Below are positions 1 to 64,000 of a DNA stretch of 64,000 nucleotides, in pieces (the stretch's first letter is position 1; each line of letters starts with the position of its first letter). The notes beneath the pieces are model-generated. The model was not told the origin of the DNA. It did not search any database and was given only the letters and a program-made list of their open reading frames with translations. The stretch is from Betaproteobacteria bacterium TMED22. GTDB taxonomy: Bacteria; Pseudomonadota; Gammaproteobacteria; Burkholderiales; Eutrophovitaceae. Both the position numbers and the translations under genes were made by a program. The DNA lies in contig NHCB01000016.1 in the NCBI GenBank assembly GCA_002167745.1, forward strand, positions 1 through 64,000. Reading direction: 5' to 3'.

Positions 1-44
1 ATAAAAAATAAATAGCCATTAAATACAATGATTTACAGACTTTA

Positions 45-81
45 TTTTACAATATAAAACATAACGTTTCATATTGTAAAA
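45..81. promoter_or_regulatory. Imperfect inverted repeat upstream of porin (TTTTACAATAT A AAAC ataac GTTT C ATATTGTAAAA)
   Basis: 11-bp perfect arms (45-55, 71-81) plus inner AAAC/GTTT pairing with one mismatch; AT-rich intergenic region. Confidence 0.5.
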
Positions 82-251
82 AACATTGTGTTTCAAAAAT
101 ACAACAAGTACATAAATTTGTAACACTATTACTTTTAGGTCGATAGCGTAAGGTGCTATAAATACGTCGGGACCAAATTAGAAGTGTTAAGAGTGAATCG
201 CCCGAACACTTGACTCATTAATACACAGAATTTCTAATTTGAGGAGATGGT

Positions 252-1373
252 ATGAAAAAAGCAATTATTGCAGCAGCAGTTGCTGGCGCCTTCGCGGTTC
301 CATCCGCAATGGCAGCTGACCTTTCGGTCAACCTAGAGTGGGGTCAAGCACTTCAATTTGGTGAGACTACAACAACAGCTGCAGACGGCACCACTACGTC
401 TACAGACATTCAGTCAATCGCAGATGCGGGCCGTAACCGAATCAAGTGGAACTGGACTGAGACCCTAGATAACGGAATCGGCGTTCACGCTTATCTCGTA
501 TTCGGTAACTTGGCGACTTCAAATGGTGGCTCTGGGGCTTCAAACGCTGGTGGAGTTGATATTCGTAACGCGTTTATTGCATTCAGCGGCGATTTCGGTA
601 CGATCCATTTAGGTACAAACGAGAACTTCTTCGAGCTTGATATGTTGACTGATGTTACTTACGGAGACTACGGCGCAACGGCTGATAAGATCCAGCACAT
701 CAACTTAGGCCAGACTGGCTTTAACTTCACACGTCGTGATCAAGAGTCAATCTGGTTCCATAGCAAGAGCATGAATGGTTTTGATGTCCGTGCTGCTTAC
801 ATCATGGGTGTTAATGCTGACGCAAACGCTGACGAGGTTGGCATGCAGATTGGTTTGCGATATAACGCAGGTCCATTGACTATCAGTGTTAACCAAGCCA
901 CGTATGAGGACTTTAACGCGGCGGGTGCACAAACTGGTGGCGCAGCGACAGCAGGTACCGAAGCTAAAGCCACCTCGCTTAACGTTACCTATGACATGGG
1001 TGTATTACACATTCAGGCTGCTATTTGGAACATGGAGCAAAGTGGGATAAACGTCACCTCAACATCTGGCGCTGGTACAACAGCGGTGGAGGCATCAGGT
1101 AATGGTATCCAGGTTGAAATGCCTACTGCAAACGGTGTCATTTCTGCAGCTGTCTCCAGCATCGGTGACCAAGACGCTACAGTAGCTGGTGCGAGCTCAG
1201 CGATCATTGATTCAGGAAGAGATTCTTGGGACGTTGGTTACTTACATAACATGAGCTCAGAAACTTACATGTTCGTACGTTATGGACAGAGAGAAGACGG
1301 CCTTAACTTCACCAGCACAGCTGGCTCGGTTGAGAGCGATGAGTTGTTATTTGGTTGGTTGTTGAACTACTAA
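252..1373 (+). CDS. Gram-negative outer-membrane porin (Porin_4-like)
   Basis: Signal peptide MKKAIIAAAVAGAFAVPSAMAA, porin-like beta-rich sequence, C-terminal aromatic residue (LLNY), RBS gaggag upstream. Confidence 0.85.
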   Translation: MKKAIIAAAVAGAFAVPSAMAADLSVNLEWGQALQFGETTTTAADGTTTSTDIQSIADAGRNRIKWNWTETLDNGIGVHAYLVFGNLATSNGGSGASNAGGVDIRNAFIAFSGDFGTIHLGTNENFFELDMLTDVTYGDYGATADKIQHINLGQTGFNFTRRDQESIWFHSKSMNGFDVRAAYIMGVNADANADEVGMQIGLRYNAGPLTISVNQATYEDFNAAGAQTGGAATAGTEAKATSLNVTYDMGVLHIQAAIWNMEQSGINVTSTSGAGTTAVEASGNGIQVEMPTANGVISAAVSSIGDQDATVAGASSAIIDSGRDSWDVGYLHNMSSETYMFVRYGQREDGLNFTSTAGSVESDELLFGWLLNY

Positions 1374-1410
1374 ATCATTATGATTTATTAGTTATACCGT
1401 TAGATGAAGA

Positions 1411-1437
1411 AGGGGAGCCTAGGCTCCCCTTTTTTTG
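1411..1437 (+). terminator. Rho-independent terminator after porin
   Basis: Perfect 20-bp palindrome aggggagcctaggctcccct followed by a T run. Confidence 0.9.
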
Positions 1438-1492
1438 TATCTAAAAAATGATTGGACGCACGCACGATTAAGTTTGATTATTTTTAAAATTT

Positions 1493-4336
1493 TTACAGTT
1501 TTTTGAGTTGGCGTTCAAGCTGATTGAGTTTGTGTTGGTGGCGCTCCACCTGATCGCGCACCTGCTGTACAACTTTTTCAGGCGCCTTTTGTACGAAGCT
1601 ATTATTCTGAAGCTTATTCTGATCCCGCTCTAGTTCATTGCTTAGACGCTCAATTTCATTCTTTATTTTCTTAAGTTCTTGCTCGGGATCAATCTCAATG
1701 TGTAACATAAGCGCATAGCCCTCGATATTTGCGGTTGGGCTATCTCGTTCAGGCAGTTGCTCTCCGGTTAATCGTATTTCTCGAGACTTCGTGAGTGTCT
1801 GTATAACTGCTTTCCACTTATCTAGAAACTCTGTGTTACCAGCAATCATCAGCGGCAGTCGCTCCGATGGACCGATACCCATTTCAGCCTTGAGTGTTCG
1901 GCATGCCGTGACCATACTTTTGAGTACTTCGATTTCCTGATCGGCCGGTGCGTCAATAGTTTTCCCGTTGAGTTGTGGATACGGGCTGACCATCACACTT
2001 TTTCCAGAAATCGCCGCTATCGGCGCGACTTTCTGCCAAAGTTCCTCAGTGATGAATGGAATAATTGGATGCGCCATACGCAGTGATTTCTCAAGTGTTC
2101 GAATGAGCGTCCTCCTTGTAGCTCTGCGCTGAGCCTCATCTCCAATCTGTATTTGTACCTTCGCGATTTCTAGGTACCAGTCGCAAAATTCATCCCAAAC
2201 AAATTGGTATATAGCGCTTGCTGCGTTGTCAAATCGGTAGTCTTCAAACCCTTTATGTACCCTTATGAGCGTTCGTTCAAATTCATTAGAAATCCAACGG
2301 TCTGCCGCAGAAAAATCAAGATACTCTCCTGGAGCGCATACTTCTGGCCCATGCTGTTCTAAACCGCAATCCTCACCGTCGGTATTCATGAGCACGAATC
2401 GAGATGCATTCCATAATTTATTACAAAAGTTTCGATAACCTTCGCATCGATTGAGGTCGAAGTTAAGTGTTCGAGCGAACGTCGCTAGAGACGCGAAAGT
2501 AAATCGCAGCGAATCAGCGCCAAAGGAGGGAATGCCTTTTGGAAAATTCTTGCGTAGATATTTTTCAATTTTATCTTGGTGCTCTGCCAGCATAAGACTT
2601 TGTGTCGATTTACTAACGAGCGACTCTAAGTCAATGCCATCTAAAAGATCGAGGGGGTCAATGGTGTTGCCCTTTGACTTGGACATTTTTTGTCCTTCAG
2701 CATCTCGTACGAGTGCGTTGATATAGACATCTTTAAAGGGAACTTGGTCAGTGAAGTGTAGCGTCATCATGATCATGCGCGCGACCCAAAAGAAGATAAT
2801 GTCAAAACCAGTGACCAGAACGTTTGACGGTAAATATCGTGCTAAGTCATCAGTTTTCTGGGGCCACCCGAGGGAGCTAAACGGAACGAGTGCGGAAGAG
2901 AACCAAGTGTCAAGTACATCTTCATCGCGACGCAGCACCCCGGAGTAACCTTCTGTCTTTGCCTGAGCTAGGGCTTCCTCTTCGTTACGTGCAACGTAAG
3001 TATTGCCGTTAGTGTCGTACCATGCGGGAATTTGGTGTCCCCACCACAATTGTCGTGAGATACACCAGTCCTGAATGTGCTCCAACCAGTGGTTGTAAGT
3101 AGAAGTCCAATGGTCAGGATGAAATTTAATATCTCCATCTTTTACTGCTTTGAGCGCTTTAACGGCTAAGCCTTGGGTCTTAACGAACCACTGGTCCGTT
3201 AGCATAGGCTCAACAATTTCACCTGTACGTCCTGATTTTGGGACATTCAGAGTATGTTTTTTTTCGCCTTTTAAATATCCTAATGTCTCGAGTTCTTTAA
3301 GAATTAATTTTCGGGCTTCCAATCGGTCTATATTTTGAAAACGGGTGGGCGTGTGCTCGTTTAAGGTTCCGTCGAGATTAAGAATGTTAATTGGGGTTAA
3401 ATCATGTCGTTCGCCCACACTGAAATCGTTAAAGTCATGGGCTGGCGTTATTTTTACGCAACCCGTACCAAATGTTTCATCGACGTATTCGTCCGCAATA
3501 ATAGGTATTGAGCGATCGCATAGGGGAACAACGACCTGTTCCCCTACGAGCGCAGCATATCGATCGTCTTTAGGATTTACGGCAATGGCGACGTCTCCGA
3601 GCATCGTTTCTGGTCGAGTGGTAGCCACGACAACGCTAAATTCACCATTAACACTTGGATACGTGATCTCCCAAATTTTACCGTTTGTCTCAATATTCTC
3701 CACTTCAAGGTCGGAAACAGCTGTTTGTAATTTTGGATCCCAGTTGACGAGCCTATTACCCTTATAAATCAGTCCGTCTTTATGCAAGCGAACAAACACT
3801 TCGATTACGGCTTCGGACATGTGTGCGTCCATCGTAAAGTAACCTGATTTACCACCATCTGAATCAGCGTATTCCCAGTTCGCTGACGAGCCTAAACGTC
3901 GCATTTGATTGGTGATGGTTGATCCGGATTGTTGTTTCCATCGCCAAACTTCTTCTAGAAATTCTTCACGACCTAAATCAACACGTTTTTGTCCAGTTGC
4001 TGCGAGCTGTCTCTCAACAACGAGTTGGGTAGCTATGCCGGCGTGGTCAGTCCCCACAACCCAGTTTGTTTTTTTACCGCTCATGCGGTGGTACCGTATG
4101 AGACTATCCATAAGCGTTTGTTGGAAGGCGTGTCCCATGTGCAGCGTGCCTGTTACGTTCGGTGGTGGGAGCTGTATGCAGTAGGTTATTGCCTCATCGT
4201 TTGTTGACGCGAATGCGTCATCCTTAAAGAATCCGTAGTCCTCCCATTTTTTGTACCAGTAATCTTCGATCGACTTAGGATCGAAGGTCTTGGCCAATTC
4301 AGATTGAAGTGGTCTTACGTGAGGTTTATTCTCCAT
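1493..4336 (-). CDS. valS: Valyl-tRNA synthetase
   Basis: 947 aa, PPPNVTGTLHMGHAFQ, KMSKSKGNTIDP motif, C-terminal coiled coil. Confidence 0.98.
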   Translation of the reverse strand: MENKPHVRPLQSELAKTFDPKSIEDYWYKKWEDYGFFKDDAFASTNDEAITYCIQLPPPNVTGTLHMGHAFQQTLMDSLIRYHRMSGKKTNWVVGTDHAGIATQLVVERQLAATGQKRVDLGREEFLEEVWRWKQQSGSTITNQMRRLGSSANWEYADSDGGKSGYFTMDAHMSEAVIEVFVRLHKDGLIYKGNRLVNWDPKLQTAVSDLEVENIETNGKIWEITYPSVNGEFSVVVATTRPETMLGDVAIAVNPKDDRYAALVGEQVVVPLCDRSIPIIADEYVDETFGTGCVKITPAHDFNDFSVGERHDLTPINILNLDGTLNEHTPTRFQNIDRLEARKLILKELETLGYLKGEKKHTLNVPKSGRTGEIVEPMLTDQWFVKTQGLAVKALKAVKDGDIKFHPDHWTSTYNHWLEHIQDWCISRQLWWGHQIPAWYDTNGNTYVARNEEEALAQAKTEGYSGVLRRDEDVLDTWFSSALVPFSSLGWPQKTDDLARYLPSNVLVTGFDIIFFWVARMIMMTLHFTDQVPFKDVYINALVRDAEGQKMSKSKGNTIDPLDLLDGIDLESLVSKSTQSLMLAEHQDKIEKYLRKNFPKGIPSFGADSLRFTFASLATFARTLNFDLNRCEGYRNFCNKLWNASRFVLMNTDGEDCGLEQHGPEVCAPGEYLDFSAADRWISNEFERTLIRVHKGFEDYRFDNAASAIYQFVWDEFCDWYLEIAKVQIQIGDEAQRRATRRTLIRTLEKSLRMAHPIIPFITEELWQKVAPIAAISGKSVMVSPYPQLNGKTIDAPADQEIEVLKSMVTACRTLKAEMGIGPSERLPLMIAGNTEFLDKWKAVIQTLTKSREIRLTGEQLPERDSPTANIEGYALMLHIEIDPEQELKKIKNEIERLSNELERDQNKLQNNSFVQKAPEKVVQQVRDQVERHQHKLNQLERQLKKL

Positions 4337-4437
4337 GTTTGAAGCTTTTTTTAAACGTTTTGGACTATTAAAAATTAAGGCTCATCGTAACATTATTTAG
4401 TAACAACTCTTTGTCTATAATGAGACGAGTACGGGCG

Positions 4438-4469
4438 CCTGATTTATAAATTGGAATTTATTAATCAGG
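4438..4469. promoter_or_regulatory. 32-bp near-perfect palindrome between holC and valS
   Basis: CCTGATT-t-ATAAATT-gg-AATTTAT-t-AATCAGG; no T tract on the minus strand. Confidence 0.45.
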
Positions 4470-4516
4470 GCTTGTATGTAATTAATCTGACCTTGGATGC
4501 CTATTTTTATCTTCAG

Positions 4517-4930
4517 CTACATTTTATGTACTTTTATATCGTAGCCGCGGTCTCGGTACCACTTAAAGCGTTCTCTACCAGTTTCGATTGATATTTTATG
4601 GTCCGTAACAATCTCGACTAATCGCTGAAATGAACTGAAGTGGTCTGGCGTCTTTGGAGTTAAATTGATTAGGATATCTAAGTGTGAGCTTCCATCGTCA
4701 TGCCGTAATTCCAGTGTCGTTAAATCGTTAGTCAGCTCATCAGCGCCTATCGAGTGAGGAATGAATTTAGTGGGGTCATGCGACCAAAGATACTCTGACA
4801 CAGATTTCGAGTGCTCGGGGTCTCTAGTAGCGATACATGCATTTCGTCGCATTTTTACTGTTTTTTCAGATAGCTTTATAAGAAACGGTAGTTCGTCTTT
4901 AATTCCCGTGTAGAAGATAATCTCAGTCAT
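4517..4930 (-). CDS. holC: DNA polymerase III subunit chi
   Basis: 137 aa, HolC-like sequence, conserved valS-holC-pepA neighbourhood. Confidence 0.85.
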   Translation of the reverse strand: MTEIIFYTGIKDELPFLIKLSEKTVKMRRNACIATRDPEHSKSVSEYLWSHDPTKFIPHSIGADELTNDLTTLELRHDDGSSHLDILINLTPKTPDHFSSFQRLVEIVTDHKISIETGRERFKWYRDRGYDIKVHKM

Positions 4931-4961
4931 TATGTGCCGCGGCTGCGCTTAGAAACTTGTA

Positions 4962-6440
4962 TTAAATGCGGTTGAGTAGGAATTCGCATAGAAGTGGTAC
5001 GGGTCTGCCGGTTGAGCCTTTCTCTTTGCCCGATACCCAGGCCGTCCCTGCGATATCTAGATGGGCCCATGGGTACTTCGTCGCAAATTGCGCTAAAAAG
5101 CAAGCGGCCGTAATGCTCCCTGCAGCTCTACCGCCGATATTGGCTAAGTCTGCGAAGTTGCTGCTGAGTAACTTAGTATAGTCCTCCCAAATGGGCATAC
5201 GCCAAACGCGGTCCCAGGCGGTCGTGCCCGCTCGACTGATTTCTTCCGCTAAGTCATCATTGTTACTGAAGAGCCCCGAGGCTACTTTGCCTAAAGAAAC
5301 CACACATGCTCCCGTGAGTGTTGCTACGTCTATTGCTGCTGCTGGGTTAAGCTTTTCCGCATAAGTAAGTGCGTCACATAAAACTAGTCGTCCTTCCGCG
5401 TCGGTGTTGAGTATCTCAATCGTTTTACCCGACATGGAGGTCACGACATCTCCAGGGCGCGTCGCAGTTCCACTGGGCATATTTTCGGCCGCCGCTACGA
5501 GTCCGACGACATTGATGGGTAACTTCATTTCTGAAATAGCGGATAGAGTCCCGATCACACTGGCCGCTCCCCCCATGTCGTATTTCATTTCGTCCATACC
5601 GCTAGACGCTTTTATCGATATACCCCCGGTATCGAAGGTAATTCCTTTCCCAACTAAAACAATCGGTGCATCTTTCTTTTTTCCGCCTGAGTAGGAGGCA
5701 TGGATCAATTGAGCGGGCTCTTTACTGCCTTGAGAAACCGACAAGAGTGAGCCCATCCCGAGTTTTTTCATGTCGGCTTCTGAGAGGCATTTAACAGCAA
5801 ATTTGTTTTGCTTGCCTAATTTGGTCGTGATCTCTGCCAGAAAGCGAGGGGTGCAGATATTCGCCGGTAGATTGCCAAGATCCTTTGCCAAGTTCATGCC
5901 TTTACCAATAGCACTGCCTTCTACAAGGTGAGTTTTATCGCTAGAAGAGCCCTTGCCTTCAATGGCTACCGCGACCTTAGTCGGAGTACCAGACAATGAC
6001 TTCCCATCAAGCAAGTTTTTCCTTTGCTCATATCTGTAGCTAATACTTGTGCCAATTGAGGCAATTTTACGAGTCATCCATGTTCGATCCACACCGCTGG
6101 CTTCGAGTTCAGGTATGAAAATGGTGATGGCTGTTTCTTCGGCCTCTCGAACTTTTGAAAAAAGTGTTTCGATGGCCCGAATGAATTCGACTTTACATTT
6201 ATTGCTCCCAAGACCAACAACCAATACCGTTTTAGCCTTGGTTCCCGGAAGGTTTGTGAGCTCTAGGGCTTTACCAGCCTTCCCCGAGAACTTTCTGGAC
6301 TTTAGATTTTGAAGTAACGTTCCTTTACTTGCTTGGTTGATCGTGTCCGCTGCTGCGGTAAGTTTTTGATTTTCAAACACACCTACAATGACGTAGGCGC
6401 CTAGGGTTTCCGGGGATTTGGTGGTTATGCTAAAGTTCAT
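4962..6440 (-). CDS. pepA: Leucyl aminopeptidase (M17)
   Basis: NTDAEGRLVLCDALTYA motif, VGKGITFDTGGISIK. Confidence 0.97.
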   Translation of the reverse strand: MNFSITTKSPETLGAYVIVGVFENQKLTAAADTINQASKGTLLQNLKSRKFSGKAGKALELTNLPGTKAKTVLVVGLGSNKCKVEFIRAIETLFSKVREAEETAITIFIPELEASGVDRTWMTRKIASIGTSISYRYEQRKNLLDGKSLSGTPTKVAVAIEGKGSSSDKTHLVEGSAIGKGMNLAKDLGNLPANICTPRFLAEITTKLGKQNKFAVKCLSEADMKKLGMGSLLSVSQGSKEPAQLIHASYSGGKKKDAPIVLVGKGITFDTGGISIKASSGMDEMKYDMGGAASVIGTLSAISEMKLPINVVGLVAAAENMPSGTATRPGDVVTSMSGKTIEILNTDAEGRLVLCDALTYAEKLNPAAAIDVATLTGACVVSLGKVASGLFSNNDDLAEEISRAGTTAWDRVWRMPIWEDYTKLLSSNFADLANIGGRAAGSITAACFLAQFATKYPWAHLDIAGTAWVSGKEKGSTGRPVPLLCEFLLNRI

Positions 6441-6521
6441 CAGTTACGTCCTCAGTTTGGTTTTTTGTGATCGAACATCTGCTTGGCGAGTACTGTATTG
6501 AAAGTGATTGCACCTTAATAT

Positions 6522-7613
6522 ATGACTATTTTTTCTAGGAACATTGTAAAAGAATATTCAGTGACATGGGCGGTCATTTTTGCGGCACTACTAATGATTG
6601 TATTCGTTACCCAACTCGTCCGCTATCTAGGATACGCTGCAACTGGCTCAGTTCCCTTTGGGTCTGTATTTTTATTGTTGGCCTTGGGTAGCGTAAAAAA
6701 TCTGCCTGTCTTATTTTCATTAAGCATTATTTTATCGGTTACACTCAGCTTGAGTCGCTGGTATCGAGACTCTGAGATGGTGGTGTGGGCGTCTTCGGGA
6801 AAATCATTGTCTGCGTGGGTCTTGCCCACTTTATGGTTTGTGTCTCCAATTGCCATGATGGTCGCCGTTTTGAGTTTATTTATAGCACCTTGGGCTGAGC
6901 AGCGGTTAGAAACTGAAAAGCAAGCGCTAGAAGTCAATGACGATATCTCGACCGTATCGCCCGGGGTCTTTCTTGAATCTAAGGATGGTTCAACGGTTTT
7001 TTTCGTCGACAGTCTTGATCCGAATGTGCAGGGGTTAAACGGAGTTTTTATCTTTAACCGCGAAGCTAACGGAGTCTCAATAACGAGCGCGAGCCGTGGT
7101 CGTCAAGAAGCGTCGACCCAAGGCATTAGTTACTTAGTGGTCGAGGATGGGTATCGGTACACCGAGTTCGATCAATCTCAGGATTTCGATGTGACTAAGT
7201 TCGCTACATACGGGATCAGAATGGATAAAAGTCCTGTTAAAAAACCTTACGTTCATCTTGGTGGTAGATCAACGATGTCACTGATTGAAGAGGCCTCACC
7301 TCATGGTTTTTCTGAGTTGGTATGGAGAATAGGTTTGCCGCTGAGTGCGATTTTGCTAGCACTCATCAGCATTCCAATATCTTTTGTTAACAATAGAGGG
7401 GGGCGTTCATATAGCGTAGTGGTGGGCGTCCTATTATTTCTTTTCTATAAGAACATGCTGGGTATTGTTCAAACCCAAGTTCACCAATCTAGTTGGTCCT
7501 TATGGATGGGCCTCACCTTGCCACATGTCATTACTTTGGTTATTTTTATGTGGCTACTGCTCTTTCGGATGGGGGCGCTAAAAAGAGGCTTGCTTAGGAA
7601 GAGGTTTACGTGA
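6522..7613 (+). CDS. lptF: LPS export ABC transporter permease LptF
   Basis: YjgP/YjgQ family; TM segments; adjacent to pepA and lptG. Confidence 0.93.
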   Translation: MTIFSRNIVKEYSVTWAVIFAALLMIVFVTQLVRYLGYAATGSVPFGSVFLLLALGSVKNLPVLFSLSIILSVTLSLSRWYRDSEMVVWASSGKSLSAWVLPTLWFVSPIAMMVAVLSLFIAPWAEQRLETEKQALEVNDDISTVSPGVFLESKDGSTVFFVDSLDPNVQGLNGVFIFNREANGVSITSASRGRQEASTQGISYLVVEDGYRYTEFDQSQDFDVTKFATYGIRMDKSPVKKPYVHLGGRSTMSLIEEASPHGFSELVWRIGLPLSAILLALISIPISFVNNRGGRSYSVVVGVLLFLFYKNMLGIVQTQVHQSSWSLWMGLTLPHVITLVIFMWLLLFRMGALKRGLLRKRFT

Positions 7614-8689
7614 AGACAATACGAAAATATATTGTTACCGAGGCGCTTATAAGTATTTCATCCGTTTTATTTTTGTTTGTTGCCTTATTTTTTCTTTTCG
7701 ATCTCATCCAAGGAATCGCTGAGGGAGAGCAGTCAAACAGTGGATTTAGGTTGACTTTCGTTCGTTCAGTCCTGGAGCTGCCCTCTTGGGCTTACGAGTT
7801 GGTTCCGCTTTCTGCGCTTACGGGCACGTTAATCGCACTCGCGAGATTTTCGTCTCAATCTGAGTACGTTGTGATGCGAAGCGCGGGGATGTCTCTAAGA
7901 AACCTTGTATCAACACTCTCTATTGTTGCCTTGATTGCGTCCTTCGTGACTCTTTTCGTTGGTGAGGTAATAGTGCCAAAGGCAGAAAGAGTGCTCCAGA
8001 CTATAAATGTCAGTTCTGGACCAGAACAGCATGTCATCGCTCAGACTTTTCGTTCGGGCCATTGGATTAAGGATCAGGACCGGATCATTAATGTGACGAG
8101 GCTGACTAAAAATTATGAATTGTCGGGTATTTTGATATATGAATTAAATGATGCTGATCGTTCGGTTAACCGCATCATAAAAGCCTCTAATGGCATTATA
8201 GAGGATAACAAATGGCAATTGAGCGACGTGCTGGTCACCGATATCCACTCTGACCGATTAGTTCGCTTCGCGTCTCCATCTTTGATTTTGAGTACCTTGA
8301 TCAACCCCAAAATTCTTAATTCGTTACTTTTGGGGGAGACCCACCTTACTTATCTCGAGCTTGCCAGGTATATTGAGCATCTTGAAAATAATGGCGAAGA
8401 AGTTTACCGATATAAATCGGCACAGTGGTCAAAGATTAGTCATTTAGTCACGGTGTTTTTATTGGTATTAATTGCGGCAGCATTCATCAGCTTTGAGAAT
8501 CGAGGTCGTCACGCAGGTTTTTGGATTTTCATCGGAATTGCTTCTGGTGTCGGGCTCTACTTTATTACTCAATTGATCAACTCAATAGGCACAATTGGAC
8601 GTTGGCATCCCGCGACGTATAGCTTAATCCCCATCCTTTTAATTTTGATTGCCGCATATTTTTTTATGGTGAGTCGAGAGCGACGATAG
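7610..8689 (+). CDS. lptG: LPS export ABC transporter permease LptG
   Basis: YjgP/YjgQ family paralogue, GTG start overlapping the lptF stop. Confidence 0.93.
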   Translation: MKTIRKYIVTEALISISSVLFLFVALFFLFDLIQGIAEGEQSNSGFRLTFVRSVLELPSWAYELVPLSALTGTLIALARFSSQSEYVVMRSAGMSLRNLVSTLSIVALIASFVTLFVGEVIVPKAERVLQTINVSSGPEQHVIAQTFRSGHWIKDQDRIINVTRLTKNYELSGILIYELNDADRSVNRIIKASNGIIEDNKWQLSDVLVTDIHSDRLVRFASPSLILSTLINPKILNSLLLGETHLTYLELARYIEHLENNGEEVYRYKSAQWSKISHLVTVFLLVLIAAAFISFENRGRHAGFWIFIGIASGVGLYFITQLINSIGTIGRWHPATYSLIPILLILIAAYFFMVSRERR

Positions 8690-8702
8690 CCCTACGTTAT
8701 AT

Positions 8703-9149
8703 TCAAGCCTTACGCTCTGTTAACATCACTTTCGTGCCGAGCAATTTATCTTGAGGCAACTGATTGTCCTTTGTAATTAAGAGTAGCGCTGGCCCAATCA
8801 AGGTGCCATTAAATGCTGCGCATAGGACCAACCTTGCGCTCGCCAATATGACCGTTAGCCGATTTTCCGATTTGTTTGTGATTTTGAGTCCCCAAGATTT
8901 TTGCGCAAGGCTTTGGCCAGAGGTGCACCAGCACAAAACGTAGTAAGCCCAGACACCGAATATTATGGTTGATCCAACGACAGATCTCAGCACAACTATG
9001 TCTGCTGAACCTATGATGGCTGTCGTGACGAATCCGATAGCGAGGGCTAATGCGGCTGTTGTTATGCATTCGTAGCCAAGGGAGCATAATTGCCGCACTT
9101 TACTGGGCCGATATTTTTGATGATTGTGAGTTTTATGAGAATTAAGCAT
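8703..9149 (-). CDS. RDD-family membrane protein
   Basis: 148 aa, TM segments, SLAQKSWGLKI motif typical of RDD domain. Confidence 0.75.
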   Translation of the reverse strand: MLNSHKTHNHQKYRPSKVRQLCSLGYECITTAALALAIGFVTTAIIGSADIVVLRSVVGSTIIFGVWAYYVLCWCTSGQSLAQKSWGLKITNKSENRLTVILASARLVLCAAFNGTLIGPALLLITKDNQLPQDKLLGTKVMLTERKA

Positions 9150-9247
9150 TCCCTGCCATCCATTTAATAGAAAGTTTAATATTTTACGTTTTGTCAGATT
9201 CTGAGTGTAACTGAGACGTCAATAATCGGGTAGACTATAGCTCTTAC

Positions 9248-9420
9248 ATGAGTCAACTTGATTTTACTAATCATTATCTTAATTCCCATGCCAAGCGTGG
9301 TCGATTCTTGTTTTTCCTTTCATATAGTTCACATTTGCGAATATGACAGTCACGGGACGCTAGACTTGATTGTAAAAAAATCGTGTGACATGAAAATCGA
9401 TGAATTGCTCATGGCGCATG
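9248..9420 (+). pseudogene. yqgE: Decayed N-terminal remnant of yqgE (AlgH/YqgE, UPF0301)
   Basis: Frame 1: MSQLDFTNHYL; then +1 shifted frame: LIPMPSVVDSCFSFHIVHICEYDSHGTLDLIVKKSCDMKIDELL, resembling YqgE N-terminus (LIAMPxM.DP.FxRSVVYICEH...GAMGLIVNKP); sits immediately 5' of ruvX as yqgE normally does; C-terminal about two thirds missing. Confidence 0.72.
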
Positions 9421-9447
9421 GTCCAAACGCGGAGTCAGGTGCTTGCA

Positions 9448-9888
9448 TTGAGCAAAACTAAAACGAACAAATTGTTTTTAGCTTTTGATTATGGCGGGGC
9501 ACGGGTCGGGGTGGCTATGGGAGACGCTTCGATTGGTATTGCTCATCCGGTAAGAACCATCGCGTATAAAACAGCAAGGGAGTTGATGGATGAAATTGAG
9601 ATTATCGTTAAAGAATGGAGCCCGTCGGCCCTGGTTGTAGGGATGCCCAAACAAGAAAATGGGAAACCACATATATTAGAAAAGAGAGTCAATCGGTTTT
9701 GTAAAACGCTTGAGTCCAGATTTGAACTTATGGTACATACTATTGACGAGAGCTATACCTCAGTAGAGGCCGATCAACTTCTGGCGAACAACAAAGTGAG
9801 GTGGGCAAGAAGAAAGAAGATGATCGATATGGTTGCCGCACAACTGATTCTTGAAGATTTTTTTGCTAACTCTTTGGAGGAGAACTAA
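9448..9888 (+). CDS. ruvX: Holliday junction resolvase-like protein RuvX/YqgF
   Basis: LAFDYGGARVGVAMGD, LVVGMP, DESYTSVEA motifs; probable TTG start at 9448 (ORF open from 9400). Confidence 0.92.
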   Translation: MSKTKTNKLFLAFDYGGARVGVAMGDASIGIAHPVRTIAYKTARELMDEIEIIVKEWSPSALVVGMPKQENGKPHILEKRVNRFCKTLESRFELMVHTIDESYTSVEADQLLANNKVRWARRKKMIDMVAAQLILEDFFANSLEEN

Positions 9889-9892
9889 GGCT

Positions 9893-10375
9893 GTGTTTGA
9901 TTCAAAATTACTTGCTGAGTCGCTTCTTGGACAAGTGACCGAGGCGCTTGGGACTAATAGTTTATTGATCGGCATTGAAACCGGTGGTGTTGTTGTTTTA
10001 GGTTATCTTATTAAAGAACTTGATATTGATGTGGCTTTCGCGTCTGTGGATGTCAGTTTTCATCGGGACGATTTTGAGATCCGTGGGCTCGCTAAAAGTA
10101 AAAAAAGTACTTCAATTGATGTGGTTCTTGATGGCCGCGACGTAATATTAGTTGACGATGTGATTCAGTCGGGCAGAACGGCTCGAGCTGCGGTGAATGA
10201 AATTTATGATTTTGGCAGACCAAAAACTGTTCAATTAGCTACCTTGGTAGACCGTGGAGGCCGAGAGTTACCGATGGAACCACAGTTTGTTGGAGGATTT
10301 GTTGATGTTCCCGACAGCCAAAAAATTGCAGTTCGATTGGATAAAAACAAGGAGTTAGAGGTCTATGTTGTCTAG
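9893..10375 (+). CDS. pyrR: Bifunctional PyrR regulator / uracil phosphoribosyltransferase
   Basis: PRPP-binding VILVDDVIQSGRTARAA, VQLATLVDRGGRELP; GTG start with ggagg upstream. Confidence 0.93.
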   Translation: MFDSKLLAESLLGQVTEALGTNSLLIGIETGGVVVLGYLIKELDIDVAFASVDVSFHRDDFEIRGLAKSKKSTSIDVVLDGRDVILVDDVIQSGRTARAAVNEIYDFGRPKTVQLATLVDRGGRELPMEPQFVGGFVDVPDSQKIAVRLDKNKELEVYVV

Positions 10376-10393
10376 GATAAACGGAGTTAGTTC

Positions 10394-11341
10394 GTGACTG
10401 ATGACATACAGATAAATGATGGAGGGACGCTTCGGCACCTGCTTACCTTAGAAAATTTATCTGGAGAACTAGTTAGTGAAATTCTCGACCGCGCTCAAAA
10501 TTTCTTGTCTATTGGAGACCGGAAAACTAAAAAGCTACCTTTATTACGCGGAAGATCTGTATTCAACCTTTTTTTTGAAAACAGTACGCGCACCCGTACA
10601 ACGTTTGAAATAGCCGCCAAGAGGCTCTCGGCGGATGTGGTCAACTTAAATATCGCTACTTCGTCGCAAAGTAAAGGCGAGAGTTTGCTAGACATGATTG
10701 ATAATTTAGTGGCGATGCAAGCTGATATGTTTGTGGTGCGCCACGCCCAAAGCGATGCGGCTAACATGATTGCTAGACATGTCCCTAAGGGGATACATAT
10801 TATCAATGCTGGAGCCGGTAGCCATTCACACCCGACTCAGGGCTTGCTTGACGCATTTACAATCAGGCATTTTAAAAAAGATTTCACTGGTTTGAAAATT
10901 GTGATAATCGGCGATATTCTCCATTCGCGGGTTGCTCGGTCGCAAATTCACGTGCTTAAAGCGCTCGGTGTGCATGAAATTCGGGTAGTAGGGCCTGAAA
11001 CCTTGGTTCCCGAATCGTTATCTGAAATGGGTGTCAGCGTTTACAACGATGTCGACTCTGCTATCAAGGGCGCAGACGTTGTAACGACACTGCGGCTGCA
11101 AAATGAGCGTATGGAAGTTTCATTGGTGCCAAGCGTGCAACAATTTCACAAAGACTATGGTTTAACAAAAGAACGTTTGGCCCTCGCTCATCCCGAAGCT
11201 ATTGTCCTGCATCCCGGCCCAATCAATCGTGGAGTGGAAATTGCGTCGGAGGTCGCTGATGGGCCTCAGGCTGTCATTTTACGTCAGGTAACGTTTGGGA
11301 TAGCTGTCCGAATGGCCGTAATGTCATTATTGCAAGATTAG
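10394..11341 (+). CDS. pyrB: Aspartate carbamoyltransferase catalytic subunit
   Basis: [40 protein letters not shown]. Confidence 0.97.
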
Positions 11342-11520
11342 TTACTTTTAAATGTGCTCGCCCAGTTCACGAGATATTCTAAATGGCTTATCATCGGGCG
11401 CGAACAGGTACTTGCCATCGTTATTCGGTGTGTTCTCGTGGAAACTAACTTGAGTCCGATATGACTAATGTGAGTAACAAATATCAGACAAAATCTACCT
11501 AAAAACAAGGTGTAATCGCT

Positions 11521-13563
11521 ATGATCAAAAATAATGCGCTGTGTGATTTTAAGAACTTACCGAGCTTTTCGAGTTTTAAGATTGAGGATGTGAGGCCCGC
11601 GATTAAATATTTAATCGAGCAGGCTGAGAACACTATCGAGCAAGTTTCGTCACAATGCGAGAGTACCTGGGAAGACACAGTTGAACCAATCACTGCCGCC
11701 GTAGATCGATTGGGCAGGGCTTGGGGGCAGGTTGGTCATTTGAACTCAGTGGTTAACACGGAAGATTTGAGGGTGATTTACAACGATTTGTTACCCGAGG
11801 TGTCCGATTTTTATTCCCGCTTATCCCAAAATAAAGAAATTTACCAAAGTTTCAATAATGTGTATGACGCCAAGGGGCCAAATAAATTAAACGGTGAGCG
11901 TATAAAGCTACTGGAGAACGAGCTTAGGGATTACCGACTGAGCGGCGTTGGTCTGAATGAGCGAGAACAAAAGACGTATCAGGAGCTATCTAAAAAACTA
12001 GCTTCCCTTTCAGCAAAATTCAGTGATAACGTGCTCGACGCTACCGATCAGTATACGCTGAATATTACCGATTTTGATCGGCTTAAGGGTTTGCCAGACG
12101 CGATCATTGCTGAAGCAAAGTCAAAGGCTAAGTCCATGCATAAGACTGGTTGGTCTTTTACGCTGAAGGCGCCTTGTTGGGTTCCGTTTATGGAGAGCTG
12201 TATTGATCGCGGTCTCCGCCAGGAGATGTATCGTGCTTACGTGACTAGGGCGTCAGATTGCGGTGCACCTGAGTATGATAATTCAAAAATAATTATCGAT
12301 ATTCTGGGTGCTCGTTGTAAGAAAGCTAAGTTACTAGGTTTTGATAGTTTTGCGCATTTATCGTTTGCAACTAAAATGGCGGTCGAGCCAAAGCGTGCCC
12401 TAGATCTAATGACTGAATTGTCGCTAAAAGCCCGGTCTCGAGCTGAATCTGAGTACGAAATACTTAAAGACTATGCTTCATCTCATTTGGATATCAGTAA
12501 TTTAATGCCTTGGGATATTAGTTTCGTCGCGCAAAAAATTAAGGAAGAGCGTTATACCTTTAAAGATGAAGATTTAAGGCAATATTTTCCACTTAAAAGG
12601 TGTGTCAACGGTTTATTTGATTTATTAAATAGTCTTTACGGTGTTTCTGTTTTGGAGAAGCAGGCGGAAGTTTGGAATCCGAGCGTGAAGTTATATGAGG
12701 TGAAGGATCATCTCGGGCATTCAATCGGTTATTTTTACATGGATTTGTTCGCTAGAAATGGTAAGCGGTCTGGAGCATGGATGGATGACGCAGTTGGAAG
12801 ATGGAAGACAGGTCGTCATACGCAAATACCTGTGGCCTATCTGGTATGTAATTTCCCATCGGCAACGAATAAGTCTTCAGATGCTTATCTCAGTCATAAT
12901 GAAGTGGAAACACTGTTTCATGAATGTGGACATGTTATGCATCACTTGATGACTCAAATTGATGAATTGGGTATATCGGGCATTAATGGGGTGGAATGGG
13001 ACGCAGTAGAATTGCCAAGTCAGTTCATGGAGAATTTTTGCTGGGATTGGAACATTATAAAAAAAATCTCGAGTAATGTTTCTGGAGATGGACATATGCC
13101 CGAGGATTTATTTAAGAAGATGGTTGAGGCGAAAAACTTTATGAGCGGAATACAAACGCTTCGACAAGTTGAGTTCTCTGTCTTCGATTTACTTGTGCAT
13201 CTTGATTCGCCAGCGGGAAGTCTAGAGGAGTTGATGAAGATTCTTGAGGGGCTTCGTAAAGATCTCTCAGTAATCCCCGTTCCCGAATATAATCGGTTTC
13301 CACATAGTTTTTCTCACATATTTGCTGGCGGATACGCTGCTGGGTACTACAGCTATAAATGGGCGGAGGTTTTGTCTGCGGATGCATTCGGCATGTCTCA
13401 AGAGAATTCAATGTCTCTGGGGGAAGTGGGCGCGAAGTTTTTGGAGGAGGTGATTTCGAAGGGCGGGTTGAGGTCCTCTTTGGAGAACTTCATAGGCTTC
13501 CGAGGCAGAGAGCCAAATATTGACGCACTGTTGCAGCATACTGGTTTATCTGAGCCGGCGTGA
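11521..13563 (+). CDS. prlC: Oligopeptidase A (M3 metallopeptidase)
   Basis: 680 aa, LFHECGHVMHHLMTQ zinc motif. Confidence 0.93.
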   Translation: MIKNNALCDFKNLPSFSSFKIEDVRPAIKYLIEQAENTIEQVSSQCESTWEDTVEPITAAVDRLGRAWGQVGHLNSVVNTEDLRVIYNDLLPEVSDFYSRLSQNKEIYQSFNNVYDAKGPNKLNGERIKLLENELRDYRLSGVGLNEREQKTYQELSKKLASLSAKFSDNVLDATDQYTLNITDFDRLKGLPDAIIAEAKSKAKSMHKTGWSFTLKAPCWVPFMESCIDRGLRQEMYRAYVTRASDCGAPEYDNSKIIIDILGARCKKAKLLGFDSFAHLSFATKMAVEPKRALDLMTELSLKARSRAESEYEILKDYASSHLDISNLMPWDISFVAQKIKEERYTFKDEDLRQYFPLKRCVNGLFDLLNSLYGVSVLEKQAEVWNPSVKLYEVKDHLGHSIGYFYMDLFARNGKRSGAWMDDAVGRWKTGRHTQIPVAYLVCNFPSATNKSSDAYLSHNEVETLFHECGHVMHHLMTQIDELGISGINGVEWDAVELPSQFMENFCWDWNIIKKISSNVSGDGHMPEDLFKKMVEAKNFMSGIQTLRQVEFSVFDLLVHLDSPAGSLEELMKILEGLRKDLSVIPVPEYNRFPHSFSHIFAGGYAAGYYSYKWAEVLSADAFGMSQENSMSLGEVGAKFLEEVISKGGLRSSLENFIGFRGREPNIDALLQHTGLSEPA

Positions 13564-13623
13564 TGAGGGATTTGAGTGGCCGTAGTAAAGAATATTTTTG
13601 TGAATGAGTGAAAGGCTACCACG

Positions 13624-14391
13624 ATGCGGATAGTGACATGGAATGTAAATTCTTTAAAAGTTAGATTGCTCCATTTAGAATCCTTGCTAAAGGAGCACAC
13701 GCCTGATTTTATCTGTCTGCAGGAAACGAAGACAGAGGATCAAAATTTTTTGAGAGAGGAGATAGAAGAGCTGGGTTATTCCGTTGTTTACCATGGACAA
13801 AAGACTTATAACGGCGTGGCTATCCTATCCCGCGAGAAAATGCATGATGTTCAGGTAGGTATTCCTGGTTTACAAGATGAGCAAGCTCGAGTAATCGCTG
13901 CAACAAGCGCTGACGGTTTACGACTGATTAATGCTTACGTACCTAATGGAGAGTCCACTGATTCTCAAAAGTATCAATATAAGCTCAAGTGGTTACGTGC
14001 TTTTGTGGATTTTGTTCTTGCTGAGGCTGCCCAGTGTAGTGAGCTTGTGGTTTTGGGCGATTTTAATATCGCCCCAAAAGACCAAGATGTTTATGATGCT
14101 GAGGCGTTCCGTGGGAAAGTGTTGTGCTCTAAGCAAGAACGAGATCTATATCAAGAGCTACTGAATTCGGGTTTATGCGATAGCTTGGATGAGTTTCTTG
14201 ATGGTTCAGAAAGATTTACATGGTGGGATTATAGGATGAATGCATTTAGGAGGAAGCTTGGTTTAAGGATTGACCATATATTAATGTCCGATGCGGTGCG
14301 CGAGCAATGCATATCAGTCGAAGTACTTAAATCTTATAGAAAAATGGAACGACCTTCTGACCACGCTCCTGTTATGGCAAGCACTCACTGA
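13624..14391 (+). CDS. xthA: Exodeoxyribonuclease III
   Basis: MRIVTWNVNSLKVRL, CLQETKTED, GDFNIAP, RIDHIL, SDHAPV. Confidence 0.95.
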   Translation: MRIVTWNVNSLKVRLLHLESLLKEHTPDFICLQETKTEDQNFLREEIEELGYSVVYHGQKTYNGVAILSREKMHDVQVGIPGLQDEQARVIAATSADGLRLINAYVPNGESTDSQKYQYKLKWLRAFVDFVLAEAAQCSELVVLGDFNIAPKDQDVYDAEAFRGKVLCSKQERDLYQELLNSGLCDSLDEFLDGSERFTWWDYRMNAFRRKLGLRIDHILMSDAVREQCISVEVLKSYRKMERPSDHAPVMASTH

Positions 14392-14428
14392 CGCATGAAT
14401 GTGGTCCCAAGCTAATGTGCCATCCTAT

Positions 14429-15829
14429 CTATTTTTTATCGAGTGAGAGATTGAGCTCAGATATCTTCCGAGCAATAGTATTCCTTCCGATGCCGAGTAA
14501 ATTTGCTGCTTCTATTTTCCGTCCAGAGGTGAATGTTAAAGCCCTCGATATAAGCGCTTTTTCAAAAGTTTGCGTTAATCCCTCATATAAGCCAGTACCG
14601 CCGTTGAGTAAGAGTTGGTCGACTTCTTTGCCAAGTAATTGATGCCATCCCTCGTTTGGATCGATTGTTTTGTCGATTTCATGTTTGAAATCTTTTGGAA
14701 GATCTGAGACGTCAACGGATGCTCCTGGTGCCATAATCGTCACCCAATGACAGAGATTTTCTAGTTGACGTACGTTGCCATGCCATGATTTAGTTTGCAG
14801 GTAACTAAGAGCTTCTTCAGTAAAAGACTTCCTTTGAGCATTTAGCTTGATTGCATTTCTTTCTAGGAAAAAATCGGCAAGTAGTGGGATGTCCTCACTT
14901 CGCTCCCTGAGCGGTGGCACTTTTACTCGAATGACATTGAGTCGGTGAAAAAGGTCTTCGCGAAATAATCCCTCCTCTACTCTTTGTTCTAGATCTTGGT
15001 GCGTGGCTGCGAGTACCCTTACGTTAGCTTTGAGGGGATCATGACCACCGACGCGGTAGTAGTGTCCATCAGATAAAACACGGAGTAGTCTCGTTTGTAG
15101 CTCTGCGGGCATGTCACCTATCTCATCGAGAAATAGCGTCCCGCCTGCAGCTTGTTCAAATCGTCCTTTCCTAGTTGTTTGAGCGCCGGTAAATGAGCCC
15201 CGCTCATGTCCAAACAATTCCGATTCGAGTAATTCTTTAGGGATTGATGCCGTATTTATGGCGACAAACGGCTTGCTGCTACGCTGACTGTGCTGATGAA
15301 GTGCTTGAGCAATGAGCTCTTTTCCTGTTCCTGATTCGCCTGTTATTAGTACAGTTGCGTCTGTTTGTGATAGACGTCCGATTGTTCTAAAAACCTCTTG
15401 CATCGATTTCGCTTGACCTAAAAGGCCATTCGGATTTACAGAGTTATCCGTATTTGAGGTTTGCTCATCACTTTTTTTTATCGCACGTTGAATCAGCTCG
15501 ACCGCAGCATCGATATCGAATGGTTTTGCTAAGTATTCGAACGCCCCTCTTTGAAAGGCAGCGACAGCACTATCCAAATCGGAATGCGCAGTCATGATGA
15601 TTGTTGGAACTTTTGGAAATTTTGCATTGATTTCATTTAAGAGCTCAAGTCCGCTATTTCCGCTCATCCGGATGTCACTGACCACAACTGATGGTTGCTC
15701 TATGCGCAGCGCCGCACTCGCCTCCTCGGCAGACGAGAATAATCGAAAGTCAATTTTTTCGCGTATTAATGTTTTTTCGAAAACCCATCGAATAGACTGA
15801 TCATCGTCGACAATCCAAACCTTAGCCAT
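14429..15829 (-). CDS. ntrC: Nitrogen regulation response regulator NtrC (sigma54 activator)
   Basis: Receiver domain, [22 protein letters not shown]-like GSFTGAQ loop, C-terminal Fis [16 protein letters not shown]. Confidence 0.96.
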
Positions 15830-16910
15830 TTGTGTGTTCTCCTAGGTGTTGCGTTGATTTAATCGGGATCAATACCGTAAAACATGTATTCCCTGGTTGG
15901 GATTCGACATCTATGGTTCCGCTGTGATGGCTAATAAAAGTTTGAGATAAGGAAAGTCCTAATCCGCTACCATCATTTTTGCCTGAAACGAGAGGAAAAA
16001 ATATTTTGTCTATTAACGATTTTGGTATGCCAGGCCCGTTGTCAGAAATCTCTATGAATAACCCTAATTTAAAGAACTGGTTTGCTAGCGTAACGCGTCG
16101 CGCAACTCTTGTTGTTATTTTGATTAAACCTTTGCCGCAAAGGGCTTGGGCAGCATTTCGCGCTACGTTCAAAAAAGCCTGAGTTATTTGTTGTTTATCA
16201 CCTAATATTTCTGGAAGACTTAAATCATAGTCTCGTTCGATCCGTAAGCCAGATGAGAACTCAGCGAGTATGACCGAGCGGATTTGTTCGAGTACTTCAT
16301 GAATATTGAAGCCTTTCATTTGAGGTATCTTATGCGGAGTCAATAATCGGTCAAGCAAGTCTTTGAGCCGATCGGCCTCCTTAATAATTACAGACGTATA
16401 TTCATGAAGTTCTTCTTTGTCCAGCTCGCGGTCAAGTAGTTGCGCAGCTCCTCGAAGCGCTCCTAGAGGATTTTTTATCTCGTGAGCTAGGTTTCTTATT
16501 AGTTCTCGACTATGGTTCGTTTCTGAGATGATTCGTTGCTCGCGGGCAATCTTTGTTTGTTGAGATGCTGAAGAAAATTCAATTAAAAAATCGTGTTCGC
16601 TGATGTCTGCTACGGGAGTGACTGTAAATGAGAGTTCTGTTTTTTTTTGGTCGTGAATTTGAAATGGAATCTCGTGTTGAATATAACTACAACGATGGCG
16701 TCGGGCATGTTCAACCCCTATGAGCATTGCGCTAGGATTAACAAAAAGCTTTTTTAATGAGGTGCCTTTAGCGCTTTTTCGACTTATGTCAAACAGATGT
16801 TCTGCCGCCGGGTTTATATAGCTGATGCAGTTATATTGATCAATTAATACGACTGCAGAAGACAGCATTTCTAATCCGGGGAAATCAGTAAATTCTTTAA
16901 TTGCGTTCAT
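15822..16910 (-). CDS. glnL: Nitrogen regulation sensor kinase NtrB
   Basis: PAS domain, LAHEIKNPLGALRGAAQLL H-box, GLGLSLSQTFISHHSG. Confidence 0.95.
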   Translation of the reverse strand: MNAIKEFTDFPGLEMLSSAVVLIDQYNCISYINPAAEHLFDISRKSAKGTSLKKLFVNPSAMLIGVEHARRHRCSYIQHEIPFQIHDQKKTELSFTVTPVADISEHDFLIEFSSASQQTKIAREQRIISETNHSRELIRNLAHEIKNPLGALRGAAQLLDRELDKEELHEYTSVIIKEADRLKDLLDRLLTPHKIPQMKGFNIHEVLEQIRSVILAEFSSGLRIERDYDLSLPEILGDKQQITQAFLNVARNAAQALCGKGLIKITTRVARRVTLANQFFKLGLFIEISDNGPGIPKSLIDKIFFPLVSGKNDGSGLGLSLSQTFISHHSGTIDVESQPGNTCFTVLIPIKSTQHLGEHTNG

Positions 16911-16974
16911 GTCAGATCCGCGCCTAGATTTTTATCGGAGGTTTTTGTGTCTGCTGATGAATTTTTAAGATTAA

Positions 16975-17000
16975 AAGCTGCGACCAAGAGGTCGCAGCTT
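16975..17000 (-). terminator. Hairpin between glnA and ntrB (likely partial terminator)
   Basis: AAGCTGCGACC-tctt-GGTCGCAGCTT on the minus strand followed by TTAATCTT. Confidence 0.7.
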
Positions 17001-17015
17001 GTCTCGTTTCTCTAG

Positions 17016-18428
17016 TTATGAGCTGTAATACATATCAAACTCAACTGGATGGGTTGTCATGTTGAAACGGTTAACTTCTTCCATCTTGAGGTCAATGTAA
17101 GCATCAATCATCTCATCCGACATAACGCCACCTTTTGTCAGAAATTCTCGATCGGCGCTTAGTGCTTTTAGCGCTTGCTCAAGTGAGCCACATACCGTTG
17201 GTATTTTTGATAGTTCTTCTGGACTCATTGTGTAGAGATCTTGATCGACAGGCCCGCCCGGATGGATTTTGTTCTCTATGCCATCTAGTCCTGCCATTAG
17301 TAGCGCAGTAAATGCCAGGTAAGGATTAGCCATGGCGTCAGGAAAACGAGTTTCAATTCTTTTTGCTTTGTCACTTGCGACATGCGGAATCCTGATTGAA
17401 GCTGAGCGATTTCGTGCAGAGTAAGCCAGGTTTACCGGCGCCTCGAACCCGGGGACCAATCGTTTATACGAGTTTGTGCTCGGATTTGTAATTGCATTTA
17501 GCGCCTGAGCATGCTTTATGATTCCGCCAATATAATAGAGGGCGGTCTCTGAAAGGCCGGCATATTCATCGCCAGCAAACAAGTTTTTCCCATCTTTCCA
17601 AACTGACTGGTGTACGTGCATTCCAGTACCGTTATCGCCTACTACAGGTTTTGGCATGAATGTTGCAGTCTTACCATACGAGTGAGCGGTATTCCAGATC
17701 GTATACTTTAGTATCTGAGTCCAATCGGCTCTTTTAACTAGCGTGTTAAATTTGGTTCCGATTTCACCTTGACCCGCCGCAGCCACCTCGTGATGGTGTA
17801 CTTCAACTTCTACGCCTTGGGCTTCTAGAGCCATGCAGATGGCATTTCGTAAGTCTTGTAATGAATCCACTGGTGGAACAGGAAAATAACCACCTTTAGT
17901 CCTCGGACGGTGCCCAAGATTGCCGCCTTCCATTTCAATTCCAGAAGACCACGGAGCTTCCTCCGAATTTATTTTCACAAAACTGCCGCCGGCACTAACA
18001 TCCCAAGTGATGCTGTCAAATACAAAAAATTCCGGTTCTGGTCCAAAGTAGGCAGTATCTCCTATGCCGCTGGATTTCAAGTAGCCCTCAGCTCTTTTGG
18101 CAATTGATCTCGGGTCCCGGTCATAACCCTTACCATCCGAAGGTTCAATAACATCGCAGCTAATGTTTAAAACAGGCTCTTCTGTGAACGGGTCTATCCG
18201 AGCTGAGTCCGGATCTGGCACGAGAAGCATGTCGGATGCCTGAATCCCTTTCCAGCCTGAAATTGAAGAGCCATCGAAAGCGTGTCCATCTTCAAATTTG
18301 CTTGTGTCGAACTCTCGGGTAGGCACTGAAACATGCTGCTCTTTGCCGCGAGTATCCGTAAAACGAAGATCGACAAATTTGACATCATTGTCAGCGATCA
18401 TCTTGAGTACATCAGAGGGCGATGCCAT
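17016..18428 (-). CDS. glnA: Glutamine synthetase type I
   Basis: 470 aa, [28 protein letters not shown], adenylylation region DLYTMSPEE. Confidence 0.99.
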
Positions 18429-18500
18429 TATTATTCTCCTAAACCTTAAAAATTGATTGAAATATTGAGTGCATTTACGCGTCTTAGCTCAGCCTACAAC

Positions 18501-18518
18501 ATGCATAAACCATGCCAA
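18501..18518 (-). promoter_or_regulatory. Sigma54 promoter of glnA
   Basis: Minus strand TTGGCATGGTTTATGCAT: GG-N10-GC preserved (GG 18516/18515, GC 18504/18503). Confidence 0.8.
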
Positions 18519-18581
18519 CGTATACTAATAAGGTTAAGTAAGGCATTATTAAGAATTAGCAACCGTAAATTCGTTTATTTT

Positions 18582-18598
18582 TGCATTATTATGGTGCA
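18582..18598. promoter_or_regulatory. NtrC binding site 1
   Basis: TGCATTATTATGGTGCA matches the NtrC-type consensus TGCAC-N7-GTGCA with one C/T difference. Confidence 0.82.
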
Positions 18599-18611
18599 TA
18601 TTGGTTATTTG

Positions 18612-18628
18612 TGCACCATAATAATGCA
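18612..18628. promoter_or_regulatory. NtrC binding site 2
   Basis: TGCACCATAATAATGCA, exact reverse complement of site 1, centres 30 bp apart. Confidence 0.82.
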
Positions 18629-18661
18629 ATTTTAAGCTTAAAAATTAAAGAATGGAGATAA

Positions 18662-19111
18662 ATGGATCTGAATAACGTAATTGAGCGTATAAAGGCCCGG
18701 GCAATCGACGCTAATTTGCCCTATTTTGGTGCATCTACGCCGAAAGAATCGCAATTTATTCAAGAAAAAGTATCTTCAGCCTTTATTGTAGATGTTCGCA
18801 CACGTCCCGAATGGATTTATGTGGGTTCAGTGCCCGGTTCGATTCAAATTGAGTGGCAGTTGTTTCCTACAGGCGAATTTAATGGCAGCTTTTTAGATCA
18901 CCTGCGAGAAAATGTGCCAACGGATGCTTATGTATTATTTCTATGCAGAAGCGGGGCCAGATCACATGCTGCGGCCTCGTTGGCCAGTAATGCAGGCTAT
19001 TCAAAGGCAATCAATGTTATCGATGGGTTCGAGGGGGACAAAGACGCTTCTGGACATCGGGGTACCACGGCTGGTTGGAAATTTTCTGGATTACCCTGGG
19101 TTCAGAGTTGA
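18662..19111 (+). CDS. Rhodanese-like domain protein
   Basis: VDVRTRPEW, active-site loop LCRSGARSHAAA. Confidence 0.88.
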   Translation: MDLNNVIERIKARAIDANLPYFGASTPKESQFIQEKVSSAFIVDVRTRPEWIYVGSVPGSIQIEWQLFPTGEFNGSFLDHLRENVPTDAYVLFLCRSGARSHAAASLASNAGYSKAINVIDGFEGDKDASGHRGTTAGWKFSGLPWVQS

Positions 19112-19137
19112 GATTTACGGTTAGGATGAGAATGGTG

Positions 19138-19953
19138 CTATACGGATTGCCACTCAATCAAGCCGGATTGCCAAGTTATGAGAATTATTAAGCCGAATAT
19201 GATCCTATAGTACCCAAATGGTTTAAAGCTGTGCTTTGAGACAAAGTTAATAAGAACTTTGACTGTCAGTAGCGCGGTGATGAAGGCGACACAAAACCCC
19301 AATGATAGGGCGGGGAGGGACGAGTTGGTTAATAGCTCGGGAGTTTTAGCGAGATCAAACACTGTAGCAGCAAACATAGTCGGGATAGCCAATAGAAACG
19401 AAAATAGCGTCGCAGTTTTCCTAGGTAATCCAATGGAGAGTCCGCCTATGATCGTAGCTCCCGATCGTGAGACACCAGGAAAAATAGCGAGAGACTGGAA
19501 GAGTCCGATTTTGATCGCTTGAGAGAAGGTCATATCTTCGGGTTGCATTTCTTTATAGAATTTATTTTTGTTCTCTACAAAGATAATGATGATTCCTCCC
19601 AAGATAAGCGCGCAAGACACAGTAATGGGCGAGAACAAATAGGTTTTAACGACGTCGTGAAAGATCAGCCCAATACAAGCTGTTGGAATGAACGCAGCTG
19701 CGATTTTAGCGGCAAAGCTATTCCATCTTTTAGTAGGTAACTCTTTAAGTGTGTTACAAAGCGTGATTCTTTGATGCCAACACACAGCGAGGATAGCCCC
19801 TAACTGGATAACAACAAGGAATGCTTTAACCTCAGCTCCATTCAGCGAGAGGAGACTCGAGGCGATGATTAAATGACCGGTACTCGATATCGGCAGGAAC
19901 TCTGTGAGTCCCTCCAGTATTCCAATTAAGATAACCGTGAGCGTATTGTCCAT
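19138..19953 (-). CDS. uppP: Undecaprenyl-diphosphate phosphatase
   Basis: GILEGLTEFLPISSTGHLI, FPGVSRSGATI. Confidence 0.97.
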   Translation of the reverse strand: MDNTLTVILIGILEGLTEFLPISSTGHLIIASSLLSLNGAEVKAFLVVIQLGAILAVCWHQRITLCNTLKELPTKRWNSFAAKIAAAFIPTACIGLIFHDVVKTYLFSPITVSCALILGGIIIIFVENKNKFYKEMQPEDMTFSQAIKIGLFQSLAIFPGVSRSGATIIGGLSIGLPRKTATLFSFLLAIPTMFAATVFDLAKTPELLTNSSLPALSLGFCVAFITALLTVKVLINFVSKHSFKPFGYYRIIFGLIILITWQSGLIEWQSV

Positions 19954-20041
19954 ATAGGAGTTCGATATTCAGTCGTTAGCCTACCTCATAAACGGCCCTA
20001 ATTGCCTACCCCAGTCTCGCAACGGACCCGGGTATCATAGC

Positions 20042-21916
<1,875 letters not shown>

Positions 21917-22124
21917 TTAAAACTCCTTAAACCGGAACGGAAAATACAAAAAATAATGTGTGCTGATATGGATAGTATAGTGCAGACTAACCATTTCTGG
22001 TGGACTTAATATTTTTTGCGTCATTCATTGCTTCATAGGAATGTCAGTTAAGTAATTTTAAATTTTAATATCAATGAATTATCATGCGTCGTTATGGTGT
22101 TGATCGGCACTCTACAAGTTCTTC

Positions 22125-22688
22125 ATGGATATAAAACAACAAAAAATAAAACTAAGAAAAGCAATCATAGAAAAGCGCGATCATTTGGCCGCAGCTTATC
22201 GTGACGAGATTTCGAAAACTATTTCCGATCGTCTTTTGGGCTTGGATTGCTTTAAGGAATCGACAGTGATAGCAGCGTATATATCATTCGGAAGTGAGTT
22301 TCAGACAGAGATTGTGATTAACGAAGCGTTGCGACTTGGTAAGACCATCGTACTTCCAAAAATTGAGTCTTCTAGTCGTTTACTTTCTTTCCGCACTTTT
22401 AGCGGTACTTTTAATGAGCTTTTGCGCGGACGTTGGGGTATACCTGAGCCTGATCCAGCAAAAAGTGAATTAATAGATTATTCTCAAATAGATTTAATGA
22501 TAGTGCCTGGGGTTGCTTTCTCTGAGCGAGGGCTGCGAATGGGGTATGGTGGGGGGTATTATGACTCTGCAATGTCCAAATTGCCTGAATCGTCAGTTAC
22601 AGTGGCACCTGTTTTTCCGATTCAAGTCCTTCCAGAAGTGCCTCTCGAGGCGCATGATCTAAAAGTTGATGTATTGATCACGATTTGA
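22125..22688 (+). CDS. ygfA: 5-formyltetrahydrofolate cyclo-ligase
   Basis: LMIVPGVAFSERGLRMGYGGGYYD motif. Confidence 0.93.
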   Translation: MDIKQQKIKLRKAIIEKRDHLAAAYRDEISKTISDRLLGLDCFKESTVIAAYISFGSEFQTEIVINEALRLGKTIVLPKIESSSRLLSFRTFSGTFNELLRGRWGIPEPDPAKSELIDYSQIDLMIVPGVAFSERGLRMGYGGGYYDSAMSKLPESSVTVAPVFPIQVLPEVPLEAHDLKVDVLITI

Positions 22689-22699
22689 CAGGGGATAGT

Positions 22700-23965
22700 T
22701 TAATATTTTCGCCAAGTCTTCATTTGTCTTTCAATGTAGTCGACGGTCTTTTGGAGTGCACCAACGTTTTGGTTAACGAATTGAATGGGGGTATCTCGCA
22801 TAGCATTTGAGTTTTTTAGATTCGGTAATAATCTGTTTACCGCCAACATGGCCGAGTCAATATTTTCTGCATAGTGAATGACGTTTGCGGCTACGCCTTG
22901 CTTTACGATTTGACTAAAGTTAAAGGTGGAAGGTCCAGTGATAACATGCTTTCCAGTAGATAAGGCCTCTAGAGGGTTTTGTCCTCCTGATGGGACAAAA
23001 CTGCCTCCCATAATTACGAGATCAGAGCAAGCATAATAGCTATACATCTCGCCCATCGAATCACCTAACACGATGCGACAATTCTCGGGTACTGCTTTAT
23101 TGACACTACGTCGGGCGAATGACAATTTTTTGCTTTGAATGAGCGCCATAACGTCGGAGAAGCGCCGTTCATGCCTTGGCACAACCACCAGTAGATATTC
23201 CTGAGGACATTGAGATATAAAGTTGTCAATTATTGCGCCTTCCTCGCCTTCGTGAGTGCTGGCAGCAATGATGATATGCCTCTTTTCGCCAAACAGTTTT
23301 CGGAATTGATCTCCAAGATTGAGTTGATCTGGTGTGGGCTTGCGATCGAATTTGAGATTGCCAGTGACTAGAACCTCTTGTGCGCCAATTTCTCTCAGTC
23401 GCTCAGCGTCCTCGTTAGTTTGAGACAGTATGCCGCTCACTTTGCTCATAGTGAGAGCGCTTAGCCCCTTCACTTTAAGGTACCCACGCATCGACTTTTG
23501 AGATAACCGAGCATTTAACATGAAAATAGGGATAGAGTGTTCTGAGCATCGCTCAAAAAGTGTCGGCCAAATTTCCGTCTCCATAACCAAAAGACACACC
23601 GGTTTGTTATGTTTTATAAAGTGAGTAATAAATGGTTTGATATCGAATGGTAGGTATGAAACGCGTATCTTTTTCGAAGTGAAGGCCTTCGCGGTTTCCC
23701 GTCCGCCGGGTGTGCTGCAAGTGACGAGTAAATCAAATTCTGGATATCGACGCTCAATTCGTTCAATCAGCTCCTGGCATGCAAGCATTTCGCCGACGGA
23801 TACGGCATGCAGCCAAATTACTGGTGTCGATGATTTTTGGCTCGATAGTCCAAATCGCTCCTTTAGATGTTTGCGATAATTAGGTTCTTTGCGACTTCTA
23901 GCGATTAGCCTCCCCACTATGAGAGGTAATATTGTCCAACTCAAAACTTTGTAGAGCGCGTACAT
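22700..23965 (-). CDS. waaA: 3-deoxy-D-manno-octulosonic acid (Kdo) transferase
   Basis: WLHAVSVGEMLAC, GTHEGEE-like STHEGEEG, GGQNPLEAL. Confidence 0.95.
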   Translation of the reverse strand: MYALYKVLSWTILPLIVGRLIARSRKEPNYRKHLKERFGLSSQKSSTPVIWLHAVSVGEMLACQELIERIERRYPEFDLLVTCSTPGGRETAKAFTSKKIRVSYLPFDIKPFITHFIKHNKPVCLLVMETEIWPTLFERCSEHSIPIFMLNARLSQKSMRGYLKVKGLSALTMSKVSGILSQTNEDAERLREIGAQEVLVTGNLKFDRKPTPDQLNLGDQFRKLFGEKRHIIIAASTHEGEEGAIIDNFISQCPQEYLLVVVPRHERRFSDVMALIQSKKLSFARRSVNKAVPENCRIVLGDSMGEMYSYYACSDLVIMGGSFVPSGGQNPLEALSTGKHVITGPSTFNFSQIVKQGVAANVIHYAENIDSAMLAVNRLLPNLKNSNAMRDTPIQFVNQNVGALQKTVDYIERQMKTWRKY

Positions 23966-24927
23966 TAGCTGATCATTTCGATAACGCTGGTGATGGTTGA
24001 TTCAACCTCCCCCACATTTGGAAAGCGATTCTTAGAACCGCATATCTTGATGGGTCCGTTCCCCTGAGGTCCTGTTTTGAGTGGGTCTGAAGCACCAAAG
24101 ATGGCAATAGAGGGTACTTCAAGGGCTGCAGCGAGATGCAAAAGTCCTGTGTCCAGCCCAATCACCAGGTAAGACTGGCTAATTAGCGTTGCTACGCCAT
24201 CTATGGGCATCTTAGGTAAGAGTTCGCCCGCTGACAAAGATATAATTTTCTCGCAAATTGCTTGTTCGCCTGGGTTTCCCCAAGTAAATTGACAGTTGAA
24301 TCCTTTCGAACTTAGATATTGACTGATTTTTATCCAATCAGTTGTAGGCCATTGTTTTGTAGACTGAGCTGAAGAGCAGAAAATGACCACATTCTTTTTA
24401 TTTGTCGCTGAGCGCTCCTTTTTGATCAGCCCGTAATGTGGCTTTTTAGCTACCTGATAATTTAAAGCCAAAGATGATAATTGACGACACCGGTCAAGCA
24501 TATGTTGTTCTCGATTCACGCTGAACCTCATGTTGTAGCTCATCCCTGCCAGTTTTTCCTTAGAGTAACGAGGGCCAAATCCATAACTAGGACCTTTTGC
24601 TAATCGCGCAAATATTGCGCTTTTTATGAGTCCTTGTGAGTCAATAACTAGGTCGTATCGATACCTCCTGACGTTACGAATACAGTTTTTTAATTCGCTC
24701 CAAGTTGAAGAGGAAAATATTGATTTTCTCCATCGTCGGAATGCTATAGGGATAATACGGTTAACCCCAATATGCAGCTTGACTAATGGCACGTAGGCTT
24801 CCTCAACAAGCCAATCAATTTTGCAATCTGGGAATTGAGCTCCAATATCCGAAACCATCGGAAAGTTATGGATAACATCACCCAATGAGGAAGTTTTTAT
24901 GATGAGTATTCGCTTTGGCTTGTTCAC
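23965..24927 (-). CDS. waaC: LPS heptosyltransferase I
   Basis: IIKTSSLGDVIHNFPMVSDI, GLDTGLLHLAAAL (GT9). Confidence 0.92.
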   Translation of the reverse strand: MNKPKRILIIKTSSLGDVIHNFPMVSDIGAQFPDCKIDWLVEEAYVPLVKLHIGVNRIIPIAFRRWRKSIFSSSTWSELKNCIRNVRRYRYDLVIDSQGLIKSAIFARLAKGPSYGFGPRYSKEKLAGMSYNMRFSVNREQHMLDRCRQLSSLALNYQVAKKPHYGLIKKERSATNKKNVVIFCSSAQSTKQWPTTDWIKISQYLSSKGFNCQFTWGNPGEQAICEKIISLSAGELLPKMPIDGVATLISQSYLVIGLDTGLLHLAAALEVPSIAIFGASDPLKTGPQGNGPIKICGSKNRFPNVGEVESTITSVIEMIS

Positions 24928-25041
24928 GGTTAATTGCTTGGATTATTTCGGTAACAATTTAAATCATTTTACTCCGAGGCCAATGAATTGCTTAAAATAA
25001 AATATAAACTAGGCAAATTTGGTTTTAATGAGGATTTAAAG

Positions 25042-25797
25042 ATGTCGCTTACAGTTGAGACCAAAGTATGGGAAAAAGATTGGAGATTCATACTAAAAAA
25101 AGGATTGATCAAAAAAGTGATGCTGGGCCTTGGGCAATCTGCCTCAAAGCGACTACTTTTAATCAATAATGTTGATCGCCCCACCGAGGTTGCTCGTTAC
25201 GCAGATCAATTGATTCATGAAGGCGTATTAGATGATTATTTATTTGTTGATGACTATGCTTCGGCTGCCCTAGACTTTTTTAAGATTACTAAAGACGACT
25301 TGGGGAAAGGGTATTACTACTCAATTGCTGAATTAGTATCTATTTTCTTGTGTGAAACCGATTATCTGGCGCACTTTTCCGGTGATACAGTTGGGCAAGA
25401 TGGTATGCCTTCCAACTGGTTTGATACCGCAGTTGAGCTTTTGATAGAGAGGCCCGACGTCTCTGTTGTGAACCTTGCGTGGGACCTCAAATTCAGTGAG
25501 GTAGATAAAGATGCGATGTTTTTAGAGGAAATCTTCGCTTATGGTTACGGATTTTCAGATCAAATGTATGTGATTAGGTCGATGGAATTTAAAGATCAGA
25601 TTTATAGCTACTCGCATCCGGATTCTGATCGATACCCTAAATATGGAGGTGAATTATTTGAAAAGCGAGTTGACTCTTGGATGAGGGTCGAAAACCGTTT
25701 GAGAGCGACCTCGCGTAAATGGGGCTACCGCCATGCCAACTTTCCAGCTTGGTATTCGTTAAAAGGTATTTTATGGCGTCTGCTGCGCCAATATTGA
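25042..25797 (+). CDS. Uncharacterised protein, possible GT-A-fold glycosyltransferase
   Basis: RLLLINNVDRPTEVARYADQLI, LCETDYLAHFSGDTV (acceptor-proximal D motif-like), GYGFSDQMYVIRS, YPKYGGELFEKRVDSWM; probable ATG at 25042 with AGGA upstream (ORF open from 24988). Confidence 0.6.
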   Translation: MSLTVETKVWEKDWRFILKKGLIKKVMLGLGQSASKRLLLINNVDRPTEVARYADQLIHEGVLDDYLFVDDYASAALDFFKITKDDLGKGYYYSIAELVSIFLCETDYLAHFSGDTVGQDGMPSNWFDTAVELLIERPDVSVVNLAWDLKFSEVDKDAMFLEEIFAYGYGFSDQMYVIRSMEFKDQIYSYSHPDSDRYPKYGGELFEKRVDSWMRVENRLRATSRKWGYRHANFPAWYSLKGILWRLLRQY

Positions 25798-25828
25798 TGG
25801 CTTTTAATGGGCGGATGTTCATTTTCAT

Positions 25829-26692
25829 TCAGCTAATAGATGGGGACATTAGGAATTTGTCATACTTTTCCGGATGGCGCCTCATAGGCTCAGGAAATGA
25901 GTCATCTACCGCTAATGCGATATAGCCCTTTTTAGGGTCTTGAAAGTCTCTGTTGGATTTTATTGTTTTGTCTAAAAATACTTTATCTTTGAATCGCGGG
26001 TCATCAAAAGTATGAGCGGTACTATCCATCTTTTTAATAATATCTTCCAGTGTTAGAACCCAGGTAAAGTGCCACCCTCCGTCTTGGATATCCTGAACCC
26101 GACGTCTATTGAACCAAGTCCTTTTCAGAGATCGTAACGCACCGTTCGACTTGTAGCTTCTAACGCTTGATGCGTTGGCACGAAAAAATGTATTGAAGTG
26201 ATGGATCGTTGTTATTTTCGATCCCTTCCAAATAATTCCAGAGGGCCGAGTGGTATTTCCGTTTTTTACCCAAAGATTATTTAGGTAGTAACTATAATAG
26301 TTTTGAAGAAAATCACCACGGAGGAAGCGGGGATCGTACAAGCTTATTTTGCTTGGTTTTGGTATTTCATCAAGATCGGATATTAGTATCAAGTCGTTCG
26401 GGTTAGAGTCGAATAGTCCAGTAGTGATATTATTTCGAATGAAATTTTCGTTTTTCCAAAATTCATTTTCTCCAGGTGGGCGCGTTTCCAGTCGCTGATA
26501 ACGAATTTTCGATTTATACTTTTCAAATTTATCAGTTTCGAAGATAGTTTTTCTTGGGAGTCCTTTATGAGTGTAAGTAGCCTCGGAGATAACAAAGTAG
26601 TCAACGTAATCCCAGAGCGTGTCCATGCGCAGTTGCAGTAACATTTCTTCATTGAAAAAACAAAAACAATCGTAAATTTTACGTTTATGCAC
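25829..26692 (-). CDS. Glycosyltransferase family 17 (beta-1,4-GlcNAc transferase-like)
   Basis: IYDCFCFFNEEMLLQLRMDTLWDYVDYFVISEATYTHKG, LILISDLDEIPKP, DGGWHFTW motifs characteristic of GT17. Confidence 0.85.
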   Translation of the reverse strand: MHKRKIYDCFCFFNEEMLLQLRMDTLWDYVDYFVISEATYTHKGLPRKTIFETDKFEKYKSKIRYQRLETRPPGENEFWKNENFIRNNITTGLFDSNPNDLILISDLDEIPKPSKISLYDPRFLRGDFLQNYYSYYLNNLWVKNGNTTRPSGIIWKGSKITTIHHFNTFFRANASSVRSYKSNGALRSLKRTWFNRRRVQDIQDGGWHFTWVLTLEDIIKKMDSTAHTFDDPRFKDKVFLDKTIKSNRDFQDPKKGYIALAVDDSFPEPMRRHPEKYDKFLMSPSIS

Positions 26693-26780
26693 GCTTCAGG
26701 ACTTCAATAATTGATTAAAATGTGGTCTTTAAACGCACTTTACTCTATTCGATGGTTCCACAAAAGGTCAGCGCAAAAAT

Positions 26781-27599
26781 ATGCATGATTACTCAATTAC
26801 TTTTGCTTGTTATAACTCGCTTGCGTACACAAAAAAATGTGTTAACAGCTTAATTGCGTCACGAACGCCTATGAGTCGAGTGATCGTTGTCGACAATGGC
26901 AGTCATGATGGTACTCAAGACTATTTAAAAGCCCAACCATTCGGAGGTGTGATATTCAATAAAAGTAACCTTGGATGCGGTATAGCTTGGAATCAAGGGG
27001 CCTTGGTGCAGCAGGCGGAGTGGACCATCATTATGAATAATGATGTGTTGGTGACTGAGGACTGGGCGAAGCGATTGATTGAGTCTGCTCTAGACTTGGA
27101 CGTTAAAGTAATCAGTCCAGCGATGATTGAGGGGCCCCTGGATTATGATTTTCAGGAGTTTGCTAAAGAGGCTGAGCGAGGTATGTCAGGCGTATCGCGT
27201 TTAGGGGCCAAGCACGCGGTTTGCTTGGCTGTTCATAAGAGTGTGTGGGAGGATATAGGATATTTCACTCCTAAGCCTCGATTGTTGGGTTATGAGGACA
27301 CCATATTTTTTAATGAGATTGAAAAGGCAGGAATTCGGACGGCGATAACTGGAGCAGTTTGGTTTCATCATTTTGGTTCGGTAACGCAAGATCAAATGAA
27401 GAAAGAGAAGGGCCTCGCCATGTCCCAGGCTCTTGGTAGTCGACAGAATTACAAAATGTTAGGCATGAATTGGTTTGAGAGAAAAATGCGACGTTTTCAA
27501 CTTAAGAAAAGCGAATCGTTTTGGAGGAAGACTGAAACACAGAGTTTTAACATGACCATTCATGGGTTAAGGCAAAATGGTCATTTTGTGTGGCGATGA
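26781..27599 (+). CDS. Glycosyltransferase family 2
   Basis: SLIASRTPMSRVIVVDNGSHDGTQDYL, IIMNNDVLV. Confidence 0.88.
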   Translation: MHDYSITFACYNSLAYTKKCVNSLIASRTPMSRVIVVDNGSHDGTQDYLKAQPFGGVIFNKSNLGCGIAWNQGALVQQAEWTIIMNNDVLVTEDWAKRLIESALDLDVKVISPAMIEGPLDYDFQEFAKEAERGMSGVSRLGAKHAVCLAVHKSVWEDIGYFTPKPRLLGYEDTIFFNEIEKAGIRTAITGAVWFHHFGSVTQDQMKKEKGLAMSQALGSRQNYKMLGMNWFERKMRRFQLKKSESFWRKTETQSFNMTIHGLRQNGHFVWR

Positions 27600-28399
27600 A
27601 TGAACACGAGCAAATAGTCGGGACGAGCAACAACAAAGCAGTAAAGCTCGACACTATTTCTGCGGTGATCATCACTAAAAATGCTGATCGTACGTTAGAG
27701 GCATGCCTCGACGCTCTGACGTGGGCATCAGAAATAATCATACTCGATAGCGGAAGTAACGATCGGACTTCACAAATAGCGCGCGCAAAAGGAGCAAAAT
27801 TTCACTTCGCTGAATGGTGTGGTTTTGGTCCGCAAAAAAACTTAGCAATTGGACTCGCGCAGTCAGACTGGATATTGTCTATCGACTCGGATGAGTTCGT
27901 GAATAGGGATCTAGCCTCTGCAATATTGCATACCGTTAGTTCATCGCCGGCAGAAGATGTTTTCGAATTATCGAGAATCTCCAATTATTGTGGGAAGCAA
28001 ATGCGTCACTCGGGTTGGTTTCCAGACTTCGTACCAAGATTGTTTCGTAATGGGACCGCTCGATTTAGTGAAAGTCTGGTGCACGAGCGACTGATTTATG
28101 AGGGGCAAGCCAAACGTTTGGCTGGTTACTTGCTCCACGATTCGTTTCACTCTCCTGATGATGTCCTTAATAAGATGAACCGTTATTCGACCTTAGGTGC
28201 TGAGCAGCTTGCAAGTCAGGCTCAACGAGGAGGTGTGCTCCGAGCAGTTATCCATGGTTTAAGCGCTTTTTTAAAGACTTACATCATAAAAGCTGGATTT
28301 CTAGACGGAGCTGAGGGTTTTTTTCTTGCTGTCTCCAACGCAGAAGGGGCGTACTACAAATACGTCAAACTTTATTACTTGAATAAACTAAAACGTTGA
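27596..28399 (+). CDS. Glycosyltransferase family 2, WaaE/KdtX-like
   Basis: SAVIITKNADRTLEACLDALTWASEIIILDSGSNDRT, ILSIDSDEFV; ATG overlaps the preceding stop. Confidence 0.88.
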   Translation: MNEHEQIVGTSNNKAVKLDTISAVIITKNADRTLEACLDALTWASEIIILDSGSNDRTSQIARAKGAKFHFAEWCGFGPQKNLAIGLAQSDWILSIDSDEFVNRDLASAILHTVSSSPAEDVFELSRISNYCGKQMRHSGWFPDFVPRLFRNGTARFSESLVHERLIYEGQAKRLAGYLLHDSFHSPDDVLNKMNRYSTLGAEQLASQAQRGGVLRAVIHGLSAFLKTYIIKAGFLDGAEGFFLAVSNAEGAYYKYVKLYYLNKLKR

Positions 28400-29211
28400 A
28401 AACGACCGTTATCGTTACTACCTACAATCGTCCTGACGCTCTTAATTTTGTCGTTCGAGGATTCTTTTTGCAGAAAGATGTTGATTTTGATCTCGTAGTC
28501 GCTGATGACGGATCAGACAATCGCACGAGGGATATTGTTTCGCGACTTAAGTTAGAGGCCCCTTTTGAAATATCACATGTTTGGCATGAGGACCTTGGAT
28601 TCAGGGCTGCGGCAATTCGTAATAGGGCTGTAAAGGCTTCACAAGGTGAATATTTAATTTTCACAGATGGAGACTGTATCCCGCGAACAAACTTTGTGTT
28701 GAACCACAAAAAATTAGCCGAAAAGGGTTATTTTTTATCGGGTAATCGAGTGCTTTTAAGTCAGAAGCTTACGCGGGAGATATTGACGAATGCTTCTGAC
28801 GTTAGCCGCTGGGATCGTTGGACAATACTCAGGCATTACTGCGCTAGAGATATTAACCGCCTGCTCCCCTTACTCTCATCTACCTGGCTCATACCCTATA
28901 GAAAATCATCTCCTAAACGTTGGGAGGGCGTCAAGACATGCAATTTTTCGTCTTGGAGGTCTGATTTGTTTGAGGTCAATGGTTTTGAAGAACAGTACGA
29001 AGGTTGGGGGCTAGAAGACTCAGATTTGGCTGTGCGGCTTCTGAAAAATGGCGTGAAGCATAAAAATGCTAGGCAAGCTACGCCAACGTTGCACCTATGG
29101 CATCCAGAAAATGATAGAAGCGGTTTGGAACGAAATGGACAGAGGCTTAGGTCCATAATGAGTTCGAGCCGTATTGAGGCGAGTGTTGGCCTCAAGCAAA
29201 TAGACTTTTAA
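28396..29211 (+). CDS. Glycosyltransferase family 2 with galactosyltransferase-type C-terminus
   Basis: TVIVTTYNRPDALNFVVRGF, VADDGSDNRT, FTDGDCIP, FEEQYEGWGLEDSDLAVRL. Confidence 0.88.
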   Translation: MKTTVIVTTYNRPDALNFVVRGFFLQKDVDFDLVVADDGSDNRTRDIVSRLKLEAPFEISHVWHEDLGFRAAAIRNRAVKASQGEYLIFTDGDCIPRTNFVLNHKKLAEKGYFLSGNRVLLSQKLTREILTNASDVSRWDRWTILRHYCARDINRLLPLLSSTWLIPYRKSSPKRWEGVKTCNFSSWRSDLFEVNGFEEQYEGWGLEDSDLAVRLLKNGVKHKNARQATPTLHLWHPENDRSGLERNGQRLRSIMSSSRIEASVGLKQIDF

Positions 29212-29243
29212 AGATATAAGGCGCTTTTTTTGGAGAAATTTGA

Positions 29244-30305
29244 TTGAAAATCCTAGTTATTTGCACTCGACGGGTAGGCGATGTTTTTTTGGCGACGTCC
29301 ACGATCCATGCGCTAAGAACCCGTTACCCGAGCGCCCAACTGGATGCGTTGGTGTTTTGTGGTACCGAGTCTGGACTATTACGTAATACAGAATTAGATA
29401 ATATAATTTCAATTGCGGAGCGACCAGGACTAGCGGCACACCTCAGATTCATATGTCAATACTATCGGCGTTACGACGTCGCCATATCCTTATTACCAGG
29501 CGATAGACCAACTATATATTCCTGGTTATTGGGTAAAAAACGTTACGGGACTATTGTCAGTAGTAAGCAATCTGTGTGGAAGCGGTGGATGCTCCATAAT
29601 TTGGTAGAGTTTGATGGATCTGGACGTCATACACTAGTGATGTACCACGATGTTGTAGCCAGTTTATTGGGTAAACACAAAATCGCGCCACAGATACCGG
29701 AACGTTTAATGGGGGGCCAAGATCACTCTGAAGATTTCAACAGTTGGCCGTTTAATAATCGCTATGTGGTAATGCATTTAACTCCAAAGTTCCGTTATAA
29801 AGAGTGGCCAATTTCTCGTTGGAAAGAGTTAATTCAGACATGTGTCAAACATGACATAGGGGTCATACTATCTGGTCAATTTGATGAGCTAAATCATGAA
29901 ATATTGAGCCAACTAAACTTTAATGACGAAAGAGTGTTTAATTTGTTAAATCGGACTGAGATTGAAGACTTAGTTCGATTAATTTGTTCGGCGGGTTGTT
30001 ATGTGGGAACAGATACTGCTGTGACGCATATGGCTGCAGCAACGGGTAGTCCTACCATAGCGATTTTTGGCCCCTCAAGCCCTTTGGTTTGGGGCCCATG
30101 GCCTGTAGGCCATCGTTGTGACATCACTCCTTGGTCGCAGTTGGGATCGCAGTCGGCGGGCAATGTAACGTTAATCCAGGGTTCTGGGATTTGCGTTCCT
30201 TGTCTTCAGGAGGGCTGTGGCCGACACGTGAACAGCGAGAGTGATTGTCTTCTTCAATTAGGATCAGAGCAAATTAAGAAAGCTATGCTCAGTAATTTTC
30301 AGTAA
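29244..30305 (+). CDS. Glycosyltransferase family 9 (heptosyltransferase-like)
   Basis: [47 protein letters not shown]-terminal Cys-rich [20 protein letters not shown]. Confidence 0.9.
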
Positions 30306-31233
30306 GACTTGTTCCAGCTTGTTCATCCGCGTGATAAGAAGACCGAACTAATGGACCTGATGCCACATGTTTAAATCCAATAGACAGTCCTATTGTTTCG
30401 AATTGTCGAAATTGATCGGGATGGACGTAGCGATGCACTGGTAGGTGACCTTTTGTAGGTTGTAAATATTGTCCGACCGTTACCATATCTATTTCATGTT
30501 TCTTTAAGTCGTGCATGACCTCTATAATTTCTGAATCGGTTTCACCTAGCCCTACCATTACGCCAGATTTGGTAATCACCTGAGGGTTAATTTTTTTAAA
30601 TTTATGGAGTAGGTCTAAAGAATGTTGGTAGTCTGCTCCAGGCCTCGCTTGTTTATACAAGCGAGGGACTGTTTCTAAGTTATGATTCATTACATCTGGA
30701 AGTTGCGAACTTAATAATTCAATAGCATTATCAAGTCTGCCCCTAAAATCCGGAGTAAGAATTTCGACTTTGATATTTGGTGAGGCTGAGCGTATAGCTT
30801 TTATACATTCAGCGAAGTGAGTGGCGCCGCCATCCCTAAGGTCATCTCGATCAACACTCGTAATGACAACATACTTGAGATCCATGTCTCTTATAGTGCT
30901 CGCAAGTCTCTCAGGCTCAGCTTCATCAACACCGTTGGGTCGGCCGTGTGCTACATCGCAGAAGGGGCATCGGCGCGTACATAGATCACCAAGAATCATG
31001 AATGTGGCCGTCCCTTTAGAGAAACACTCACCAATATTCGGACATGTGGCTTCTTCGCAAACAGTATGCAGCGAGCTTTTACGCAGTTTCGCTTTAACAT
31101 CTTGAAATTTCGGACTCGTATGTAGTTTTATACGTATCCAATCAGGCTTTTTAATCGGCTCGGCGGACTTTATTTTGACAGGATTTTTGGCGGTTTTTTC
31201 TACCCCGGTTTCCCTAATGATCTTAGTGTTCAT
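30289..31233 (-). CDS. lipA: Lipoyl synthase
   Basis: [34 protein letters not shown] Fe-S motifs. Confidence 0.98.
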
Positions 31234-31251
31234 AATATTTTCTCAATAAAA

Positions 31252-31857
31252 CTAGTCGTTAAAGGACAATAAAAATTGATTGGCCCACAATTGACTCACT
31301 TCTTCAATAGAAAGATTTACATTCAATTCTTTGAGTTGCGTCACCATCAAATCGTTATATCCGCATGGGTTGATGTTGTCAAAGGGCTTCAGATCCATAT
31401 TAACGTTTAGAGCCACTCCATGATAAGAGTATCCATTTCTAATTTTGAGCCCTAATGAAGCTATCTTTTTACCTTTGACATACACCCCCGGTCTGGCCTC
31501 ATCTCCGCATGCCATAACATCCAAGGATGATAACAAGTTAATAGTTGTCTGCTCTAGTAATCTGACCGCTTTTCTAACAGTTAAATTTAATCTTTTTAAG
31601 TCGAGTAACGTATATGCGATGAGTTGACCGGGTCCATGGTAGGTTATTTGCCCACCGCGGTCAGATTGAATTACCGGTATTTGATGATCGTGATTAAGAA
31701 TATGTTCTGCTTTTGCCTTTAGTCCCAGAGTGTATGTGGGAGGATGTTCCATCAGCCATACTTCATCTTCAGTCAGTTTTGAGCGGTCAAGAGTGAATCT
31801 TCTCATCTTTTCGAGTGATTCATCGTAAGCCGATAAACCAAGCGTTTTAATGATCAA
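31252..31857 (-). CDS. lipB: Octanoyltransferase
   Basis: RGGQITYHGPGQLIAYTLLDL. Confidence 0.96.
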   Translation of the reverse strand: MIIKTLGLSAYDESLEKMRRFTLDRSKLTEDEVWLMEHPPTYTLGLKAKAEHILNHDHQIPVIQSDRGGQITYHGPGQLIAYTLLDLKRLNLTVRKAVRLLEQTTINLLSSLDVMACGDEARPGVYVKGKKIASLGLKIRNGYSYHGVALNVNMDLKPFDNINPCGYNDLMVTQLKELNVNLSIEEVSQLWANQFLLSFND

Positions 31858-31896
31858 AATGTGAGCCTTTCGGTCTTCTGTTAATTTTAACCATTG

Positions 31897-32175
31897 TTAT
31901 ATAACGATTGATACCAGCGGACTGGCCTTAAGCGCCCTATAAATTTCCTCAAGATGCTCGCGAGATTTAGCCGAAAAGGTACAGGTCAAGCTTGTATATT
32001 TTTTTGTTTTACTCTCGCTTGCAATCACCTTATGGTTATCCACATCGGGGGCATACTCCCTGAGTATCTCCAGGACTAGTTTTTCATAGCTGGGTGTAGA
32101 TGTTCCAATGACTTTAATGGGAAACAGGATTGGATACTCAATGCCGTTAGTTCTCTGACCGCTTAATGTGTCCAT
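31897..32175 (-). CDS. ybeD: DUF493 / YbeD family protein
   Basis: 92 aa, YPILFPIKVIGTS; lipB-ybeD-dac synteny. Confidence 0.85.
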   Translation of the reverse strand: MDTLSGQRTNGIEYPILFPIKVIGTSTPSYEKLVLEILREYAPDVDNHKVIASESKTKKYTSLTCTFSAKSREHLEEIYRALKASPLVSIVI

Positions 32176-32204
32176 CTCAATTTTTTAAAAGTCCTATTAA
32201 GAGC

Positions 32205-33359
32205 CTAGTTATTTTTCATGAATTCTAGTAAATGTAATGTTAATGATTTTAACCTCTTCCACCCTCGGACCATCACGCCCGCCCGTCGTATACGTTTTAA
32301 AGCAACTAATTCTGAAGTTTGGATCGTGTCTGTTTTTAGTTTCACTGTAAGTTTTGCAACAACATCCCCATATTTAATTGGAGCTATGAGCGGTTGTACG
32401 CTTTCAATGACAACTTCAATTTCATTTTTTCTTTCCCTTGGGATGGTTACGGATATTTTGTCCGTGGACCCGATATCAAGGACCTCGTTCACTCCATGGC
32501 CGACAGTAAGTTGAGCGATGGGCGTGTTCGGCTCTGCTATGTGAACAGTTGTAAATTTTTTAAAGGCTTGATTTAGAAGGTCTTGTGCTTTTGAAGCAAA
32601 CTGTCCTTTAGAGCTGTTGTCGGCTATGACTAAAAGTACTCGTCTACCATCTCTAACACTCGAAATGATTCCAATAGTCCCTCCTGAGGCAGATCTGCTT
32701 ACCATGAGCCCGTCATTGTATGAGTCTCTTCCCAATAAGCTGTTCGAACTATATTGAGTAATACCTTGCCATTCGTGTTGGTTTAACTTGAAGAGAGCGT
32801 AGCTTGGTGCGTGATCTAAGATTATCGAGGCTGCAAGTTGATATAGATCTGATGCAGATGTGGGGCTCATGTTAGGAGATTCCCCTATTGCATCGGTAAA
32901 TCTCAATTGTGATAATCCTAAAACTTTTGCTTTTTGATTCATGGCGACAATGAATTGTGCCTCCGTTCCTGCAATTTCTTCAACGAGCGCTAAGGCCGCA
33001 TCATTTGCCCCATAAATAACGACTCCTTTAAGGAGATCCTCGATCTTTACGCTATCTCCTTCATTCAGAAACATACGAACGCCTCGAGTTGTGGCTGCCG
33101 TGCGTGAAACTTTTATTTTACCTTGAGCGTTGAGTATCCCGTTTTTTACTGCGTCGAAAATAAGGTAGAGCGTCATTAGCTTGGTTAGAGACGTCGAATT
33201 GATATCTCTTGAAGGATTTTTCTCCGAGATGATTAGTCCGGTCGAAAGGTCCCCGAGGAGATAAATTGAGGCGTTAGACTCTATGAGATTGAATGCCTTT
33301 GGAGAGGCAATAACTGGTGCAAGTAAGCACATTAAAAATAAAAAAAATCTACTAGTCAT
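32205..33359 (-). CDS. dacC: D-alanyl-D-alanine carboxypeptidase (PBP5/6)
   Basis: SLTKLMT SxxK motif, YGANDAALAL (S/YxN), signal peptide. Confidence 0.92.
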   Translation of the reverse strand: MTSRFFLFLMCLLAPVIASPKAFNLIESNASIYLLGDLSTGLIISEKNPSRDINSTSLTKLMTLYLIFDAVKNGILNAQGKIKVSRTAATTRGVRMFLNEGDSVKIEDLLKGVVIYGANDAALALVEEIAGTEAQFIVAMNQKAKVLGLSQLRFTDAIGESPNMSPTSASDLYQLAASIILDHAPSYALFKLNQHEWQGITQYSSNSLLGRDSYNDGLMVSRSASGGTIGIISSVRDGRRVLLVIADNSSKGQFASKAQDLLNQAFKKFTTVHIAEPNTPIAQLTVGHGVNEVLDIGSTDKISVTIPRERKNEIEVVIESVQPLIAPIKYGDVVAKLTVKLKTDTIQTSELVALKRIRRAGVMVRGWKRLKSLTLHLLEFMKNN

Positions 33360-33416
33360 TGATGATTATTATGCTCTGAATGGACGTATTATTTTAACGG
33401 GGTAGTTGAACTTACA

Positions 33417-33428
33417 GTTAGCGCTAAC
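33417..33428. promoter_or_regulatory. 12-bp palindrome GTTAGCGCTAAC in dacC-argB divergent intergenic region
   Basis: Perfect palindrome, followed by a second AGCGCT core (AAAAGCGCTAAG). Confidence 0.35.
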
Positions 33429-33463
33429 TTTAAAAGCGCTAAGTCGGTTAAAATTAGGCTTAA

Positions 33464-34372
<909 letters not shown>

Positions 34373-34373
34373 T

Positions 34374-35030
34374 GTGAAATTCTTGGCTGATGCTTGCTTC
34401 GCAATACAAAACGCTACAGTAAAGCCGGCGGCGTGGATTTTTGATTTTGATAATACTTTGTTTGAATCGGGACGAGAAATTTTCCCGATTATTAATGAAA
34501 AAATGACCCAGTATATTGAGCAACACTTACGTGTTGATCGATATGAAGCCAATCGTCTTCGTAAACTTTATTGGGATCAGTATGGAGCAACAATGACAGG
34601 ACTTGTTCGCCATCATGACATAGATGCAGTTGATTTTTTAGACAAGACCCATGACATTGGCGACCTGAGCGAGTTTATTCACCGATCCTCTAGACTTAGG
34701 CATCTACTAAGAGTCATATCGGGTAAAAAAATTATATTTTCCAATTCTCCAGCGGCATATCTTAAAGAAATGTTAAGGCTCTTAAGAATCGGGCGCTATA
34801 TAACGGATGCGTTTTCTATAGAGTCTACTCATATGAACCCCAAGCCGTCTGCGATCGGTTTTCGTAAGCTACTTAGGACGCACAAGCTGAAAGCCTCGCA
34901 ATGCGTGATGGTAGAAGATTCGCTGGTTAATCTTACAACCGCAAAAAGATTAGGAATGAAGACGATTTGGGTAGCACGTAACTCGAAACGTATGTGTTGG
35001 TTGGATGCTCGAGTTACTCATCTTTACTAG
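34374..35030 (+). CDS. HAD-family pyrimidine 5'-nucleotidase-like
   Basis: WIFDFDNTLFESG, IIFSNSPAAY, VMVEDSLVNL; argB-HAD-slmA synteny. Confidence 0.88.
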   Translation: MKFLADACFAIQNATVKPAAWIFDFDNTLFESGREIFPIINEKMTQYIEQHLRVDRYEANRLRKLYWDQYGATMTGLVRHHDIDAVDFLDKTHDIGDLSEFIHRSSRLRHLLRVISGKKIIFSNSPAAYLKEMLRLLRIGRYITDAFSIESTHMNPKPSAIGFRKLLRTHKLKASQCVMVEDSLVNLTTAKRLGMKTIWVARNSKRMCWLDARVTHLY

Positions 35031-35080
35031 GAGTTGAGTGTTCCAAAATGATTAGGAGTTTGGGAAAATTACATTGGGTG

Positions 35081-35110
35081 TATATTGCTGGTATATTGCT
35101 GGTATATTGG
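35081..35110. repeat. 11-bp tandem repeat TATATTGCTGG x2.7 upstream of slmA
   Basis: tatattgctgg tatattgctgg tatattgg. Confidence 0.85.
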
Positions 35111-35160
35111 TGATCTGTATTCGCTTAAAAATTTAGTCAATAGATTATTGTCCTTAACTA

Positions 35161-35739
35161 ATGCCCAGAGTCGCCGATAGAAAACTGCAAATACTCCAGC
35201 AATTAGCGCAAATGCTGGAAGACCCTAACTGCAAAAAGGTGACTACAGCGTTGCTTGCAGCGCGGCTCGAGGTTTCCGAGGCCGCTTTGTATCGTCACTT
35301 TGCAAGTAAGGCTCAGATGTATGAGGGATTAATCGAGTTTATTGAACAAACAATTTTTAGGTTGATCAATAAAATATCCGAATCCGAAGAAAGTGGATTG
35401 AAGCAAGTCTCCGCTATGGTTAATGTGCTACTAAACTTTGCTAAAAAAAATCCCGGTATGACAAGAGTGTTAATTGGCGATGCTCTTGTTCATGAAAATG
35501 ATCGATTGCAGGATCGGATTAATCGTTTGCACGATAGGCTGGAATCTTCTATGAGGCAGTCATTGAGATTTGCCATTAATCACGGCGAAATGAACTCGGC
35601 GCTCGAAATCGACCCGAAGGGTAATCAGCTAATGGCTTATGTAATCGGTCGTTGGCATCAGTTTGCCAAGAGCCGGTTCACCAAGGATCCTACTGCGTAC
35701 AGTGAAGTTCAAATGAGGATGTTGTTAGCTGATGTTTGA
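35161..35739 (+). CDS. slmA: TetR-family nucleoid occlusion factor SlmA
   Basis: VTTALLAARLEVSEAALYRHFASKAQMYEGLIEFIE. Confidence 0.93.
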   Translation: MPRVADRKLQILQQLAQMLEDPNCKKVTTALLAARLEVSEAALYRHFASKAQMYEGLIEFIEQTIFRLINKISESEESGLKQVSAMVNVLLNFAKKNPGMTRVLIGDALVHENDRLQDRINRLHDRLESSMRQSLRFAINHGEMNSALEIDPKGNQLMAYVIGRWHQFAKSRFTKDPTAYSEVQMRMLLADV

Positions 35740-35763
35740 TCGAGTTATGCGATTGGGTTTGTT

Positions 35764-36519
35764 TCAATGAGATGAGGTGCTGCAGACTGCGCACTTTGGG
35801 TCTTTGTTTAATTTGATTGAGCGCCACTCCATTTCTAGTGCATCAAAGAGCATTAGCCTCCCCACCGCAGGCCTACCAATATTACTTATTAGTTTTAGCG
35901 CTTCTGAAGCTTGGGCAGTACCTATGATTCCCACTAACGGCGCGAAAACGCCCATTACTGCACATCGAGTCTCCTCGAACTTGTTTTCTTCCGGAAACAA
36001 GCACTGGTAACAGGGGCTTTTAGGGTTTCTCGCATCAAAAACTGATAGTTGGCCATCAAATCTTATTGCTGCACCTGAGACAAGCGGTCTTTTGAGTTCG
36101 AAACATGCTTTATTAACCGCATGACGCGTTTCAAAATTATCGGAACAATCCAGCACGATGGATGATTCGGATACTAGAGTTTTGAGTTGTTTTCCTTCCG
36201 CTCTGCGTTTAATAATTTTGATTTTAACGTGCGGATTAATTGCTTCGATTGACTGCCGTGCCGAGTCCACTTTTAGTGATCCAACGGAGTCTGTCGTGTG
36301 AATGATCTGACGTTGCAGATTGGTTAGATCAACTGTGTCTCCATCGCAAATCGTAATTGAGCCAACTCCACTGGCGGCCAAAAAAAGCGCCGCTGGAGAT
36401 CCTAAGCCTCCGGCGCCGATTATTAGAATATTACTTTTTTGGATCGCCTCTTGTCCCTCGACCCCGACTTCAGGTAAGAGAATATGTCGACTATATCTTA
36501 GGAGTTCATCATCATTCAT
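35764..36519 (-). CDS. moeB: MoeB/ThiF-family adenylyltransferase
   Basis: RYSRHILLPEVGVEGQEAI, IIGAGGLGSPAALFLA, CYQCLFPE. Confidence 0.88.
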   Translation of the reverse strand: MNDDELLRYSRHILLPEVGVEGQEAIQKSNILIIGAGGLGSPAALFLAASGVGSITICDGDTVDLTNLQRQIIHTTDSVGSLKVDSARQSIEAINPHVKIKIIKRRAEGKQLKTLVSESSIVLDCSDNFETRHAVNKACFELKRPLVSGAAIRFDGQLSVFDARNPKSPCYQCLFPEENKFEETRCAVMGVFAPLVGIIGTAQASEALKLISNIGRPAVGRLMLFDALEMEWRSIKLNKDPKCAVCSTSSH

Positions 36520-36598
36520 AGTGTGGCTTCACACATTCTCAGCTGCCCCTCTACCCTATTGTTCTCGACAGGATGGAGGGGATTCTGCGGATTCTAGA

Positions 36599-37957
36599 TC
36601 AACGGCTCGATAAAATTTGTAGCCCCTTCAATAGATTTAACGCCTGGCTCAGCTGATAGTCTGCAGTTTCACCAGAAGATGCAGTCGCTTCATCAATGGG
36701 TTCTGACTCTTGCGCCTCACTTTCACCACCGCCCTGAGGGTTATCTAATCTGTTCTTTAAGTCAGCTTCCTTACGCATCATAGGAGAGGTTGCTTTAGTT
36801 TCTACCGTAGCGTCTTCAACGATGATGTCTGGAGTGATTCCTTTCGCTTGGATCGACTGTCCACTCGGCGTGAAATATCGAGCTGTTGTTAATTTGATAG
36901 CCGTTCCATTCCCAAGAGGCAAAATCGTTTGTACTGAGCCTTTACCAAAAGTTTGAGTGCCCATGATCACCGCGCGCCTGTGGTCTTGCAGAGCCCCGGC
37001 TACAATTTCCGACGCAGAAGCCGAGCCTCCATTAACTAACACGACCATTGGAACAGTTTTCGCTGCTTCTGGAACATTCGCTAAGTAATCACCTTTGGTC
37101 CCTCGGGCGTAGAATTCAGGACGTGCATACATGCGCATTCTCGCATCATTGGTTCGACCTTCCGTGTACACGACAAGTTTATCTTTTTGCAGAAACGCCG
37201 CTGAAACTCCAATTGAAGAAGTTAACAAACCACCAGGGTCGTTTCTTAAATCTAGAATCATGCCTTTCATAGGCCCTTCATTCTCAGCGAAAAGTTTCTC
37301 TATTGCCTGGCCCAATTTTTCACCAGTATGCTCCTGGAACTGTGTCACCCTGAAGTAAGCGTAATCATCTTCCAGCATCCGATACTTAACACTTTGGATT
37401 TGAATGATATCGCGGGTAACTGTTATGGTCTGAGGCTGAGGTTCACCTTTGCGAACTATTGTAAGAACAATGTCTGTCCCAGGCTTACCTCGCATCAGTT
37501 TTACCGCATCATTAAGAGTCATTCCTTTTACGTTGGATTCATCAAGCTTGATGATTAAATCACCCGATTTTAAACCTGCATTCCAGGCTGGCGTGTCCTC
37601 AATAGGAGCTACGACCTTGACGAACCCGTCTTCCATACTGACTTCGATGCCAAGCCCCCCAAATTCACCTTGCGTTCCAACCTTCATCTCCGTGAAGGCC
37701 TCTTCATTTAAGTAAGCCGAATGTGGATCAAGGCCTGAAAGCATGCCGTTAATGGCTTCTTCAATGAGCTCCTTGTCGTCCACTGCTTCCACGTAATCAT
37801 TTTTCACTCTGCCGTAAACTTCCGTGAACGACCTTAGCTCGTCTATCGGCAGAGGTGCGGCACTGCGGTCTGCAATAGCAGACATCTGCAGGCTGATTAA
37901 AACTCCGCCGACAAGGCCGAGCGATACCAAACCTGCTTTACTTAATTTGCTTCTCAT
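36599..37957 (-). CDS. ctpA: C-terminal processing peptidase (S41, PDZ)
   Basis: PDZ domain, VNGGSASASEIVAGALQDHRRAVIMGTQTFGKGSVQ. Confidence 0.94.
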   Translation of the reverse strand: MRSKLSKAGLVSLGLVGGVLISLQMSAIADRSAAPLPIDELRSFTEVYGRVKNDYVEAVDDKELIEEAINGMLSGLDPHSAYLNEEAFTEMKVGTQGEFGGLGIEVSMEDGFVKVVAPIEDTPAWNAGLKSGDLIIKLDESNVKGMTLNDAVKLMRGKPGTDIVLTIVRKGEPQPQTITVTRDIIQIQSVKYRMLEDDYAYFRVTQFQEHTGEKLGQAIEKLFAENEGPMKGMILDLRNDPGGLLTSSIGVSAAFLQKDKLVVYTEGRTNDARMRMYARPEFYARGTKGDYLANVPEAAKTVPMVVLVNGGSASASEIVAGALQDHRRAVIMGTQTFGKGSVQTILPLGNGTAIKLTTARYFTPSGQSIQAKGITPDIIVEDATVETKATSPMMRKEADLKNRLDNPQGGGESEAQESEPIDEATASSGETADYQLSQALNLLKGLQILSSR

Positions 37958-38026
37958 ATAGGACCCCTTAAAATACCTGTCGCGTTTGAGTTTATCGAAC
38001 GTTTCTCTTCAGTCTGACGTTTTGTT

Positions 38027-39181
38027 CTAATTCGTAATGGTAACCCATTCCAGTGGGTTTAGAGGTTTGCTATTTCGCCTAACCTCGAAATACACGCCAG
38101 GTCCTTTGTGACCTCCACTGTTACCAACAGTTCCCAGTTGATCACCGGCGTTTAGTTGATCGCCTTCACGCACCCATATTGACTCGTTGTTGCCGTAGAG
38201 ACTGTAAAAGCCTTTCCCATGATCAACAATCACTAAATTGCCAAAGCCGCGTAACCAGTCTGAATACACTACCGCGCCTCCGGCAATTGATTTCACGCTA
38301 TTACCTTGTTTAGATGAAATAAAAACTCCTTCCCACGCAACTTCGCTGCCAGCCCGCTTTTGACCAAATTTCGCTGTCACAGTCCCAAGCGCAGGTAACC
38401 TGAGTTTTCCTTTTAGCGTTCTAAATGGCTTTCCGTCTGAACTTGCGTCAGGTAACTCATTGTTTTTTATATTTTCTTCTTTTATTCTTTGCAGTTCAGC
38501 AAATAAGTTCGTTAACCGTTTCTTATTTTCCTTGATTTTGGTCTCACTGCGTTTGATTCGGGATCTGGTCGCGTTTATTTCTAAGGATGTTTTTTGTTTT
38601 TTTCGCTCTGCCACACTTTTTTGCTTGCTAGTGTCTTTTTTGACTTTTCGAAGTTTTTTCCTCACGTCCAGTTTTTTACCTTGAAGAGCTTCTATTTCTT
38701 TGATTTTTTTATTGAAATTTTTAATGGCTGTTGAACGTTGAAGTGCTATTTTTTTGAGATAAACAGAAGACACTTCGCTGTCTATTCGTTCTTCTTGGAT
38801 GGATCGAGTATCGGGTGAATAACCAAGGATATAAGTTTGTTTAATAAGTTTAGATAGGCGCACTTTTTCACCAGAGACCTCAGATCTAAGTTTTTTTTCT
38901 GTTTTTTCTAATGCTCTTAGCTCATTAAGAAGTTTTCTTTCTTTCTTTGATAATTTATTGAGATCTCTTTCTAGCAGGTCAATTTCTTTTTTTGTTTTAC
39001 TCAGCTCACGCTTAGCTTTTTTTTGCTTAACTTGCTGCTCTTTGATTTTTTTCTTTTCTTTCGTGATCTTTTGATCGATTGCTTTCAATTCTTCTTGGAG
39101 ATCGTCGGCTACAACAGCCGTAAATTGTAGGCAGAAAATTAGGATAGCTATAGAAATCCCTGCGGTCTTGGCAACGTCCAT
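38027..39181 (-). CDS. envC: Murein hydrolase activator EnvC (coiled coil + LytM domain)
   Basis: Long Lys/Glu coiled coil, C-terminal LytM-like domain VIVDHGKGFYSLYGN. Confidence 0.9.
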   Translation of the reverse strand: MDVAKTAGISIAILIFCLQFTAVVADDLQEELKAIDQKITKEKKKIKEQQVKQKKAKRELSKTKKEIDLLERDLNKLSKKERKLLNELRALEKTEKKLRSEVSGEKVRLSKLIKQTYILGYSPDTRSIQEERIDSEVSSVYLKKIALQRSTAIKNFNKKIKEIEALQGKKLDVRKKLRKVKKDTSKQKSVAERKKQKTSLEINATRSRIKRSETKIKENKKRLTNLFAELQRIKEENIKNNELPDASSDGKPFRTLKGKLRLPALGTVTAKFGQKRAGSEVAWEGVFISSKQGNSVKSIAGGAVVYSDWLRGFGNLVIVDHGKGFYSLYGNNESIWVREGDQLNAGDQLGTVGNSGGHKGPGVYFEVRRNSKPLNPLEWVTITN

Positions 39182-39189
39182 TCTGGCTT

Positions 39190-39933
39190 CTATCCTTTAG
39201 TCTGAGCAGCTACCGCAGCGGCCGCGGACTCTGCTTTTGACTCGTCTCCGAGATAATACTTTTTTAGTGGTTGGAGATTATCACTAAGCTCATAAACCAA
39301 TGGGATTCCTGTTGGAACGTTTAACGTCACGATATCTGCTTCGCTAACTTGATCGAGATGTTTGATTAATGCTCGCAGGGTATTTCCATGAGCCACGATC
39401 AATAGTCTGTCACCTTTCAAGATGAGAGGGGCGATAGATCCTTCCCAAAATGGAATAAACCTTTCAACAGTATCCTTCAAACATTCGTTAAGCGGTAGAT
39501 TTTCAGCTGGCACCGAATGATATTTACTTTCCAAGTTTGGGTTCATCCCTGAACTTGGCTCCAGCTGAGGAGGTGGTACGTCATAGCTTCGTCGCCATAT
39601 GAGCACCTGATCGTCGCCATATTTTTTTGCTGTTTCGGATTTATCTAACCCTTGTAGCGCACCATAGTGACGTTCATTTAAGCGCCAAGTTAGGGTTTGT
39701 GGGATCCAGAGCTGATCCAATTCCTCAAGTGTTAACCACATTGTACGAATAGCCCGCTTTAAAACTGACCCAAAAGCCCGATCGAATTCAAATCCGGCGC
39801 TTTTTAATAACGCTCCTGCCTCTTTAGCTTCTTGGATACCCCTCTCGCTGAGATCTACGTCTATCCAACCGGTAAATTTGTTCTGTTGATTCCAAACGCT
39901 CTCACCATGACGCAGGAGTACTAATTTTTTCAT
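39190..39933 (-). CDS. gpmA: 2,3-bisphosphoglycerate-dependent phosphoglycerate mutase
   Basis: [20 protein letters not shown]. Confidence 0.97.
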
Positions 39934-40154
39934 TTTTTTAACCTAATTTTTAAATGATAATTTGATTATTTTAATCGGTATGATGACGGTTTATGCGTGC
40001 CGGGACAAATTTCAGTAAAATTCAAATTTAAAATATTATCCCGTAAGCTGTGCTGTTAACCTCTCCTTCAAATGCTACCTTAGATCGTTATAAATCTTGC
40101 GGTCACGAAATACAGAAGTTATCAAGGGGATAAATAAATCGTCGGAGATGTATT

Positions 40155-40583
40155 GTGTCAATCATGGATTTTATTTCGTCAAACATTTGGTTGGTTTTAG
40201 CCGTAATTTTAAGTGGTGGGTATCTAATTATCCCCAAATTAATGCTGGGTGAAGCTAGCAAAAAGACGCTGGGACCCCAGGAACTGGTCCAACTCATTAA
40301 TCGGCAGCATGCGACTGTGATTGATTTACGTGAGGAGAAAGAATTTGAGGGTGGGAGTATTGTTGGTTCAAAAAATTTATCCCTTGGTGTGTTGCAGGAA
40401 AGCCCCCAAGCATTAAAAAAATATGAAAAGCGTCCAATCGCATTAATTTGCGGCTCTGGGGCGAAATCTCGTACAGCGCAGAAATTACTCTTGAAAGAGG
40501 GGTACGATGATTTGTATGTATTATCTGGCGGGCTAGCTGCTTGGATGCAGGCAAGTCTGCCAACGTCGCCTTCAGGCAAGTAA
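40155..40583 (+). CDS. Membrane-anchored rhodanese-like protein
   Basis: N-terminal TM; VIDLREEKEFEGG; ICGSGAKSRTA. Confidence 0.88.
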   Translation: MSIMDFISSNIWLVLAVILSGGYLIIPKLMLGEASKKTLGPQELVQLINRQHATVIDLREEKEFEGGSIVGSKNLSLGVLQESPQALKKYEKRPIALICGSGAKSRTAQKLLLKEGYDDLYVLSGGLAAWMQASLPTSPSGK

Positions 40584-40609
40584 GTCGTCACGAATAAGGA
40601 GAAGCTAAA

Positions 40610-40894
40610 TTGATTCATAATGCAGACGAATCGACCGCTGAGGTAATTATGTACGCTACGGATTGGTGTCCTTTCTGTGTTCGGGCCGAGAAATTGTTGA
40701 TCTCGAGGGGCGCTAAAATCAAAAAAATAAATGTAGATGAGCTACCGGAGCTCCGTGCTGAAATGGTTGAGATCACAGGCAGAAGGACTGTCCCACAGAT
40801 CTTTATTGGCAGTCGACATGTTGGTGGACATGACGACCTAGTTTCTCTTGATAGAGAAGGTGACCTCGATGCGCTATTAAAAAATACTGTTTGA
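40610..40894 (+). CDS. grxC: Glutaredoxin 3
   Basis: WCPFC active site, TVPQIFIGSRHVGGHDDL; TTG start. Confidence 0.92.
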   Translation: MIHNADESTAEVIMYATDWCPFCVRAEKLLISRGAKIKKINVDELPELRAEMVEITGRRTVPQIFIGSRHVGGHDDLVSLDREGDLDALLKNTV

Positions 40895-40930
40895 GTATAA
40901 TTTAAAACGAAGGCGAAAAGCGATAAAATT

Positions 40931-41395
40931 ATGAGTGAAAACAACGATAAACCAATCTTTTCGATTGAGAAGTTATATGTAAAAGACCTTTCATTAGAGG
41001 TCCCTGGAGCCCCAGCTGTTTTTAAACAACAAGGAACTCCGAAAATCGACATTACCATGAACAATACTGCTCAGGTTATCGAAGGTGATTATTATGAAGT
41101 ACTTGTGAGGGCTACGGTGACCGCGAAGATTGAAGAAGCGACTATCTTTTTGGTGGAGGCAAGTCAGGGGGCGGTGTTTCAAATCAGAAATCTCAGCGGG
41201 GAGCCATTAGAAATGACTTTGGGGATAGCCGCTCCCAACATCATATTTCCTTATCTTAGAGAAACCATATCTGAGGCTGTATCCAAAGCTGGGTTTCCGC
41301 CTGTTCTATTGCAGCCCATGAATTTTGAAGCAGTTTATCGAGCACGAAAAGAGGAGCAATCGGCTTCTAAGGACACTGACGCAACTAAGCACTGA
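40931..41395 (+). CDS. secB: Protein-export chaperone SecB
   Basis: FSIEKLYVKDLSLEVPGAP, LFPYLRE-like IFPYLRETIS. Confidence 0.96.
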   Translation: MSENNDKPIFSIEKLYVKDLSLEVPGAPAVFKQQGTPKIDITMNNTAQVIEGDYYEVLVRATVTAKIEEATIFLVEASQGAVFQIRNLSGEPLEMTLGIAAPNIIFPYLRETISEAVSKAGFPPVLLQPMNFEAVYRARKEEQSASKDTDATKH

Positions 41396-41454
41396 TACTT
41401 TTCTCGATTAATTTAGTGACCACGTGCGTCAATTGAGCCGTTTATGGAGACGTG

Positions 41455-42441
41455 ATGAAGATTGCAGTCATTGGAGCAGGCTCTTGGGGAACGGCATTGG
41501 CCACTTCGTTTGGGAGGTCATCCGAAGTAAATTTATACAGCACTAATGATGAACTGGTGCTTCGTCTCCAGCAGGCCAGGGAGAATCAACGCTATCTTCC
41601 AGGAGTTGAATTGCCCGATAGCGTCCAAATCACCGATTCTTTAGTTGATGCGCTCGATGGCGCGTCGGGAATCGTGGTTGCCGTGCCCACCCGAGGTTTA
41701 CGGTCAATCATTAAGGCGTGTCAAGAATTTCATGGGGAAAAGACGCCATACCTTATTACATGCAAAGGGTTTGAGGTGGGTAGTGGTTTACTGCCATTTC
41801 AGATTATTGAGGAGCTTTCACCTAAAGCCCGTTATGCGATTCTTTCCGGCCCTAGCTTTGCGAAAGACGTAGGCGAGAGGAAGCCGACGATGGTGAGCCT
41901 TGCGTCTTCAGAGGAATCATCCTCAGAGGTATTTTCAAGTTTATTGCTTAGAGGTGACGTGCGAACTTACTATAATCGCGATCTTATTGGCGTCTCGGTC
42001 GGGGGTGCGGGTAAAAATGTAATTGCGATTGCTGCAGGTATTAGTGAAGCGTTGGGTTTCGGAGCAAGCGCTTTAGCGGGACTTGTGACGCGCGGTCTAA
42101 GCGAGATTTCCAAAGTCGGCGTTGCTTTGGGGGCTGAACCTCAGACCTTTATGGGTTTGTCTGGCATGGGGGATTTGGCGCTTACGTGTTTCAGTGATCT
42201 ATCTCGTAATCGGAGATTGGGATACGCGCTTGGTTTGGGTAAATCTCTTTTAGAGGCGGAAAAGGCGTTGGGTCAAGTGGCTGAGGGCATTAATGCGGCG
42301 AAAGAGATCAAGGCGCTAGCTAACGGACAAAAAGTAGAGGTTCCAATAACTACGGCTGTGACGAGGATTTTATCCGGCGACATATCACCGTATGATGTTG
42401 CTAAGGAGTTATTTGCGCGGTCTCCTAAATCAGAAATTTAA
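41455..42441 (+). CDS. gpsA: Glycerol-3-phosphate dehydrogenase [NAD(P)+]
   Basis: IAVIGAGSWGTALA, LSGPSFAKDV, GMGDLALTC. Confidence 0.97.
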   Translation: MKIAVIGAGSWGTALATSFGRSSEVNLYSTNDELVLRLQQARENQRYLPGVELPDSVQITDSLVDALDGASGIVVAVPTRGLRSIIKACQEFHGEKTPYLITCKGFEVGSGLLPFQIIEELSPKARYAILSGPSFAKDVGERKPTMVSLASSEESSSEVFSSLLLRGDVRTYYNRDLIGVSVGGAGKNVIAIAAGISEALGFGASALAGLVTRGLSEISKVGVALGAEPQTFMGLSGMGDLALTCFSDLSRNRRLGYALGLGKSLLEAEKALGQVAEGINAAKEIKALANGQKVEVPITTAVTRILSGDISPYDVAKELFARSPKSEI

Positions 42442-42458
42442 CTTGTTTGCTGGCTTAA

Positions 42459-42923
42459 TTATTGGTGACCATCAAATTCTAGTTGGCGCCATGCTTCGAA
42501 CACAGCAATAGATACTGTATTTGATAAATTTAGGCTTCTGCTGGAGTGTTTCATTGGGATGCGAAGCTTAAGATCTTGTGTAAACTCTTCCAGAACGTTT
42601 TTAGGAAGACCTCGTGTTTCCGGTCCAAATAATAAACAATCTCCTGATTTAAAGTGAAAGTGGTCATATCTGCTTGAGCCCTTGGTTGTGAATGCAATGA
42701 CCCTTGAGCCTTGATGGTCAGATCGCCATAGGCTCCAATTTTTGTATTTCCGTATTCTTGCGAATTCGTGGTAGTCAAGACCAGCCCGAATAAGGGCTTT
42801 GTGGTCCCAGTGAAATCCTAATGGCTCTATAAGATCCAGGGTGCATCCAGTGTTCGCGCACAGACGAATGATATTACCTGTGTTTGGAGGTATTTCAGGT
42901 TGATATAAGATTATGTGAAACAT
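42459..42923 (-). CDS. trmL: tRNA (cytidine(34)-2'-O)-methyltransferase
   Basis: YQPEIPPNTGNIIRLCANTG, FGPETRGLP, SRSLNLSNTVSIAVFEAWRQL. Confidence 0.95.
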   Translation of the reverse strand: MFHIILYQPEIPPNTGNIIRLCANTGCTLDLIEPLGFHWDHKALIRAGLDYHEFARIRKYKNWSLWRSDHQGSRVIAFTTKGSSRYDHFHFKSGDCLLFGPETRGLPKNVLEEFTQDLKLRIPMKHSSRSLNLSNTVSIAVFEAWRQLEFDGHQ

Positions 42924-43045
42924 GACTATACTTATGGTGTTAATAGATAACGTTATTAGATGTTTGTTTTTTTTGTAAATCTGTATTTAACTTTCAATAC
43001 AACATGCCATATCCGCTCATAGTAATGATTGATTGGTGCTGAGGT

Positions 43046-44077
43046 GTGTTGATAATCAAGTGTATAGGAGAATATGTGAGCGTGGAGCCTTTAGAAATTC
43101 ATTTAAGTAGTCCTCCGTCTTTCGTTAACAACGATAAATGGACTGCGCAGGCGATCAAAAAATTATTTGAAAAACCCTTCATGGACCTGTTGTTCGATGC
43201 GCATAAGACTCATCGGGAACACTTCAAACCCAACGCGATACAATTGTCGACATTGGTTTCAATTAAGACTGGCGGCTGTCCTGAGGACTGCGGTTATTGT
43301 CCACAATCGATCCGTTTTAATACTGGCGTTGTTGATGATGATTTAATGAAACTAGAGGATGTCGTTGAAGCAGCGAGTCTCGCAAAAGCGAACGGCGCTA
43401 GCCGTTTTTGTATGGGAGCGGCCTGGAGAGGCCCTAAAGATAAAGATGTAGCTAAAGTTGCCGAGATGGTTGCGGCAGTTAAATCTCTTGGATTAGAAAC
43501 TTGTGCCACGTTGGGATTACTCAAAGATGGTCAAGCTGAAGTGCTTAAAAATGCGGGTCTAGATTATTACAATCACAATATAGATACTTCATCTGAACAT
43601 TACGAGGAGATTATTTCGACGCGTACACAAGATGATAGACACGTTACGCTTCAGCGTGTAAGAAATGCGGGCGTTTCCGTTTGTTGCGGCGGAATAATTG
43701 GGATGGGAGAGTCTCGCGATGACCGGGCGGACATGATTGCTCAATTAGCAAATATGGATCCTTATCCTCAAAGCGTACCCATTAACAACTTGGTTAAGGT
43801 GCCGGGAACGCCAATGGCTGATGTAGATGGTATTGATCCCATAGAGTTTGTTAGAACGATTGCCGCTGCGAGGATTTCGATGCCTAAAGCTATGGTTCGT
43901 TTGTCAGCAGGCAGAACAGACATGTCAGATGAGATGCAAGCGCTTTGTTTTTATGCTGGCGCTAATTCAGTTTTCTACGGTGAAAAGTTATTAACTACCC
44001 CAAATGCAACGGCTTATGGGGATGATGAGCTATTCGAGCGCCTCGGATTGGTTCCGGGCGATGATGTCGCACTTTGA
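43046..44077 (+). CDS. bioB: Biotin synthase
   Basis: [26 protein letters not shown]; exact start uncertain (43046 or a downstream GTG). Confidence 0.97.
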
Positions 44078-44916
44078 ATCAAATGAAGGGACGCGTTAGA
44101 GCTAAGATAAATTATTGTTTTACCCGTTCTGATTATCAGATTTTTTTATATGATGAGGTAGCGAAGCGTTTAAATGAACGTTTGGATGTTATTACAATAG
44201 AGCCAAACGTGGTGGTGGCGTCAGGTTTCGGAGAAGATTGTCTTGAAAAAATATTTCCTGGTGCGTCAAGAATTACGAGAATAGATTTTGCTCACTCTCG
44301 TATGCTTGTGCGCAAAATCAAGAGTCGATTCAGGCTACCCTGGGGGCCTAAGTTAGGGTATTTGTGTGGGGATCTCAGCGCGTTACCTTTGTCGTCGGCC
44401 TCCGTTGATTTGTTCTACTCAAATCTGGATATACCGTTTTTCGATGGATGTGATGAATTAGATCAGCTATTAACAGAGGTTTATCGTGTGTTGAAACCGG
44501 GTGGTTTGTTTATTTTTTCTTCTTTAGGTCCAGATACTTTAAAAGAACTGAGGCCAATCGAGGGTATGCGAGGACTGCGCTTGTGTCGTCACATGGATAT
44601 GCATGACCTTGGAGACCGCATTGTTGAGTGTGGATTTGCAGATCCGGTTATGGAGATGGAAGAGTTAAAGTTAACTTATTCCAATGTTTTGGCTTTGTTG
44701 CGGGATGCTCGTGCGCATGGGTCCGAGTCTTTTGATATTGACGATCAAAAAGGTCTGTGGGGTAAGGCAGAACTAAGACGTCTATCGGAGTATTCGAAAT
44801 CAAAAAATAATGGGCAAATAACAGCGACTACTGAGTTGGTATTTGGCCATGCGTGGTTAGCCCCGGAGAAGACTACATCTAAAGGTAAAAAAATTATTGA
44901 TATAAAAGCTGTTTAG
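44074..44916 (+). CDS. bioC: Malonyl-ACP O-methyltransferase-like (BioC)
   Basis: SAM-methyltransferase; [24 protein letters not shown]; overlaps bioB stop. Confidence 0.82.
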
Positions 44917-45067
44917 TGGCCTTAATTCAGACCTCTAATGTAATTTAGTTCCGCTTCCAATGTTTGTTCTTGCGGGTTGAAAAATTCGTATGGTAAAGTC
45001 GATTCGGCGATGAAATGAAAAGCGTTTCAGACCTCATAATTTTTTAGTTTTGTAAGATGGTGACACT

Positions 45068-45544
45068 TTGGAAGATGTAATTAAAAACGTCGTAGAAAAT
45101 CAGCCGAAGATCATAATGCGGAGACATAAGTCTGCTCGGTCTTCAGTGAAAATTGTTTTCCTATGTTTAGGAGCCGTAACGATGTCGATTGCTGTTGGCT
45201 TTGCGGCGTATGGTTTATGGCTTGTATTGCCCTACGCTGGCTTAGAATGCCTCGCCCTTGCATTGGCGTATTTTTGGCTAAAAAGACAGGCTAACGATTT
45301 TGAGATGATATATCTGAAGAACGATCAAATTATTGTTGAGTCCAGCTTTTCTGGGACGCGCCAAAAAGTAGCATTCAGTCGATATTGGATCCAAGTTTCC
45401 ATAGAGCAACTTAAAGCGAATAGGCTAAAAATTTTTGTGGGGTCGCATGGTAACCGGCTCGAAGTTGGCAGACTTTTACCGTCGGCTAAAAAAAGAGATC
45501 TGATGAATCGAATCAAATTGTTAATTGATGTCCAATCATTTTGA
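45068..45544 (+). CDS. DUF2244 membrane protein
   Basis: TM hairpin plus FSRYWIQV...GRLLPSAKKRDL; next to coxB. Confidence 0.8.
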   Translation: MEDVIKNVVENQPKIIMRRHKSARSSVKIVFLCLGAVTMSIAVGFAAYGLWLVLPYAGLECLALALAYFWLKRQANDFEMIYLKNDQIIVESSFSGTRQKVAFSRYWIQVSIEQLKANRLKIFVGSHGNRLEVGRLLPSAKKRDLMNRIKLLIDVQSF

Positions 45545-45600
45545 TTTTTTAGGTTAAAATGACGTTTTTTACGACTATTAAAAGTACGTTGGGGGGAAGC

Positions 45601-46722
45601 ATGAAAAGCTCATTTAGTGCGCGGGCACTTGGTATCATTATGGCGTTTTTGCCAGCTATCGCGGTGGCCGAGTGGAATCTGAATTTTACGCCTGCAGTGA
45701 CGTTACTAGGTGAGGAAATACAAGCGATTCACAATTTGGTGATGTGGATCATCGTAGGTATTTCTATTGTAGTTTTCGGTGCCATGTTTTGGTCTATTTT
45801 GAAGCACCGTAAGTCGGTTGGTCACAAAGCGTCGAACTTTCATGAGAATACGACGATTGAGATCATTTGGACTGTTATTCCGGTCGTGATCTTAATTGCG
45901 ATGGCTTTTCCCGCAACTCGTTTATTGCTAGCCACCCGAGATTCATCAGCGTCAGATATGACTATTAAAGCAACTGGCTACCAGTGGCGGTGGGGTTATG
46001 AGTATATCGATGAAGGCGTGAAATTTTATAGCACGCTCGCGACGCCTCGGAATCAAATTGATGGTGGAGCGGAAAAAGAGAAGACATATTTGTTAGAGGT
46101 AGATAACAAGGTTGTAGTGCCTGTGGGCAAGAAGGTACGTATTTTGACGACTTCGAATGATGTTATTCATGCTTGGTCAGTTCCTGGTCTTGCCGTGAAG
46201 CAAGATGCCATTCCTGGCTTTATTCGAGATATTGCATTTAAAGCTGAAACGATAGGAACTTATCGTGGTCAATGTTACGAGCTTTGCGGTAAAGAACATG
46301 GATTCATGCCAATTGTTGTGGAAGTTGTGAGCGAAGAAGATTATCAAACTTGGATGCAAGCCAAATTAGCTGAGTCAGGTGTTCCATCTTTCGATCCAGA
46401 TAAAGAATATGCGGTGGCAGAATTAGTCGCTGCTGGTGAGCAGGTTTATAACGCCAATTGTATTGCTTGCCATCAAGAGGGTGGCGTGGGTATGCCCCCT
46501 ACGTTTCCAGCGATTAAGGGAGGTAAGATTGCTACCGGTTCGATGGAAGGGCATCTTGATATCATTTTAAACGGTAGCGATAAGAACCCTATGATGGCAG
46601 CTTGGGGACCGATATTATCGGATTACGATATTGCGGCGGTGATTGCATATCAGAGAAATGAAATTAATTCGAGCGGAGATATTATTCAACCAAGCGAAAT
46701 ATCGGCTGTGAGGGCAGAGTAA
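45601..46722 (+). CDS. coxB: Cytochrome c oxidase subunit II with fused cytochrome c domain (caa3-type)
   Basis: CuA motif CYELCGKEHGFM, C-terminal CIACHQ heme motif; ATG 45601 preceded by GGGGG (ORF open from 45559). Confidence 0.95.
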   Translation: MKSSFSARALGIIMAFLPAIAVAEWNLNFTPAVTLLGEEIQAIHNLVMWIIVGISIVVFGAMFWSILKHRKSVGHKASNFHENTTIEIIWTVIPVVILIAMAFPATRLLLATRDSSASDMTIKATGYQWRWGYEYIDEGVKFYSTLATPRNQIDGGAEKEKTYLLEVDNKVVVPVGKKVRILTTSNDVIHAWSVPGLAVKQDAIPGFIRDIAFKAETIGTYRGQCYELCGKEHGFMPIVVEVVSEEDYQTWMQAKLAESGVPSFDPDKEYAVAELVAAGEQVYNANCIACHQEGGVGMPPTFPAIKGGKIATGSMEGHLDIILNGSDKNPMMAAWGPILSDYDIAAVIAYQRNEINSSGDIIQPSEISAVRAE

Positions 46723-46776
46723 ATTTTTAATTTGTATTAATCAAAATGAAGTGAGATTCGGTTAAGGAGAATCAAA

Positions 46777-48354
46777 ATGGAAGCGGTACACGATCATAGT
46801 CACGACCATCACGTGCCAACCGGCATCATGAGGTATGTCACAACAACAAACCACAAAGACATTGGCTCGATGTATTTATGGTTTAGCTTCGCGATGTTCC
46901 TTGTTGGTGGTGTGATGGCTCTTGTTATCAGGGCTGAATTATTCCAGCCTGGACTTCAGGTTGTAGAGCCTGAATTTTTTAATCAAATGACAACGCTGCA
47001 TGGCTTGATTATGGTGTTTGGAGCCATTATGCCAGCCTTCGTTGGTTTTGCGAATTGGCAAATACCAATGATGATTGGCGCTCCTGACATGGCTTTTCCC
47101 AGAATGAACAATTGGAGTTTTTGGCTTTTGCCACCAGCAGGTATACTTTTAATGGGTTCGTTGTTGGCTCCTGGCGGTGCGGGTGGTGTAGGTTGGACGA
47201 TGTACGCGCCTTTGACAATACAGCAAGGTATGGGCATGGATATGATGATTTTTGCGATTCATATCCTTGGGATGTCTTCGATCATGGGCTCAATTAACAT
47301 TATCACTACGATTCTAAATATGAGAGCGCCTGGCATGACAATGATGAAGATGCCGCTCTTTGTTTGGACTTGGTTAATTACAGCATATCTTTTGGTTGCT
47401 TCTATGCCGGTGCTTGCTGGGGCCGTTACTATGACTCTCACGGACCGACATTTTGGCACGCATTTTTTCAATGCTGCGGGTGGTGGTGACCCCGTCCTTT
47501 ATCAGCATATTTTTTGGTTCTTTGGCCATCCTGAGGTATACATCATTGCCATACCGGCTTTTGGTGTTATTTCCGAAGTGATTCCAACCTTTGCTCGTAA
47601 GCCCCTCTTCGGCTATCCATCTATGGTTTATGCTACCGCGTCAATTGCTATTTTGTCGTTTTTAGTTTGGGCTCATCACATGTATACAGTTGGAATGCCT
47701 GTAGAGGCTCAACTTTATTATATGTTCGCAACGATGCTGATCGCTATTCCGACGGGTGTTAAGGTATTTAATTGGGTAGCTACCATGTGGAAGGGCTCGA
47801 TGTCTTTTGAGACACCAATGTTGTTTGCTCAAGGTTTTTTGTTTCTGTTCACGATCGGTGGTTTTACGGGGCTAGTGCTGGCGGTTACTCCCATTGATAT
47901 TCAACTGCACGATACATATTACGTTGTAGCCCATTTCCATTATGTGATGGTTGCCGGGGCATTATTCGCTGCTTTTGCGGGGGTTTATTATTGGCTACCG
48001 AAGTGGATTGGTAAAATGTACGATGAGCGACTCGGTAAAATTCATTTTTGGTTGTCGTTGATATTTTTTAACATCACCTTCTTCGTGCAGCACTTCCTCG
48101 GTTTGGCTGGTATGCCGCGTCGTATTCCGGATTATGCTCTGCAGTTTGCTGACTGGAATATGGTGTCATCAATTGGCGCTTTCGGGTTTGGTTTGTCGCA
48201 AGTCTTCTTTTTGTACATTCTACTTAAAGCGATACGTAGTGGAGAAAAAGCACCAGAGAAACCGTGGGACGGCGCATCAACGCTTGAGTGGACTCATCTA
48301 CCTACTCCGGCGCCCTATCACAGCTTTGAAACACCACCAGATTTGAGAAATTAA
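46777..48354 (+). CDS. coxA: Cytochrome c oxidase subunit I
   Basis: [34 protein letters not shown]. Confidence 0.98.
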
Positions 48355-48361
48355 GATTATT

Positions 48362-48405
48362 ACACTTGATGTGTGACGATGCTGGTGTCGTCACACATCA
48401 AGTGT
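48362..48405. promoter_or_regulatory. 18-bp perfect hairpin in coxA downstream region
   Basis: ACACTTGATGTGTGACGA-tgctggtg-TCGTCACACATCAAGTGT; no following T tract. Confidence 0.85.
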
Positions 48406-48437
48406 GATTAGATATTAAAAAGATAACGACTAAAATA

Positions 48438-48530
48438 ATGACCAAAAATAAAAAGACTGCGTTGATATTAGCTACTGTAGCGTTGGCGTTTTTCTTTGGC
48501 TTTATTATTCGCCGTGCGGTATTCCAATGA
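48438..48530 (+). CDS. 30-aa cytochrome oxidase small assembly-type membrane peptide
   Basis: MTKNKKTALILATVALAFFFGFIIRRAVFQ*; single TM; stop overlaps ctaG ATG (ATGA). Confidence 0.78.
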   Translation: MTKNKKTALILATVALAFFFGFIIRRAVFQ

Positions 48531-49108
48531 AGACCACTGAACTAGATAAACAAAATAGCCATATGTTGCGTAAACTTATAGTGGTTGCGCTGGTTATGTT
48601 TGCCTTTGGGTACGCATTGGTGCCGCTCTACAAAAAAATCTGTGAGGTTACCGGCGTCTATGATTTGATTAAGCCTGATGAAATTGTGAATACACAGGTA
48701 GATGAAACTCGAACAGTTATGATGGAGTTCGATGCGAATACGCGTAGCGAAATAGGCTGGGAAATAATCCCTCTCGACGTGAGAATGAATGTTCATCCGG
48801 GTGAATTAGTACACGCAACATTTCGCTTGACGAATCCAACCGATATGTCCTTCGATGCGCAAGCGATACCAAGTTACGGACCGCAGCACGCTGTGCAGTA
48901 TGTGAAAAAGCTTGAGTGTTTTTGTTTCACGCAGCAAAAAATTAATGCTGGTGAAACTCGAGAATTTTCGGTCGTATTCGTCATAGACCCAAGCTTGCCG
49001 TCAGACGTTGGGACGATCACGCTCTCTTATACGATGTTTGAAATAGAGGGCACAAAGAATTTGGGAAATCAGGCCTTCAATCCCGATATTCATGAGGGTA
49101 AGTCGTGA
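48527..49108 (+). CDS. ctaG: Cytochrome c oxidase assembly protein CtaG/Cox11
   Basis: KKLECFCFTQQKINAGE, N-terminal TM. Confidence 0.95.
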   Translation: MKTTELDKQNSHMLRKLIVVALVMFAFGYALVPLYKKICEVTGVYDLIKPDEIVNTQVDETRTVMMEFDANTRSEIGWEIIPLDVRMNVHPGELVHATFRLTNPTDMSFDAQAIPSYGPQHAVQYVKKLECFCFTQQKINAGETREFSVVFVIDPSLPSDVGTITLSYTMFEIEGTKNLGNQAFNPDIHEGKS

Positions 49109-49299
49109 GCCTCTCTTTGAGAGCCTCGTTGCAGGCAGTGCGTGCTGTTTTCTGTGCATTTACCGGTATCGGGAAACGGCAAGATTTAGAGCAACATGCG
49201 AGCATGCTTAGGCCACAACATGTCATTATTGCTGGATTGTTATGTGCAGCAGTTTTCGTGGCTGGCGTAGTCACATTGGTCAATGCCGTTGCTAATTAG
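49105..49299 (+). CDS. DUF2970 protein
   Basis: 64 aa, SLQAVRAVFCAFTGIGKRQDLEQ plus C-terminal TM; GTG start overlapping ctaG stop. Confidence 0.8.
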   Translation: MSLSLRASLQAVRAVFCAFTGIGKRQDLEQHASMLRPQHVIIAGLLCAAVFVAGVVTLVNAVAN

Positions 49300-49363
49300 G
49301 TCGGATTTTAATACGTTTAAGTCAAAAATTTTAAAAAATCAAATTACTAAAGGGGAATAAACA

Positions 49364-50215
49364 ATGAGCTCGCAATCCGGTGGGTACTATTTGCCAGAAC
49401 CGTCTCGTTGGCCGATAGTCGGTTCAATTGGACTCTTTTTCTTGGCGTTCGGGGCTGTTTTAACTATGAACGCCGTGTCGGGTGGTTGGTATGTGGTGCT
49501 GGTAGGCGCCCTGGTCATGACCTATATGTTATTCGGGTGGTTTGGAACCGTTATTGGGGAAAGTGAGTCCGGGAAATATAATAAGCAGGTAGATGTTTCT
49601 TTTCGCTGGTCGATGAGCTGGTTTATCTTCTCGGAGGTCATGTTTTTTGCCGCTTTTTTTGGCGCACTCTTTTACATGAGGGTCTTATCGGTTCCCTGGT
49701 TGTCAGATGCTGAGACGGGATCTTTACTTTGGGATGGATTTGTTGCTGGCTGGCCAACGGACGGTCCGGGAGTAGAGAGCAAGTTTACACCGATGGGCGC
49801 GTGGGGGCTTCCGGCAATTAATACAGCATTACTCTTGACCTCTGGGGTCACTATTACTGTCGCTCACTGGGCCTTGAAGGAGGGCAAACGAGGGTTATTA
49901 AACTGGTTTATGTTCCTGACTATTGCTTTGGGCGTTTTGTTTCTGGGTTTGCAAGTTCTGGAGTATATACATGGATATCGTGATCTGGGTTTGACACTTG
50001 AGAGTGGTGCTTATGGTGCGACGTTTTACATGCTAACCGGGTTTCATGGTTTTCACGTTACACTCGGCACGATCATGCTGATAGTGATTTGGTTGCGCGG
50101 AGTAAAAGGGCATTTTAAACCAGAAGCCCATTTTGGCTTTGAGGGCGTAGCATGGTATTGGCACTTTGTGGATGTTGTCTGGTTGGGTTTATTTATCTTC
50201 GTATATTGGCTATAA
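49364..50215 (+). CDS. coxC: Cytochrome c oxidase subunit III
   Basis: WFMSEVMFF-like FIFSEVMFFAAFF, TGFHGFHVTLGT, WYWHFVDVVWL. Confidence 0.97.
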   Translation: MSSQSGGYYLPEPSRWPIVGSIGLFFLAFGAVLTMNAVSGGWYVVLVGALVMTYMLFGWFGTVIGESESGKYNKQVDVSFRWSMSWFIFSEVMFFAAFFGALFYMRVLSVPWLSDAETGSLLWDGFVAGWPTDGPGVESKFTPMGAWGLPAINTALLLTSGVTITVAHWALKEGKRGLLNWFMFLTIALGVLFLGLQVLEYIHGYRDLGLTLESGAYGATFYMLTGFHGFHVTLGTIMLIVIWLRGVKGHFKPEAHFGFEGVAWYWHFVDVVWLGLFIFVYWL

Positions 50216-50230
50216 AATTCATTGACATTT

Positions 50231-50270
50231 TAATAAAACCCATCCGTCTTTAGGCGGATGGGTTTTATTA
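50231..50270. terminator. Bidirectional terminator hairpin between convergent coxC and DUF2909 gene
   Basis: TAATAAAACCCATCCG-tctttagg-CGGATGGGTTTTATTA, 16-bp perfect arms; overlaps the DUF2909 stop codon. Confidence 0.85.
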
Positions 50271-50465
50271 AAGTCCAGAGGGTGGAATTATTCCAAAATA
50301 AGATCCGGCCATCAGCAGAACAAAAAGAATAACAGATAGTCCGATCCTAATTGTTAAAGCTTTAATGGTGCCGTCTGAGTTGCCTTGGTTTCTCACCATA
50401 TAGACGAGTGCTGAAGCTAAGCTACCGAATATTGCAACCAAAAATAGAATCACGATTATTTTCAT
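50268..50465 (-). CDS. DUF2909 twin-transmembrane protein
   Basis: 65 aa with two TM segments, antisense position in cox cluster. Confidence 0.78.
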   Translation of the reverse strand: MKIIVILFLVAIFGSLASALVYMVRNQGNSDGTIKALTIRIGLSVILFVLLMAGSYFGIIPPSGL

Positions 50466-50512
50466 GTTACTTGACCTTTAGTGTGTGATTTTTTAAATAG
50501 ATACCATATAGT

Positions 50513-51220
50513 ATGAAGCATCCCAGTTGGACTATCACTATTATCGCTCTTTTGGGTTTCGGATTAACGTTGTCTGCGGCATATTGGCAGTTTAAGCGGG
50601 CTGATTATAAGCGCGAATTAGAGTCTAGGTTTATTGAGATGCAAGCTAAAGTTAGTCTAGACTTAAATAAAACTCTCGATCCCTCTTTAGAGTTAGAGTT
50701 CCGAAGAGTTAATGCATATGGCACGTTAGATGCATCGCAAAGGATGATACTTGATAATCGTATTCGTCGAGGACAGGCTGGCTACGAAGTTTTGGTGCCG
50801 TTGTCAATTACCGATTCAGATGCTGTTATTCTCGTTAACTTGGGGTGGATTCCTCGCGGTAGGAACTTAGGGCAACTACCAGACATAGTCATCCCTCGGA
50901 GTCCTGTTGTTGTCAAAGGAACTATAGTGAGGCCGGGTTTAGGTGCGCTGGAGTTATCTGATGTCACGATAGAGGGGGATATCTGGCAGAATCTCGATTT
51001 GGTACGCTATCGTTCGTTACATTCAATTGACGTGCTTGACTATGTTATCCAGAGTGATCCGATAAAAGGTGTTTCGACCAATTTCGAACAACTTTGGTCG
51101 AAACCTAGCTTTGGAATAGATACGCACTTATCCTATGCAGGACAGTGGATAATGTTTGCTTTTCTGATTTTATTTTTTTACATATATTATGGTTTTATCA
51201 AACAAAGACGCGATGCCTAA
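50513..51220 (+). CDS. SURF1-family cytochrome oxidase biogenesis protein
   Basis: YWQFKRADYKRELE, VNLGWIPRGR, C-terminal TM. Confidence 0.92.
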   Translation: MKHPSWTITIIALLGFGLTLSAAYWQFKRADYKRELESRFIEMQAKVSLDLNKTLDPSLELEFRRVNAYGTLDASQRMILDNRIRRGQAGYEVLVPLSITDSDAVILVNLGWIPRGRNLGQLPDIVIPRSPVVVKGTIVRPGLGALELSDVTIEGDIWQNLDLVRYRSLHSIDVLDYVIQSDPIKGVSTNFEQLWSKPSFGIDTHLSYAGQWIMFAFLILFFYIYYGFIKQRRDA

Positions 51221-51788
51221 AAAAAATAACTCTCTAATTCCTTGGATTGTACTCACGGTATGTGTGCTACCGGTTATAGCCTCAACTGCGCTTTACCATT
51301 TGTGGGAGCCTGATGGGTTTGTCAATAATGGCGAATTGATTGAGCCGGTTCCGTTGTCTGATTTGGTAGTGCCCTCTATTGAGGATGATGTATTTTTATT
51401 TTCGGATTTAAATGGTTTGTGGTCTTTTGTTTCCATCGACTCGTCGGAATGCGGTGAAGCGTGTATTAAGAAGTTATACCTTATGCGTCAAATTCGACTC
51501 ACACAGGGCGCTGAAAAAGATAGATTGGAACGAATTCATTTTAGCGTTGGTGGTGAGCTTCAGAGAACGTTGATTGATGAATATGACGGAACTAGATTTA
51601 TTGCGGTTTCGGACGTGCAGGCTCTCGATGCATTTGGTGACTTAACTGCAGCCGAAGAATATATTTTTCTGATTGATCAGATTGGAAATTTAATGATGCG
51701 CTTTCCTTTGACCATCGATCCATCTTTAATGAAAAAGGATGTTAAGAAATTGTTGAAGATCTCCAAAGCATGGAAAAAAATTAATTAG
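51213..51788 (+). CDS. Uncharacterised cox-cluster membrane protein (thioredoxin-like fold possible)
   Basis: N-terminal TM, LWSFVSIDSSECGEACIKKLYLMRQIRLTQG; ATG 51213 overlaps SURF1 end. Confidence 0.7.
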   Translation: MPKKNNSLIPWIVLTVCVLPVIASTALYHLWEPDGFVNNGELIEPVPLSDLVVPSIEDDVFLFSDLNGLWSFVSIDSSECGEACIKKLYLMRQIRLTQGAEKDRLERIHFSVGGELQRTLIDEYDGTRFIAVSDVQALDAFGDLTAAEEYIFLIDQIGNLMMRFPLTIDPSLMKKDVKKLLKISKAWKKIN

Positions 51789-51857
51789 TGATAGGCTACT
51801 CCGAGACTAGCTAAATGTTAAACTTAAACTTTACCTAAGTTCATTTCACCGATTACT

Positions 51858-52745
51858 TTGAGTTCATATACCGCATCTTTGTATACCCGTTTTGAGGATT
51901 ATGTAAAGCTTACAAAGCCTAGGGTGGTAATGCTGATCGTCTTTACGGCTTTTATAGGCATGCTGTTAGCTCAGCCTTCCCTTGCGCCAGCGGAGGTTTT
52001 GATCTATGGATCGATCGGCATTTGGCTGGTGGCTGGGGCCGCCGCCGCCGTTAATTGTTTAATTGAACAAAAGATAGACGCGGTAATGGCGCGCACCCGG
52101 GGAAGACCTTTGCCGACTGGAGCAGTAAGTGTTACTGAAACTGTCTTGGTGTCCGTTTTTGTGGGCGGTCTAGGCTTATTTTTACTTCATGTATTTATCA
52201 ACCCTTTAACGATGTGGCTGACCCTGGGAACTTTTGTAGGATATGCGGTTATCTATACGATGGTACTTAAACCGTTGACTCCGCAAAATATCGTTATTGG
52301 GGGAGCATCGGGTGCAATGCCACCCATCCTTGGTTGGGCGGCAGTGACTGGTGAGGTCACACATGAATCGCTATTGCTATTCTTGATCATTTTTGCATGG
52401 ACGCCACCGCACTTTTGGGCGCTAGCTCTATATCGTCGTGACGAGTACGCCAGGGCAGAAGTGCCGATGTTGCCGGTAACACACGGGGTCGCTTTTACTC
52501 GGTTGCACGTTTTTCTGTACACCCTAATTTTATTGGCAGTCTCGTTACTTCCGTTTGTTGTCGGGATGAGTGATTGGTTGTACGGTATTTCAGCGCTCGT
52601 CCTTGGATTACTTTTTCTTTTTTATTCTTATCGTATTTGGCAGTCTTATACCGATGCAATTGCAAGGACCACATTCAGGTACTCAATATTGTATTTATCA
52701 CTTATTTTCCTGGCGCTCTTGCTGGATCATTATCTAATTCTGTAG
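51858..52745 (+). CDS. ctaB: Protoheme IX farnesyltransferase (heme O synthase)
   Basis: [45 protein letters not shown] start. Confidence 0.96.
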
Positions 52746-52752
52746 TTTTTTT

Positions 52753-53367
52753 ATGTCTCTCTCTTATCGGAACTTTGTGAAGCTCGCACTGATCATGCTG
52801 GCACTTTGTTTATTTGTGGGGTGTGATGACACTGATAAAAATCGAATGCGATTCACTAATACGGATATTACTGGTGCCGATTTTGCTCGGGAATTTGAGC
52901 TGACGAATCATCATCGCGAACGAGTTAGTCTGAGTGATTTCGAGGGCAAGGTTGTTATTCTATTTTTTGGATTTATGCATTGTCCTGATATTTGCCCGAC
53001 TACCCTAACAGAACTTAATGGATTGATGAGTCGCTTGGGTGCGGATGCAAAAAGTGTTCAGGTACTCTTTGTAACGGTTGACCCAGAGCGAGATAAGATA
53101 GAAAACCTTGGATCTTATGTGGAGGTTTTTAACCCTAATTTCTTGGGCCTATGGGGAACTGTGGATGAAATTGAAATAGTTACTAAGGAATTTAAAGTGA
53201 TTTATCAAAAGGTGCCAGGTTCGACGCCAGACAGCTATACTGTAGATCACTCAGCAGGAACATACGTCTTTGATAAAAGCGGTAAGGTGCGCCTATTTGT
53301 TCCTTATGGAGCTGATACTGAGAGCCTTGCAAATGACGTACGTTTGCTTATAGGTGCTCGTTTTTGA
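52753..53367 (+). CDS. SCO1/SenC copper chaperone
   Basis: FFGFMHCPDICPTTL CxxxC motif, DHSAGTYVFD; lipoprotein-like N-terminus. Confidence 0.94.
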   Translation: MSLSYRNFVKLALIMLALCLFVGCDDTDKNRMRFTNTDITGADFAREFELTNHHRERVSLSDFEGKVVILFFGFMHCPDICPTTLTELNGLMSRLGADAKSVQVLFVTVDPERDKIENLGSYVEVFNPNFLGLWGTVDEIEIVTKEFKVIYQKVPGSTPDSYTVDHSAGTYVFDKSGKVRLFVPYGADTESLANDVRLLIGARF

Positions 53368-53393
53368 TTTGCTTAGTAACAGCGGTCTTTGAG

Positions 53394-54254
53394 CTAACTT
53401 TGATCTTGCCGTGTCATTGCGACCTTCATCTTTTTCATCGCTTGCGCTTCAATTTGGCGAATTCTTTCAGCTGAGACTCCATACTCATCAGCCAATTCGT
53501 GTAATGTCAATTGGTCATCATCGTTGAGCCAACGAGCTTGAATAATTGCTCGGCTTCTATCATCAAGATTCGCTAGAGCGGAGGCAAGACCTTCTTTGTG
53601 CGCCACACCCATTTGTTTCTGCTCGAGAACTGCAGACGGCTCCAAATTTGCACTTTGCAAGTATGATATCGGAGAGTAATCATCGTCTTCGCTATCCGAA
53701 AGTGGATCGAGAGCTAGGTCCGAGCCAGACAGGCGCGTTTCCATTTCAGTGACATCGCTGGTTTTTACATCAAGTTTATCGGATATTCGATCGATTTCTT
53801 GATTGCTAAGAGAGTCTAAGTTCGCTTTCATGCTGCGTAGATTGAAAAAGAGTTTTCGTTGCGCTTTCGTTGTCGCAACTTTCACAATACGCCAGTTTTT
53901 AAGCACAAATTCATGAATTTCGGCTTTAATCCAATGAACGGCAAACGATACCAGTCGAGCACCGTTTTCGTAATCATATCTTTTTACAGCTTTCATTAGC
54001 CCGATATTACCTTCTTGAATTAAATCTCCGAAGGGAAGTCCATATCCATTGAATCTTCGTGCAATCGAGACTACCAATCGCAAATGCGACATAATCAGTA
54101 GCTTAGCGGCCTCAAGATCGTCTTCTTCCTTGAGCTTTTTGGCTAGACGAGATTCCTCTTCCGCAGTTAATAAGGGGATGCGGTTAACCGCTTGGATATA
54201 AAGATCCAAGCTTGCTATTGGTGGTAGCGATAATGATGTAAGCGCGTTTGTCAT
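53394..54254 (-). CDS. rpoH: Heat-shock sigma factor sigma32
   Basis: FGDLIQEGNIGLMKAVKRYDYENGARLVSFAVHWIKAEIHEFVLKNWRIVKVATTKAQRKLFFNLR. Confidence 0.98.
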   Translation of the reverse strand: MTNALTSLSLPPIASLDLYIQAVNRIPLLTAEEESRLAKKLKEEDDLEAAKLLIMSHLRLVVSIARRFNGYGLPFGDLIQEGNIGLMKAVKRYDYENGARLVSFAVHWIKAEIHEFVLKNWRIVKVATTKAQRKLFFNLRSMKANLDSLSNQEIDRISDKLDVKTSDVTEMETRLSGSDLALDPLSDSEDDDYSPISYLQSANLEPSAVLEQKQMGVAHKEGLASALANLDDRSRAIIQARWLNDDDQLTLHELADEYGVSAERIRQIEAQAMKKMKVAMTRQDQS

Positions 54255-54341
54255 ATCTTGTCTCCGTTTATGCTATTTTAGCACTCTCCTTCACTGAGTG
54301 CCAAGTATCATCAAAGTTCTACCCGGAAAGCTAACGTATTG

Positions 54342-55235
54342 TTAGTAATCGATTTTTTTGAGATGATTATTGGATGATAGCCACGCACCCAGGAGACTGA
54401 GCGCTACGCTAAAAAGCAAGGGGGAACTTAGAGTGACTAAGTCGGGGTCGCGGATATAGAACCCTAGCGGTTCAAGCATAGGCTGAATAGCATTTAGACC
54501 AAATTTTACGCTAAAAAAGATGATTAAAGCCGCACATAAGCCACCGAGTAGGCCTTGTATGAATCCATAGTAGAGGAAAGGACGTCGGATAAAGCGCCCA
54601 GTTGCTCCTACAATTCGGGCGATTTCAATTTCATCTTTGCGAATTGTGATTTGTAGTTGTATGTTGGTGAAAATGCTTGCTACAAATCCAAGTCCGATGA
54701 GGAGGACAACCATCATTACGAGAATTTTCGATAGATTGACAAATGATTCCAGTTTTAAGGCCCATTTAGCATCGAAACTCACTTCTTCGACAAACGACCA
54801 GTTTTCTATGGTCTGGGCTACGTCGGTCAATTTTTTAGCATCGCTATCTAGCGGCGTTAGCACAAATAGATGAGGGATTGGGTTCGTGTCTAAATTTTTG
54901 ACAAGCTCGCTAAACTCCGAGTTTTTTGATAACTGTTTAAGACCATCGTCTTGGTCAATAAAAGTGATTTCACCGTCGAATAGTTCAGTGAGCTGTTTTT
55001 CGGCTAGCTTAATTGTTTTGTCCGATGAATCAGCAGCTATGAATACATTTAGTTGACTGGTATTGTTTAACTTTCTGGAAAACTGATCTGCGCCATCGAG
55101 TAACATGTAGCAGCCCATAGGGATCGACAAGGCAATACCCATGCCTAGAATGTGTAATATTGAGGTGACTGGCTGTTTAAGAAGTCTGCAAACACTGTCG
55201 CTAAAAGCGCTAGATCTTGAATAGAACCAATTCAT
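54342..55235 (-). CDS. ftsX: Cell division protein FtsX
   Basis: Four-TM FtsX-like permease, IRKDEIEIARIVGATGRFIRRPFLYYG. Confidence 0.94.
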   Translation of the reverse strand: MNWFYSRSSAFSDSVCRLLKQPVTSILHILGMGIALSIPMGCYMLLDGADQFSRKLNNTSQLNVFIAADSSDKTIKLAEKQLTELFDGEITFIDQDDGLKQLSKNSEFSELVKNLDTNPIPHLFVLTPLDSDAKKLTDVAQTIENWSFVEEVSFDAKWALKLESFVNLSKILVMMVVLLIGLGFVASIFTNIQLQITIRKDEIEIARIVGATGRFIRRPFLYYGFIQGLLGGLCAALIIFFSVKFGLNAIQPMLEPLGFYIRDPDLVTLSSPLLFSVALSLLGAWLSSNNHLKKIDY

Positions 55236-55885
55236 GCTTGGAGTTCTCCTTGCTTGAGTTCGATGATGCGCGCGCCTAACCCTTGGATCATGGCAGGATC
55301 ATGTGTGGCAATGACTACTGTCACGCCTACACGGTTAAAGGCACGGAACATTGTTACGATATCTGCCGCATAACCTGGATCCAGGTTTCCTGTTGGTTCA
55401 TCTGCGAGCAAAATCGCTGGTTTGTTCACAACGGCACGTGCTATGCACAAACGTTGCTGTTCCCCGCCGGACAAAGTCACAGGATTAAAGCTTCCTTTTT
55501 CGAGTAATCCGACCTTATCCAGTGCTGCCCTAACTCTTGTAGTTATTTCTGATTTTGAGAGGCCGGATATTAATAGTGGAAGCGCCACATTGTGAAAAAC
55601 GCTTCGGTCAATTAGGAGTTTATGATCTTGGAAAACAAACCCGAAGTTGCGTCTGAGATAGGGTAAAGCAGAGCGATTTAGTGATGAGAGTTTGGTGCCG
55701 TTAATAGCTACAGAGCCGCTGGTGGACCTTTCAATGCCACCAATCAGTTTCATCAAAGTGGATTTCCCTGCCCCCGAATGTCCGGTGAGAAAGACCATTT
55801 CTCCCTCTTGGATTGAGAGGGAGACATTTTTTAAAGCTTGGTGACCACCAGGGTATCGCTTAGATAGGTCTTTAGTTTCTATCAT
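55232..55885 (-). CDS. ftsE: Cell division ATP-binding protein FtsE
   Basis: GHSGAGKSTLMKLI, LSGGEQQRLCIARA. Confidence 0.96.
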   Translation of the reverse strand: MIETKDLSKRYPGGHQALKNVSLSIQEGEMVFLTGHSGAGKSTLMKLIGGIERSTSGSVAINGTKLSSLNRSALPYLRRNFGFVFQDHKLLIDRSVFHNVALPLLISGLSKSEITTRVRAALDKVGLLEKGSFNPVTLSGGEQQRLCIARAVVNKPAILLADEPTGNLDPGYAADIVTMFRAFNRVGVTVVIATHDPAMIQGLGARIIELKQGELQA

Positions 55886-55907
55886 TTATTTTTTTAGCGT
55901 TTATTAT

Positions 55908-56897
55908 TTACTCTTGGAGCATTGCGTCAATGAACTCTTCTGCTGAAAAAGGTATCAGATCTTCGATCCCTTCGCCAATACCAATATACTTTATTGGAAT
56001 ATCTCTATATTCGGCGACCCCAAATAGACAGCCACCCTTCGCGGTTCCATCAAGCTTAGTTAGCACAATACTGTCGACACCTAATGCCTCATCAAAGGAC
56101 TTTACCTGCTCAATAGCATTTTGTCCTGTATTTGCGTCTATAACTAGCATAACCTCATTTGGAGCCGTATCGATCGCCTTGCCCATGACGCGCTTCACTT
56201 TTTCAAGTTCAGCCATTAAATGTTTTTGCGTTGGAAGGCGTCCTGCCGTATCAGCTAGTACGACATCAATGTTCTTGGCTTTTGCGGACTCGATTGCGTC
56301 ATAAATGACTGCGGCGGAGTCCCCACGGGACTGAGAAACCACGGTCACTTGATTACGTTCACCCCAAATTTTAATTTGTTCTTCGGCTGCAGCTCGAAAT
56401 GTGTCCCCGGCAGCAAGTAGTACGCTTTTGCCGGCTTCTGTGAATTGTTTCGTCAGCTTACCGATGGTCGTTGTTTTGCCTGCTCCATTGACACCAGCGA
56501 TTAATATAACGTAGGGGCGACCAGTTTTTTCTTTTTTGGGGTTACATAGGCGGCCCAATAAACTTAACATTTGTGTTTTAAGGGTAGCTCTCACTTCTGA
56601 AGTCGTTTGAAGGTTATTTTTTTTAGCGATGGCTTTCGTTTTTTCGATCAGCTGTTGCGTCGCGCTTACTCCAACATCGCTTGTGAGTAGCACGGTTTCA
56701 AGCTGGTCAAACAGATCATCATCAACGAGCGTCTTCGTCGAAAAAATTTGAGTAATTTTTTCCCCTAGTTTGGAGCGAGTCAATGAAAGGCTATCGGTCC
56801 AGCGTTTTTTTGAGGCTCGAGCTGAATCGGATTGTGCTGCTTCTTCCGAATTATCCGACACTTTTGAAACTTTACGGGGCTTTAGAAAACTAAACAT
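55908..56897 (-). CDS. ftsY: Signal recognition particle receptor FtsY
   Basis: GVNGAGKTTTIGKL, DTAGRLPTQ, TKLDGTAKGG. Confidence 0.97.
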   Translation of the reverse strand: MFSFLKPRKVSKVSDNSEEAAQSDSARASKKRWTDSLSLTRSKLGEKITQIFSTKTLVDDDLFDQLETVLLTSDVGVSATQQLIEKTKAIAKKNNLQTTSEVRATLKTQMLSLLGRLCNPKKEKTGRPYVILIAGVNGAGKTTTIGKLTKQFTEAGKSVLLAAGDTFRAAAEEQIKIWGERNQVTVVSQSRGDSAAVIYDAIESAKAKNIDVVLADTAGRLPTQKHLMAELEKVKRVMGKAIDTAPNEVMLVIDANTGQNAIEQVKSFDEALGVDSIVLTKLDGTAKGGCLFGVAEYRDIPIKYIGIGEGIEDLIPFSAEEFIDAMLQE

Positions 56898-57035
56898 TCT
56901 TCGTGGCGCTATTCTTTTTGTTAATCCGAATCATAGGGGATACTCAGGAGGCTTTATTGTAAACTCTCAACAGAAAAGTGGCGCGAGTTATTTATTGGCA
57001 TACTGCTGTTTTTAATTTACTCTTGACGTCAGACG

Positions 57036-58403
57036 GTGATTTTCATGAAAATATATGTGGCAGGGCAGTTTTTTATTATTAATCTAGTTATATCGTTCCT
57101 CTTTGCAACTGGCGTTCAAGCCGCTGCGGTCCCAGCAAAACCGTCCATATTTCAACATACGCTCGCTAACGGCTTAGAGATCATCGTTAAGCCTGATCAC
57201 CGCTCTCCTGTCGCTGCCATAATGGTTTGGTACCGCGCTGGCAGTATTGATGAGGTGAATGGACGCACAGGGATCGCTCATTTGCTCGAGCACATGATGT
57301 TTCAGGGTACAGAAACGGTCGGCCCGGGAGATCACGCAAGGAAAATTGCCGCGACGGGTGGCCGGTCAAATGCGTTTACATCTACTGACTACACTGGTTA
57401 TTTGCAAGAGCTCCATAGTTCAGAACTTGAGTTAGCCATGCAACTTGAAGCAGATCGGATGGAAAATTTGTTGTTGCGTGATAAAGAATTCAATAATGAG
57501 TTACGGGTAGTGATGGAAGAGAGACGACAAAGAGTCGACGACAACCCTCGGGGGTTACTCATGGAGCAGCTAGCTGCTGCAATGTACGTGGCGCATCCTT
57601 ACAGAACTCCTATTGTAGGTTGGATGAATGACCTCGAACATTTAACAATCGAGGATGCTGCCGATTGGTACCGGCGATGGTATGTGCCTAATAATGCTGC
57701 TTTAGTCATTGCGGGAGATGTGGAGTCGGAGAATGTCGTTTTACTCGCGGAGAAGTATTTCGGAAGTATAAAATCCAAGATATTGCCGTCGAGAAAGCCA
57801 CAGGAAGAGCCAGTGCGTCGCGGTAGTCGCAGAGTCACGGTGCAGGCAAATACCACTCTACAGTCGCAAATCATTGCTTACTCAGCGCCAAAATTATCAG
57901 ACGTTGAAGCGGATTGGGAGCCTTACGCATTATATTTATTAGCGGGAGTGCTCGACGGCCACTCTGCAGCTCGATTGCATAAACGTTTAGTGTTGGAGGA
58001 AAAAATTGCACACTCAGTTAGCGTAAGTTACGATGGATTGAGACGAGGTCCAGGGGCATTCTATGTTTCATTCTCTCCTGTTGAGGGTCGTACTTTGACG
58101 GAGCTGGAAAACGGTTGGAACGACGAGATTCTCAAACTCACGGAAGGTGAGGTGAGTGACGCAGAATTAAATCGTGTTAAGGCCCAGGTGATTGCTGGCC
58201 AGGTTTTCTCGGGTGACTCAGTTCTCGGGCAAGCCAGTCGGATGGGTCGGATGTGGGCGATAGGATTTGCTCCAGATGCACCTGATGTAATCAACGAAAA
58301 ACTCAGTGCCATCACATCTCTCCAGGTTCAAGAGGTGGCAAAAAAATACTTGGTTGGGAGCCATACCACTTCAGCGATTCTTGAGCCAAACATTTCTAAT
58401 TAG
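57036..58403 (+). CDS. M16 zinc peptidase (catalytic type)
   Basis: HLLEHMMFQG (HxxEH), signal peptide; start 57036 or 57045. Confidence 0.94.
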   Translation: MIFMKIYVAGQFFIINLVISFLFATGVQAAAVPAKPSIFQHTLANGLEIIVKPDHRSPVAAIMVWYRAGSIDEVNGRTGIAHLLEHMMFQGTETVGPGDHARKIAATGGRSNAFTSTDYTGYLQELHSSELELAMQLEADRMENLLLRDKEFNNELRVVMEERRQRVDDNPRGLLMEQLAAAMYVAHPYRTPIVGWMNDLEHLTIEDAADWYRRWYVPNNAALVIAGDVESENVVLLAEKYFGSIKSKILPSRKPQEEPVRRGSRRVTVQANTTLQSQIIAYSAPKLSDVEADWEPYALYLLAGVLDGHSAARLHKRLVLEEKIAHSVSVSYDGLRRGPGAFYVSFSPVEGRTLTELENGWNDEILKLTEGEVSDAELNRVKAQVIAGQVFSGDSVLGQASRMGRMWAIGFAPDAPDVINEKLSAITSLQVQEVAKKYLVGSHTTSAILEPNISN

Positions 58404-58425
58404 GTTGTATTCGGGGAGTATTGTT

Positions 58426-59787
58426 ATGTTGAATGTCATGAAAGGCTTGCGTAATTTAACGGGTTCATATTCTCGAATCTTAGTCATTTTCGTCTGTTGC
58501 TATTCATCTGTTACCCACAGTCAAGTAAGGGAGCAGTGGGTGACTGATTCTGGTTCTAAGGTGATCTTCATTCAATCTTTAGGATTGCCAATGGTGGATG
58601 TCTCAGTGGATTTTTTTGCTGGAGCAGCCTTTGATCCGGCCGATAAACAAGGGTTAGCTCGACTAACAATGCAGTTACTCGATAAAGGAACGCACCAGTA
58701 TGATGAGTTTGCTATAGCGGAAAGACTGGCAACGAACGGATCTCAAATGAGCGGTAACTTTGATTTGGATCGATCGGGGGTGTCGTTAAGAAGCTTGTCC
58801 TATGACGAACCGTTGACGGATTCGATCTCGCTCCTATCCGAAATACTATCGAACCCAGTATTTCCAGCAGAGGTGTTGAATAGAGAAAAAGAAGTATCCA
58901 TTATTTCTTTGCGTGAGCGTAATACGCGGCCCAGTTCAATTGCGGCAAAATTGATGTCGGAGGCCTTGTTTGGTGAACATCCATATCGTTCTACAGGAAT
59001 TGGCACAGAGGAGACGATTGAATCTTTGGCGAGGAGCGATCTTGTGGGGTTTCATCAGAGGTTTTATAGAGCGAGTAATGCTGTGATAACAATCGTGGGC
59101 GATTTAGATGAGGAAAGGGCCAGGACGATCGCTGAAAACATAACGAACGGTCTACCAAAAGGCTCAATAGAACGCGAGCAATTACCAGATATCATGGCGA
59201 TAACTGAAGTGCAGGAGCTCATTATTCCTCATGATTCAGCGCAAGCTCATATTCGTATTGGTATGGTGGGGTTTAGACGCGGAGATCCAGATCATTTGCC
59301 ACTGGTATTAGCGAACCAAATACTCGGCGGCGGCGGAATGACCTCGATTCTGTATGACGAGCTGAGGGAACGTCGAGGAATGACTTATGGTGTGGGAAGT
59401 TATTTTAATCCGCTGAAAGATCCTGGAGCCTTTGTGGTAGCGTTTCAAACTAGAAAAGATCAAGCTTGGGAAGCATTAGATGTCACGCTAAATATTCTTA
59501 GGAAGTTTGTTGAGAGTGGTCCGGACGCTGAGCAGGTTGAGCGCGCGAAAAAATATTTCGTTGGTGCATTTGCTCTAAATGTTGATAGTAATGGTGAGTT
59601 ACTCGATTACTATTCAACGATCAATTTTTATGACCTGCCTCTCGATTATATTGACAGCTTCTCAAGTCGCGTTGAAGCGGTGACGCTTAATCAAATCAGA
59701 GATGCAATCAGTCGCCGGATGAGTTTGGATAAAGTCGTACGCATTATTGTCGGACCCGAAAAACCCTTAACTGAACCTAATGGCTAA
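58426..59787 (+). CDS. M16 peptidase-like protein lacking HxxEH
   Basis: QGLARLTMQLLDKGTHQYDEF in place of the zinc motif; ATG 58426 with GGGGAG upstream (ORF open from 58306). Confidence 0.9.
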   Translation: MLNVMKGLRNLTGSYSRILVIFVCCYSSVTHSQVREQWVTDSGSKVIFIQSLGLPMVDVSVDFFAGAAFDPADKQGLARLTMQLLDKGTHQYDEFAIAERLATNGSQMSGNFDLDRSGVSLRSLSYDEPLTDSISLLSEILSNPVFPAEVLNREKEVSIISLRERNTRPSSIAAKLMSEALFGEHPYRSTGIGTEETIESLARSDLVGFHQRFYRASNAVITIVGDLDEERARTIAENITNGLPKGSIEREQLPDIMAITEVQELIIPHDSAQAHIRIGMVGFRRGDPDHLPLVLANQILGGGGMTSILYDELRERRGMTYGVGSYFNPLKDPGAFVVAFQTRKDQAWEALDVTLNILRKFVESGPDAEQVERAKKYFVGAFALNVDSNGELLDYYSTINFYDLPLDYIDSFSSRVEAVTLNQIRDAISRRMSLDKVVRIIVGPEKPLTEPNG

Positions 59788-60322
59788 TACGGTTCGGGTC
59801 ATCGGTGGTGACTTGAGAGGTAGGACCTTGCGTTTTCCTGATCTGGAAGGGCTTAGGCCAACGCCAGATCGAGTGAGAGAAACTTTATTTAATTGGCTCG
59901 GACAGAGATTGGACGGTTCAGCTTGTCTAGATTTGTTTACTGGTAGCGCAGCCTTAGCCTTTGAAGCAGTTTCCCGAGGTGCTACTTGTGTAGATGCAGT
60001 TGATGTTAATGAGAAAGCGTGTGCGTCTGCCCAAGAGAATTGTCGTAAGGCTGAGGTCGCGAATATGACTGTCACGTGCTCGGAGGCAACTGATTTCCTT
60101 CGGCAGAATAAGAAAATTTTTGATGTCGTATTTTTGGATCCACCTTTTGCGGAAAATACGTTGATGGAGGCCGTATTAGCAGTTTTGCCGAGGCATCTCA
60201 GTAATGGATGTAGAATCTACGTAGAGTCGGCCCAATCTATCGAGGTCCCGCAGGATTTCAAACCGTTAAGGATAGCAAAGGCCGGTCGTGTTCACTTCGC
60301 TTTATGGGAGTTTCAAAGATAA
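59780..60322 (+). CDS. rsmD: 16S rRNA (guanine(966)-N(2))-methyltransferase
   Basis: [41 protein letters not shown]. Confidence 0.96.
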
Positions 60323-60323
60323 G

Positions 60324-61090
<767 letters not shown>

Positions 61091-61091
61091 A

Positions 61092-61910
61092 TCATTTTTG
61101 ACATTTTGGACAGTAAAAAGATGATCTTTGTCCTAAAGTGATTGATTTAATAGTCGTCTCACATTTGCGACAAGGTTCTCCATCGCGCCCGTACACCATG
61201 TATTCTTGTTGGAAGTATCCTGTGGATCCGTCGGCTAAGTAAAAGTCCTGAAGACTGCTTCCTCCAGCTCGGATAGCTCTCTTAAGAGTTGTTTTGATTG
61301 CCGTAATCAAACGCTCGAGTTTTCGACGACTTACATCATTAGCGCGTCGACTCGGGCGTATGCCGGCGTGAAATAATGATTCGTTGGCATATATATTTCC
61401 GACGCCGGTAACAACTTGGTTATTCATTATCTGTAATTTGACGGCCGAGGATTTAGTTTGTAATTTTTGATGTAGAAAATCGCTGTTAAATTCGTCATCT
61501 AATGGTTCCGGACCCAGATGACTTATTAAGCGGTGATCGTTGGGGTTATTAGCAGTCCATATAAGTGCGCCAAATTTTCTTGGGTCTCGATACCGGATGA
61601 TATTGTTATTCGATACGTGAAGATCATAATGTTCGTGTTTAGTAGGAGTTTCGCTTGAGGGGTTCAGGACTCGCAGGCTGCCGGACATTCCGAGATGAAT
61701 GATCAACCAACCAGCGGAGCAGTCAATCAGAATGTATTTAGCCCTTCGAGTAATCGATGCGATTTTCAGGCCTGGTAATATCTTTCGAAGTTTCTGCGGA
61801 ATTGGCCACCTAAGCTGCAGATTACGAAGAACAATCTTCTCTATCGTTTGCCCTCTCAGAAAAGGCTCTATCCCTTGTTTGGTAATTTCAACTTCTGGCA
61901 ACTCGGGCAT
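61092..61910 (-). CDS. mutM: Formamidopyrimidine-DNA glycosylase
   Basis: MPELPEVEITKQGI N-terminus, C-terminal zinc finger CRKCETTI...FYCPKCQK. Confidence 0.98.
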   Translation of the reverse strand: MPELPEVEITKQGIEPFLRGQTIEKIVLRNLQLRWPIPQKLRKILPGLKIASITRRAKYILIDCSAGWLIIHLGMSGSLRVLNPSSETPTKHEHYDLHVSNNNIIRYRDPRKFGALIWTANNPNDHRLISHLGPEPLDDEFNSDFLHQKLQTKSSAVKLQIMNNQVVTGVGNIYANESLFHAGIRPSRRANDVSRRKLERLITAIKTTLKRAIRAGGSSLQDFYLADGSTGYFQQEYMVYGRDGEPCRKCETTIKSITLGQRSSFYCPKCQK

Positions 61911-61926
61911 TAACTTAACCCCTTAT

Positions 61927-62805
61927 TCAAAGGGTGCGGGCGACCTCGTAAGGATCTATTAATCTTAGGCCCGCATCATGCCCTACTTTGTACACGATGT
62001 CTTCGTCGGATCGGATTAAGAGGTAGCCTTTTTCTGTTCTTTTTACTGATACGGTTACTTGGCGTCCATTTTCGAATGAGACCTCGATGTTGTCGTATTT
62101 AAAATCAGATGGTTGATTCGCGATAGTTGTCTCTGTAGCGGCAGTATATGGCCAACCCATTGCCCAAATCTTTATTTTGGAAGATGGGATCCCCGGTAAG
62201 TTTTCAGTTTCAGATATCATTGACCATAACCCATTGACCCCACGCTCTGCGCGCCAAGTCTTTGTTTTAAAAGCCACAGGAACTTCTTCGGCACCTAATA
62301 ATTTCCTGTCAACGACCTTGATAGGATCATAGGGCAAGTTATACCCATGATGTGTTTTCGTTAGGAAAATCCGATCATTCACCTGAACATACTGTTCATT
62401 GGTTACCTCATTGATATTGCCGAATTTAATCGTTTCTTGATCAAGAGTCACGGTATATTGTGATGGATTGAATCCATAGTTCCGAGAGGGTTTTTTAATC
62501 TCATTAATGATGGGCGCCTCTGCAAGATCAAGAACGAGTTTTATAACTTCAGAGTTTGCGCGCGCCCGAAATGGTTTTGTAATCGTCCAAGTGGTTGCAT
62601 TTCTTGAAAAGTCCATCGAGAAACTGTTATTTTTTACGATCGTAATGCGATCGATTTTGTTTTTATCTAAGCCGACGAGCTGCTCGGATTTAACGGACTC
62701 AGCGTCTTGATTCAAAAATAGATAAGCGCCTAGTAATGCAAGAACGCCAATTAGTAGCAGATTAAGTAAAAGTCGAGATTTCATGCCCTGCGTCGCAGCC
62801 ACCAA
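61927..62805 (-). CDS. DUF4340 protein
   Basis: N-terminal TM, DRITIVKNN...WTITKPFRARANSEVI; adjacent to GldG-like ORF. Confidence 0.8.
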   Translation of the reverse strand: MVAATQGMKSRLLLNLLLIGVLALLGAYLFLNQDAESVKSEQLVGLDKNKIDRITIVKNNSFSMDFSRNATTWTITKPFRARANSEVIKLVLDLAEAPIINEIKKPSRNYGFNPSQYTVTLDQETIKFGNINEVTNEQYVQVNDRIFLTKTHHGYNLPYDPIKVVDRKLLGAEEVPVAFKTKTWRAERGVNGLWSMISETENLPGIPSSKIKIWAMGWPYTAATETTIANQPSDFKYDNIEVSFENGRQVTVSVKRTEKGYLLIRSDEDIVYKVGHDAGLRLIDPYEVARTL

Positions 62806-64000
62806 ATTAGTGTCCCGGCGCTTAATAAGCCAATTGGCCCTGCAAATAAGAATCCTGAAACAATTAAGGATATTGCTAACGGCGGCAAATTTAACGACAT
62901 ATCGATTCTGGATTTAGGTGCAATCGATATCAACGCATCATCACCAGAGATCCAGTTGACAATATTGGTGATTAAATCAGAATTTCCCAGAGAAGCTAGG
63001 AACTCATTTGAAAATGCTTTTCCAGAGCCAACAATGACCACTCTTTGGCGTTTATCATCAATATTTCGCTCCATTGCGGCCGCTATTGTGATCGGCCCTT
63101 TGATATCTTCACCTTCTTCATAGGTGGCATTTTTGAGGCCGTGTGTTTCAATCCAACCTTGGGGCGCAACGGTGATTAATGGCGTAAAGCTATATCCAGT
63201 ATTGTTTGACTCGTAGATTCCTCGTGCGTAAGGGAAAACTGTATTAACAGTCATTAGCTCTGTCACGGGGTGATCAGCGTATTGCTGCGCAAGCGAAAAC
63301 GCTATCGAGCCATTCTGTGATCGAGCGCTGGGATCAATTACAACGCCGCCTGGTAATACGATGCCGAGAGTGTTAGCTATTGCATCTAACCCCGCGGTAG
63401 TTTCTTCGTCAATCATCCATAGCAAGTTACCACCGCCTTGAAGATATCTCTTTATTCGATTTACCTCTCCGGGGAGCAATGTAACTGTCGGCGCGCCGAT
63501 TACTAACACGGATTCATCAGGACTCAGGTCCTGCCCGGAAGCAAAATTTAAAATATCCAACTGAAAGCCGCGTGCAGAGAGTTTTTCCCCAAGATCACTC
63601 AGATCCTTACTCCCTTGTCTGGAGAAGTCGCCCTCGCCGTGACCGATTAGGGCAGTGATGACTTGTTGCTCCGTTCTCATTAGACGAATGAGTAGATTAG
63701 TTAGGTCTTGCTCGTTAAGCGTTTTTAGTTTTTCCGTGCGACCGTCTAGTTCAACAACTAATTCCCCGTTGACGGTGACTCCCGCTTTTTTTGCGGCAAA
63801 TGGATCCTCTCTAGGATTAACAAACGTAAATTGAAGGTTATTTTTTTCAAGCTGATAGGGTGTGAGAAAATTAACGATAGGCTGCCGTAAATCACCTTCA
63901 GCATCAGTGGTAACAAACGCGGTGATACTAATTGGCGCATCGATTTTCTTGAGTATTTCAACGGTCGCTGGAGAGAGCGTGTTTCGTTGGCTGTGCGTTA
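62781..64000 (-). CDS. GldG-family (ABC-associated auxiliary) protein, 5' end outside window
   Basis: Manual translation upstream of 63680 stays open to position 64000 in the same frame (...THSQRNTLSPATVEILKKIDAPISITAFVTTDAEGDLRQPIVNFLTPYQLEKNNLQFTFVNPREDPFAAKKAGVTVNGELVVELDGRTEKLKTLNEQDLTNLLIRLMRTEQQV...). Confidence 0.85.
   Translation of the reverse strand, partial: THSQRNTLSPATVEILKKIDAPISITAFVTTDAEGDLRQPIVNFLTPYQLEKNNLQFTFVNPREDPFAAKKAGVTVNGELVVELDGRTEKLKTLNEQDLTNLLIRLMRTEQQVITALIGHGEGDFSRQGSKDLSDLGEKLSARGFQLDILNFASGQDLSPDESVLVIGAPTVTLLPGEVNRIKRYLQGGGNLLWMIDEETTAGLDAIANTLGIVLPGGVVIDPSARSQNGSIAFSLAQQYADHPVTELMTVNTVFPYARGIYESNNTGYSFTPLITVAPQGWIETHGLKNATYEEGEDIKGPITIAAAMERNIDDKRQRVVIVGSGKAFSNEFLASLGNSDLITNIVNWISGDDALISIAPKSRIDMSLNLPPLAISLIVSGFLFAGPIGLLSAGTLIWWLRRRA

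Follow-up and report, generated by a model that had tools for sequence, protein, structure and literature searches.

A probable yqgE pseudogene directly upstream of ruvX and the graded decay of yqgE within one genus

The gene yqgE/algH (UPF0301, DUF179, PF02622) is the usual neighbour of yqgF/ruvX. To our knowledge the function of YqgE is unsettled, and nothing about its loss stood among the titles and abstracts listed in literature searches for YqgE and AlgH. Intact YqgE proteins of the genus studied here match solved members of the family such as 2AJ2, 2HAF and 2MUI (AlgH) over almost their whole length. In the 64,000-nt stretch of DNA that was analysed (the window, to which all positions refer unless stated otherwise), a remnant of the gene lies directly upstream of ruvX and carries the N-terminal pattern DFTNHxLI.MP..VD..FS..IV.IC..D.HG...LIV.K. 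It differs from the intact members in that only about 57 of the 188 codons are kept, in two frames, and that the GGP, GFVVH and GW..GQLE stretches, which are conserved in those members, are deleted. The locus has in common with the frameshifted or truncated pseudogenes of gene-losing bacteria a lost frame, a large deletion, a raised omega and intact sister copies; nothing is different in kind, and the congeners show several stages of decay by unshared lesions. We assign a probability of roughly 0.92 to the reading that the stretch is a pseudogene of yqgE, made by a one-base insertion and a 3' deletion in a gene that lost its value in this lineage. This is ordinary gene loss, unusual only in that a single genus shows the decay in graded steps.

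The old start codon of yqgE, ATG 9248, opens a frame on the forward strand (9248..9346) that encodes MSQLDFTNHYL and then off-frame residues up to TGA 9344–9346 (32 codons). The frame shifted by one base reads ILIPMPSVVDSCFSFHIVHICEYDSHGTLDLIVKKSCDMKIDELLMAHG and is open until TAA 9459–9461, inside ruvX. Re-reading of the sequence thus bore out the letters given in the original prediction. Positions 9248–9420 correspond to the 5' third of yqgE (PF02622/AlgH). When the window's own whole genome (1.88 Mb, 17 contigs, 95% complete) was searched with an intact congener YqgE, residues 9–57 of 188 matched 9276..9422 of the forward strand in the shifted frame, with 45% identity and an E value of 9.3e-7. 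A direct Pfam scan of 9291–9458 returned positions 1–42 of PF02622 (E 7.3e-4, 20 bits); this is under the 27-bit cut-off because only one quarter of the model is left. A PF02622 profile search of the same 95% complete genome found the remnant as its sole place (model positions 1–42, E 0.009) and no second yqgE elsewhere; a weak match on C5 (E 0.14) was dismissed as chance-level. Aligned locally with congener YqgE, the 200-nt piece scored 108 at best, and the maxima were 47 for 2,000 Markov shuffles and 47 for the other 634 pieces of 200 nt from the window. Therefore, the homology to YqgE is not due to chance. A functional YqgE would have one open frame of about 185–190 codons and the whole domain; here, the frame is broken at 9275–9281 and nothing of the domain is left beyond position 42 of the 157 in the model. 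With its sequence match and its orthologous position by ruvX, the remnant belongs to the PF02622 family as a pseudogene. A functional short protein or a programmed frameshift was ruled out, as about two thirds of the YqgE protein is gone.

Alignment with the congeners located both lesions. Compared to all aligned copies, the window yqgE has one extra base, best placed at 9276, with any position in 9275..9281 (forward strand, around codon 10–12) fitting as well. The distance from the yqgE start to the ruvX start is 200 nt in the window. G006 has 595 nt, and G001, G003 and G004 each have 611 nt but a ruvX start 18 nt further in; hence about 395 nt net is missing from the window. Relative to the intact congeners, this loss comprises yqgE from about codon 57 to codon 188, its stop codon and part of the spacer, and the junction lies in 9421..9447 (forward strand). 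The deletion by itself would already destroy yqgE, without the single-base insertion. The frameshift and the large 3' deletion that had been proposed are thus both present, the extra base lying a few bases earlier than the original translation implied.

The gene order at the locus is lptF- and lptG-like genes (which we take to be such from their translations and general knowledge), a divergent RDD-family membrane protein (8703..9149, reverse strand; PF06271, E 1.6e-8; the same in the congeners), the yqgE remnant, ruvX, a pyrR-like phosphoribosyltransferase gene (9893..10375, forward strand; PF00156, E 5e-16) and pyrB. The last is an open reading frame at 10394..11341 on the forward strand, 78–91% identical in the congeners, which on established knowledge we take to encode aspartate carbamoyltransferase. 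The order RDD, yqgE, ruvX, pyrR and pyrB was also read in the congeners. The ruvX (yqgF) gene is intact (9448..9888, forward strand; PF03652, E 9.8e-39). Judged from the alignment with the ATG of G002, G006 and G007, its start is most likely TTG 9448. This TTG sits right after the deletion junction; the closest relatives have ATG. The alternative in-frame ATG 9400 would give RuvX 16 extra residues from the remnant, without counterpart in the relatives, and should not be taken by annotators as the ruvX start. Equally spurious is a mechanical 67-aa open reading frame (9258..9461, forward strand), whose final 14 nt, stop codon included, overlap ruvX at its probable start; a gene caller might report this frame, as had been predicted, and it continues the remnant out of frame.

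Eight other congeners were compared; the locus is present in seven, and G008 is without the region. Three species (G001, G003 and G004) retain yqgE intact, 188 codons long, immediately before ruvX and at the same site as the remnant. In G006 the gene is nearly full-length and its frame breaks near codon 27; in G007 both ends are kept, with an in-frame TAG near codon 31 and an internal deletion of about 110 codons; in G005 nothing recognisable of yqgE is left at the locus. In G002 a contig gap interrupts the locus: C126 stops at the start of the RDD gene and C75 picks up within the C-terminus of yqgE, leaving only the last 27 codons visible, and these are open. Intact and differently broken copies at one site confirm the identification of the remnant as yqgE beside ruvX, and the intact sister copies are those that the original prediction had asked to be looked for. 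No two of the broken copies share a lesion. Nor was a shared ancestral lesion found: frame breaks and deletions differ in the window's genome (G000), G006 and G007. In a tree of RuvX and PyrB, G000, G002, G006 and G007 group together, weakly (support 58), and G005 stands apart. The loss had been called recent; because the lesions are unshared and three species are intact, it postdates the common ancestor of the genus, and the word holds in this relative sense only, without a date. Counting the window's genome, yqgE is lost in four of the seven testable genomes of the genus versus 9 of 198 genomes of other genera; in a sample of 200 genomes of the order it is kept in 190 (95%), even in one of 1.2 Mb.

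Selection on yqgE was assessed with a codon model on a fixed tree, a branch model being used in place of pairwise dN/dS because synonymous sites were saturated. Omega was 0.55 in the decaying lineages versus 0.22 in the intact ones (likelihood ratio 8.3, p 0.004). An omega of 1 was rejected for the decaying group as a whole (p 0.02), as expected if yqgE was partly constrained early and then inactivated lineage by lineage. For the window branch alone an omega of 1 fits (p 0.37), a comparison of only about 55 codons with little power. In these genomes ruvX shows ordinary purifying selection (pN/pS about 0.2). The relaxed constraint together with the unshared lesions fits separate inactivations of yqgE once it had become dispensable.

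Immediately before the former yqgE start lies a block, AATAATCGGGTAGACT, that is conserved in the alignment of six genomes of the genus and contains the −10-like hexamer TAGACT (9231..9236, forward strand). From this conservation, the block is likely the promoter region of the yqgE-ruvX-pyrR-pyrB unit. In a consensus promoter scan neither TAGACT nor the block was among the listed sites, and the promoter and terminator scan of the region gave nothing above chance and no terminator. With a promoter-like block ahead of the remnant and no terminator, ruvX may well use a leader derived from its dead neighbour, as the original prediction had suggested; its likely start codon comes just after the remnant.

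Two other explanations were weighed against a dead yqgE. The truncated frame could have been kept as a coupling open reading frame or regulatory leader, which couples the translation of ruvX to ribosomes that come from upstream, or whose RNA sets the expression of ruvX, pyrR and pyrB. The remnant frame (stop at 9461) does end over the ruvX start at 9448, the promoter-like block is retained, and the start-to-ruvX distance is similar in the three shortened loci (200, 227 and 268 nt, the start in G005 being a guess). Against this, the frame of the old start codon stops 100 nt before ruvX, and the 67-aa frame offers only TTG 9258 or ATG 9288, with no ribosome site evident by eye; moreover, the window branch is compatible with an omega of 1, and both sequence and lesions differ among the shortened loci. 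We therefore regard a retained leader as unlikely; if true, the decay of a gene would have given rise to a regulatory element.

Alternatively, an intact yqgE could exist and the frameshift and the gap could be errors of sequencing or assembly, as might also hold for the single-base break in the otherwise long frame of G006. The extra base of the window, however, is outside any long homopolymer, the missing 395 nt or so fall within a contig of 78.7 kb whose synteny is preserved, and the genome is without any second copy. Degradation is also evident in the substitutions of the remnant, and the independent assembly of G007 shows comparable ruin, all of which makes an artefact highly improbable.

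A dead yqgE would have come about as follows. The gene would have lost its value in this lineage as selection relaxed in part of the genus; several sister species have lost it through different lesions. In the window's lineage, the lesions are the insertion near codon 10–12 and the deletion of about the last 130 codons with part of the spacer. The separate knock-outs and deletions spared the promoter-like block and the ruvX start, because transcription of ruvX, pyrR and pyrB presumably still begins at that block. What is left of yqgE would be untranslated or uselessly translated leader DNA before ruvX; it probably lies within the ruvX transcript and is presumably without function. The genus, in which yqgE ranges from intact through freshly broken and mostly deleted to gone, offers a small natural series on the dispensability of the gene.

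Genes of the ruvX unit are being lost singly in the genus. G005, which has no yqgE, lacks pyrR as well: the 100-nt gap that separates ruvX from pyrB there (L039:1917-2017) gives no match. In G003, the pyrR that immediately follows ruvX is broken (L038:1094-1444, minus strand), its frame being shifted to ...ELLILAGCRRCDWLFWLIKEGANWPSSSN*, while yqgE is intact; only pieces of about 48% identity are left of this pyrR. The divergent RDD gene of G007 (L150, G007:C16:17010-17447) carries an internal TGA and is possibly another decaying gene at the locus.
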